This document shows, one piece after another, positions 1-64,000 of a stretch of 64,000 bases of DNA (position 1 is the first letter of the stretch; every line of letters starts with the position of its first letter). A program made the translations under genes and the position numbers. Origin of the DNA: Jaapia argillacea MUCL 33604 (Eukaryota > Basidiomycota > Agaricomycetes > Jaapiales > Jaapiaceae); the NCBI GenBank assembly GCA_000697665.1, contig KL197713.1, positions 1,452,593-1,516,592 on the forward strand, read 5' to 3'. The notes under the pieces were generated by a model. The model had not been told where the DNA came from, did not search any database, and was given only the letters and a program-made list of their open reading frames with translations.

Positions 1-563
1 TGCCAGGGTTTCCGTTGGTGCTCAGAATCATTGTCTGAGTGTGATGGAATTGTGGGTTGGCTATCTATATTATGAGCGGGACCAGAGGGGGATCATTTCG
101 CGATCTCAGAAGTCCAGTGATGATCGTGTTCTGGGCATTTGTTGACTCGAACGATGGGTTGTAAGGTTCATGAGCGTGTCTGCTAGCCAAGAATATATAC
201 TCGCCTTCGACGGTATGTGCAGGACAAAGGGAGACGCTCACGGCATCTTCAATAAATCTCGCTGTCGTTCACTATATTTACAAACAGCTCGGAGCTGTTC
301 AGTTTCCTTTGGAATAGTGAGGGGAGTCGTGGTCGTTTGGCAGGAGATCGGAGTCTCCTCCCACTAGTGTTCTTATCGTTTGTGACTACCTTTTTCTTTG
401 AGATGAATTCGAGCACATCTAGTAAGAGCCAAGTACCCATCCCCACCCAACCATAGAATTATCAGAATTATAGATGAACTGAAGAAGACAAAGGGACAGG
501 AGATTCGCCCAGGCCAATGCATGAAGCAGAAAAGGTGATGGTGCAGATGTAGTATAACAGCGC
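1..563. other. Intergenic sequence downstream of STT4
   Basis: No convincing coding sequence is visible on either strand. Short open frames here lack splice-consistent extensions or recognisable motifs. The right part is presumably the 3' untranslated region of STT4, which ends at 564. The left part may belong to a neighbour outside the window. Confidence 0.5.
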
Positions 564-3500
564 CTACTTGTAAGGAATACCTTGATTATGACCCAATCAG
601 TTGAAATCCGCACGACGAACGAGTGCATCATACCGTTTTGTAACTGTGGAAGAGAAGGTTAGCACCAGTATCATTGTTTGGAGTGTGACACCTACTCTTT
701 GGAATTCATCGTATGCTGTGCTCCGAACGTTTTCGTGTGCGTTTCGAATTACCCCCATCATCCACTCTGCAGCTTGGCGCTCCGTGATGCCCAAGGCAAA
801 GCGGTCTTTCAGCCGCTTGATAGTTCCTTCACCCTTGAAAGATGGTAAGCCGGTATCGAGCATCAGTCGGACGGCATCGACAAGCTGATCAGCGTGTGGG
901 CGCAGGGCTAGGAAGGCTTTCACAGTGAGCTGTTGGAATAGTTCATAACCTTGTGAGTATCGCCCTCCCATCAACACCACCATCTCGTGTGTCAACTTGA
1001 AGGAGCTAGGTTCGAACTTGATGCCCTGGAATGCTGGCATATGAGAAAGGAATGATCGCTGGCAAGCAGATAACTTACTCCAGGACGTAAGAACCGCAAA
1101 GACAAACCAATTAGTCAGGTACTGTGGCAGATAAAATGAACGAAACTTATCTATGTCAAACAAAAACCCGAAATCTGGATGCACAAGGATGAGTGGTGGC
1201 CCGAAAAAGACGAGTGATGACGAACCAATATGGATGATATGACCTTCCCCATCAATCATGATGTTGCCATTATGTCTGTCCTTAATTTGCAAAATATAAC
1301 ATGCAACCGAATACGCGGCCATCGACTGGATGAAGTTTAACCGTGCTCGTTGAAACGGGATAGTGTCTTCTCCTCCATATTTCGAGATGAAGAAATCCAA
1401 CAAATCATTGACCTTAGCGCGTCCCATTTCGTCTCGCGACGTCGAGTTTGGAACGACGTCGATGACACCGCACTAGCATAAGAGTCAGGAGGGACAACTT
1501 CAGAAACAGCCTCCGGCTACTTACCCCCGGTGCGGTAGCGGTAACTCGATAGGGATACAGATAGAGGGTCAAGCCAACAGTGGTAAAGACATTCTTGAAC
1601 ATCGCAATGACTTGAAGAGCGAGGACGTCCTGCCGACAATCGTCCCCCACTTTGAAGATAGCTTGGAGCCAAACGTCGTATTCTGTTCGCTTTCCTTCGC
1701 CAACCCCTTCGCCGTCCAGTAACGAGTCCGGGTCACTATCAATCACCACACGTTCCTTCTTGACCTTGAAAGTTGCCATAAAGGGCGCCTAGAACAAGGT
1801 AAATAATGACATAGGTGCGGAGAAAATATAAGGTAACCTTTGCGTGACTTTGCAGAGGCCTGCCCGACTTGCGATCAATATCGACGACTTGGCCATCTGG
1901 ATTGCTCGGCAGGTAGACGCCAACCTCAACTCGGATCTTTGCCATCTCTTCGTCGATTTTGGCCTTGATGGTGTGTTAGGACATGTTTCATGCCAAGAGA
2001 CAGCACGAAAGTATACCTTCTTCTCCGGTTTAGTTTTCTTGATGAAGGGTCGCAACTTGCCCGAGATCGAAGTCACTTCGTTAAAGAACCCGAACTCGCG
2101 ATCATAAAATTCCCTCGCTTCGCCAGAGAGAGAACCGACGACCATATCAGTCATCTTGTCAAGCATAGGCTTCATGGGATCTTCCTGCTCATTTAATATT
2201 AGCAAGTGTCCTTCCTAGACGAACAATTCACAGACCACTTCGGCGGTGTCATCTTTGTAGCAGTTCGCTTTCATGTTCCAAATTATTTGATGACAGAAGT
2301 GCTGAGATATCTTCGCCGTCTCAAAGATGAAGCGAGAGACGTATCCTACAAGGACGTTAGACTATGTTCGTTTCAGCGTAGGAAAGGGGACAAACCTAAG
2401 TCGTCATATCGGAGAGCTTGAACGATCTGAGGAACGAAGAAGAAAGTCAGCTCAACAGGGTGCTCCTCCAACACGCGATGAGCATATTGTAGAATTAGAG
2501 GTTCGTTGTTGTAACGACGCTCGAAGAAAGTGACCGCTATGACTGGGGTAACTGGTGCCCACAGTAGCAGATGCTGAGAACAAATCAGATGAGCAGTCCA
2601 ACTTGAAGGGCGTTCACATACTTTGAGATCCCGCCGCATATTGGACTCAAGTTTGTCACCGATGAGGAACTGCAGCGCCTCTGTAACCTCGAGTACATCT
2701 TGCGTGCTCGACCGGACAAGTCGGCTGACTTCATTGTATAGGATGGGGTGACGGAACCGTTCCGTTAGATGTACAGCGACCGCTGGATCAATCTGCCACG
2801 TCGTGCGCGCGATGCTGGTCCAAGTGCTCTGGGTGAATCCAATGAGTAGGTAGTTTGGACAAGAACGAAGCCACACAAACATCCAGAACAGTCCGCTCCG
2901 TCGTACCAACATGATCAACACCACGCTTGGCCTCATTGCAGGGGTTTGCCCAGACAGTCAGCCTCAAGATTTCGTTTTCCACTAGCAAGCGTAGTGGGTG
3001 GTTTGTGTTTGTCAGATGTCGCCCGTAATCTGCAAAACTATGATGAGCATCCACCAAGAGGCTTTGAACAGCACGAGACGTACGGGAAGTTCGAGCGTCC
3101 GAGTGCGACGGAGCAAGACTCGATGCCTGGAATGCAGCTCGAACGGCATCCGTTTGGAGGTACGACAAGAACTCTGACAGCAACTTGACTTCAGCGTCCA
3201 GCTGCACCCTGTTGGCACCGTAGGTCCACCTATGGAATTGCGTGATGAGTAGTGAAGATGAAGATTACCTAGAGTAGCTTACTGAGGCCGGACAGAAAAC
3301 CAAGAGAAGGCAGTTGCGTACAGTCCTTCTCGTAAGGCGAACTCGCAATCAGAGTCCAGATGCGAGCCTTTGAGTGTCTCAAATCCGAACAATAGAAACG
3401 AAAATCGTGACTCGCGCGCAAGAGGATGCGTGCTAATATCCGATTTAGCTCGCACGTCGAACCAGAGAACAAAGAGAGGCACCTGAGAGACTGGTATGCC

Positions 3501-6500
3501 AGCGTAGAACATAGCACCAGGCGTTGAATGAGAAACATGACACCCCGCCTCCGATACCTCGCTGCTTGTAGCCGACTAAGGAGCATGTGGAGGACGAGGG
3601 TGTGTGGCATCAACAGGCGTTTGGCGTTGGCGGCCGCTCGATCAATCACCTCCTTATCTGTAGGGCTATACTCGACAGTATGGTAGAAGGGATCGACGTA
3701 GCTGTGGAAACGATTCATGTCAGAACCTAGTTACGGAATGGAATGAGGATAGCTTACTTCAAAGACTTCGAAAACATCCCTTTATCTTGCTTAATGGTGT
3801 CTAACCATGCAGAGTTGATCTCAACTAACAAAGCTGTCTCGATAGCTGGTCTTTCCGCGATAGCCCATGTCCAGACTTCGATTCCGGCCGAGATAGAGGA
3901 AGGAGAGAAGACCTCAAATGGCAAGACGACAAGATAGTGTAGCAATTTATAATCTGCCTTGGGGGACGTTATTGGCCGCACACAGATGTTAGGAAAGGAC
4001 TCGACTTACCTTCTCAGTCGATATCAGTGCAGCGGCACATCGGAACAAGAGTCGTTTCAGATCCTGAACTGTTAAATGGCTGTTCTTGGCTCGAATATCC
4101 TTCAATGTGGTGGCTAATTTGGTCTTCAGAGCATGAATTTCCTGCGTGGGAGCATAATCTGGTGGGCGTTTTTCCAGCCCATTGAAACCTGAACTCAACT
4201 CATCAGGGATAAAACAATGTGAACGTTAGCCGGACCCACCGATACGACCCGCAAGACGTATACCAGCAGCTTCACCAGCAAAGTAAACCTTGGAAGCAAT
4301 CTGGCCAGCCAAAGCTTTAGCACGATCGTGCTCCCAGTTTGTAAAGGCGGCCATAGAAGCTGTAGCATCGGTCAGCCTGCGATCCATCAAAAAACAGCGA
4401 GATGCATATACCCAGCTGGCGATCAGACGGTCCGATAGCTCTGCCAAACCTTTCCGCAATCGACGCTCCAAGCTCAGCGGATTCGGCGAAAGATGATGAT
4501 TGACTAAGTGCCAGATATTTCTAAAGACATTGTGTCAACGTTACTCTAAAAAGGGCACGTTGGAGGACAACTTACGTGGAGAGTTGACTGTAACTCAACA
4601 GGGGCCCGTCTGAGAGCCAACTCGAACCAACTCCCAGCATACCTTTGCAACAGCGCCAGAATCTCATTCCGAACTTTGTAATTGTCCGTCAACTCCAGCG
4701 CAATATCAACACGCTCAGAATGGAATTCATAAACCGGGTTGAACTACACTCTTGAATCAGCGTTTGGCTCAGGTAGTAAGAGCAATTCGTACCTCATCAA
4801 TAAACTCATTCTCACACGCGCGCTGCAACAGCGTAAGCACCTCCAGTATGGCATATACGAACGCGGGATTGCACATCAACGACGGGAATGAAGTAATCAA
4901 ACGATTGAGGTATTTCGAGGCAATGTCCCGTGCCTTCTCGATGCGATGCGTACTAGCGATCAGGAGTTCCCTGAGTTCCATCAAAAGACTCTCCGGTAAC
5001 GCCTGTTCGGCTGCTTGAACATTGAGGTCGTTGACACACCCCCGGAGTATCTACACCCAGAAAATCAGCATTCCCCATCTAACCACCCAAGAAACTAGGA
5101 GCACATGTAAAAAAAACACTCGCCTTCTCAGCAATCGACTCCATACAAGCAGTCAAGCCAACGTGGTTATTCAACCCCGCATTCGTGAAGTACGCCACAA
5201 GCGAAGACGGTAGCCCAGCCGAACTCCTCATACTCTCCATATCATACATCGTCAACAAGAAGATGATCTGACCCGGCAACAAATACCGAATCTCACTCGC
5301 TCTCAACGATATATACCTCGTGAGCAACGCCCGGTGCTTGGTGATGACCTACAGCACTCAAATTGTTAGTCAATTCACCTCGGGGAATAACACAGCACCT
5401 ACTGTATGCGCATACTCCTGCCTGATAACCGAATTATACTCAATGTCACTCGCAATGGAATCATGAGCCTCTTCTAAAACCAACGCGGGAGTCTTCACTG
5501 CTATCCTCGCCAACGCAGGCTTGAGCCAATCCATAGCAGTCTGTTCCTTCTCATTACCCGACGTGAACTGGAACAACGTGCATAGGAACCACATGTTCCG
5601 GAAGAGAGCTACGAGGTCCGGCGAAGGTGACAAATGGGGTTTGCAATCCGGGTGGGTGAGGAGTGCATCGATGGGGAGAAGGAGCGAGGCGAGTTGTTCA
5701 ATCATGTCGTCCGTCTGTATGCGGTGGTTGAGTGGAAAAAACGGAGGAGAGTGAGGGAAAAGGACAGACCTTGACATGATGATTCGAAATCGCCACATTC
5801 TGTATCGCAATTCCCTTATCTGCAAAGAGCGATAACAATTCCACAAGATAATCATCATACAAATCCGGTCTCCTATGCAGCTCTTGCGCAAGCCTTGTCT
5901 GCGCGGCCAGTACCTATACATACCCCCAAAGAGGGTCGTTAGTTTTCTACCCTGAAACTTAGAACGACGCTTAACGAGAGGAGTTGGTACCATGTTGTTC
6001 GAGAACCTCGGGTCGTCTGGATTCGCGGATCGGTTGATGGCCGAGAATGCTCGAACGATATCCACAAAGGCATTCTCTGGAGCCGACAGTGCTAGGTCGA
6101 CTAGGTTGTATGCTATAGCTGCTTCTACCGTCGGTTCGGCGGAGCGGAGGCGTTGAAGGAGCATCGATATCGTCAATCGGGTCACCTATAATCAAGAACG
6201 GGTTGGTGTCTTGGGGGATGGAGAACAAGCACGGCACAAAACACACCTCATCCATCTTAAACTCCAAAGCCAACTTCGCAACCACCGAAATCGTACTAAT
6301 CCCAATAAGCCGCTTCTCATCCTCCGAATACCCGCTCAACCCCACTGTCACTGAATGTAACGTCCCATGTTCACTTCCCGTCCCATCACCATTGACATAG
6401 TGCGAAATATTCATCATTTGAGAAGCGGAAGAGGATTCGTAGATTTCCTTTGAGGTAGCTGCGATATAGTTGAGGAGGGAATACATGTTTGACATTATTA

Positions 6501-8468
6501 GGTCGTCTCCTGGTGCGAGCTATGTGAGGGGCGGAATGGAGTTAGCGTTGATGTTGACGTTGTGGTGACCAGAGGAGAAGGTTAGGTTGATGGATACCGG
6601 GAGAGAAGAAGTGAATAGAAAAAGGAAAGAAGACCCACCCGGATGCAAAGACCCAAGCATTTCGCAGCAGCGGCAAGAGGAGGAGGCGCCCTCGTCTCAG
6701 CCGCAAACTCAAACTCGAATATCAAAAGTGGCGAAGTGACAAATCGACGTAGGTGACTAGCCATTTCCGCTGCCATCGATGGGAAGCTAAAGGCAGCCAA
6801 ATAAATAAAATGTTCCATTCACAACGGCCACAGAGATGACTCAGGGCGCAAAGGTTGTCAAATGGAAAGAGACGTGAACAGGAGCTTACTTTCGGACTAG
6901 GATAGTTGTAGCTTTCAACGCAGCCTCTTGAACAAGCGCATCAAAAACCGGCGACTCATCACTCAACAACAACTTCAGCCTCGAAAACAGGTTCTGGTCA
7001 AGTTCTCTAAGCGCAACCGAACACACGGAGACCAGTTTCTAAGATCCCAAGAAGGAGAAAATCCACAATAATCAGCCAAAAAAAAACAAGAATAACATAG
7101 GCCGACAGTGGAGGTGAATAGAACTTACCAAGCTCTCAGAAAGCGTCTCCCAAACATATGAATCTCCCCCCGGCTCACTTTCCATCTCCTCAATCTGCAC
7201 CAACAAATCCGTAAACCCCTGCATCACATACCCAACAGTCTCCTTCAACGCCTCCTTAAACACCCCCCTCACCCCATTCAAATCCAACCCTACCGCCTGA
7301 TGCTTCATCAGCGAGTTCCAAGCCTTATTCGCGGCCCCCGCCTCCGTCACGAAATTCTTCGCAGCCTCAGCAGGTGAAGGTATAGAAGAAGGCGCCAAAG
7401 CCTGAGAAAGCACAGTCCACTCCGCCTCCACAACGCAACAAACGATAAAATACCCGCTCAACGGTCTTCCCCTCGAAACATACCTAGCCAAAAAGGTATG
7501 TATGAACTGTAAATTTTCGGGGTCCGTTTCTTCTGCTTGTAAAACGTCGACGATGAGACGGTTTAGGCGATCGATGAGAGAGGGTTCGAAGAGCGCGTTG
7601 AGGTGGTGGGAGAGAGTCGCCCATTCGAGGGAGGTGTAGGGGAAAGAGGTTGTTATTAAGGCACGGTAGAAACCGTGGAAGGAGGGTGCGTAGTGGGTCA
7701 GGACTGAGGAGCCTGTGGGGCAGGAGTGAGCGTTCGAGAAGGCAATGGATGGAAGGGAGGGAGGGAGGGAGAAGAGGGGAAATGGGAGGAGAAAGAGTGG
7801 GACGTACAGTTCTCGGTATTGAGGCATTGGACAATCTTGGCAGTGAATGAAAATATAGCGTCTATAGCTGTAGTACGATATTCTGGGTGTGCGGACGAGA
7901 TCCTGAGGAGAGCGGAGATTGTTGTATAGACGAGTTGGTCTGGTAACGACCATTCTGTGAATAGATACGACATTAGTCGATTGCATGGAATGTCGTTGAA
8001 AGGAGATGGGACTTGCCCTCCCATGATAGAGATTGGTCGAAATCAATGTAGGGCACGTCTCGTAGGATGTCAATGAGGACGGGTACTGCGCTGGCAAGGT
8101 GCACGTCCGGGAGGTTCACTGCCAACTCTCCAAAGCCAATATTACATTGAACTCTCGATGTCGGCTGGAAGCGATCATGAGTTCGTGCAAATCATGCAAC
8201 AAAAGTGAACACATACCATAAAGACACGTTCCTCAGCGCCATCCTCTTCTTCACCGTCTTCTTCGTCTACTTTCTCGGCCGTAACAGCTCGCGTCTCGAC
8301 TTTGGACGTGAACAGCTCGACAGCGGTGGAGATGTCAGTGTCGTCATCGTTTGACTCTCCGATGTTGCAGGCGAGGTCAGATAGGATGAGCTGGTGAATA
8401 TTCAGCTCTAGGCTACAAGGGTATCAGTATTGTCGTGCGTGCCAGATGCGAAATACTTACCAGTCCAT
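564..8468 (-). CDS. STT4: Phosphatidylinositol 4-kinase alpha (Stt4), multi-exon
   Basis: This enzyme phosphorylates phosphatidylinositol to PI4P at the plasma membrane, feeding PI(4,5)P2 and cell-wall signalling. The C-terminal kinase domain is clear: the catalytic loop DRHNGN near 1280 is followed after an intron by DFGFLFDI near 1165, and the end reads LQNGIPYK then TAG, joined over two introns. Upstream are the lipid-kinase-unique and helical regions (WANPCNEAKRGVDHVG near 2920, AVAVHLTERF near 2760) and a long helical N-terminal solenoid as in Stt4. I chose the ATG at 8468 because it opens a two-codon exon spliced at a good GTAAGT donor into LELNIHQLILSDLACN, which looks like a typical Stt4 N-terminus. 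About 7.9 kb with some 20 or more introns fits a protein near 2,000 residues. Nothing looks broken. A MITE lies 158 bp upstream of the start. Confidence 0.9.
7755..7769 (+). other. Four-run G-tract, possible G-quadruplex, in an STT4 intron
   Basis: Four GGG runs separated by single A residues lie on the plus strand, inside an intron of the minus-strand STT4 gene. The transcript itself is C-rich here, so any quadruplex would form on the non-transcribed side of the DNA duplex that serves as template complement, not in the RNA. It may simply be a polypyrimidine-rich intron. Confidence 0.35.
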
Positions 8469-8622
8469 GGTGCTGCAGCTCGACCGAACCAAGTTCTTGT
8501 GCTGACTTCAAGGATGGAGAGGATGGAGATGCAATTACCCGAAATGGGTTTTGATCGGAGTATGAACCAATCAACGGCAATCTGGAGCACAGCCACAGCT
8601 CCTTCCTCCCCTGTCACCAACC

Positions 8623-8648
8623 ATACTATCGTTGCCCCCGTAATGCAA
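8623..8648 (+). repeat. Left terminal inverted repeat of the MITE
   Basis: This 26-base stretch matches the complement of 9292-9317 at every position, including the TA duplication and one flanking base. Confidence 0.85.
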
Positions 8649-9314
8649 GATTTTCTTGCATTGCCTACCGTTCCTCGTTGCTTGATCCGTTGGCTCTAAA
8701 ATTTTTAATCCATAATGTATACTACACAGACATGACCCCCACAATTTCTTGCATTTTTTCATTGGCTTTGACGAGCAGGGGAGGGCTGCCGCGCCAGGCA
8801 TCAGTTTGACCCCTGAAGTGCAAGAAAAATCACGGTTTGTCACGCGGCTTTGCGGCCAAATTTGAGCTCCGTCTGGAGGCTGTTCCCGTTGCCTGCTGCC
8901 GGATATTCAATCGGACCTTGAAAATATCTTGCATCCCGTGTCACGCTTGCTCCGCCCTTCGCATTAGATGGTTTCTACAATATTCAGGACCTCACTTTCT
9001 CCAAAATAAAAATCGGGATCGTGAGCACCATATCATCCGTGAAACAACTCTTGATTTATGTAGGTCTGGATCTGAAGTGGAAACGGCATGGTACTCGGTG
9101 CAAGATTCTTGCACAGTAACATGGGCCATTTTCGGCCAGTTTTTGATTTCTCCATCATCTTCGACTTGTCCGGTCGACATGTAAATAGGGCATTCTCATT
9201 AGTTCCAATAGATAGAATGAACATATTTTTTTGAAGAGGATCGGAGCAGGGAGGAAACCTCAGAAACGAGATCTTGCACTACCAGTCACGTTTGCATTAC
9301 GGGGGCAACGATAG
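8626..9314. mobile_element. Non-autonomous TIR element (MITE) with TA target duplication
   Basis: The two ends are perfect inverted repeats of at least 23 bp (26 bp counting flanks), starting CTATCGTTGCCCCCGTAATG. Each end is flanked by TA (8624-8625 and 9315-9316), the target duplication of the Tc1/mariner group, although the repeats do not identify the family. No transposase is encoded in the 689 bp. The inside carries the motif TCTTGCA or its complement at least seven times, including two near-perfect palindromes at 8643-8661 and 9098-9114. Such subterminal repeats are usually transposase-binding sites. The element sits about 158 bp upstream of the STT4 start codon and could influence its promoter. 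Confidence 0.75.
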
Positions 9315-9317
9315 TAT
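9292..9317 (-). repeat. Right terminal inverted repeat of the MITE
   Basis: Perfect inverted match to 8623-8648. The sequence just outside runs directly into the first unit of the adjacent minisatellite, so the element may have inserted at the array edge. Confidence 0.85.
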
Positions 9318-9319
9318 GC

Positions 9320-9770
9320 ACCCCGCCAATACCTCGGGTTCAAATCCTGCTGGACTCATACCGCGCACTTCGACGTTCGACAGCAATTTTCTGGTGATAC
9401 TATCCCCGCCAACAATACTGCAGGTTCAAATCCTACTGGACTCGTCCCATGCGCCTTCGACGTTCCAAATCAACATTCCGGTGATACTATCTCGCCAGCC
9501 ATACCGCAGGTTCAAATCCTGCTCGATGCTCGACTCATCCCGCACACCTTCGACATTCCACACCAAATTTCCGGTGATACTATCCCGCCAGCCTCACCGC
9601 AGGTTCAAATCCTGCTCAACTCGTCTCGCGCACCTTCGACATCCCAAATCAATGTTCTAGAGAAACCATGCCCCCTCATTTACCCCGGTTCAAGTCCTGC
9701 TCAAGTCGTCTCCCACATCTTCGAAGTTCCAAATCAATATTCCGGCGATGCTACCAAATCCTGCTGGACT
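9320..9770 (+). repeat. Minisatellite with tRNA B-box in each unit
   Basis: About five to six degenerate tandem units of roughly 86-93 bp. Each contains GGTTCAAATCC or a close variant (9337, 9423, 9509, 9602, 9687, with a partial one near 9752), followed by TGCT and a GAC-like triplet, then a segment reading like TTCGACGTTCCAAATCA. The core equals the T-arm (B box) of tRNA-Ser; the true tRNA-Ser(CGA) gene 0.7 kb downstream has the same GCAGGTTCAAATCCTGCTGG string. I see no A box or cloverleaf in the units, so they are not tRNA genes. They may have arisen by amplifying a tRNA 3' end. Confidence 0.75.
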
Positions 9771-10431
9771 CATCCCCCCACCTTCGACGTTCCGAATCAA
9801 TCACCCCGTTTCGTCGATGGTTAACCCCTTCCTTCTACCTCAGACTCATTGTTTCATGTTTCGACTATCAACTCTCCAACACTCGTCACCGTCTGTCCGA
9901 CATGGGTGCATGGAATGGATGCCGATGATACACTTTCTCTCCCTCTCTCCCCGGACCTTCCACCGTTTCGGTATGAGGCGTGGAACATGTTCGTCTCGCT
10001 CGCAGCGTCCTGCAGATGTCCATCTGGTGAGTTGATTAAGGTTCAAAGGGCTGAAACCGGTACCAGGTTACACATTCAGATTGCTTCCAGTTGAACGTTG
10101 AACCCCTCCTCCTTGTCAGTTCTTGGTTAAGAAGTTTAACTTCCAGTTGACCCCCATTCAGGGTTCCTTGATGCAATGCTGCACCCCAGTGGCTACGGAG
10201 TTTCCTCCGAAACTGACACTTCCTCGTAGGGATCACCTCGATCAGAATCTATCTATCTCTCCGTCTCACTTTAGGCATACTACCAATTCTCCCAAGCGGA
10301 TAGTTGCAGAAAAGTTGGGATGTCTGTGAGTTATCGAATACAGGCCACTATAGTTCACTCTTATTAACCTCTTCAGCCCTTTGATAATGAAAATAGTGAT
10401 CTATCTGGACTTCACCTGCATGCTGGTCCAT
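9771..10431. other. Intergenic stretch between minisatellite and tRNA gene
   Basis: No gene is recognised. Short open frames show no motifs and no splice-consistent partners. A loose inverted similarity (CCAGTTGAACG.. against ..CTTCCAGTTGA) occurs near 10090-10150. The region is likely degraded repeat or upstream flank of the tRNA. Confidence 0.4.
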
Positions 10432-10522
10432 GTCACTATGGCCGAGTGGTTAAGGCGACAGATTCGAATTTCTACTTATCTGTTTCCCTCTGGGAGCGCA
10501 GGTTCAAATCCTGCTGGTGACG
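10432..10522 (+). tRNA. tRNA-Ser (anticodon CGA) with a short intron
   Basis: A complete class II cloverleaf can be folded by hand. The acceptor GTCACTA pairs with TGGTGAC plus discriminator G. The D-arm contains the A box TGGCCGAGTGG. The anticodon stem ACAGA/TCTGT holds the loop TTCGAA with anticodon CGA, followed by an intron of about 9 nt at the standard position after base 37. The long variable arm is TCCC/GGGA, and the T-arm GCAGG/CCTGC is perfect. It closely resembles yeast tRNA-Ser(CGA). It decodes UCG. Confidence 0.93.
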
Positions 10523-10543
10523 AGGCCCGAGAGATGTCAACTC

Positions 10544-10549
10544 TTTTTT
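10544..10549 (+). terminator. RNA polymerase III T-run terminator of tRNA-Ser
   Basis: Six T residues lie 22 nt downstream of the tRNA discriminator base, the usual place and length for Pol III termination. Confidence 0.75.
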
Positions 10550-10639
10550 GCTTGACTCCCCTCCCAAACTTTTCTTGGCTCACTCTCATTCCAGACTGGT
10601 ATCTGTGTGTGTCTTTTTATACTTGATCAGTAGTGGTGC

Positions 10640-11215
10640 AAGCAACAGGTCCCCGACTCCCTTTGCACCCTTAACAGGAGGCCTTAGTGATCCATAACCC
10701 AATGGTATGCACATTATTACAGCAGAGTCTTAATCCAACATGGGGGGACAAGTGGAAACAGACCAAACTGGCTGACACCAGTCAAATGGCATACTGTTTT
10801 GCCCAAATTCCCATGTGATATGACCTCTGTATTGTTTTTGTGTGTTTGCTACAGACAGAGACCCTTTCCTCACAAGTGAGGAGCCAGGGATTGTTTCTTA
10901 CCTCTGTAGGTTTTCCCCTCCCCATCTTCTTCAAATCTGAACTTCAACATGGTACTCATTATAGACAGAGCTTTTAACCCCTGGGATTGTTGGACTTGGC
11001 AATCAGCAGCCCTTCCTGGCTTTTGTCAAGTTGGTGGGATAATGAAGCAGTAAGTGAAAAGTGGCAATGAAATGACAAAAACAATAGAAAACTTGATTGC
11101 AGAATCACTTCAAGGCAGTCCAAGATACACTTTTCTAAGTTAGCAGGAAGGCACATCTGTAACAGTCTGCAGAGCTGGAGGATTGAACTGGCAGTACCAG
11201 GACTTGAACTATGGA
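10640..11215. repeat. Diverged relic of the repeat family seen near 51.5-52.2 kb
   Basis: Two stretches recur in the spacer of the big inverted repeat. ACCCTTTCCTCACAAGTGAGG near 10860 resembles 51526-51548. The stretch near 10980-11040 (CTTGGCAATCAGCAGCCC, then TGGCTTTTGTCAAG) resembles the right terminal repeat of the Mutator-like MITE at 52130-52190. On the minus strand near 11178-11214 there are two B-box-like strings (GTTCAAGTCC and GTTCAATCC), suggesting a tRNA-derived component. It appears old and fragmented, with no coding capacity. Confidence 0.5.
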
Positions 11216-11317
11216 GACAAAAGAGGATGGGGTCACGTTACCCGCGTCGACTCGGAGATTGCTACAGCACTGCGACCCGATGACCGTGCCGCGTCGCGTC
11301 CTCTGCACAAGACCATC

Positions 11318-12569
11318 ATGTCTTCATTCACCAGATCAACTCTCCAACTTATTTACGATCAGTCTCTGCCCCTCGGAGTCACAACTGTCCATTTACCAAG
11401 TTTCTCTCAAATATTTCCTGACTTCCCCTCATCGGGCCTACTCTACGTCCTATCATTCCTCACCATCTTGGCGATTCTCTTCCGTACCTTCCCTCGCCGC
11501 AAACCCAACGCAACTGAAACTTGTACTATCCTTCGAAATCTTCAAAAAATAATCACGCCAACGCAATCTATATGGTATCCCGAATATGTCAAACTCGCAG
11601 AGAGAGCAAGTCTTTCAAGGAGCAAGACACTTACCCTCCCTTTGGATCGGCTCATAACCGATGTAATCGGTGGTCGGACCGAGTTTCGGGACGCAGCACT
11701 CCACCTTCCAGACCTGCTTTTACAAAGCGCCCAACGCAGTGAAAGTCCAGTACTGATAGGCGTTCGTATGTCTGCATGGTATCGAGTGGTGACATGGATG
11801 TTCACCGCTCGTTCTAATCGCGTACGTCCTCGTAAACTTACCTCGAGCTTGCTACTGAGCATCTACTGCTTTCTCAGTCCGAAAGTTTCTTCGGTTTGTT
11901 GTTACTCCCACTCTTACACATCTGCCTTCCCATCTCACCTCCGCTCTTCCCCAATTATGCGCTACTGAAGACTATGTGACAACCCCTGCCAATCCCTCTG
12001 ATCCCGGAGTTCCCTCGTCTCCCTCCCAGCGCGATTACAATACTCATCCAATGACCTTCGCTAACAACATAATCATTGATCTCGATTTCGTGCCGTTCGC
12101 CAATCTAGAGACCATCATCCGCACCCTCCAAACAACTCTCACCAAAACCCAAACTGCCACAATCAATTTCACGACTCCGGGCCCTTCTGTTCAACCCTGG
12201 AGCAAATCTCTCGTCCTCACGGCTATACCCATGCTCCCTCGCAAATACCGTGCCTCGTTGCCCGCCCATACTCACGTTCCCAACGTAAAATCAACCCCGC
12301 TTCGCATACATCTACATCAAGTCATCGAACTGGTCACCTCTGGTACAACGCCACTTACAGTCTGCTCCGTCCGCAATGTATCAGATCGTCGGGCTGATCA
12401 GCTCCATTCCCTTGCTCAAAACTTAAAAGATGATCCTAGTGTGCGCAGTGACTTTGCTGAGGCTCATGGAATGGAGGGTTGGAGGGAAGAGATGCTGTTA
12501 ACAACTTGGGAGGCTAGTTTGTACAAGGTGGCATTTTTGACGCGGTGGGCAGTCCTTGTGCGGAAGTAG
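11318..12569 (+). CDS. Hypothetical protein with one N-terminal membrane segment
   Basis: I do not recognise this family. Two exons join over one intron of about 46 bp (near 11832-11878; donor GTAAAC, acceptor TTTCTCAG), giving roughly 400 residues. The N-terminus has a hydrophobic stretch at about residues 41-58 (LLYVLSFLTILAILF) followed by an RRK basic cluster, consistent with a single-pass or tail-in membrane anchor with the rest facing the cytosol. The remainder is soluble, without repeats or obvious catalytic motifs, and ends in a helical segment. An upstream in-frame methionine exists only in relic repeat sequence, so the ATG at 11318 was preferred. The gene converges with BCKDHB, whose stop lies 130 bp away. 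Codon use looks normal for a host gene. Confidence 0.6.
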
Positions 12570-12698
12570 TCTTCTCTATATGTAATTGAAGAGGGCAGGT
12601 CATTCGAATGCAGCCCATGCTAATGGTCAGGCTGAATTGGATTGAAGTCCATCGACAAGAATAAAACGGAAGCGTCGACCGCACTCTACGATACGACA

Positions 12699-14356
12699 TC
12701 AATACTTGAGAGTCTCCAAAATCCCGTCCAATATCCGGATCGAATCAGGGATATAAAACTTCTCAAACTGCAGTCCGACAGGGGTACTACAGGAACAACA
12801 CTATTAGCATCAACGTCGAAAACGAGAGTTAAAAGACTTACTCCCAACCAGTGATCCTCTTCACGGGAGCATCCAACTTCAAGAAACATTTATCTTGCAC
12901 AACAGCTCCAATCTCGGCTCCAACTCCCGCCGTCATCCCAGCTTCATGTACAATAACCAACCGACCAGTCTTCTTCACACTTTCCACAACACTCTCCACA
13001 TCCCAAGGCAAGATCGTTTTCAAATCTATCAACTCGATGTTGGCCGAACGGAGGGATTGTGGGATGTGGGGCTCGAGAGAGGGTGGGGGAGCGGAAAGCA
13101 TGTGGAGCGCAGTTTCGCAGTGGTAGAGGGGAGTTCCCCAAGAGAGGAGTGTTAGGTCTGATCCGGGTTTGAGGATGTCGGCGCGGGAGAGGGGGAGCTC
13201 GAAGTCGTCTACTGGAACTTGTTCGACTGCAAATGGTGTTAGTGATGGATGATGTGAAAGGTTGGTGAAAACGAACCGGCTGAACGATAGAGGACCTTGG
13301 GTTCCATGAAAATTACGGGGTTTGGATCTCGGATCGACGCGAGCAACAACCCTTTCGCTTGGATGGGAGATCGAGGAATGACCACCTAGCCATAATCAAG
13401 ATCTGCCACGCGTCAAAGCATGGTAAACTGCACCTTCAAACCGGCCGCTCCCATGAAGAAGCCCTCAGGACTTTGAGAGTGGTACAACCCACCATGTCCA
13501 ACTGACATTGTTGGGCAACGAACAGTCAGTCCTCCAACATCAAATTGACCACCGGAACGATAACGGAATTTTGCCGCTTCGTTTACCAGCTATATGCGCG
13601 TTGATTTACATTCTCCGTGGTGCAAAAGATGGGCTGGAAACTCACTTGATCGAAAGCGGGGTATATGTAGTCTGCAAACTGGATTTCGGCAATGGCTGTT
13701 TGACCCATAGCTGCGAGTCCTATACCGAAGCCAACGATTCCCTGCTCGGTTAAAGGGGTATTGAAGACGCGCTCCCGGCCTGAGAGATGTTGGAAACAAT
13801 ACGAGTTATTTAGGGGTGGCTACATACCAAACTCTTCAGCAAGCCCCTGATGAAGTACTATCAGAATGAGTGTTTTCTTGGTATGAAGTGACACTTACCA
13901 TCGTGCAACGAAAGACGCCTCCAAAAGCAATGTCTTCTCCAAAGATGACAGCAGTATCGTCTTTCAACAGTGCGATGCTGGGTTGGTTCGTTGAGTTTCA
14001 GATCCACCGACGCACCGAGGCCCAACATACCTCAGTGCATCTCGCACGGCCTGAAAGGTGTTCATCTTCCTAGTTTCTCTACCAGCGACTACATGGCCCG
14101 TAAAACCAGAATTGTCATCGATCCACTTTATACCTGGCGTACGTATCGCTGCGTCTCGCGTGGATCGAAGCAGGGTACTGGTAGCTACAGACGGCAGATG
14201 CCCGCCCGCAGGAGGTGGAGACGCCGAACTGGACTGCCATCGACGAATACTCTGTGGGCTTGAGATTAGATGACATCACGCAGTGAACATCGACCGTGCC
14301 CTCACTTTATGTAGGGCGCGCTGTACGACAGCAGATGTGTTACGGCGGGCGAGCAT
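12699..14356 (-). CDS. BCKDHB: Branched-chain 2-oxoacid dehydrogenase E1 beta subunit (mitochondrial)
   Basis: The E1 beta subunit works with E1 alpha, thiamine diphosphate, and E2/E3 to decarboxylate branched-chain 2-oxoacids in the mitochondrial matrix. The N-terminus ([17 protein letters not shown] then RRWQSS) is a basic, Ser/Arg-rich presequence. Transketolase-fold strings follow in order: [77 protein letters not shown], then the C-terminal [13 protein letters not shown] and [12 protein letters not shown]. The end is [29 protein letters not shown] and KRITGWDTP favour the branched-chain enzyme over pyruvate dehydrogenase E1 beta. About eight short introns interrupt it. It is divergent from creC across 337 bp. 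Confidence 0.9.
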
Positions 14357-14693
14357 GAAGAACAACGAAGAGGAAATGACAGGAGGAAATGAAGCAGGCG
14401 CTGAACATTATTGAGATCCGTTGAAGGAAGCTCCGGATCTAAATCGTTTTGTGACACCTGAGCGAGGTGGCTAACATCGGCTATTTTTCGAAACCCTGAC
14501 ATGAACAACGGCAGAGTGCGAGTCCAGCAGACCACAAGGACAGTCGTTTGCATGGTCAAATTATAATATTCACCGGTTGAGCTGCCCGGCGACGGTGGTA
14601 CAGCTCCCACCCATCAGAACTTTCGTGATCTGGCACTGCGCTCGTAATCTCTCCCATGCCCTCAGCGTATACTTGGTGTTCGTGGCAGCACAA
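14357..14693. promoter_or_regulatory. Shared divergent upstream region, BCKDHB and creC
   Basis: This is a 337-bp gap between two opposite start codons, so it must hold both promoters and 5' leaders. I see no single element that stands out. Confidence 0.45.
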
Positions 14694-16983
14694 ATGAACG
14701 AGAGCCCCTCCACGTTTATCGCACCAGAAGGTGTTTATTCCGTCACCGAAGAGCACAAACCTCTGCCTTCGCATCTCGTCCCTGCTCCTACTCTATATCC
14801 CACAAGAATAACAGCGGTGACTGTTCGGTTTCCGGCGCTAAAGTCTGGGGCTTCGCAGGGTCTTGCCCAGTTACTCGGAGGGAATAAAGATAATAGGAAG
14901 GAGAAGGAGAGGGAGAAGGAGAAAGAGAAAGAGAAGATCGCCAAGGAGGACAGTGTCAGCCTTTCCAGCAGCGATACAGAGGCCAACACCTCCCCAGATC
15001 CCTCTGGTCCCTCAGATACCGTCCCTCCAACCCCCCAGCTCAGCCATGATCAGCCTCACACGATCTTCTCCCACCCTTTGGGCGGAAAGAGAAAGACTAT
15101 CTCCCGCCCAAAGCATAATATGCGAACAACCTCTTCGACTTTCATTACCCGCTTGCAGAGTGCCGAAGGTTTAACTAAGACTCTACAGTCCAAGCAGGGT
15201 GAAATAACCTTCTTGTTTTATAACTCGTCCAAGAACTTCCTCTGGGCAGAGGCTGGTGCGAAGGCCAAGGTATGCAGTGCTCGCTTGTCTTTCCTGGTAC
15301 CATGAATGCTTATGAACATTTAGGAACCCTTGGCCAGGATAACATTCACCGCTTATCCCACTTGCCACGATGTGAATATCGCCACAGCGTCACACGAACG
15401 AATAGATGTCATCATCGGCTTCAACACAGGCGATTTAGTCTGGTTTGGTAAGTTATCGCCATCCCTCCATGTTGCACGCATCAACTTCAGCTTCCAGATC
15501 CCATCTCCTCTCGTTACGGACGTCTGAATAAGGGTGTTAGTGAAGTCTCACCTCTCGTTTGACGATCACTCACTTTCTCTGTAGGGATGCATCACCAACT
15601 CACCTTGTACCTCCGTCCGCTGGGTCCCCTCACTCCCAGCCCTCTTCCTCGTCTCTCACGCAGATGGGTCCATCATCGTCTACGACAAGGAACGTGACGA
15701 CGGCGTTTTCACCCCACAAGATCCTTACTCCCTAATTCCCGTTTCCCCCTCAGTGGATCCCACCAATAACTCCGCCCGTCCACCTCAATCCGACTCCCTG
15801 GCGCCTCCAACTACCACTGATCTACTCTCAACAATGGTGAAAGGCGAGTGGAACCCACTGGACAGAATTTTCGTCACTATGCCCCCGTGGCACCCTGGTA
15901 CAGCTGGAGGGGTGGGCCAACAGGGTTATGGTATCATGCCGAGTGGAAGACAGGAGAAGGAGAAGACCGCGAAGAATCCGGTTAGTCATTGGAGAGTGAC
16001 GAGAAAGAGTGTCCTAGGTCAGCGCGTTCCCTTTAGCCACGCGATTCGGTTGAATGAATGGGTGTTCGGTTGTAGATTTCGTGTTTTCGCCTGATGGGAA
16101 GTACGTGGCGGCTATTTCGGAGGATGGTTGTATGAGAATCATTGACGCTCTTGCGGAACAGTACGCCCCACACTTCTCCTTGTTGTCATTTCTTCAATAG
16201 GCTGATTTACGTTCGTAAAGACTGGTTGACTGCTATGCGTCGTATTTTGGTGCGATGACTTGCGTGGCGTGGTCACCAGATGGTCGGTTTGTCATTGTAG
16301 GCAACCGTTATCCTAATGCTCAGACAAAGCAGCTTACCATGCTTCTCACAGACTGGCGGGCAAGACGATCTGGTGACGATCTTCTCTCCTTGGGAACAAC
16401 GCGTGATTGCTCGATGTCAAGGACATTCATCTTTTGTCTCAGCTATCGCCTTCGACGACCTCCGATGTGATGGTCGGACATATCGATTCGGATCGGTAGG
16501 AGAGGATAATAAATTGATCCTTGTGAGTGTCAAATCACGTTGAGGGGTATAGGGTGTTCATGCGGTATTGTTCGATAGTGGGATTTCTCCAGTGGTGCAC
16601 TCCACAGGCCAAAACTACAGGCCACACACCATCAACGTCTCTCAATGTCCTCCTCCGTCTCCCTCGCCTTCCGCCGCGACCGTTCAACCCTTCATCTTCC
16701 TCCAGGCACAGACGGTGCACCTCTTTCTCCTCTCCCTCGATACCATCCCGCGCCGTCTCGCAACGAGATCGCCGTCGTCCAACCCGTTCTCATCAAAGCA
16801 ATCGAAGGCGACCTTTTGACAGATACTGCTTTCCTTCCCAAAGGACTCTTGACTGCAAGTAAAGGAGGGACTATTAAATTGTGGATTAGGCCGTTGGCGT
16901 TGAGACCAAGACATACAATGAAAGCTGGGAATGGTGGAACGAGAGCGCATTCCATTACTGATGTTAGGGACTTGATTGTTTGA
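14694..16983 (+). CDS. creC: CreC/WDR20-type WD40 protein (catabolite repression, deubiquitinase partner)
   Basis: In fungi CreC binds the deubiquitinase CreB and supports carbon catabolite repression; WDR20 is the animal counterpart that activates USP12/46. The N-terminal part is disordered with an EKEKEK tract and a Ser/Pro-rich stretch. The propeller follows: [50 protein letters not shown], then [46 protein letters not shown] and [13 protein letters not shown]. The last strand is [14 protein letters not shown] near the stop. The FNTGDLVW and [12 protein letters not shown] strings are characteristic. The ATG at 14694 is the first in frame that does not lie in the divergent promoter. At least six introns are needed. 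Confidence 0.88.
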
Positions 16984-17160
16984 GTGTATAGAGACCGTAG
17001 GTTGAGGTTGTACAGGACACTGCAGTAATTTATGGGAATGGATCGAAAGGATGCTCCTTCACCTCTGAGAGAAGTATAAAATACAAGGTTGGTATGGATA
17101 CAGTATGTCGCAAAGGCATTCGTGGATATCTTGTGGGGGGATAATGGCGACTGGTCCTGA

Positions 17161-17759
17161 CTAGTCGTCGTCGAAATCTTCAGTGTCGCCTTCGTTCATC
17201 TCATCGGCGTCTTCAGTATCGATCGTCGTATCAGCTCCTGGTTCGTCCATGTCCTCTAGCTCCGCGTCCATATCTGGTCCTGAGTCGTTTTCTTCAGCGT
17301 CGTCTATGAGAGAGCGACGTGCATTCGATTCGGACGACTCTGATCCAGATCCTGAACCTACGTCGTCGTCATCATCATCGGCCTGCGAGGGGGGTCAGCG
17401 TGAAAATTGTAGCGTAGAAAAAGACTACGGACGTCGTTCTTTTCTTCATGCTGTGTTGTCATTTTGCCAATGGGTACGAGGAAATCGAATCCTCGATTCT
17501 TAACGGCGGCGGTCTAGGAACGGGAGCTGAATGGCGATGGTCATCGGGTAGGCAGTATCATCAGACTAACGATGTCTTCTAGCTGCATCTCCTCTTCACT
17601 GAGATCGTCCATTTCTCGGACCAAGTCCCGTCGAGAATTTAGACGGCCTTCAGATCGACCAGCAGCTGGTAATGGTAGCGGATGGGGTTGAGGAGGTTTA
17701 GGCAATAAAGTTGGAAAGATTTGGCTGCGGGGCAGCAGCGTTGGCGTTGCTACAGACAT
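17161..17759 (-). CDS. APC15: Anaphase-promoting complex subunit 15 / Mnd2-like, small acidic protein
   Basis: APC15/Mnd2 is a small APC/C subunit that helps turn over the mitotic checkpoint complex. Three exons give about 160 residues. The N-terminal MSVATPTLLPRSQIFPTLLP resembles the short Leu/Phe/Pro start of APC15. After a helical segment (LVREMDDLSEEEMQLEDI) comes GFDFLVPIGK, which matches the conserved NLVPIGK of the family. The C-terminal third is nearly all Asp, Glu and Ser, ending GDTEDFDDD, the typical acidic tail. The joins use a GTTAGT donor with a CCTAG acceptor, then a second short intron ending CGCAG before ADDDDDDVGS. Assignment rests on the VPIGK motif and overall layout rather than long identity. 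It is head-to-head with the F-box gene. Confidence 0.72.
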
Positions 17760-17977
17760 TGCAGAGGTTATGGACGAGGAGGAGAACTTGTCAGTGGCCT
17801 TTGCACCACGCCGAACGCGTCTTCATCGTTCAGTCCATGTTCGGATCGGACATCGGCTCCAGACCTCCCGGGTCTGCTGCTCACTCCTTTCCGTCAATGT
17901 GATCCTGCCGGTCTAGAGAATCGACGTGCCCTTTCCTTTTCTCCAATGTCCTCCTCAGTTGTGCGTCCGAGGAAGAA
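17760..17977. promoter_or_regulatory. Shared divergent upstream region, APC15 and F-box gene
   Basis: Only 218 bp separate the two start codons, so both promoters lie here. No specific element is called. Confidence 0.4.
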
Positions 17978-19539
17978 ATGATAGTATCACTCCCTTTCGA
18001 TGTCCTGTTGGATATCTTCTTCCACCTACAAGCAAGAGATATTCTGAATATTCGATCGGTATGCTTGTTTTCGCGGGTATTCATCAACGCCGAGACTGAC
18101 GGCTCTTGAAGACTTGCAAGGCCCTTTTTGTTGCCACGGAGGATCGATCTGTATGGGTGCAGACGCTCTCCGCTCTACCCCTCCCCTACACGGCGCTGCG
18201 GTTGTCTTCCATGTCTTTGGATCAACTTATGAGATGCGCAGTCACGTCTGCACGACTCGACGAAACTTGGCGTCGTCAGCATTTCACTCCGAAAACCATT
18301 CGATACGAGCCCTCCGATGTCAGCCTCATTCACGCAAGACTTCTACCCGGAGGAGAGTGGATCGTTTCGCTGTCCTTGGGTTTAGTTGGTGGAGAAGTTC
18401 ATCTGCAGCGGTGGGATTCTGACTCGTCGAGCGCACGAATCGATTGCCCACCAGGCTATTTCACGGGGACGGCTCATATAACATGCAAGACTTTTCTGTT
18501 ATCGAAGCATGAAAATCTCATTCTATATTATAAGTAAGCATGTCACCTATTTCGGCGCCATACGTGCTGATCCGCCTCTCAGTGCCTACCAGATCACCCT
18601 GTTTCGCTCCAACACCGCCATCCCTTCACTGAAATCTTTGCAGACAATCTCTTCGACAACTCCGTTCGTCAGCGTTTCTGCGGCGGACGGAATGCTTGCA
18701 TATCATACCTTGGACCATGAAGGCCGGGATGCTGTGTGCATTCGAACAGTTGGTCCGGAGGATACAGTCTTTCAATCGATAATGGCACCTGCCGGGCGGG
18801 CTGTGAGTGCCATTCTGTCGATAGTTATTGATTGATCAATGGTTCTGATGTTCCTCAGGTAGCGCACGACAGCACCATGTGCTTAATCTCGAAGCAACAA
18901 TTCCTAATGTGCGATGAAGGAGGGATCTTCATCTACGGAATACCCCAGCTCACGTCAACGCCCCCTACCCACCCATTGGAGATCCAGCCAATCTGGTCCT
19001 ACAGAACAGACTTGACTGATCTCGTCGATCTCAGCCCTATCGTATGGGATCCAGTCATGCAATGCTGCACTCGCCCTATCGCGATCCTCTGCGAGCGTTC
19101 CCTCAGTATGCTCCAACTCCTGCCAGAACCTAAGCATCTCTACGTTTACTGCTCAAAGCGTGACGAGGATTGCCCTTCTGATTCCGCCGAAGAGTGGTCC
19201 GAACCTGAAACATGGGTCGAGCTTTGTCATTACTTTGCGGTCGGCTTTCGGTTTGCAATGGGTTATGAAGGGGTGTACTTGGGCGAGCAGAGGCGATTCT
19301 CTCTCAAGACCTGTACATTTCCTGGGCTGGCACCTGTCACAAAGGGTTTTGCGATGGATGGCTGGACGTTGTACCCGGATTTGGTTGGGTTAGGGTCATT
19401 CACAGTTCCTGTCGACCAGGGAGAGCGGATGTGTGATATTAGTTTGGACGAGGAGTCTGCGAGGATATTGATGATGACAGAAGCAGGGGGAGGGCCAAGA
19501 CCATCGGAAAAGCGACTGATATACGTTAGTGTTGTATAA
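17978..19539 (+). CDS. F-box protein with C-terminal propeller-like region
   Basis: The N-terminus is a classical F-box: IVSLPFDVLLDIFFHLQARD then ILNIRSTCKALF, with the first intron inside the box. F-box proteins recruit substrates to SCF ubiquitin ligases through Skp1. The remaining 400 or so residues are beta-rich with repeated short hydrophobic strands, similar to the degenerate propeller tails of many Agaricomycete F-box proteins. The stop follows KRLIYVSVV. Three introns are apparent (after residue 27 or so, near 18535, and near 18800-18860). The substrate is unknown. The ATG at 17978 starts one codon before the box. An earlier in-frame start is possible but would eat into the 218-bp promoter shared with APC15. 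Confidence 0.75.
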
Positions 19540-19615
19540 TCAATGTTCGTCGACTAGTCAAGGAAGAGAAATGCGAGTAACAGGGTGTGGGGGGGATAAC
19601 TGGCAGGGAATACAC

Positions 19616-21997
19616 TCATAATATTGGTGTTCCTTCAAACAGGAAGTTCCACAAGGCCAAAGGGTTCCTGTAGTCGTGGTGTACGATACTCACCAACCAC
19701 CTGTCTCGCGTAATACTCTCCAAGAGCTTCCGCTCCTCAGACTCTGGAGGGTAGAAAGAAGCCCACTCGGCCCATATCGAAAAGGCTTCGTCCTACAGGA
19801 CAATCTCAAACTCCATTCGAATCGCGAATAAGTGAAAGCGGGCGTACCTTCCAGGACAAGAAGGACTCTTGCTCAATGATAGTCGTTTGGATGATTTCTT
19901 GGCCAGGGAAAACTCCCCAAGTAACCGCATTCCTCCCTCCTTCAGGGACGTTGGTCACACACTCTCCATCTATCCCGCCAGCGAAATAATCCACCCAACC
20001 GCTCCCCTCCTCCTGAATCTTCTTCTCTATCTTTTCCACATCCGCCTTCTCAGCAAAGAACTCCACGAAACCCTTTTGGTACACGTATCCAGCAGATGGA
20101 CCCCAACCAAAGATTTCATCCGTGGAAGGTGCACCGTCGACTGCGGGTTGTGAACCAACCGTCCACCAGCTTCTCTGTGTGAGCTTCTCAAGGTGTTGAA
20201 GGATTAGCGACGACTCGGCCGAAAGTGGGTCGGGGTAAAATGGGGTTGATTGGGTTTGAGAATGGAGGTACGAGAGGAAGATAGACGTGATGTCGGCGAT
20301 GGATTTCGGGTTCCCCCATTGTGACAGGGCTACATTACGCTTTTAAAATGCAACACATTAGGGCTTTTTACGGGATTGGCTTGGAGAGGAGGAACGTACG
20401 GATACAGCTGATCCACCCCATTGGTTCACGTCACCAAATGCTGGACTCTTGAAGTCACCAAATCGACCGTTAGGGAACTCGTCCCAGGAAGAGGCGTTGT
20501 TGACTTCTCCCCTTCCATCCCCAGTTGGGTGTATATGGTGATCAGCCAACCCTTTGGTCGCGGAATCTGAGGCGTTGTATGGATCAATCACTAGACTGGA
20601 TGATCGGGGTTGTACCGGGGCATAATTGAAATCCGGAGCTTCCTATAGAGCAAGTTATTTACGGTGCGTTAACATCGCAGAAATGAGAGACGAGGAAGGT
20701 GCACGCACTGTAATGAGTCTGTTTTTGATTACTGGACTTCGTCCATGCCAACCGAGATCTTCAACAACACGTTGAACACTCTTCTCCAAGTTCAAAGTGC
20801 AGAAGTGGACACCGAAGATATCATCCTCATCTGTTATTCGTCGGATGATGTCAGTGGCGAGCGTGACACCGAATTCCTTGACTTTGGAGTCATCGTTCTA
20901 CGCAGATTGAATCAGAAACCAAGGCCACTATACAGCAATAGACGACTGACTCGGATGGGTTCAAGAGCAGCTGCAAGAGACGCAGGTACACGAGTCCCGC
21001 ATAATTTGGTGAGTCGAAGGAAGGAGGAGTAGGTCTGGATGGGCATGATCCCAGGAATGACAGGCACAGCGATACCTAGAAGAGTTGAACTTATTGCTCG
21101 AATGCAAAGCGTCAAATTACACACCCATCTTTCGAATCTTGCGCAACCACCTGGAGAAATTGTCGACATCGTAGAACAGTTGAGTCATTATAAAGTCTGC
21201 TCCAGCATCTACTTTGGCTTTGAGGTACGCGATTTCGCCATCTTCATCTGTGTCGTGGTCGGGATGTCCGTCAGGGTATGCTGTCAAAGCGAAACCGAGA
21301 ACCAAAATTCTGTAAGTCGGAAGAATGGACGTGAATGAGGACGTTGTATACCTGCCACCCCGATACAAAATTGGGGAGAGAATTCTGGAGAAGACCGGAT
21401 GTATTTCACGAGGTCGATGGCATGGTTGAACCGGGGATCGGTAGGTATCCAGTATTCTTCTCCTCTGGGAGGGTCTGCTCGCGTGACTGAGCTCAGACTC
21501 CCAACACCGAAGAATTGACGCATGTATCACGCACCGCCTCTCAATGCGAGTATGCTCTGAATACCACGTTCCTTCGCTCCCTGATGCTAGTGTGAGCGAT
21601 CCTTTCTGTGGCGATTATCCAAATAATGATCACTCACCCTTAAAGCTTCGTCTACCGTTCCCTGCTCCATGTTGGTGCACGTCAAATGCAAAACAGTGTC
21701 AATCCCATTCTCGGCTTGTATGATGCCCGCAAGTTCAAGGCTCCTTTCCCTGCTAGATCCTCCAGCACCCCATGTTACGCTCACTCCTAGAGGATTAAGA
21801 GCAGCAAGACGCGATATCCGATCAAGGAGGTTCTCAAAACCCTAAGAGAACCCAAGTGTCAACTGATCTCCTCTTCTCTGCCAAATCTATCATCGATTCA
21901 GGCGTGTACATACCTGATCAGTTTTTGGAGGAAAGAACTCGAAAGTGTACCAAGGATGGTTCAACCTGTATTCTGCGATCTTGTCAGATAGTTTCAT
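19616..21997 (-). CDS. Methylenetetrahydrofolate reductase
   Basis: The enzyme reduces 5,10-methylene-THF to 5-methyl-THF with NAD(P)H and FAD, supplying methyl groups for methionine synthesis. The N-terminal barrel is clear: FEFFPPKTDQ, VSVTWGAGGSSRERSLELAG, VLHLTCTNMEQ, ALRGDPPRGEEYW, AIDLVKYIRSSPEFSP, KVDAGADFIMTQLFYD. The C-terminal regulatory domain has SSWDEFPNGRFGDFKSPAFG, GYVYQKGFVEFFAEKADVE, NAVTWGVFPGQEIIQTT, and the end RWLVSIVHHDYRN..LWNFLFEGTPIL. Full two-domain eukaryotic length is present with about seven introns. The ATG at 21997 begins MKLSDKIAEYR directly before the barrel. Yeast has two paralogues (MET12, MET13); I could not decide which this corresponds to. It is divergent from YPT6. 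Confidence 0.93.
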
Positions 21998-23283
<1,286 letters not shown>

Positions 23284-23663
23284 TCATCTCCCTCTCCTCT
23301 TCCCGCTCATCCCTCCTCCTTGTTCTGTACCTCACCCCTTATACACTCTCGCATCGTACATACATATCCATAACTACCCTCTGAGATATTTCGAACCACT
23401 CTCCCTCCATACACATCCTTTCCTCTCATTTCCTCTTGATTTTGTGTGATTCCCTAAGCTGTTGTTGTGTGCATAATTCTAGTTTGTTTGTCTCTCATTC
23501 CAATAATCTCCGACTGAAATCTATTGTGATGGTTGGGGTTGTGACCCACTGCCGCCGCATGAGGATCATGACATTGATTTATGCAGGTGATAGTACAAGA
23601 TGATACCTTCGGCGTACACAACCCTCACTTCCTTCGTTATACTTCATCCTCGTCAACTGACTG
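23284..23663. other. Convergent 3' region between YPT6 and TAP42
   Basis: This 380-bp stretch without a gene should hold both 3' untranslated regions. No repeats were noticed. Confidence 0.5.
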
Positions 23664-25207
23664 TTACCCCCTGTTCATAGTATTACCCGCTCCCCTCGGG
23701 TTCGCCTCAACGAACCTCGCCCAATTCTCTTCTTTCAATCTTTTCTCCTCGGCCTTCTCCTCTCCAAACTTGGTTCCGTCTTGTTCGGAGTCGATGGCGA
23801 GTTGCTCGGAAGAGGTTGGGAGGGCTTCTGATGCTGGACTATTGAAGATATAAGCATGGAGATCAGCGGGGTCAAGAGACAAGAAATAAAAAGATGATAA
23901 GAGACAAGCATACGAAGAGCAAATAAGATGGGCGTAGGCCGGAATAACACGTACCCTCCACCACTGATAAACTTCCCCCTCCCTCTCTCGATTTCAAGGT
24001 ATTCGTCGACTGTCATCGTTGGTAATCGGTGATCGGGGCTGAATACTTGGGATTGGAGTTGGGCTCGGTGGGTGGCTGTCGGTTGGGACGGAAGGATGGT
24101 GAACGGTTGGAGGGGCTAGGAAGGATAGGTGTGTTAAGAGGTGAGGTGGAGATGATCACGATGGCCGATTGGGACTCACTTTCCCAGCATCGTCGAGGAG
24201 AGCATCCCCACCTCTCCGAATAGGAGGGTCTAGTTTCCACATATCATCACCTTCATCTTTCTTCTTCTCCCTCTCCCTCCCACCCCTCTCCTCTCCTTCG
24301 TTTCGTGAGCGAGGAGGAGGCATACTACGAAGTAATTCAACCTCTTGCTTCATACTCTCGAGTGAAGATTGGGCTTGGGCGTAGCAGAGACGGAGGAGGA
24401 GGAGGGTTGTGAGGCGGAGAGATTCATCTGTTGAAGAGTCTTCTTCTTCGTCGTCGTTTATGTTTTTGGAGGAGGCAGTGGGAGAGGAGGGAAGAAGGGA
24501 GGCGATTAGGTCGAAATCTGTTGACGATTCTACGGTAGTGGGGACTTGGCGTCGACGTTTTTGTAGAACCTACCAAGATGTAAGGAATATGGGGAAGGAT
24601 GAGATGAAGGAGGTAGCCACCTCAATTTTGGAACGTATTTCTTTCTCTTGTTTGTATTGTTTGATTTTTGTTTCTCGTCGTTTGGCGGGGTCGGTAATGG
24701 ATGAAGCATGGGTCTCGTAGAGCGAACGTTCTGATTCTGGGACAATGTCGTACCTCTCCAACATCTCCACGAAACTTTGTAGTAATCTCTGCAAGACAAT
24801 GCCTCTCCAAATCAACACGCGCTCACGGATGCATAAAATACGACGCACCTGTGACCTCAAAAGCCGACTCAGCCTCTCCTCCATCTCAAGTGTCCTCACC
24901 CTCCCCTCCACCTCAGCCATCACGAAGGGGACAAAAAGGAAAACCAAATCCCTGGTGCTGACATCCTCGACGGTTTCGTTTGGGCTGAAGAGGGATAAGG
25001 CTGTGATGCGGGATGCGAGGGTGTTTAGATCGGATAGGGAGGAGGATATCAGCGCCTGAAATTCGGTGATTCAGTGCAATTAATCGAATTTTGGGCGGGA
25101 AATGAGAGAGAACTAACTTGTGTCGAATCATCGATTGTCGGCAGGGATACAGATTGTGAAACAGAGGACAGGGCTCGCTGGAACAGTGCAGGCAGTGGGA
25201 GATCCAT
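23664..25207 (-). CDS. TAP42: TAP42/alpha4 (IGBP1) PP2A regulator
   Basis: Tap42 binds catalytic subunits of PP2A-type phosphatases and links them to TOR signalling. The N-terminal helical bundle reads MDLPLPALFQRALSSV, then DLVFLFVPFVMAEVEGRVR, a conserved patch of the family. The middle is Lys/Arg/Glu-rich. The C-terminal signature MTVDEYLEIERGRGKFISGGG-like segment (position about 23960-24016) corresponds to the conserved MTI/VDEYL..E...G.I..GGG, and the end is a charged helix finishing NTMNRG. Four or five introns are needed. The start at 25207 leaves just 123 bp to the POT1 ATG, so a tight bidirectional promoter is likely. Confidence 0.85.
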
Positions 25208-25330
25208 AGAAAGCCCTCGCGGCCCGGTCACGCCTCCATCTGGTGTCACGATGTTACAGCCACGTGACAGACATGACCATAGACGCGAATGTGACATTGC
25301 TCACCATTTGACTTCTTGTCTCCGAATGTC
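25208..25330. promoter_or_regulatory. Very short divergent promoter, TAP42 and POT1
   Basis: Only 123 bp separate the two start codons. It contains CACGTG at about 25260, an E-box-type palindrome that could bind bHLH factors; binding is not shown. Confidence 0.4.
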
Positions 25331-28300
25331 ATGAAGCGCGTCACCCAGGATGTCGAACAACCAGCCCCTAAACGACAAAAGTCTGCGGGATCGCTAGATT
25401 TATTCGACGATGATAACCAGAAACAAATCTCGGATATCATTGCGGGCGGGGCTGACGGCGCTGGCTTCATCCAAGGCAAAATCATGATGAAATGGCCAAA
25501 CGGCAGGATCTTACTCCAGATACCGGAAGGTCGCACTCAGCATCGTCTTGAAGTTATGTTATCAGGTCGGTGCACCCAATTTGTAGGGAAGGAATTGTCT
25601 TTTGCCATTGGGGATGTTGTGAGAGTTGGGTTGAAGGGTGGTCAAGTGAAGAAGAAGCCGTCTAATGGGGGTGGGGTAGTTGAGTTTGTGGAAGGTGTTG
25701 TTATAAAGTGGGTTAGCAGTAGTAGGAAGGTAGACGAGGAGGGGAAGGTGGTGGATGTTTGGGAATGTGAGTTTCGACCCCTCTTCCGAACCTTCTGTTT
25801 CTTTACTGGTTAACCGTTTGGTTGTAGTGATTGAGGTTCAAGAACGAGCCAAGGCGAATCAACCTTTGGTAATGAACCCAGTTGATGATTGGTATTCAAC
25901 GCCTCCCGATCCACCAGCACCAGAAATTGCTGGGTCTCGCCGTACGTCCGCCGGCGCTACTTCAGACGACGCCACCGTCGTCGGGGACGCCGAAGACGGG
26001 TTGAAGCAAGCCAATCTTGAAACAATCAGCGCACCGCCGATTCGAGCTCCCGCGCCCGTGACCAAGGATGCTTCGAAGTTAACAGTCGATGCGGATCCCC
26101 GAAATTCTCGTGCAGGGGTACCGAGTGCTAAGGCAACTCGAGACCCAGATCCACATTACAAGCCGAACGTATCCGTTACTCCCGTCCTCCCAACCACAAA
26201 ACCTGCTCTGCCAACCTCAACTTCATCTACAAATCCGAGTTCCAACGTCGCAGCTTCCTCGTCTACACTCGAACCGTCGAAAAATCAACAACCACCCAAA
26301 CCAGCCCTCGGACCACCTCAGAAAAGGACCAGCTCGACTGGTTCGACGGGAGCGGCAAAAAATCCAGCTGTCCTCGGAGGGCAACATACAGAGTCTACTT
26401 CTACTGCACCTCAACCTACAGTCCCTTCTAGATCAACTAGTATGGCGAAGGGACCGGCAGAGTCAAGACCACAATCTCGAGCGTCCATATCGGCTCCTGT
26501 TTCTGGGCGGGATTCTCCCTTGCTTCTTCCTCCTCGGCAAAGTCGAGTTTATTCCTCTGCCGCTACGTCTCAATCGACGATGCCTGCTCCCCAACCCCCT
26601 CGTGCGTCAACTTCCGCTTCGACGTCTTCACGGCCACAGCCAGCGCCCCAACCCCAACCAAACCCACAGCCCCAACTTCCTCCACAACCTCGGGCGTCGA
26701 CATCCACGTTACCTAGGAATCCTCCTCAGAACCCAAAGCAAGCATCAGATCCAAAACCAAAGTCGAAGAAAGCGCAGAAGAGGGAGGAGAGGAAGAGGCG
26801 TGCAAAGGAGAAGAATCGGCTAGGGCAGGAGGCGGCTAGGCAAGAGCAACAACCGGATGAAGATGAGAACCGCATGTGCCAACAAATTGGGGGACAGGCA
26901 GAGGAAGCGGATCTGGGGGGGCGTATGGAGGTGGACGGTGAGATAGATGCTGAGTTTGAGCAGAGGGATGATGGGATGGTTGTCGACGACTCTCACGATA
27001 CGACGGCGAACAACCAACTACCTGGAGTGTCTGCTATGGATGTGGAACCGGATATAATAAATGTAGATGAAGATGCTGTGGAGAGGACTGCTGATATCAC
27101 TCCATTGGTTCAACTCCAGGCGCCCATCCCACCTGAAGTGCAGAAGCAGGTGGCGCCCAAGGAACCTCCGAAGCCCAGAGATCCGGTGCTGAACTTCGTT
27201 CCTGGGTTTGGAGATGGGACTATGCTTGTATGCCTTCCTCTGCTCCCCAGTAAATTGCGTATTGATCTGCTGACTTGTTGTTATAGGGAACGTACTTCCC
27301 GGTATCTGCGATCGCCAAGGAATCAACCCCGAAGCCGGCGTATGGTATGATATACAATGTGATTGCCATCGTCGCCTCAAGTAGTGAGCCGAAACTTACA
27401 AGGACTGGTAGTGAGTTTTCTCCCCTTCCTGCCAATATTTGCTTGTGAACCAGATGACTGACTACCTGAGGCAGGCTGGTCAGCGGCGATCACTCTTGTC
27501 GATCCGTCCAATGTCGATCTCGACACTGGCATTGGGTTTCGCTCGGGTGAAGGGTTTGGTTTTAATTTGTTTACGAAGACGTATAAGGAGTGGTTGCCCC
27601 TCCCTGCGAATGGTGATGTTTTGTTGTTGAGAGGGATCAAGGCAAGTCTTTCAACGTCCTTGATTTCTCTCTCACATAACCAACGAAAAACAATTCGTGC
27701 TGACGGTCTCTTTCACTTGACGATGTAGAGGTCCGAGTTTAACGGTGGGGTAAATGGCGTAGTCTATCCAGACAAACTCAAATGGGCCATTTACAAACCT
27801 TCGACCTCTTCTTTTGGCACACCCACCTTACCCTCCAATGTGCCCTCACAAGAAAGCCTCGACGACGGTTTTGGGCCTTCGTTCTCGCCATTTTGGTCAC
27901 CGACTGCAGTCGAGGTTGAGTATTGTAAGAGGGTGCATGCGTGGTGGGTGAGAGCTAGAGAGGAATATGAGAAGCTGTTCGGTGTTGGAGCTGGAGGGGG
28001 ATTTGTGCATACTATTGGGGACGGGGTTGGGTGGAATGGGAGGAAGGCGAAGAGGTGTCATAGGTTGATTTCTGAGGTTAGCCCGGAGGTTGCGCCTGAT
28101 GGGTTTTTCGATTGTACAGTCGAGGTAAGCTTAATCTACTCAACCTGACATCATCTCACCGTCTATTTTGTACCCTAACTATCTTACTCCTAGGTTGTGC
28201 ACGGCTTCCTACATGATTCTGGGATTTTCTCCCTCTGGGTTACAGATTACACAATCAACAAAGTCCACATCCCCGTCGACGCGCCGTGGTGTAACGCCGA

Positions 28301-29834
28301 GTTTGCTGACAAGGTTATGAAGATTGAGCTGTTTGACGATGCTGCTGAGAAGGGAAAGGACATGAATTCTGGAGAGTTTTGGTATTTGGGGAATGTGAAA
28401 TGTAGGCATGACGGGGTTGGGGGCTACTATGTGGGGAAGATGGGATTTGATCCAAAGTTTTCGAAGTTGGGGGGAGGGGAAGGGGGGGAGTGGGACTCGC
28501 CTATGCTGAAAGCTTTGTTGGAGTGCGTATTTTGTGCTGCTTTGGCCCGTGGTGTGTCGCGCTGACTTGTATTTTTCCGTGTAAGGCGGAAAGCAAAATG
28601 GGAGGAGAGCCGCGCGACGCCTTCAAACTTGCACGCCCTTCTAAGTGAAGTGGACAGAGACCGCGTTGTAGATTGTACCGTCGAGGTAGCCTCCGCCCAT
28701 ATGCCTCATTTCGTTTCCGCTCAATCCTCTTCCTAGATCTTACACACAACTTGCACCCCCAACTCCAAATTATTCGTCCACGTCACCGACTATACTTCCA
28801 ACCGCCACCTTAGTCCCTCCTCCTCGTCTTGGGCAACGAACTACCCCAACCAAGTCCTGACGATTTCTCTCAGAGATGGACAAGAGGAGTGGGCCAAGAA
28901 TATGCAGAAAGGCGAAGTGTACGTTATTAGGGGTTTGTGGCTGAAGAAGACTGAGAAGGGTTACATGGGATTATTAAGAGGGAGTGAGAGGAGGATACAT
29001 AAGGTTAATGTGAAGAATTCTGAGAATGAGAATGTTCGGGCGTTTGTCAGGTGGGTTTTGACTACATCTCCTTTGGCTTGGAAGAGGGATCTGAACGCTG
29101 TGATTTGGACTTGGTAGACGGAAGGAGGAATGGGAGCGGACTGCTACTGGTCAATCAAGTCGAAGTGCGAGTCCCAAGCCTGTGAAACGAATCCCATCCG
29201 TTTCCGTGACTCCTGCGGTTGCCGACCCTCGAATCCCCGTCAAGACAATCAAGGACATCCTTACCGACAAGTCTCTTGGCACTGGGAGATTTCGAGTCCA
29301 AGCCAAGGTCTTTGATTTCTATCCCAATCTGCCTGATGCTTTCGTGCTGAGGTGCACAAGTTGCAACAACAAGTTCGCCATCCATTTCCAACTTTGCCAG
29401 CCTTTTCTGACGCTGTTCTCCGGTTAGCTTGGCCCAGAGGCGAAAGAGATGTATAGATTGTGATGAAGATGCTACGTGTGTAGTTCGGCTATTCTTTGAA
29501 TTGGAGGATGGCGCTGGGGATAGGTTGATGGTGTCTGCTTGTGATCAGGAGGTATGTTTCGACCTTTGGCTGCTTTCCCAATCCATGATAACCTGTTGTT
29601 ACTTAGGCTTCTCCTTTGAAAGGATTCCAGCCAGCAGACCCTGTGTATCATCCAGAAGCGCTTGCTGAGCTTGGCGAGCGTGTCAAGCCTTTCCTCGGTC
29701 ACTTGCTCGACGACAACTTGTGCCGGAACGATAGACAGGATGCCTCAGATGAGCCCTTACGTCCGTTCGTTGTGGACGTGTGGGCCTCTGATCTTCCGAA
29801 GACGATTTTCCGGCTCGTCGGTGTGGATGGATGA
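25331..29834 (+). CDS. POT1: POT1-type telomere end-binding protein with long N-terminal extension
   Basis: Pot1 caps the telomeric single strand. The canonical part starts near 27190: the first OB fold reads GTYFPVSAIAKESTPKPAYG, NVIAIVASSSEPKLTRTGDW, then the LLLRGIK strand. The second fold follows (DCTVEVVHGFLHDSG, DYTINKVHIPVDAPWC), with a further similar segment near 28670-29050 (DCTVEILHTTC, TDYTSNRHL). The C-terminal part contains RCTSCNNKFAI and RCIDCDED, a plausible Cys pair arrangement, and ends FRLVGVDG. Before all this lie about 600 residues: an OB-like block (GFIQGKIMMKWPNGRILLQI, FAIGDVVRVGLKGG) and a Pro/Ser/Thr/Gln-rich disordered stretch. The 25331 ATG is the first real one. 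Frame changes inside are explained by introns with good splice sites. It could be two genes fused by my reading. Confidence 0.78.
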
Positions 29835-30310
29835 TCCATATGGAGGTTCGCGCTGCTGTTTCGTTATCTTGGCGCATTACGGATACCTCAAGGGTCACAA
29901 GTAGCATCATCGAAAGCTTCTTGGTATTTCTGCGCCTAGCTTGGCAATTTGTATGCCAGGTGTCTTTTGCGATGGTTTCCCCAGTCCGTCTGAGGCATGG
30001 TGATCCCAGCCGTGTGAAATTATATACGTCGGCCAGCGGATAGGAGGGCGTGACGGGGCATCCCCAAGTTTGCATTCCTCGATGGGTACATTCTCTCTGT
30101 CGTTCGTTCGATTTTCGCTTCTGTTTAGTACTTGTTCGATGTTGCTGCTGCGTAGCACCGCATCTTGACGTGACCGTCGAATGTGACCGTGATTTTCGTC
30201 GCCCATGTGGATGACCGACACGGTTGTCGAAGACTCAACGCTGCCCACTCCTATAACTGGGGCCTTTCTTTACACGATCCTGTTTGGTTTGTCCTGGCAG
30301 TCTGGCTAGA
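29835..30310. other. Intergenic region between POT1 and KEX2
   Basis: It holds the POT1 3' end and the KEX2 promoter. Minus-strand open frames here show no motifs and are judged chance frames. Confidence 0.45.
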
Positions 30311-33238
30311 ATGCGTCTCCCGCTGACGCTGGTTCTCCTTCTGCTGGCGCCTCAGGCTTTGCTTGCCTCCTCTCCTGCAAAACGCTTCTATTCTAGCCAT
30401 GACTACTATGTTCTTGAACACGACCCATTAGCTGGCGCATCGCTGGAACAATGTGCTCACGCCCTGGGAGTAGAGATTGTTGAACAGGCTGGAGAGTTAC
30501 GTGATCACTGGTTGGTACGGGTACCCAAGCACGACACTCGAATATCTGCTAGGGCTGCGGATTCTGTCGTTGCCGCCTACAAAGACCTACGAGCTCGAGC
30601 CGAATCACCATCATTATCATCTCGGTCCGAAGATTCAGCGTTGTCAAAACGAATAACATCTTCAGTCAAATACCTCGCCCCTCAAATACCCCGACAGCGA
30701 GTCAAACGCGCACCTCCATCCATCAGGCAAGAAGATGAGCAAAATGGCACAACGTCTGCTGCTGTTGCTCAGCGCCTTGGGATCGAGGATCCAACGTTCC
30801 CACAACAATGGCATTTAGTCAATGACGAGTTTCCCGGAAATATGATGAATGTCACACCTTTGTGGGACATGGGGATTATGGGTGAGGGAGTGATCTCAGC
30901 GTTGGTGGATGACGGTTTGGATTACAACAGTGATGACCTTGCGGAAAACTTCGTGCGTCCCACTCGTGGCCTCCGCGACTTTCATCATCAGACCTAACCT
31001 ATTTCTAGGATCCAGTAGGCTCCTATGATTTCAACGACCATGTCGATCTACCCACTCCCACGCTATTCGATGACCACCACGGTACTCGGTGCGCTGGCCA
31101 AATAGCAGCTGTCAAGAACAATGTATGCGGTGTCGGTATCGCTTTCAAATCGAAAGTCGCTGGCGTTCGTATCCTATCCGGACCCATCTCTGACGTGGAC
31201 GAAGCCGCGTCATTGAACTACGGATACCAAACCACGTCCATCTTCAGCTGTAGTTGGGGTCCGTCAGATGATGGGCGGTCAATGGAGGCACCCGACTACC
31301 TTATCCAGAAGGCGGTTGTCAACGGTATCAACAATGGGCGAGGAGGCAAGGGCTCTATATATGTCTTTGCCAGCGGGAATGGAGCCCAACACGACGACCA
31401 ATGTAACTTTGATGGATACACCAATAGTATCTACTCAATCACCGTTTCCGCTATCGACTACAAGGGACTACATCCGTACTACTCAGAGTCTTGCGCCGCC
31501 AATATGGTTGTTGCGTATAGCTCAGGCAGTGGAAATCATATTGTTTGTGTCACTTCTCGCCTGGGTGAAGCTTCTGATATCCATACTCCTTTCAGGTCAC
31601 CACGGACGTTGGGAAGGATAAATGCTCGACCACTCATGGTGGAACTTCCGCCGCGGCTCCAAATGCTGTGGGTGTTTTCGCACTTGCGTTATCAGTTCGG
31701 TTTGTACCCTTCGATTGCTGTCAACGGTGCCGTTACTAATCCGTTTAATGGCAGTCCTGACCTGACATGGCGCGATATGCAACACCTATGCGTACAAACC
31801 GCCAAAGTTGTCAACCCCGACGACCCCGATTGGGAAAACACAGCCGCCGGCCGTCCTTTCAGCTACAAATACGGTTTTGGTCGACTCGATGGTGCGGCAT
31901 ATGTTACAGCTGCCCAGAGCTGGGAACTAGTCAAACCCCAGGCCCGAATGCGCCTTCCGTCTATCCAGATCAACAATGGTACGATGGACGCCGATGGGAA
32001 TATGACGGGAGGAACACCTATACCCTCGGGCGGTTTGCAAAGCACCTTCACGGTCACTCCCGAAATGATGCAAGAGAACAACCTCGAAACGTTGGAGCAT
32101 ATCACTATACGAGTTTGGATCACGCATACAAGGAGAGGTGATGTGGAGGTCGAGTTGGTTAGTCCGCATGGTATCAAGAGTGTTTTGGCCGCGAAGAGGA
32201 GGTTTGATGCCGCTAATACTGGATATCCTGGTTGGCGGTTCATGTCTGTCAAACATTGGTCAGTAAACGCTACATCAAGTCTTGGATTATGGTTTTGATT
32301 TAATTTCTAGGGATGAGTCGCCAGTTGGAGATTGGACAATTAGAGTGTCTGATCAGAATATAGCAGACCAATCTGGTGCTTTCCTTGGGTGGGGAATGAC
32401 TTTCTGGGGTTCGACTATTGATCCCTCAAAAGCGATCTTATATGACGTCGAGTTGAATGATGATCTCTTACCCCTGCCGCCTGCCGAGGAAGAGGCACCT
32501 CCACCACCAAGCTCAACCATCCCTGCGCCTTCCTCCACCAAATCCCATGCTAAACCTACCGACCACCTCCCTGGAGACCATGGCACAGCCGAAGGCGAGG
32601 CGGACAAACCAGCATTCCCCGGCGCCTCTGGTACGCCGACGCCAGTTGACGATTCCACCTCGGCCACCGGATCCCCTACACCTACATCTTCGATGACGCC
32701 AACTCCAGACGAAGGGTGGTTCCCGGGCATGGGAAAACTCATCTCGAATCAAAAATGGTTCTTTGGTGCCGTTGGAGTCGTCGCGTTGTTTGGAGTGTCG
32801 GCAGCCATCTTTTTCTGGAGACGTCGTACGTTACGGCGCAGAGCACAATATTCTTCACTCGCAGCTGGTGATGATCTTCCGATGAGTGGTATTCAAGGTG
32901 GCCGTTCAGGTGCACCTCCCCGGACTAAAGAATTATATGATGCATTCGGGGAGGTTTCGGACGACGAGTACGATGACGCTGATGAGGAGACTGGGTTACG
33001 AAGGGGGAATCCTCAGGAGCGACATTTGGAAGAGCTTGGCTTCCACTCTGGATTCTTGGATGACGAAGAGGTCGACACCACGAATCCTACCGTGCCCTTG
33101 TATAGAGACGAACCTGAGGGTGGCGTCGAGGAGACTGCGCATGATCAGCCTGTAGATGACCGGTCGCGGAGTCCGGGGAGCAGCGGGAGCAGCGGGAGCG
33201 GCACTGGCAGTTGGGAACATGCATCACAGACTCACTAG
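30311..33238 (+). CDS. KEX2: Kexin (Kex2), proprotein-processing subtilase of the late Golgi
   Basis: Kex2 cleaves after Lys-Arg and Arg-Arg in secreted precursors. A signal peptide (MRLPLTLVLLLLAPQALLAS) precedes the prodomain, which ends near PRQRVKRAPPS, a likely autoprocessing site. The catalytic triad is present: Asp in ALVDDGLDYNSDD, His in FDDHHGTRCAGQ, and Ser in THGGTSAAAPNAVGVFAL; the oxyanion Asn is in VFASGNGAQ. The P domain follows (LEHITIRVWITHTRRGDVEV, GDWTIRVSDQ). Then come a Ser/Thr/Pro-rich stalk, one membrane helix (WFFGAVGVVALFGVSAAIFF) and an acidic cytosolic tail. Four short introns were traced, near 30950-31010, 31545-31595, 31700-31755 and 32255-32310. The ATG at 30311 begins the signal peptide cleanly. 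Tail-to-tail with MCM7. Confidence 0.95.
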
Positions 33239-33379
33239 GACTTTATACATAGGACTTGTTCATAATGTTATTGATCTATGGGGAAGGGGTATATTACGCA
33301 AATACAGATGATACCACTACATGGGACCCTACGACTACAGAAAGCAAATCGAAAGCGTGTACATGGACATCCAGGGCAA

Positions 33380-36174
<2,795 letters not shown>

Positions 36175-36412
36175 TATAAGTCGCGTCGAAGTCGCGTCGG
36201 GTGAAGAGAGACGCGCTCGATGGTGGAAGCGGACAAGGCAGAGTTACAGGCCGAGTCCCACGGTAGCATTTCCTTTGGCTTTAGCGACGACGCAGTCCAC
36301 TGCACGCTCACTCAACCGCAGTCTGAGTGGTGCTACCCTTGTACTTGATCCCTCAGAACCCTGTCAGCATATTTATGACCTCGAATATCTTGTTGTAAAT
36401 TATCTCTATGGT
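36175..36412. promoter_or_regulatory. Shared divergent upstream region, MCM7 and DNMT1
   Basis: A 238-bp gap between opposite start codons. It contains GACGCG-type strings (GAGACGCGCTC near 36207), reminiscent of the MluI cell-cycle box ACGCGT core that drives replication genes; the match is partial. Confidence 0.35.
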
Positions 36413-39400
36413 ATGGAGCCTTCCAGACAAGCGCCGAAACGGACCTGCCGCTCGGGCTGTGGCACCCAACTCCAGGCGGTCGAATCACCCTCCAAGAGGC
36501 GCAAGGTTGGTCCCACCGCCCAAAGAATTTCTCGTGGACGACCGGTGAGTGGGATTCAATTCTCTTGTTATGAAACTTGCTCATACTTGGGTCTTCCCAG
36601 CAGCCGAGCTTGACAACTCGTTCCAACACCGCCAATGATGTGACTGACTCCTCGTCTGACGGCGAAGGAGGTGATAGTCGACCGAGCACCTCAAAGTCTA
36701 CTCCAACCATTTCTCGAAATTCTGTAACACACAACCCCAAATGTAAGATTCTGGTACTATTTATTCGTCCCCCTCCCCCAGAGTTTACAATTAATTCGCA
36801 GCTGTATACAAGGCATCCAATGACGAGCTTATCGAGGATGAGAATCTTCAAATTATTGGAGAGATCGCACCTGTGAACGAGGACGAGGACGCTAGCTTGC
36901 CGGTTAGGGAGCTCAGTGACTTCACCATCTACGACTCGGGTTCCCATCGCTTCGTCAGCGTTTACGAGTTGCAGACGAACAATCTCGACGAGGCAGATTT
37001 CCGAGCTTCTGGGCTCGTCACTGCACATGCTGATGAAGAAGATGAGGACGACGACGAGGACGAAGAGGACGAAGAAACCGACAGCAATAGTTCTCCTCCA
37101 CAGAGGGTCTGTTTGTCCCGAATCGTGAAGTTTAATATTTATCATGTTTATGGGAGGGGCCAGAAGGCCCAGTTGGATTGGTATGTGAAAACAACATTCT
37201 CTTCCCCTCGATCTCTTGCTCAAGAGATTGGTTATAAGTGATGTGTGGATCGGAACGGAGTTCGCGTGGTACCTTTTGCGAGTGCCCTCTCGTCCTTACT
37301 GCCCGCTCTACAAAGACTTTTACCTCCGGCATCAAATGCTCTGTCTTCTCGTATCCGCGGCGATAGAGGACCCCAAAGCTACGTATGAGGATTTCATCCT
37401 CACCCTAGAGGGGGACCCAGAGTTTGTGGATCCCGATGGCTTGATGGAGAAGGTATTGGGAAGGATACCGTCCAAGGCTGATGTGGATTGCGACGAGACG
37501 GTTTGTCAATGCTATTCATCAATCTAAGGCTTTGAAGTCACATTATTTCCAGCGAAATCAACTAGCGGGATTGGTCCTCGAATTGAACGAGCGACAAGTG
37601 GGACTCAAACTCATCCTAGCCAACTCGCCCCTCCTCAACTACATTCTTCCTGAACGTTCAGCTGCGCCGGGAAGGGCGATCGCCTCCGACCGGCATACAC
37701 TCAAGAACACTCGCAAAAAATCGGGTAAATCTGTGGAGACGGCAACGGTCATCACACCGACCATCAAGAAAATTGCGGAGCCGTTTTTCTTGCAACGACT
37801 GGCAGCTGCTGGAGAAATTGATGGAGTCTCCCGTGTTGATGAGGCTCGAATAGTGAAACGTACGCCAAAAATCCACCGCGGCAACCACAAGTCTGTGGTT
37901 TGGTTGGAAAATGAGATGGCCCCGCTTGAGGATGCTCAATATTTCACGTCTGTCCGTATAGACGGTGTAACATATTCCGTAAGTCTCTGCCCCTCTTTCA
38001 GAATTAACAGACTGGACTTACAAAATTGCCCCTTTCTGGCTCAGGTTTACGATTCCGTTGCCATGTTGCCAGGTGAAGACGATGACAAGAACAGGAGGAA
38101 GAATGCAACGACTGATGCAGCACGTTCAAAGAATGCATTTGCAAACTCGATGTGGTTAGTTTCGGTCACTCCTCCTCATTGAATCCATCCATATTCTTAT
38201 TCTCCTCACCAGGTTCGGTAGAATTCGCTACTTTTTCGAAGACGACGACGGAATGCAATTCCACGTGCAGTGGTATCAACATGGGTCTCAAACTCTCCTC
38301 CAAGAGCTTGCTCACGTCAATTCGCTCTTTCTCATCGACGAATGTCAAGACCTTCCCTTGGACTCCATTTATTCAAAGGTATATGTTCGAGAGCTCGATG
38401 CCAATGAAGTTGAGCCGCTAGATGAAGAACCCTCATCTACACACTTCTTCTGCAAGTAAGTACTGTCACAATGCATGCATCTCCTAGAACGATACGTTTA
38501 CCAGTAATCTGAACTCCATAGCTTTCGCTGGCGCAAAGAAGACTCATCATTTATTTATCGTGACGAAAACCTGGACCCAGCTATTGATCTTTGTGAACCC
38601 CACAAACCCTGTGGATCGTGTGCAAGAAAACTTTGGTCTGAGCAACTTGAGAAATCCTCGCAGGATTACCACATCCACGACTTCATCTACCTCCCCGGAT
38701 CCTCGCTGGATGGCCCATATCAAATTGCCCAAATCACCCAAGTCAAACCAACCTTATCAGTTCGCCTCTTGGGTCGTTACGACGATGTCATCCAGACGAT
38801 GGCGGAAAGAGATGGCAATATTTGTGCCGATGAGGTTGGAGTCGTAGCTCTCCACTTTATATTTTGCTAAAATATCATTGTGCACACAGCGACGCCTCCT
38901 CTGGACATCTACCAAAAAGAATGTCAACCCGGAGGAAATACAAGGTCGTTGTCATGTGATACATCCGTCACATCCTGATTTTTCATCGTTCAGCCTTGAT
39001 CAATGGTGTCAGCACCATGACCATTTTTATGTCCAGGAGATATTAGCCTCCTCAGCAATAAAGTCGCCGAAAGATCTTCGACCTCTCCGCCCTCAGCAGT
39101 TCAAGTTCTGCGAAGATTGCCACCAGGTACGGGTAGATGCTGTCAAGTCACGGATATCCTTCATCCGGGAGGGGTCGCCTCTACGAGGCTTAGAACTATT
39201 CAGTGGTATGCTCCATTCCCAAAAATATCTGACGTTGTTTATATATGTCACGTGCAGGTGCTGGCGGGCTTTCTGTGGGACTGGAGAAATCTGGATTTGT
39301 GAAAACTGAGTGGGCGGTGGAATACTCGCCGAGTGCTGCGCTGACATATGCGTAAGCCACCAATCTTTTGGCTCCACCTCCGCTTCCTCACTCGGATATA

Positions 39401-41418
39401 CAGTACAAACCACCCCAACGCCACAGTTTACAACCAGAGTGTCAACGCCTTGTTGAAACAGACCTTGGCGTGTCATTTGGGCGAGGAATTGAAACCTCTG
39501 CTTTCTATAATTGGTGATGAGTTACCCCCCATGCCGCGCCAAGGAGAAGTGGAATTTGTTTATGGAGGTATGATCTCGCTCATCATTTCTACGCAAAAGT
39601 TGACACCCTAGAAGGCCCCCCTTGCCAATCCTTTAGCGGTGCAAACCATAATAAGGTGTGTTCCGATATTTTATGACTCCGCAACTGTTACTCATCCACT
39701 ATCCGCAGAGAGCTGACGACCTCCGGTACATCCTCTTTCGAGCGCTGGAGTTTCACGTTTGCTAATCGCCGCTGATCGGCATCCACTTCCGCAGGAGCTC
39801 GCTAATTTGTAACTTTATGTCTTGGGTTGATCATTACCGACCCAAGTATTTCCTCCTCGAGAACGTCCTAGGACTACTCAGTCATCGTGTTGGTGGTACC
39901 CAAGACGGCCGTCGCATCGTGGATGGTGTCAAGCAAGGAATGGTCAAATTCATATTGCGGGCAGCGACAAGTCTGCAGTGAGCAGGACCCTCTTTTCGAT
40001 GACAATGCTTATATGTTATGCGTTCCGAATTACAGATATCAGGTTCATGTCAAGGTTCTTCAAGCAGGTGACTACGGCTCTCCACAGTCGCGCCAGAGAG
40101 TCATATTCTTGGGTGCTATCCGGGATTGCCGTGTGCCCGAGTTTCCAATACCGATGTACTCTTTCCCTCGACGATCTTGGAAGAGCCTTATGGCTACAGG
40201 CGATGAAATTTGGCCAATATCACGAAATCCCAACGATACTACCTCCCGCTGTGCACCGTATCGCGGAGTGACTGTTAACGATGCCATTGGTGATCTAGTG
40301 AGTCACAAAAACTGTGAAGACGATTCGAATCGCTCATGTACTGACAACGAAAGCCGCCATATGATTGGTCAGTACCCGCGATTACTTATTCCACCTCCCT
40401 CACGTATCAGATTTTTTCAGGATCAATCCACACAATATCCTCAAGCAGACGAGGAAGGAGAAGGACGACGTAGCTGATCGCCAGGAGCAAGGAATTGATC
40501 AAGTAGAGGCAAGGAATTCGGCAGTCGTCACTTCGGGATATCAACAACCAGTCGATTATGCTTACCCCCCTCGGAACCGTTATCAAAGGGACCTTCGGGC
40601 TGGGGCAGGAGAGCAAGTATTTTATCATTACACCCGGTATGTGTTTCCTCACAGCTCAAAATCGAGACTTATTCTGGTCGTCCTAGTGCATTCGCCCCTC
40701 AGATTGTGGAGAGGTACACTTCAATATCGTGTCCAAGGAATCGTCAATCTTAATGAATGCTCCCGTTCCTAGAGTCATAGCAATCCCGCTTACTGCTGGG
40801 GCTGACCAATCGAGTACGCGACCCATAACTCATCACTTCATTGGTTAAATTTCTTCGTAGGTCTGCCTCAGCAACTGCGCGGAAACGATACTCTCAGGGG
40901 CGGCCAAAAGACCTACAAAGGTGGAGTCTCATGCAATAATATCCCATCATCCGAACTAACTGGTCTCCAGGTATGTACGGGAGGCTCGATGGCAAGGGGT
41001 ATTTCAGAACCGCCTTGACCGACGTCAAACCGAACACAAGTCCAGGCGGTGTTGTTCTGCATCCATCGGTAAGTGAGACTTAACGATTGCGTTTGGGTTC
41101 CTCACGTACCTACTCGGCACACAGCAAAAGCGAGTTATTACAGTCAGGGAATGCGCGCGAGCTCAAGGATTTCCGGACACCTACCGATTTAAATCGGTGG
41201 AATCGCAGGCCATCGGAGTTATTGCCGATGTAAGTCTCTTACAACTCTTCACTTTCCTTCGCCCTGTGGGCTTACATACCATCAACGTCACGTAGCAACT
41301 TCGTCAGATAGGTAATGCAGTACCTATCCCACTGGCCCGAGCACTGGGTCAATCCATCGGCGAATCCATGATGCTCGAATGGGAGGAGCGGCGAGAGGAG
41401 GGAAGTGTAGTGGTGTAA
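36413..41418 (+). CDS. DNMT1: DNMT1-type DNA (cytosine-5) methyltransferase
   Basis: This should methylate cytosine in DNA, most likely maintaining CpG marks in the nucleus. Order of parts: a Lys/Arg-rich start (MEPSRQAPKRTCRS), an acidic stretch (EDEDDDEDEEDEE), the RFTS replication-foci domain (VWIGTEFAWYLLRVPSRPYC), two BAH domains (about 37.93-38.46 and 38.54-39.05 kb), then the catalytic core. Catalytic motifs: I LELFSGAGGLSVGLE, IV GGPPCQSFSGANHNK with the active Cys, VI YFLLENVLGLL, VIII QSRQRVIFLGA, IX RVITVRECARAQGFPD, X RQIGNAVPIPLARAL. All key residues are present. No CXXC zinc finger is visible between RFTS and BAH. About 20 introns; several very small exons near 39.65-39.80 kb were checked by joining RADDLR to SSLICNF. 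The start could be slightly upstream. Confidence 0.9.
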
Positions 41419-41577
41419 TTTCTGTCCCAAAATGTTTGCCTATCTGTTGTTGTTCAGCTATGTATGCTCTGTTGTGTGTGCTCTATTTTGTTCTCGCCAT
41501 GAAGTTGGCTACTGTTGTTACTAGTACAAGTGTTACATTGCTGGTTGTGTGTAATGTATTGGTTCTCCATGACTGCG

Positions 41578-42220
41578 TCAAGCTCGAGTTGTTTCCCTAG
41601 CTAGGATCTCCTGGACTCGCTTCAACTTGCCGTCATTTCCAGTCCCAGCAGCAATCTCCTTGTCGGTACGGGTTCCGATACGAATGTCGGTGGCAATTCG
41701 AGGGGCACCTTGTCCATGGACGGCGGCATGACAATCGCCAATGACTTTGCATACTTGATCCCATGGTCCCTCTACATCATGATTGTAAACGCGGAGATGG
41801 CTCGAAAAGCAACTTAACGAAGCTCACCCAGATTGGTGCCGTATCCACTGTGATGGGTTGAGAAAAATCGGGAAAATAAGACGGTGAGAGATATGCTCAC
41901 TGCATCTATTACCATCATCAGCTTTCATTTCCATTCGGAGTGAAAGCACTAGAACCTACTTCGAATGGAAGCCCCGACCGTTCAAGAACTTTGTGGCACT
42001 CGGCGATGTATTCGCCCACCTTGACGATCCGATGAGACATGGATAACACATCATATACCTAGGCGAACTTACAGAGGGTTCTCCGGTTCCCATCGGGATG
42101 AGGCAGAAGTCTACGGGCGAACAGATGATAGATCCCTGAGGCGGAGGACAGAGCACTGGCGGGGGGTTCTGGCTTACCTGCGACGGCGTATAGCTCTGTT
42201 CTTTCGGTTGACTTGGACAT
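41578..42220 (-). CDS. ECM15: ECM15/UPF0045-type thiamine-binding protein
   Basis: Members of this small family (bacterial YkoF/MTH1187-like, yeast Ecm15) bind thiamine and form compact alpha/beta tetramers in the cytosol. The exons join to MSKSTERTELYAVA, then DFCLIPMGTGEPSVGEYIA, ECHKVLERSGLPFEV, then YGTNLEGPWDQVCKVIGDCH, AAVHGQGAPRIATDIRIGTR and TDKEIAAGTGNDGKLKRVQ, ending EILARETTRA. The strings IPMGTGEPSVGEYIA and HGYGTN(L)EG are diagnostic. Length of about 115-125 residues is usual. Four introns; the middle joins around 41830-41950 are less certain. Convergent with the methyltransferase gene, 159 bp apart. Confidence 0.82.
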
Positions 42221-43729
42221 GGTGTGAAGGGAAATAGATGATGGAATGACTTGGTCTGCGCGAAGGATATGTAAGATTGTCGGAATCGATAAGCCTGAGG
42301 TGTTGATGGAAAATCATTACGCCGAGCGTCATTCCCAACACCTTCATCTTCAGACGAGACGAGATATGACGAGGGCACGGGTCAGACTCCCGAGTCTTCA
42401 TATTCATTACTGTCGCTCGCCCGTTGGCGCCCATAGATGTTGCTGATACACACCCCCTTGGTACTGAGCCAGGTTGGAAATTATTCCCCCAAATATTCCG
42501 AGTGGGTGATATTGTTTGGCTCGCCGTGGAGGCTGCTCAAGTTCACAAGGGGATATTGAATTTTGCGGGAACTTCATGATCAGCGTTCATGTGCGGTGCA
42601 GCGATTTACTTCCGGCACCTTTTTGACAAAAAACTCCTAAGATCTGGTCGAAAATGCGAGAATGATGCGAAACGTAGAACTACTAGTACGTGGTCTAAGT
42701 ATTCGCCATTGCCGTGGAGATGTTAGGAGAGTAAAATTGTGTTACTACAAGCCATCCTAATCTATGAAAGAGTAGTAAGAAGATCTAGACAAAGGTGAAG
42801 GTACCGGAGAGAGGAGTGGCCTTGTAGCCGGGCCTGGAGGAGGGGTTGGACAGGTTGCGTCTGTGGGGGGCCAGGAGGGGTAATTTGATGTCGATGGTGA
42901 AGGGGCTTGGGTAGATAGCCTTTCATGTTTCGGGCCAAGATTGCACTCAAGCTGGCAGCACGATTTGGAAGCTTCGGACAGTGCCAACAGTCCCGAACAG
43001 CGTACGGAAAAAAACTCGGATTTTCGCAGACAATAAATGGAGTAGATATACTGTTGCCTAGGATGTTCAAGGGGGTGATTGCGGAGGGGGTAAATACATT
43101 CGTAGTTCGCCATCATCCCAGCCCGTTTTTGGTAACCGTCGCACCAAATTCGGGATGCACACGTGGTGGCCCAAGGAACGAACTCTTACCTTGTCTTTTG
43201 CTCAATTTTTGCTCTGTTTTTTGTGACTTTTATGATACCTTGCACATCAATGAGTATCGAGCGACATACGCCAGAGAATGACATTGGTTCATTCCAACCC
43301 CTGAACTTTTTCACCACTAATTTCGCTCAATAACCTCAGGGTCTTGGCGTCTCAAGTTTTTCGCAATCGAAGGTCACCACTTCGAGGAACTTTCCCCTCT
43401 CTTCGTTTTCGCTCGTCAGGCTATGAGCGAATCGAGAATCTCTTCTCAGCCTTCACACACGCGATTTGCGAATATCTCAGCAGATTCGTAGGAAGTAAAC
43501 CGTGATTTCTGGGGAGGCGTGAGTTTCTGTCGAATCATTTCCTGTGCTAAGAAGCAAACGCCGTGGTCTTTGACTTGACAAGGTACGCCCTTCTTCTTTT
43601 ATCCAGCCTTCATCGCCCGCCTCTGATTCTAGTCAAGGTCGCCTTTGGTGGTACCTTCCGCCTCTTGTGTGGTCTTGGAAACATGGTACACGGTAGCCAA
43701 GTGGTCCATGTCAGCTTGATCATACAGCT
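42221..43729. other. 1.5-kb gap between ECM15 and the left duplication arm
   Basis: I find no supported gene. Open frames at 42757-43281 on both strands lack motifs and do not extend through plausible introns. The right part may be promoter-distal sequence for gene A; the left part is the ECM15 promoter. Confidence 0.4.
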
Positions 43730-44002
43730 GTGTGATTCCATGCTTCACTCCGTTAGATGGAAATGGACAGAGTGCGTGCAAGCTTGCGATTTGGTGTTGC
43801 ACGGGAAATAGGTCCGCATATACCCCTCCACCAGGATCATCTTCTCCCCTTCTCAGAGCGAACTATTAACTACCTGTGTAGCGTAACCGACTCGAGCGTA
43901 TATCCGCCTCTGCAAGGTTTATACACCCTACCCCATTTCAATGTGGACCAAGTCTCTAGCCCTCCATGCCATTTCACATGACATTGTCAACCACCCCCGC
44001 CG

Positions 44003-44009
44003 TATATAA
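44003..44009 (+). promoter_or_regulatory. TATA box of gene A, copy 1
   Basis: TATATAA lies about 76 bp upstream of the gene A ATG. The same string, in the same place, precedes copy 2, whereas sequence further upstream has drifted. Confidence 0.55.
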
Positions 44010-44078
44010 GTTCAACTTTCCCAATGCAGAAATTCCCCATCTTGAAGTTGCACCACTCCCAGATACACCACACACACA

Positions 44079-47000
44079 ATGCACAACCACCACTTCACAC
44101 CAATCACACCCACTCCACCCCTTCACCAGCCTTCCGACCTTCCCCCCACTCAGCCAATCCGATCCTTCAACGAATCCCGTCAACGATTCGCACAGAGGTC
44201 GGAGAAGTGGAGGAAGGCGAAGAAGTCTTGGGAGGCGCGTATGGAGTGGAAGCATCCCCCTTCCCTGCCTCTTTCGTCAAGGAACATCGCACTTTCCAGA
44301 TGTATCGCTTCGATTCGACGTCAACACGAACACGAACACGATCGGGAATATGTGATGCTCCAAAGGAGAAAGCGAGGGTTGGATGAGCCCAGCTTCGATG
44401 AAGGGATGTTTGACCTTCACGATTTTGGGCCCCCCACTGTCCGGCGTCGTACAGCCTTGGTAAGTTCTCCCGTGTATTCATATGTGTTAGTTGGTGGCTG
44501 ATAATTGGGTAGTTTGGCCAGAGAGCATGGCCTGACGATGACTATATTCGATGGTTCGAGTCCCAGTCCATCCAACCCAAGGTTCAGGTATGTTACCGTG
44601 GTCCTCCAATCGCGCCCTTTACTGATGACGATCCCAAGGTTGAATCTCAGTCTCTTGTTCTTCAAGCTGCAAATGTTCCTCCGGCACCAGGAAGTCGATC
44701 ATCTGGCGCAGGCTCATATCACCCAAAGCAGCATCACCCTCCCACTCGACCTGTCCGATCCTTTACCGAATCCCGTCAACGATTCGCCCAGAGGATGGAC
44801 CTGTGGAGAAAGTCAATCAAGAAACTGCTCGAGTCGCACCAGGATTGGAACTACCCACATTCCCGACCAGCTTCGTCAAGAAATGCCGCCATGTCACGGT
44901 TTATCGATTCAGTTCAACGTCATCTTGAGCTGCTGGACGATGGCGAGTTTGCAGAGCTTGGGGAAAGGCGGAGGAGACCAAGGGTGGATGAGCCGATCAT
45001 CGTTGGAGGTGTTCTTGACCTTCATGAGTTTGGACCACCTACTGTCCGGCGTCGCACAACCTTAGTAAGTGTTCGTTTTTGAACCTGCGTTGTATTCCCA
45101 GTGGCTGATGGTTCGATAGTCTTATCAGAGGTCATGGGTTCATGACGAGTATACCTGATGGTTCGATCGTCGGTCGTGCCAGCAACAGATTGAGGTGAGT
45201 TTTGTCGCGCTTCCTTACGCGCCCCCCGAGCTCACGAAACACATATAGGTTAACATCGCACCTCCGATTCACCAGGGCGATACTCCTTCACGACAACCTG
45301 TCGCTACGCACGATCTAATTGACGATATGCCTGAGCTTATACTTCCGCCTCCCATGATCCCCTTCGACAACGCAGAAACGCTCAACTCTGTCGCGGAGGA
45401 ATCCAGAGTGTCATCTCCCGATGCCAACGCGTATGTCCCATCAGATGACTACCTCGATGACCAGGCCACCGTGACAACGTCGGAGTTGGACGATGAGGAG
45501 TCGATGGTCGTAGTGGAGGACATTGAACCTGTGGCGTGTCCAACAACGGCATTCACAACGATGCCTGAGGAAGACGCGCCGCTCGACCTTTCTACCGACT
45601 CAGTTCTCGAAGTCGAATGCATCCTCGCGGACAACTTGGACGAAGATAGCCAGGATTTTTCGGCCTTCAGCCCGCTTCCCTCCTTCTGCGATGTCTCTGC
45701 TGCTTCACCAATGGAGGAAGACGATGCCTCGTGGGAGTCTTTCATCGACGCTCCGCCCAAAGTAGCAGATGTTCCCCTGTTTCTTCCGGAAGACGACGAC
45801 GACGACGACGACATGGAGACCTTGAGCCAGGAACCTTCCCTTTACGACGTCCCCGGTAGCCTTACCCTAGGCGAAGCTTCGCCTCTTACCGTAGCTTCCG
45901 ATCATGGCGAAAACTGCCTTCCAATGCTGGACACCGTCTCATGCATCACCCCTGATGTTGACTTGGACCGTTCTATCGACGTTGGTTCTCCATCGCCGCA
46001 AATTCTCCCAGATCTCATCATCGACCCCAGCCCATTGGATGATGATTCGGATGATTTGCTCGCATCCATGGACAGGGGTATATTCGGTCCTTCCGACGAG
46101 GTTGAGAAGGGGAATTCCTCCGATATCGAGGTGCACTGGTCAAATTCGTCGATAGAGGTTGTTGGTGAAGAGGACTCGACCTATCCTTCCTCCGACAACT
46201 CTGGCTTTGGAGTCCCAAATCTCCTCGTCGACAATTCGGGTCAAGACACCCGAGACGACGCAACCCTCGATCCGCTGGCCTCAATTTACAACGTTATGTC
46301 TAGCCTGACACTACGAGAAGATTCGCCCGATGAATCCACCGACTCTCGTCTCAAAGGGAAACAATTGGATCAAGGTCCCGATAATCCGATTGCGTTCAAT
46401 CCCCTGCATAACTCGACCGAAGTGTTAGAAGAGTCTCTCGGCGACTCCTTTGGTCCACCGAGTCTCCTTCTCGAGCTCAGCCCCGTTTCATCCGTCAGTC
46501 CACAACTACCATCTGATTCATGCTGCACTATCTGATACTCTCCAAGGGTGCTATTCTACAGACTCCAGTAATTCACGACCCTGTCAGCAACGCAGGATTC
46601 CTGGACGGCATAGAACATATGTTCGCATTAATGGCTATGGGGGGCGCAAGTGAGGCGACCTCACCTGCGTCTGAACAGCAAGGCGAAGGTGAGTTCAGAG
46701 TGCAGGTGGAAATTTGAATGCTTCTAACGTCGAGGTCGCTTGGACAGCTTTGGATACGACAAGCCTCGGCGAAGTCAACGGGTCTACCGATATCTCGATT
46801 GCAGATATCGCCGATGACGAAGTCATTCCTTCAGCAACCAGTTCAATGGGTACGTACACGATTACCTTTGTCCGAAAACACCTCTGATTCTGGTCATCCT
46901 TTAACCCCACCTCCAGGGAACATGAGTGTGGCGAGCCACTTAGACTTGGAAGGCTCCGACCGGTCGCTGGAATTGGGTATCACGAGCCCTTGTGACGATG

Positions 47001-47573
47001 GAGTTCCCTTCCCCACCCTCCGTCCCAGCATCAGCACTTCTGCGGAGATGGATATCGCCTACGACCTCACCAATGACGACCGCTCGCCGAAGTTCATCAG
47101 CGGAGTCGATCTCAGGAGTCACCTAGAGGATGACGGACGTCCCACACACGACGGTGGCCATTCGTCCACCACCTCGATGCAACCTGGTACCTGGCGAGCC
47201 GAAAGTTCTGTCACCGAGAGTGAACCGGCTGCTTGCATCCACGACAGTGCATCTGTCGGGTTCACGGAGGGTACACATGTTGGACGCGAGGAAGACCACG
47301 GTAAGTTTCTTTCTCCTCGCTGATTCCCGAGCTCACCTGAAGTCCATCAGAGTTGGCGGGTAGCAGTCGGGAACGCCCATCCACTCGTTCTCTCCAAGAC
47401 ATTACCAACTTACCTCCTACGACCCCACGACGAGCCCCACCGGCAGAGGTTAGTCATATCCACCATCGCAATCCTCACTTGTTGTGCTTACGGTCGAACA
47501 GGTCGACACGTTCTTACAATCGATCCTCGATGGCTTTCAGAAAGATGACGAGGCCATCGATGTCGAGCAATGA
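44079..47573 (+). CDS. Gene A copy 1: duplicated-module protein of unknown family, with internal stop
   Basis: I do not recognise the family. Exon 1 (44079-44461) and exon 2 (about 44511-45064) each encode a related module of about 150 residues: RSF(N/T)ESRQRFAQR, a charged helix, SSRN.A..R.I.S..R, then DLH(D/E)FGPPTVRRRT, a phase-0 intron, and QR.W..D.Y.RWF. Exon 3 (45120-45194, 25 codons) would complete the second module but has TGA at 45156-45158 where copy 2 has CGA (Arg). Exon 4 (45249 to about 46500) encodes an acidic, Pro/Ser-rich region rich in Asp-Asp and PLDLSTDS-type strings, open throughout. Later exons end VDTFLQSILDGFQKDDEAID then VEQ. Either the protein is truncated after about 340 residues or exon 3, whose length divides by three, is skipped. 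No signal peptide or membrane segment. Confidence 0.6.
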
Positions 47574-48196
47574 CGAGATTTACGTTTTGACGAGACAACG
47601 CAGTAAGTGCCTTCACACCAGCATGCTTTGGGCGTTCTTTGTTAACAACCTATGCTGTAGACCAGATTCACTCTCCAATTTCCAACTATACCCCAATTTA
47701 CGTCGATGTGCGGCGCATTTCCACCGATTTCACCTCGGACTTCGATTTTCCTCTCTTTACCCAATATCGTCCAACGAAGGCACCTTTTTCTTCTCCTCAT
47801 TAGTGAAACCACACCATTCTATAGTTGCATACGAACTTTTTTATTTCCTTCTTCGAGATTCACGAACCATCGGCGTTATTCGTCACTTTTTTTTACCTCC
47901 TCGATTCAGTAGATTTTTTGCCATTCGCCTTTCCACATCTCTTCTTCCCCTCAACGGCCATCCAAACCGCAGTTCCCGTCCTGCCACTCCAAGGCCGCCT
48001 TCCACATTCGCACTCCAGCCACACTTCGGGATCGAACTCATCCCACCGGACCTCAATGCCTTCTGCCCATTGCGATCTCCAGTCCAATTCGCATCCCAAG
48101 CATTCCCATACAATCACACGACCAAGACGTGATTCCCGTCGCTTCAAATGCAAGACCTAAATACCACGTAGTTCTCGCGTCCTACTGGGTATCCCT
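47574..48196. other. 3' flank of gene A, left arm
   Basis: Pyrimidine-rich sequence downstream of the gene A stop, matched in the right arm at about 58.05-58.65 kb. Open frames here are low-complexity Ser/Phe/Leu/Pro frames and are not called as genes. Confidence 0.4.
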
Positions 48197-49540
48197 TTGC
48201 TTGGAGGACGTTCAGATCCATCCTCAAGCATGACCAACCATCCTTGTGCCATCATCTTCGACCAAGCTTCAAGTACCCCTAGCCCAGAACGGTGGCTTGA
48301 TTCTCGCGTCTCTGCTCCCCATCACTTGCTCGCTTCAAACCGCTTCTCTCTGCCCGGCGCCCCATCAACTGTTTCTGCCCAACCCCCCTCTCTCTGTGTC
48401 CTCCACGTCTAGCTCCACAGTTCAACATCTGGCTTCTCTGCCTTGTCTACGCTACTCCTGCTCGCTTTGCTGCGCCTTCTCTGGTTCCAAACTCGTCCCA
48501 CACGCCTCTCCTCAACCCTCGGCTTCGTCGTGGCCTGCACCTCATGGATCGGGATCAAGGCCTTGTCCTCGGAACTTGAAAGTCGTCGGATGCTGGTGAA
48601 ACCAACTGATGTTGTGGTAAGAACTGATGTGGAGCTCTAACCTTTGTGGTGATGCAGGGTACTGAGACGTGGCTGGCTTTAGCGGGCGGCACCGGGCACT
48701 CTCGAGGCGGAATCACCGGGCCGATGGTCGACCATCCTCGCTGAAGCATTTTTTGGCACTGGGTGAGTGAATGTCGGGTTCTTGCCTTGCAAACTCTGGC
48801 TGACTTGACGTGAAGACACGGCCGCTCTGTTTGCTGTCAAGGTCGAGGATCTGTCGAGTGGTGCGTCTAAATCTATGTTCGGTAAGTTTGTCCTTACTCT
48901 TCCTTGTCGCTGCTGCTGACCTCGTATTCCCTCTTTCCGGAGGGCGATACGATCTTCCAAGGTCGCATCGCCCTCCACCGGCAGTGCTCTCGGCTGGGTA
49001 AGCGAGTTGACCCCAGCCCGACCTTGATATTGGACAGGTAAGCCCTTTGTCTCATTGAAGATGGATCGCACGTTGACCTCGCCTCAGATGTAGGATCCTA
49101 GCGTTTCCATGCCGTGACCATATAGCTCGACCGCCCGCACGGTGACGCCAATCGAGTAGTGCCCTTCAACGCCGCTGCCCATGCCTAGCCATAGTCGAGG
49201 ACGGATCGCGTCGTCGCATTGGTAAGAGGGAAGCGGAGGTTCTCACCGCCGACCTTGTCTGTTGGTGGAACTAACTTCTAGCGGGGCTCTATGAGGCGAG
49301 GCTCGTGTGGATCTTTCAACTCCACGCTTCGATCTCGTTCAAATCCACGTCTTCGACAAGGTGCCGGGCCTCAACCACATCACTGGAAGGTCAATGGAAG
49401 CCTATGGTTCCGATCGGGGCTCTAATCCTCGACGACAGGGTTCACATTCGAGCTCAGACGAACGTATCGCCGTCGCCAAAACCTATTCAATTCCAATTTA
49501 AGCGCAACGACAGGGCCAGTCGGGTTCAGGTTTGAGCAAA
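48197..49540 (+). pseudogene. Gene C remnant, left arm (unrecognised)
   Basis: The right arm shows a clearer version. Here an exon-like segment ending LVKPTDVV is followed by an intron-like GTAAGAACTG..TGATGCAG and then GTETWLALAGG, which soon loses the frame kept in the other copy. Further blocks reading AALFAVKVEDLSSG (near 48825) and VQIHVFDKVPGLNHITGRS (near 49330) are also shared by both arms. It looks like a decaying host gene of unknown function. Limits are approximate. Confidence 0.35.
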
Positions 49541-50508
49541 TCTTAACAGCAGTACTCAGGGATCTCAAGGGCATCAAACGAATATACGGAGTCTATACAA
49601 TTAGGTTGGAGAAGCCACGACGTCAAGGGGCCAAGGACATTGAAGTGTAACAGGAGCGTCAACGGACACAATTGAGCCGAGATTATAGAGGTGGGAATGG
49701 GGGTATCGAGGTGGGGTTGGCTCGGAGGTGGATTTCAGGTTGGTTGGACTGGACATTGGGGTGGCGGTGGTTGAGCGGTTTTGCGATTTTGCGGTTTTGC
49801 AATTCCGTGGTCGGGGTTATAAGGTTCAATGGTTGAGGCTCAGCAAGTGCGTGGTCGGTTGGTGGCCAGTCGGTTTATTGGGTTTGGATGTAGGGGCGAT
49901 TTCAAAGTAGTAGTCGGCCAATGGAGGCTCACGCAATTTTTCTTTTCCTTAGATAGACGCATCACATCGTAGACTTGTGTAAAGGTTTATTAGTCTTATA
50001 CCCGATTATTATTGTCACTGTATTGCAAAATTGGAATACCACATATTATCTGGACATTGGTGGGACAACAACTGCCTTTGAGGAGGTGCATGGTGCAACG
50101 AAACGACAAGGGTGGGATCAATAATAATTTTCATATAAATGTGAACCACTGGTTGGATAATCCTTCAGGCGTTAAGGAGGGCAGAGAGAGATGGAGCGGC
50201 GGAGTGAATGAAGGCCGCGGCGACGAGGCCAAGGTCTCTTCATCACTGTGCAGCAGGCAAAAGTGTTCCAGCCGGAGAGATGGGGTTTACGTTGTGCACG
50301 TATACAAGAAAGGTAGTCCTGAAAGTCAAGACTTGAGAACAAAGCCGATGCATTTGGCACTGTATTATCGGCGTCGTGCCAATGAGGTCCGATAAAGGGG
50401 GGTGTTGGTTGGTCAATGACTGGTGGCCGCATGTACGAGAGAGGGAGAAGGAGTGGGAAAGGACGCCTCAGGTTTTCTGTCCCCGCCGATCCTGTCGGTG
50501 TTCATGCC
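49541..50508. other. Arm sequence without a supported gene, left arm
   Basis: Includes a GGTGG/GGTTTT-rich stretch near 49690-49830 and a segment near 50090-50185 that has matches in the right arm and, once more, at 52893-52985. No coding sequence is supported. Confidence 0.4.
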
Positions 50509-50893
50509 TCAAGCTTCGAAGGCAGGGCGGGGTATCTGCTCTAGCTGGATTACTTTGATCTCTTCTGAGGAAATAGGTTGTAGCCAGCAGATAAATGTCG
50601 CCTTCCAAAGCCGCTCACCATCTTTCGGCGCACCCTTAGAGCAGACGGTGTTGTTTGGGGGATATCTGATCGGGCGCCCATAGAATGAGAACAACCACGT
50701 ACACGTCTGTCTATCCTCAGAGGAGGGTGTCCGGACTTTGCAATTCTGGTGCTGCGAATGCGTCTCGGAAAGTATGGATTTCTGGAACGTCCCTGAGGCG
50801 TGTAGGAGCCAGTTCCATGGCAAGAACTTCTAATTGAGGATCGTCAAAGCGGTAAGACGCACTCCTCACTGGGGCTACTCCTTTCGCTTCTGG
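50509..50893 (-). pseudogene. Gene B 3' end, left arm (frame disturbed)
   Basis: On the minus strand, VRSASYRFDDPQLEVLAMEL and LRDVPEIHTFRDAFAAPELQ read toward the end of one frame, then GRPIRYPPNNTVCSKGAPKD continues in another. After a canonical intron (GTGAGC..TTTCCTCAG) the terminal exon is EEIKVIQLEQIPRPAFEA and a stop. The right arm keeps the same layout. I do not recognise the protein. The change of frame between the first two blocks and the absence of upstream exons suggest a broken or partial gene. Confidence 0.45.
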
Positions 50894-51080
50894 CCCGGGA
50901 GTGGAAGGGACATCTTGGAAATGCCACGACGGCTCCTGGAGAGGATTTCAAGCGAGAGCGTATTCGCCATATTTTACAGTACTCTCCCAGGTCCAAATCA
51001 CCTCTAGGATGGGAAGCCATGCTGGGGCCCTACCTGGAGTTGTGGATGAATATCAGTACTATTGGGGAAATCCGGCGGAT

Positions 51081-51382
51081 TGGCGGATTGGCGGATTCTA
51101 CTTAAGCTGCGCTGCTGAAACATGTAGCTTAATGAGCCTCTTGGTCTGTAATGATTTGGGCATGTTAAGCAAAGACCAACACCCTGACAGATCAAGTGTC
51201 GAGCAAACCCCACGACACGTTAAGCAGATTAGTGCCCGTTCCACGTTGCACCGATCAGTGTTAAGGTTTGGAGAGGCTTGGTCAAGCTCAAGCCAGGATA
51301 ATAATAAGTTTGTATCTCTATGGCTGACCTTCTACCTCTTGCCTCACGAAAACCTGTGAGACTTGCTCATCTAATAGCACAT
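51081..51382. other. Left part of the spacer, no gene seen
   Basis: Contains three tandem copies of GGATTGGC near 51077-51100 and otherwise unremarkable sequence. No similarity to the arms. Confidence 0.4.
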
Positions 51383-51571
51383 TGGTGTAGTTCGAGTGGT
51401 AATATCGTCATCTGAATTCCCGAACCCCAATTCAAGCACTAAATGGATCTCGAATGACACAGGGTTTTGCTGACATAACGTGATCCATCCCTTGTATTGA
51501 ACTTCTGTGTTTGTCAGTTTTAGAACCCTTTCCTCACAAAGTGAGGAGTTGGGGAAGGAAGTACCACAGAG
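51383..51571 (+). mobile_element. SINE-like, tRNA-derived segment
   Basis: TAGTTCGAGTGG (51388-51399) resembles a Pol III A box and AATTCAAGCAC (51429-51439) a weak B box about 30 bp on, followed by a non-tRNA body. The stretch 51526-51548 has a relative near 10860. No poly-A tail or target duplication was identified, so the class is tentative. Confidence 0.35.
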
Positions 51572-52248
51572 GGATAATGCTATTGGGAAACCCCAGTTGT
51601 TGCTGAAAACCCGGGTTTAGCGAGAAACCGCTAAGTTGACGAAACCTGACGAAAGTCAGGAGGGTTGTTGATCCCCAAGTCCAGGGATTTCGGGCGGCGT
51701 CAAGCCCGAGGGTGCCTTGGTTCTAGTTGGCGAAGATTGATGCCGGGATTTCCCGAGAAGCGCCAACCACATGAGCTCAGTGACAGCGACGCGAACGTCG
51801 GTGAGCACAGCGGCAAAGTAGGCGCGCTCGTTGTCATCGACAACGTTAAAATCAAAGACAAATTGACTTAAAAAAAATTGTACACTGGTGATAAAGTGAC
51901 ATATGTGTGCATTTAGTTATCAAATGGTGAATCAGATTTCCAATTTATCAACTTTCAGCAAAGAAACTGCTGCTGTCGTCAATGACAACGAGCGCACCTA
52001 CTTTGCCGCTGTGCTCACCAATGTTTGCATTGTTGTCATCGAGCTCATGTGGTTGGCGCTTCTCAGGAAATCCCAGCATCAATCTTTGCCAACTAGAACC
52101 AAGGCACTCTCGGGCTTGACGCCACCCGAAATCCCTGGACTCGGAGATCAACAACCCTCCCTGACTTTCGTCAGGTTTTGTCAACTTAGCGGTTTCTCGC
52201 TAAACCCAGGTTTTCAGCAACAACTGGGGTTTCCCAATAGCATTATCC
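51572..52248. mobile_element. Mutator-like MITE with long terminal inverted repeats and 9-bp target duplication
   Basis: The ends GGATAATGCTATTGGGAAAC and their complement define inverted repeats of about 270 bp each, 51572-51843 and about 51975-52248, around a short AT-rich centre. Identity between the two arms is high (roughly nine in ten by eye). The flanks ACCACAGAG at 51563-51571 and 52249-52257 are identical, a 9-bp target duplication typical of Mutator elements. There is no transposase; the two open frames seen in the arms are mirror images of each other and are not genes. It is inserted in the outermost bases of another palindromic element. Confidence 0.85.
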
Positions 52249-52249
52249 A

Positions 52250-52492
52250 CCACAGAGGGCTAAGGCAGTAGGAAAGTACTGACCTTAAACCTTTTCACCA
52301 AAGACAAAGGTGTAGATCTCCTCCATAAATTTCTGGTCACCTGAGTTGGTTACCTTCAATGCCAGGGCTTGCTTTACCTGTGTTTGATTTGCTAAATGAA
52401 TCAAAAACAGGTAAAGCAAGCCCTGGCATCACCTTTGTCTTTGGTGAAAAGGTTTAAGGTCAGTACTTTCCTACTGCCTTAGCCCTCTGTGG
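52250..52492. mobile_element. Palindromic foldback element hit by the Mutator-like MITE
   Basis: It begins CCACAGAGGGCTAAGGCAGT and ends with the complement at 52473-52492. The outer inverted repeats extend about 63 bp to CACCTTTGTC and an inner hairpin pairs GCCAGGGCTTGCTTTACCTG with its complement. With 243 bp and no coding capacity it resembles a foldback MITE. No clear target duplication was found. Confidence 0.7.
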
Positions 52493-53057
52493 CTGAAGAG
52501 TAGGCTAGGGATTGTTTGGGCACAAGACCAATCCAAACCAGCTGGTGCTTCAAATGGTTGGCTTTAGTTTAGCCACTTTTCAGGTTGTAGAGATTGTCCA
52601 CTTTTCTTGCAAAGGTGACTTGTGACTCGTAGGGTTCATCATTGTTGGCATTCATGTGTCATTTGGTTGCACATATCTTATTAGTGGTGCACATTCTGCA
52701 TTCTTAATGTCTGGAACAGAGCATGTAGCAATTCAGCTGAATGAACTCACCGACCCTCCAGCTCAGTCTCAACAGCACAGATCCTCGCTGTGTCTTCTAT
52801 CCGAGAAGCATCCCTGAGTCCACAGCCTTGCTGTTCGGTCACTCCGACTTCTCGGAAGCCGTAAAAAAACTAGAAGCATGAGAGTGTGGTACGGCGAAAC
52901 GACAATGGCTGGCTCAAGATAATTGTCATATAAATGTGAATTACTAGTTGTATATTCCTATGGGTATCATGCGTTGAAGGAGTGAGGGGGTATCGAAAGC
53001 AAAGTCCAAGCAAAAAGAAATGTAATGAATGAGCAAAACAAACAAGAAAAAAGTTCA
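52493..53057. other. Spacer sequence with a possible terminal exon and a third copy of an arm segment
   Basis: 52774-52881 on the plus strand reads STDPRCVFYPRSIPESTALL, FGHSDFSEAVKKLEA and a stop, which looks like a terminal exon, but no upstream exon could be joined to it; it may be a gene remnant. 52893-52985 resembles 50095-50185 of the left arm in the same orientation (shared strings CATATAAATGTGAA and CGAAACGACAA). Confidence 0.4.
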
Positions 53058-54686
53058 TCATCGTAATACAAGTTTCGAGTTCGTCCGTGGTTGGCGGATT
53101 CGATGCGAACCCGAAGAGGCCTTGCGAGTTAACTGAGCTCTGCGTAGTTCTTCATCTATACGCCACATCCCTTTCACAAAAGAGTCGAGGTCTAGGCTTC
53201 CTTGACCAGCTGGATCGCATTCACTCCTGCGGCGTGATACATCCCTAAGTCGATGTTCCAAGAGAACCAACAGAAGCACTGACCATATATCCTTGAGCTT
53301 CCGGCGCTCAAGCTTAGATGCGCTCCATATATGCTGCACAATAAGTCCCTCCAATCTCTCATCCACCCCAACTTCCTCGAATTCCGACTCAGCTTCCGAA
53401 GTGGGTGACAAGGGGTGCTCCTCCGGATTAGTGATCAAATCAACGGAAAGTCCTCTCCAACCCGCAGCAGATCGTTTATTACGCGTCGCAGCCGGAGATA
53501 ATGGTGACGAAGCCTTCCGGCGATTTAGGACGTTGGAGATGAACACGGATTCGTAACGTTTCCTCGCTGCGGGAGGGATAGGAGTGGGTCGTTTGGTTTG
53601 GATACTGCCAAATGTGCTAATGCTGGTTCGGGAAGCCGTGGTGCCTATACTGAGGATGGAGGAACGATCGGATGCAGAGGTGGAAGCGACTGAAGTACGG
53701 GCTGAATTTGGACGTGAGCGAGTTGTAGAAGGTGGTGGCGGTGGTGGCCGGCGGGCGGTCGAGGGAGCGGGGGTGGCGCGAGGGGAAGTAGGTAAGGAAG
53801 CGGAAGCGGCGGGAGGAGATGAGGAAGGGGTCGAAATCGTGGGGGGTTTTGGTCGTTGTGGGAGTTTCGGTGGTTCGGGCCTCTTTTCCCAGTTATGGAC
53901 GATGGCTGCGCTCGGGCTGATAGCAGAGGCAGAGATATTCTCATACGACTCGTCCAAGCTATCCACCGAGGCTGCATACCGATCCATAGGATATGTCGCG
54001 AGATGATTTGTGATGGATGTCGGAGTGCCAACGTCTGTTCCACCATCAGAGGACAGTGAGATAGAGTGGAACGAAGACACTGATGATGCGGCAGCGTGTC
54101 CTCCCTTTCGAGAGCCGCTTGAGCCCGTATCCAGATGAGCCAATGGTGGATATGTATGATCCACCGTCAAGGAATCCGAACGAGGCTTGGAAGTCGAACT
54201 CGACGCACTAGCTGTACGCAGTGAGTTATATGACGGTTTCCGAGGTGGGAGTGGCGGAGCACGGATGCGGGACTTTGGAGGAGACTCCAAATTGATGAGG
54301 GGAGCAGTATTTGGCCTGGAGGGTAAGATCGAATCTGAAGGGAGTCGAGCTGATGATCCTGTGCTGTTGGAAGTAACCTTTCCGTTCGTGTGCCCATTAT
54401 GGAGATGACCGCCGGGACCATCCTCCACCACCCAGTCCTTCAAGTCAATCAAAGACGTTTTCCGACCCAAATTTGGGGGTGAGGGTGAGGGAGATACTGT
54501 CGTCGGCTTTGGTGTGGATGGGATTATAGGTGAGAACGACAGAGCGCTGGCTGGGATGGGTGTTTCGAGGAGATTTACAGAAACTTTGGGAGGAAATTTT
54601 GGAGGAGAACGGGGAGAAGAGGAACTGGCTGAATTCATAGACTCGAAAGCAGAGATCCTGGACTGGAGGGTCGTTGATGGTGCCAT
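53058..54686 (-). CDS. IRS4/TAX4-type EH-domain protein
   Basis: Irs4 and Tax4 of yeast carry a C-terminal EH domain and regulate the PI(4,5)P2 phosphatase Inp51 and autophagy-scaffold recruitment. Here about 400 residues of Ser/Pro-rich disordered sequence, with polyproline runs (RRPPPPPP, KLPQRPKPP), precede KRYESVFISNVLNRRK. Then comes an EH domain: IVQHIWSASKLERRKLKDIW, one 57-bp intron (GTCAGT..GCAG), and SECDPAGQGSLDLDSFVKGM, WRIDEELRR. The gap between DIW and DPAGQGSLD matches the EF-hand-like loop. The ATG at 54686 gives MAPSTTLQSRISAFESMN. Total about 520 residues. It lies in the spacer between the inverted arms and is the only intact gene there. Symbol withheld because IRS4 and TAX4 are not separable here. 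Confidence 0.8.
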   Translation of the reverse strand: MAPSTTLQSRISAFESMNSASSSSPRSPPKFPPKVSVNLLETPIPASALSFSPIIPSTPKPTTVSPSPSPPNLGRKTSLIDLKDWVVEDGPGGHLHNGHTNGKVTSNSTGSSARLPSDSILPSRPNTAPLINLESPPKSRIRAPPLPPRKPSYNSLRTASASSSTSKPRSDSLTVDHTYPPLAHLDTGSSGSRKGGHAAASSVSSFHSISLSSDGGTDVGTPTSITNHLATYPMDRYAASVDSLDESYENISASAISPSAAIVHNWEKRPEPPKLPQRPKPPTISTPSSSPPAASASLPTSPRATPAPSTARRPPPPPPSTTRSRPNSARTSVASTSASDRSSILSIGTTASRTSISTFGSIQTKRPTPIPPAARKRYESVFISNVLNRRKASSPLSPAATRNKRSAAGWRGLSVDLITNPEEHPLSPTSEAESEFEEVGVDERLEGLIVQHIWSASKLERRKLKDIWSVLLLVLLEHRLRDVSRRRSECDPAGQGSLDLDSFVKGMWRIDEELRRAQLTRKASSGSHRIRQPRTNSKLVLR

Positions 54687-55109
54687 CGTGCAGAATGTCG
54701 ACCGTAATAAATGTGAATCTGTGCAGGCCTGCTTGCCTCTCCAATTATGGTATGGCCAGCCACGTGGCATTTTGATGGCAGGTCCCTTGACCTATTTTAG
54801 GGGAAAATTCATCGAAATTCGAGACCACCATCCCTCCCGAATGTGAAGGCTCCCGCCGCCTTTCAGCCCTATACAGCATGTGTCAGAAAACGGGGACCGA
54901 CTAGCTTGATGTTTCAGCTTCATTTTGACAGACCGATTCCATCCCATCGTTCACCGCACTTTTTTTTTATCGGAGCTGTCGGAGCGAATTCGCTCTCCTC
55001 GTGAATATCTTTCGAGACGGCTCCATCTTCGTATTGTCAAGTGGTAAGTATGTTGGTGTTGATGGCCCTACCGCTGATAGCCGCTCACTGACCGATTCTC
55101 TGCATGCCC
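54687..55109. other. Spacer between the EH-domain gene and the right arm
   Basis: Holds the promoter of the EH-domain gene. Near 54975-55042 an exon-like stretch reads ELSERIRSPREYLSRRLHLR and meets a GTAAGT donor. It could be an upstream exon of gene B copy 2, but nothing upstream supports it. Confidence 0.35.
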
Positions 55110-55297
55110 ACCACTCTGGGCCGGAAATATTTTCTTTCCCACCACTCCAGGTGGGGCGGCACGGCTTCCCGTCCTAGAGACAACTTAGACATGGAAAAGT
55201 GCTGGAAAAGTATGGCGAACTCGCTCTTGGTCCTCTCCAGGAGCCGTCATGACATTTCCAAGATGTCCCTTCCTCTCCGGAATCGAAAGGAGTCGCC

Positions 55298-55663
55298 CAA
55301 GTGAGGAGCGCGTCTTACGACGATCCTCAATTAGAAGTCCTTGCCATAGAATTGGCTCCTACACACCTCAGGGACGTTCCAGACATCCATACTTTCGACA
55401 CCTTCGCAGCATCAGGAGTGCCAAGTCCAGATGCCGTCTCATGTATGTTCTCTGAGGATAGACATTCGTGTGCGTCGTTGTCCTCCTTTTATGGGCGCCC
55501 GATCAGATATCCCCTAAACAACACTGTCTGCTTCAAGGGTGGGCCGAAAGACGGTGAGCTGCTTTGGAAGACGACATTTCTATGCTGACTACGACCTGTT
55601 TCCTCAGAAGAAATCAAAGTAATACAGCTAGAGCAGATACCCCGCCCTGTCTTCGAAGCTTAA
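55298..55663 (+). pseudogene. Gene B 3' end, right arm
   Basis: VRSASYDDPQLEVLAIELAP, LRDVPDIHTFDTFAASGVPS, then FYGRPIRYPLNNTVCFKGGP in one open frame, a GTGAGC..CAG intron of about 54 bp, and the terminal exon EEIKVIQLEQIPRPVFEA. This copy reads through more cleanly than the left arm, so it could still be part of an expressed gene, but I found no convincing start exon. Family not recognised. Confidence 0.4.
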
Positions 55664-56606
55664 AGCGTGAAGGATCTGGACGGACAGAAACACTGGGGCG
55701 TCCTCTCTCACTCCTTCTCCTCTCAAGCATATCTGGCTATCAGCCATTGACCAACCGACACCTCATTTATCGGGCCTCACGACGTTGATGATACAGTGCC
55801 AATTGTGTCGACTCCGTCCAAGGCTTGCCTTTCGGGGCTACCTTTCCTGTATACGTGCACAACGTAAACCTCATCTCTCCGGCTCGATTGCCGTTGCCGC
55901 TGCGCGGCGACGATGAGAACTTTGCCTGGTCACCGCGGTCTTCATTCATTCCCACCACTCCATCTCACTCTCCCCTCCTTAACATCTAGAGGATTATCCA
56001 ACCACCGGTTCACATTCGTATGAAATTCTCCTTGATCCCGCCCTTGCCGTTTTCTCGCACCATGCCCCTACGTCTCTGGTCCTTGACTTGTTCTTCTCAA
56101 AAGCAGTCTTTGTCCCACCAAATGTCCAGATAATATGTGGTATTTCAATATTGCAATACAATGATAGTAGTAATAGGGTATAAGACTAGTAAACCTTTAC
56201 ACGAGTCTACGATATGATGCGTCTATCTATGAAAAGAAAGTTACGGAGCCTCAGTCCATTGGCTGACTACTACCCTAAAATCGCTCTCCATCCGAGCCCA
56301 ATAAACCGACTGGCCGCCAACCGACCACGCACTTCCTGGCCCTCACGGCCTCAACCATCAATCACTACGACCCCGACCACGGAACCGAAAGACCCCACAG
56401 CTGCTCAACCACCACCACCACCCTGTTGCCTTGCACCCCAATGTCCAGTCCAACCAGCCTGAAAGCCACCTCCGAACTGACCCCACCTCGACACCCCCAT
56501 TCCGACCTCTACACTCTCGACCCAACTGTGTCCCTTGATGCTCCTGTTACATTTCGATGTCCTTGGCCCGCTGAGTCGTGACTTCTCCAGCCCGGTTGAT
56601 TAGACT
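55664..56606. other. Arm sequence without a supported gene, right arm
   Basis: Mirrors 49541-50508. A Pro/Thr-rich open frame near 56214-56462 is the complement of the GGTGG-rich stretch and is not called as a gene. Confidence 0.4.
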
Positions 56607-58050
56607 TCATATGATCGTTTGATGCCCTGGAAACCCCTGCGTCCTGCTGCTCGAGGACTTTACTCGAACCTGAACTTGACTGGCCCTGTCGTTGTGCTTA
56701 GATTGGAATTGAATAGGTTGTGGCGAGGGCGATGTGTTCGTCTGAACTAGAATGTGAACCCAGTTGTCGTGGTCCTTATCGGAACCATAGGCTTCCCTTG
56801 ACCTTCCAGTGATTTGGTCGAGGCCCAACACCTTGCCGAAGACGTGGACTTGAACGAGGATCAAAGCGTGGAATTGAGAAATCCACACGAGCCTTGCCTC
56901 ATAGAGCCCCGCTAGAAGTTAGTTCCACCAATAGACAAGGTCAGCGACGAGAACCTCCGCTTCACTCTTACCAATGCGACGACGCGATCCGTCCTCGACG
57001 ATGGCTAGGCATGGGCAGCGGCGTTGAAGGGCACTGCTCGTTAGGCTTCACCATGCGGGCTGTCGAGCTATATGGTCACGGCATGGAAACGCTAGGATCC
57101 TACGTCTGGGGCGAGGATCAACATGTGATCCAACGTCAATGAGATAAAGGGGCTTACCTGTCCACTATCAAGGTCGGGCTGAGGTCAACTCGCTTACCCA
57201 GCAGAGGGCACTGCCGGTGGAAGGCGATGTGACCTTGGAAGATCACATCGCCCTCCGAAGAGAGGGGATAGGAGGTTAGCAGCAGCCACAAGGGGGAGCA
57301 AGAAGAAACTTACCGAACATAGAGAGCGACGAACCACTCGACAGATCCTCGGCCTTGACAGCAAACAGAGCGGCCGCGTCTTCACGTCAAGTCAACTAGA
57401 GTTTGCAAGGCAAGAACCCGACATTCACTCACCAATTCCATAAACATGCTTCAGGGAGGATGGTCGACCATCGGCCTGGCAGTTCCGCCTCGAGAATGCC
57501 CAGTGCTGCCCACCATAAAGCCAGCCACGTCTCAGGACCCTGCATCGCCACAAAGGTTAGAGTTCCACATCAGTCCTTACCACGACACCAGTTGGTTTCA
57601 CCAGCATCCGACAGCTTTGTTCTGAGGACAAGGCCTTGATCCCGATCCATGAGGTGCGGGCCACGATGAAGCGTAGGCGGCGAAGTCGAGGGGTGAGGAT
57701 AGGCATGTGGGACGAGCTTGGAACTAGGGGAGGAACAGCGAAGCGAGACAGGGAGTAGTGTAGACAAGGCAGAGAAGCCAGATGTTGAACTGTAAAGCTA
57801 GACGTAGAGGACAGAGAGAGAAGAGGGTTGGGCAGATGCAGTTGGTGGGACGCCGGGCAGAGAGAAGAGGTTTGAGGCAAGCAAGTCATGAAGTCATAGC
57901 AAGCGGAGACGAGAGAATCAAGCCACCGTCCAGGGCCAGGGGTACTTGAAGCTTGGTCGAAGATGATGGCACAAGGATGGTTGGTCATGCTTGAGGATGG
58001 ATCTGAACGTCCTCGGAGCAAGGGATAGCCAGTAGGGACGCGAGAACCAT
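56607..58050 (-). pseudogene. Gene C remnant, right arm (better preserved, unrecognised)
   Basis: On the minus strand an exon ending LVKPTGVV is followed by an intron (GTAAGGACTG..GCGATGCAG, about 43 bp) and GPETWLALWWAALGILEAEL, PGRWSTILPEACLWNW, then AALFAVKAEDLSSGSSLSMF and, near 56850, VQVHVFGKVLGLDQITGRSR. The Trp-rich block is plainly coding in style and is out of frame in the left arm. The next junction (after LWNW) gives no clean in-frame splice, so this copy also looks damaged. Limits approximate. Confidence 0.4.
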
Positions 58051-58654
58051 GTGGTGTTGAGGTCTTGCATTTGAAGCCTGGAATCATGGCTTGGTCGTGT
58101 GATTGTGTAGAAATGTTTGAGATGCGAACTGGAGTGGGGATCGCCACGGACAGAAGGCATGGAGATCCGGTGGGACAAGTTCGATCCGGAAGCGTAGCTG
58201 GGGTGCGAATGTGGAGGGCGGCCTTGGAGGACGGGACGGGACCTCGGGGTTGGACGACTGTTGGGGGGAAGAAGAGACGTGGAAAGTTTGGAGGCGAATG
58301 GCAAAAAATCTATGGAATCGAATGTGTGAAAAAATGGCGAATGAAGCCAATGGTTCGTGAATCTCGACGAAGAAGAAAATGAAAGATTTCGTGTGCAACT
58401 ATAGAATGGTGTGGTTTCAATAATAAGGAGAAAAAAAAAGTGCCTTCGTTGGGGGCGGTATTGGGTAAAGAGAGGAAAATCGAAGTCGAAGGTGAAATGG
58501 TTGGAAATGCGCCGCACATCGACGTAAACTGGGGTATAGTTGGAAATTGGAGAGTGAATCAGGTCTACAGCGCGGCTCGTTAACCAACAACCCCCAATGA
58601 ATGCTGGTATGAAGGCACTTACTGCGTTGACATCTTGTGAAAACGTAAATCTCG

Positions 58655-61600
58655 TTATTGCTCGACATCGATGGCCTCGTCATCTTTCTGAAAGCCATCC
58701 AGGATCGATTGTAAGAACGTGTCGACCTGTTCGAATGTAAGCAAAAAGTGAGAATTGCGATGGCGGATATGACTAACCTCTGCCGGTGGGGCTCGTCGTG
58801 GAGGAGTCGTGGGCGGTAAATTGGTAATGTCTTGGAGAGAACGAGTGGATGGGCGTTGCCGACTGCTACCCACCAACTCTGATGGGACTTCAGGTGAGCT
58901 CCAGGGAATCAGCGAGGAGAAAGAAACTTACCGTGGTCTTCCTCGCGTCCAACATCTGTACCCTCCGTGAACCCGACTGATGCACTGTCGTGGATGCAAG
59001 CAGCCGGTTCACTCTTGGAGGCAGAACTCTCGGCTCGCCAGGTACCAGGTTGGATCGAGATGGACGAATGGCCACTGTCGTGTGTGGGACGTCCGTCATC
59101 CTCTAGGTGACTCCTGAGATCGACTCCGCTGATGAACTTCGGCGAGCGGTCGTCATTGGTGAGGTCGTCGGCGATATCCATCTCCGCAGAAGAACTGCTG
59201 GGACGGAGGGCGGGGAAAGGGACTCCATCGTCACAAGGGCTCGTGACACCCAATTTCGGTGACCGGTCGGAGTCCTCCAAGTCTGAGTGGTTCGCCACTC
59301 TCATATTCCCTGAAGGTGGGCTAGAATCAGAGGCGCTTCGGACGAAGGTAATCGTGAACGAACCCGTTGAACTATTTGCTGAAGGGATGACTTCGTCGTC
59401 GGCGATATCTGCAACCGAGATGTCGGTGGACCCGTTGACTTCACCGAGGCTTGTCGTATCCAAAGCTGTCCAAGCGACCTCGACGTCAGAAGCATTCAAA
59501 CTTCCACCTGCACTCTGAACTCACCTTCGACTTGTTGTTCAGACGGAGGTGAGGTCGCCTCACTTGCGCTCCCCATAGCCATTGATGCGAACAAATTTTC
59601 TATGCCGTCCAGGAAACCTGTGTTGCTGACAGGGTCGTGAATTACTGGAGTCGGTAGAGTAGCAATCTGAGACAGGAGCATCAGATGGCGCAGCATGAAT
59701 TAGATGGCAAATGTGAACTCACGGATGGTACGGGGTTAGGTTCAAGGAGAAGACTAGGTGGGCCAAAGGAGTCGCCGAGAGATTCTTCCAACACTTGGGT
59801 CGAGTTATGCAGAGGATTGAACATAATCGAATCATCGGAACCTTGATCCAATTGTTTCCCTTTGAGAACAAAGTCGGTGGATTTATCGGGCGAATCGTCT
59901 CGCAGTGTCAGGCCCGACATAACGTCGTAAATTGAGGCGAGCGGATCGAGGGTTGGGTCGTCTCGGGTGTCTTGACCCGAATTGTCTGCGAGGAGATTTG
60001 GGACTCCAAAGCTAGAGTCATCGACAGAAGAACAGGTCGATTCTCCTTGATCAGCCACCTCTGTAGATGAACTTGACGGATGCACCTCGATATCGGAGGA
60101 ATTCCCCATCTCAACGTTCTCACCGGAAGGACCGAACATGCCCCTGTCCATGGATGCGAGCAAATCATCCGAATCATCATCCAATGGGTTAGGGTCGATG
60201 ATGAGGTCCGGGAGAATTTGCGGTGGTGGACAACCAAAATCGATAGAATGGTCCAAGTGAATAACAGGGGTGATAGGTGAGACGGTGTCCGACATTGGAA
60301 GGCAGTGCTCGCCATGATTGTAAGGGACGGCGAGAGATGAACCTTCGCCTAAGGTGAGGCTATCGGAGATGTCGTGAAGGGAAGGCCCCGGGCTGAGGAT
60401 CTCCATATCTTCGTCGTCATCTTCCGGAAGGAATAAGGGAACATTTGCTACTTCGGGCGTAGAGTCGATGGAAGACTCCGGGGTAGCATCATCTTCATCC
60501 ATTGGCAAAGCAGCAGGGACATCGCAGAGGGAGGGAAGCGGGCTGAACGCCGCAAAATCCTGGCTATCATCGTCCGAGTTGTACGTGAGGATGGTTTCGA
60601 CTTCGAAGACTGAGTCGGTAGAAAGGTCGAGCGGCGCGTCTTCCTCTGGCATCGTTGTGAATGCCGTTGTTGGACACGCAGAAGGTTCTATTTCCTCCAT
60701 TACGACCATCGACTCCTCATCGCCCACCTCCGATGTTGCCGCGCTGGCTTGGTCATCGAGGTAGTCAGCCGGTTGGACATATGGGCTGGCATCTACAGAT
60801 GCGATTCTGGATTCCTCTGCGACAGAGTTGAACGTTTCTGCGTCGTCGAAGGAGATCATGGGAGGTGGAAGTGTAAGCTCAGGCATATCGTCAATTAGAT
60901 CGTACGTAGCCACAGATTGTCGTGAAGGAGTATCGCCCTGGTGAATCGGAGGGGCGATGTTAACCTTCATGTGTTTCGTCAGTTAAAGAGGCTCGTAAGG
61001 AGGCGCGACAAAACTCACTTCAATCTGTTGCTGGCACGATCGACGATCGAACCATCGGGTATACTCGTCGTGAACCCACGACCTCTGATAAGACTATCAA
61101 ACCATCAGCGACTGGGAAATACAATGCAGGATCAAACAAGAATACTTACCAAAACTGTTCGTCGCCGGACAGTAGGTGGTCCAAACTCATGAAGATCAAG
61201 AATACCCCCAACGATGATGGGCTCATCCACCCTTGGTCTCCTCCGCCTTTCCCCAAGCTCTGCGAACTCGCCATCGTCCAGCAGCTCAAGATGACGTTGA
61301 ACCGAATCGATAAACCGTGACATGGCGGCATTCCTTGACGAAGCTGGTCGGGAATGAGGGCAATTCCAATCCTGGTGCGACTCGAGCAACTTCTTGGTTG
61401 ATTTCCGCCACTGATCCATCCTCTGGGCGAATCGTTGACGGGATTCGGTAAAGGATCGGACGGGTCGAGTGGGAGGGTGATGTTGTTTTGGGTGATATGA
61501 GCCAGCACCAGATGATCGACTCCCTGGTAACGGAGGAATGTGTGCAGCTCGAAGGACAAGAGACTGAGATTGAACCTTGGGATCGTTATCAGTAGAGGGC

Positions 61601-62134
61601 GTAACTGGAGGAACACCGTAACCCACCTGAACCTTGGGTTGGATGGACTGGGACTCGAACCATCGAATATAGCCATCGTCGGGCCACGGTTTCTGGCCAA
61701 ACTACCTAATTATCAGCGACAGCCGACGCGTATGAGTATACGAGAGAACATACCAGGGCTGTACGACGCCGGACAGTGGGCGGCCCAAAATCGTGAAGGT
61801 CGAACATCCCTTCATCGAAGCCGGGGTCATCCATCCCTCGCTTTCTCCTTCGGAGCATCACATATTCTCGATCGTGTTCGAGTTCGTGTTGACGTCGAAC
61901 CGAAGCGATACACCTAGAAAGTGCTATGTTCCTTGACGAAAGAGGCAGGGAAGGGGGATGCTTCCACTCCATGCGCGCCTCCCAAGACTTCTTCGCCTTC
62001 CTCCACTTCTCCGACCTCTGTGCGAATCGTTGACGGGATTCGTTGAAGGATCGGATTGGCTGAGTGGGTGGAAGGTCGGAAGGCTGGTGAAGGGGTGGGG
62101 TGGGTGTGATTGGTGTGAAGTGGTGGTTGTGCAT
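58655..62134 (-). CDS. Gene A copy 2: duplicated-module protein of unknown family, apparently intact
   Basis: Mirror of copy 1 with all exons open, about 1,000 residues. Module 1 (exon 1, 62134 to about 61752) and module 2 (exon 2, about 61702-61146) share RSF.ESRQRFAQR, W(R/ )KA.K..E, SSRN.A(L/M)SR.I.SV.R, DLH(D/E)FGPPTVRRRT; the parts after each phase-0 intron read QKPWPDDGYIRWFESQS and QRSWVHDEYTRWFDRRS. Exon 4 (to about 59722) is acidic (EEDAPLDLSTDSVFEVE, FLPEDDDEDMEILSPGPS, DDDSDDLLASMDRGMFGPS). The last exons carry LQDITNLPPTTPPRRAPPAE and finish DAFL-like SILDGFQKDDEAIDVEQ. No signal peptide, membrane helix or known catalytic motif; a nuclear or cytosolic scaffold-like protein is a guess. 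Preservation of every frame argues it is a real gene. Confidence 0.7.
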
Positions 62135-62203
62135 TGTGTGTGTGGTGTATCTGGGAGTGGTGTAACTTCAAGATGGGGAATTTCTGCATTGGGAAAGTTG
62201 AAC

Positions 62204-62210
62204 TTATATA
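62204..62210 (-). promoter_or_regulatory. TATA box of gene A, copy 2
   Basis: TATATAA on the minus strand about 70-76 bp upstream of the ATG at 62134, matching the copy 1 position. Confidence 0.55.
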
Positions 62211-62490
62211 CGAGGGGTGGTTGAAAATGTCATGTGAAATGGGATGGAGGGCTAGAGACTTGGTCTACATTGAAATGGTGCGCGCATTGGAAAAGTCTTG
62301 CGGTGGTGGGTGTACGCCCGAGAGGGTGCACTTTGCGGAGAGTTAATACGTGAGTCTGAGAGGGGGGGAGAAGGATATGGTGGATCCTTGTGGTAGGGGA
62401 AGTGCGTACCTATACCGCATGCAACATCATAGCTCGAGCTTCGACGAGATCGATCCAATTCCAAGGTGATTGGGTGAAGCATAGAATCTA

Positions 62491-63289
62491 TAGGTAAACA
62501 ACTAAACAATCACACTGAATTGGAACCCTGCCCCGTAGGCGAGATGCACCGTGGTTTCGTGACGGCGCACACCAAATGGTTCGTTCGTCTGGAAAATCCG
62601 GTGATCTACGTGCAGAAGCTACCTGTAGCCACCCAACCGTGACGCCGATTACTATCAGCCTGTCTCAAGGATGGGAGAGGTAGACTAAGAGGGGCTCACT
62701 GGACTTGGGACGACGTTCCTGGTACGAAAGTTAATGGCCAGCAATCCTTTGATCTGGAGGCTCACCACAAACGCGTCACAGAAGAATGACTTGCTTCTCG
62801 GACTGGGAAAAAATGCACAGGGAAATGCAGGTCTGTTTGAAAAATCACGTTTCTCTTCCTGGGGAATCTAGTTGCTTGTAGTAGACAATAGATTGACAGA
62901 TGTGAAAGGTGGGAAGGGATCCTCCAGTCGTTTTCTTGAGTATTAAACGAGTTCGAGTCGAAGGGAAGTCTGGATCGGCTGACCCTCACAATCGAACTTT
63001 CGGTACGGGCAACTGATGTCTGAGTTAGAGAAGCGTTTAAACGAAAGCAAAGGAAAGCTCCTTGAAGATCAGACTCGAGTGTATTCATAGACGAGCAAAT
63101 ATTATTCTGTGCATATATGCACTCGAAGATATTTGTCTCCAAATCCAGGACAACCTCCGCCTGTGCACAATTACGCCTGGCATCTCTCACATTTCTGACT
63201 CGGAAGCCCGACTTCGTTCCAAGTCAACTTGACATCGAATCTCTACTCGTAACAATCACGAACGCATCGCCAACTCGGAATACCGGTTG
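62491..63289. other. Gap between the right arm and the glutaredoxin-like gene
   Basis: No supported gene. A 142-codon minus-strand frame at 62762-63190 has no motifs or splice partners and is taken as chance. The right end holds the promoter of the next gene. Confidence 0.4.
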
Positions 63290-63773
63290 ATGGCAGCAAG
63301 GCTTGGTCGAATCGCCAGACTAACCCTCTACTCCGGTCCAAACTGCTCTCTCTGCGATGTCAGTCCCAACCTTCCCCCATCCTCCCCATCTCCAAACTAA
63401 CCACTTCCCACACAACCAAGATTGCCAAAGCAGAGCTCGCAAAAGTCCGACAATCAGTGAGTCACCTCACCAACTGTCTATGAGTTGATAGTCAGACTAA
63501 GACTGACTGTGGGTTTCGCGTTAGCGACAATTCCAACTAGAAGTGGTCAACATCCAAGACCCAGGCCAGGAAAAGTGGAAGAAGAAATATGTTTATTGGA
63601 TACCGGCTCTCCATCTCGAGGGGAAGGAAGTGACCAAGGGACGGTGGGATGCTCAGAACGTTCTGCAAGCTCTGAACGAATGGGAGCAGAGTCAAACACA
63701 GAATCAACCACCGTCCTCGAGTCAGCACCCATCCCCGACGCAGGATCCTCTGGCGAATTCGACGGACAACTGA
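63290..63773 (+). CDS. Glutaredoxin-like protein (DUF836 family)
   Basis: Small thioredoxin-fold proteins of this kind (yeast YDR286C, human C5orf63) probably act as thiol-redox proteins; their substrates are unknown. Exon 1 reads MAARLGRIARLTLYSGPNCS then LCD, with a CSLC active-site pair. After an intron (GTCAGT..CCAAG) the 12-residue exon IAKAELAKVRQS follows, then a second intron (GTGAGT..GTTAG) and RQFQLEVVNIQDPGQEKWKK, YVYWIPALHLEGKEVTKGRW, ALNEWEQ. The YVYWIPALHLEG segment holds the cis-Pro of the fold. About 120 residues, with a Gln/Ser/Pro-rich C-terminal tail. The last 94 bases overlap another open frame. Confidence 0.82.
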
Positions 63774-64000
63774 GCGACGCTCGGGTTGACGTTCCTATAT
63801 CCTCTGGTCACGATCCTCCTACCCAATCCCAACCTACCTACGACTACACCCAGTCCTATTCATACCAAGATTACACCTATTACTACGATTCTCAACCTTA
63901 CATATACTCCTTCGAACGCCAAGACTCACCCTGGGGCATCTGGCTCAACCTAGGTTCCTCCTCAATCCACTACGAACGTCACACCTCTTCCATCCTCGGC
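63680..64000 (+). CDS. Open frame overlapping the glutaredoxin-like gene, cut by the window edge
   Basis: From an ATG inside the last exon of the preceding gene, in another frame, 107 codons stay open to the end of the window: ESTTVLESAPIPDAGSS, GEFDGQLSDARVDVPISSGH, a Tyr/Gln/Ser-rich stretch (YDYTQSYSYQDYTYYYDSQ) and DSPWGIWLNLGSSSIHYERH. Composition looks coding. It may be the start of the next gene, or an alternative 3' continuation of the glutaredoxin-like gene. Not recognised. Confidence 0.4.
   Translation, partial: MGAESNTESTTVLESAPIPDAGSSGEFDGQLSDARVDVPISSGHDPPTQSQPTYDYTQSYSYQDYTYYYDSQPYIYSFERQDSPWGIWLNLGSSSIHYERHTSSILG

Follow-up and report, generated by a model that had tools for sequence, protein, structure and literature searches.

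Two inverted copies of a constrained, internally duplicated orphan gene in Jaapia argillacea

Inverted arms and the genes they carry

The window analyzed here is a 64,000-nucleotide stretch of contig KL197713.1 from the basidiomycete Jaapia argillacea MUCL 33604. It contains two inverted arms that span 7.4 kb and flank a 4-kb centre, and each arm carries a copy of the same gene, designated gene A in the left arm and gene B in the right arm. The gene model was derived by comparing one arm with the other, which yielded seven introns of 50-56 nt that are GT-AG in both arms. An eighth intron, of 51 nt, is very probable; with it, gene B comprises 9 exons that encode a predicted protein of 1016 aa, consisting of two basic modules and an acidic tail of 697 aa. 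A TATATAA box lies 76 nt upstream of the ATG in both arms. The features are as follows.

43734..51045, plus strand: inverted duplication, left arm (85% identity to the right one)
55139..62488, minus strand: inverted duplication, right arm (85% identity to the left one)
44079..44459, plus strand: gene A exon 1, a 26-aa Pro-rich tail, then the module 1 body from 44157
44460..44512, plus strand: gene A intron 1, phase 0, 53 nt, after RRRTAL
44513..44587, plus strand: gene A exon 2, 75 nt, module 1 tail (FGQRAWPDDDYIRWF...)
44588..44638, plus strand: gene A, very probable stopless intron, 51 nt, phase 0, GTATGT...CTGAT...AAG
44639..45064, plus strand: gene A exon 3, linker, then the module 2 body from 44753
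45065..45119, plus strand: gene A intron in module 2, phase 0, 55 nt, at the same module column as intron 1
45120..45194, plus strand: gene A exon 4, 75 nt, module 2 tail, TGA at 45156-45158
45249-46493, 46547-46649, 46706-47300, 47351-47448 and 47502-47573, plus strand: gene A last five exons, acidic tail
61754..62134, minus strand: gene B exon 1, start codon, module 1 body from 62056
61627..61701, minus strand: gene B exon 2, 75 nt, module 1 tail
61576..61626, minus strand: gene B, very probable stopless intron, 51 nt, phase 0
61150..61575, minus strand: gene B exon 3, linker, then the module 2 body from 61461
61019..61093, minus strand: gene B exon 4, 75 nt, module 2 tail, intact
60964-59723, 59666-59564, 59507-58932, 58878-58778 and 58726-58655 (stop), minus strand: gene B last five exons, 697-aa tail with a net charge of -110

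Near 46690, a candidate intron of 17 nt was set aside in favour of a GT-AG intron of 56 nt (46650-46705), which leaves the frame unchanged.

The 51-nt stretch (44588-44638 in A, 61626-61576 in B) is open in frame, and the preliminary description had taken it as part of a single second exon, a model that should very probably be revised. We read it as an intron because of its position after a 75-nt exon, its likeness to an intron, and the raised divergence of its would-be residues. It lies directly 3' of the first 75-nt exon, just as an intron follows the other one, and resembles that intron in a four-row alignment judged by eye. Its donor is GTATGT in A and GTGGGT in B, it ends in AAG, and a branch-like CTGAT begins 17 nt before its end. 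Seven of its 17 would-be residues differ between the arms, versus 13/167 in the remaining exon (Fisher p 0.0006 for a stretch picked after looking). Six GT...AG candidates with a branch site occur in that exon in both arms, and all of them lie over this stretch. When gene B exons 1, 2, 4 and 6 (seven-intron numbering) were scanned for in-frame stretches, 45-69 nt in length, that combine a good donor with a branch site and AG, the only donor recovered was that of the 51-nt stretch, with ends giving 51 nt or, alternatively, 63 nt.

The two copies appear to differ in integrity. In module 2 of gene A, a TGA (45156-45158) replaces the Arg codon present in gene B and in the first modules of both genes; the motif RWF had been proposed for this second unit of gene A, yet the stop falls at its R. 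The copies also differ by 1 nt in length near 46875, after which the frame of A closes. As read from the assembly, gene A is thus broken by the TGA and by a later frameshift, and gene B is intact, although a sequencing error may lie behind the TGA or the 1-nt difference. RIP-type mutation as the source of the stop is unsupported as a general process: C-to-T differences seen from arm A number 79/888 in CG, 56/906 in CA, 72/961 in CC and 58/823 in CT, so that CpG stands only slightly above the other contexts.

The arrangement of two inverted arms, 85% identical, around a 4-kb centre invites the view that the arms are the inverted repeats of a mobile element or that the gene is a selfish duplicate. 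We regard this as very unlikely. The open frame in the centre (53061-54791, minus strand) is a different one and lacks a Pfam match, no transposase was found among the 18 stretches scanned against Pfam, which cover part of the window, and an ordinary segmental duplication suffices to explain the arms.

The surroundings have further features of their own. The inner arm halves (47574-51045 and 55139-58654) are 73-94% identical in 100-column steps, reaching 93-94% near 49105-49300; the one long ORF examined there (47341-48129) has no Pfam match. The frame between the arms encodes 577 aa, is Ser/Pro-rich, and has a C-terminal stretch that, as we take it, recalls an EH-domain protein. Also in the centre, 51572-52248 consists of nested short inverted repeats, with arms that are 90-98% complementary, and looks like the remnant of a hairpin-forming mobile element. 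A C-5 cytosine DNA methylase domain (39872-40474, plus strand; Pfam E 3.6e-8) lies upstream of the duplicated locus, at a distance of about 3 kb, and short imperfect direct repeats at 9341-9801 fall into families of 86, 89 and 47 bases that are 69-84% alike.

The repeated module and the duplication of its exons

The N-terminus of the encoded protein carries a module of about 125 aa that is repeated. The preliminary description had reported this repeat in gene A (44079-45194, plus strand), together with the signature FGPPTVRRRT and a total of four modules across both arms. Each of these points held: two copies lie in gene A, and two lie in the inverted gene B (62134-61019, minus strand). Modules 1 and 2 of gene B are identical at 67/129 positions (BLASTP, 121 bits), and their Smith-Waterman score of 323 compares with a maximum of 54 among 500 shuffles. 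In the alignment, the segment DLH(D/E)FGPPTVRRRT is present in all four copies, as are the blocks RSF.ESRQRFAQR and SSRN.A.SR.I. A tblastn search of the whole window with the gene B protein revealed no additional module, the best match outside genes A and B having an E of 0.86.

The intron position said to be conserved within the unit is so: a phase-0 intron follows RRRT(A/T/V)L at the identical alignment column in all four units, and the intra-module introns of units 1 and 2 also align as similar sequences. The introns that flank the unit are likewise phase 0, the 51-nt intron being the inferred one, and the unit is therefore symmetric (0-0). Duplication of the module as exons, as originally proposed, stands in this form; the accompanying picture of a single exon-intron-exon stretch does not, since the unit comprises two exons and each of its two junctions carries a phase-0 intron. 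The module pair arose by tandem duplication of a unit composed of a body exon, a phase-0 intron, a 75-nt exon and a second phase-0 intron, the last of these being very probable in the first unit.

The two duplications differ in apparent age. Between modules, dS is 1.25 in gene B and 1.09 in gene A, close to saturation, and between the whole-gene inverted copies it is 0.199. These distances place the module duplication as old and the inverted copying of the gene, along with the sequence around it, as much later.

Selection on the gene and searches for relatives

Comparison of genes A and B gave a dN of 0.078, a dS of 0.199 and a ratio of 0.39, with p about 2e-15 for the contrast between nonsynonymous and synonymous change. 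Indels between the arms are multiples of 3 in 6/7 cases within the CDS, versus 7/40 in noncoding sequence. These patterns indicate that selection has preserved the encoded protein and that the gene is real and constrained. That the open frames are instead chance occurrences within a duplicated stretch is extremely improbable: the lack of a known family would fit that idea, but the ratio of 0.39, the frame-preserving indels, the seven GT-AG introns common to both arms, and the conserved stop position and TATA box all speak against it.

Constraint varies along the protein. The dN/dS ratios of the module exons are 0.17, 0.21 (a value that takes in the 51-nt stretch) and 0 (for the short last exon), and those between modules are 0.25-0.29. 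The largest tail exon gives 0.49. In seven-intron numbering, the small tail exon 5 exceeds 1 on the strength of one synonymous change, exon 6, taken in two parts, gives 0.29 and 0.75, exon 7 gives 0.18, and exon 8 gives 0. The longest runs identical between the arms in the largest tail exon measure 24, 18, 16 and 16 residues, a sum reached by 72 of 2000 shuffles; they are a mild hint of short motifs in the tail. Introns diverge unevenly, with differences between the arms at 39/214 positions in introns 1-4 and at 8/157 in introns 5-7 (Fisher p 0.0001), a pattern suggestive of a gene conversion patch.

No relatives emerged from the libraries searched. A Pfam scan produced no family above the gathering cut-off (DinB_2, 0.029; Glyco_hydro_80, 0.11; and Peptidase_S80, 0.34, all fall below it), a further Pfam search returned three families, none significant (best E 0.076; MeaB 0.16), and the whole gene B protein matched 0 Pfam families. 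As a control, 6/10 other ORFs of the window matched Pfam at E up to 0.01, five of them above the curated cut-off. NCBIfam yielded nothing significant (the top match, at E 0.02, scored 14 bits where the cut-off is 525), and the three PDB sequences returned at E up to 10 were also not significant (HalluTIM2-2, 0.09; JetC, 0.12; STIM1, 0.23). The original statement that the module matches no recognized domain is thereby upheld within Pfam, NCBIfam and PDB sequences, where the profile search gave no known family.

Contig scans were seeded by short peptide patterns, two for the module and prokaryote scans and six for the long-exon scan, one of the six containing residues partly read from intron 3. 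In viral contigs, five stretches matched a pattern from the module alignment and 26 matched one from the gene B long exon, and in prokaryote genomes 37 stretches matched; none of these was confirmed. A tblastn search of plasmids with exon 2 of gene B as earlier drawn also gave no match. Because such scans start from short patterns, only near relatives are within their reach, and because the contig and plasmid collections include few or no fungi, absence there says little about fungi; the gene is probably fungal. A literature search with module peptide strings, including FGPPTVRRRT, found no match, and a wider search returned nothing on such a gene in the portions of the sources covered. Relative to the libraries searched, genes A and B are thus best described as copies of a constrained, internally duplicated orphan gene.

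Charge, predicted fold and possible function

The predicted protein is strongly polarized in charge. The gene B modules carry net charges of +10 and +5, and the 697-aa tail carries -110, with a pI of 4.05; its commonest residues are Ser, Asp and Pro, and it includes Asp-rich runs. At matching places in the two gene B modules, there is one basic cluster each, RRRKR and RRRR, which we take to resemble nuclear import signals; the corresponding cluster in module 1 of gene A is QRRKR. RRRT, with the small or hydrophobic residue that comes next, fits a PKA-type consensus.

Structure prediction of a unit, which had been proposed at the outset, gave helices in the module bodies but no confident fold (pLDDT 57). 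Both AlphaFold2 models were poor (pLDDT 57 and 45), and prediction therefore does not establish a folded domain. Across the four module bodies, helices were predicted at residues 2-28 (pLDDT about 70-80) and 40-60 (about 67-69), with a short helix at 64-70 and the rest without confidence. A Foldseek search with the better model (102 residues, pLDDT 57) returned 0 matches in each of PDB and BFVD, a result that is uninformative given so low-confidence a query.

Our tentative first choice, held level with a cytoplasmic alternative, is that the gene B protein might be a lineage-restricted nuclear regulator, a reading drawn only from composition. Each module would consist of a two-helix body, an import-like Arg cluster, the invariant DLHxFGPPTVRRRT segment and a Trp/Tyr end. 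The basic modules would bind a partner of acidic character, for example DNA, RNA or a protein that is acidic or phosphorylated. The acidic tail would either bring in effectors or the transcription machinery, or fold back on the modules and inhibit them. Since RRRT fits the PKA-type consensus, phosphorylation at this site could switch the modules. Pfam recognized no DNA- or RNA-binding family in the protein.

The tail was compared with a relaxed rule for acidic activation domains, given in PMC10550315, by which 39-aa tiles have a charge of -9 or lower and 7 or more WFYL residues. By that version of the rule, 43 tail tiles qualify versus 15.5 expected from composition, a count reached by 24/500 shuffles; some qualifying tiles occur in 462/500 shuffled tails, so the property is largely one of composition. 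The best-scoring tile reaches 19, no more than the shuffle mean, and 170/300 shuffles attain that score. Hydrophobic residues cluster near acids only to a borderline degree (39/102 residues, reached by 54/1000 shuffles), and conservation between the arms is average in the qualifying tiles (123/162, versus 193/251 elsewhere in the exon).

Equally tentative is the possibility that the protein works in the cytoplasm as a lineage-restricted scaffold or signalling adaptor. It would then be disordered and charge-polarized, would dock a partner protein or membrane through its two modules, and would have no role in transcription. The disordered look of the tail composition, the basic modules with their poorly predicted fold, and the purely compositional basis of the nuclear reading are consistent with this alternative; the import-like Arg clusters, placed alike in each gene B module, argue weakly against it. 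The net charge of -110 over 697 aa and the Asp-rich runs would also suit a histone- or nucleic-acid-chaperone-like protein, in which the tail would mask basic ligands and the modules would anchor the protein, but this is unlikely, as the whole protein lacks any Pfam family match. A bolder and rather improbable proposal is that the module is the first of an undescribed fungal family of nucleic-acid- or protein-binding domains, and that truncated A acts as a modules-only competitor of intact B, which has modules plus tail.

If widespread in fungi, the module would constitute a domain not yet annotated, whose conserved core is clear, and two duplications of different age (dS about 1.1-1.25 for the modules and about 0.2 for the arms) reveal which residues have been kept. 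The locus resembles known cases of symmetric (0-0) exon-unit domain duplication in that its unit consists of two exons with phase-0 borders and preserved intron positions, and differs in that the repeated module matches none of the families searched. Like transcription factors with acidic activation domains, the gene B protein has a basic N-terminal part and an acidic tail; unlike them, it has no recognized DNA-binding domain. Some tail tiles fit the charge and WFYL rule of PMC10550315, in mild excess over composition.

Orphan genes of this sort are common in such genomes. The locus is one more constrained orphan gene, with no new kind of system evident: it shares with basidiomycete lineage-restricted genes the lack of a family match, the short introns and a disorder-type tail that changes faster, and is set apart from them by modules that are clearly constrained and internally duplicated.
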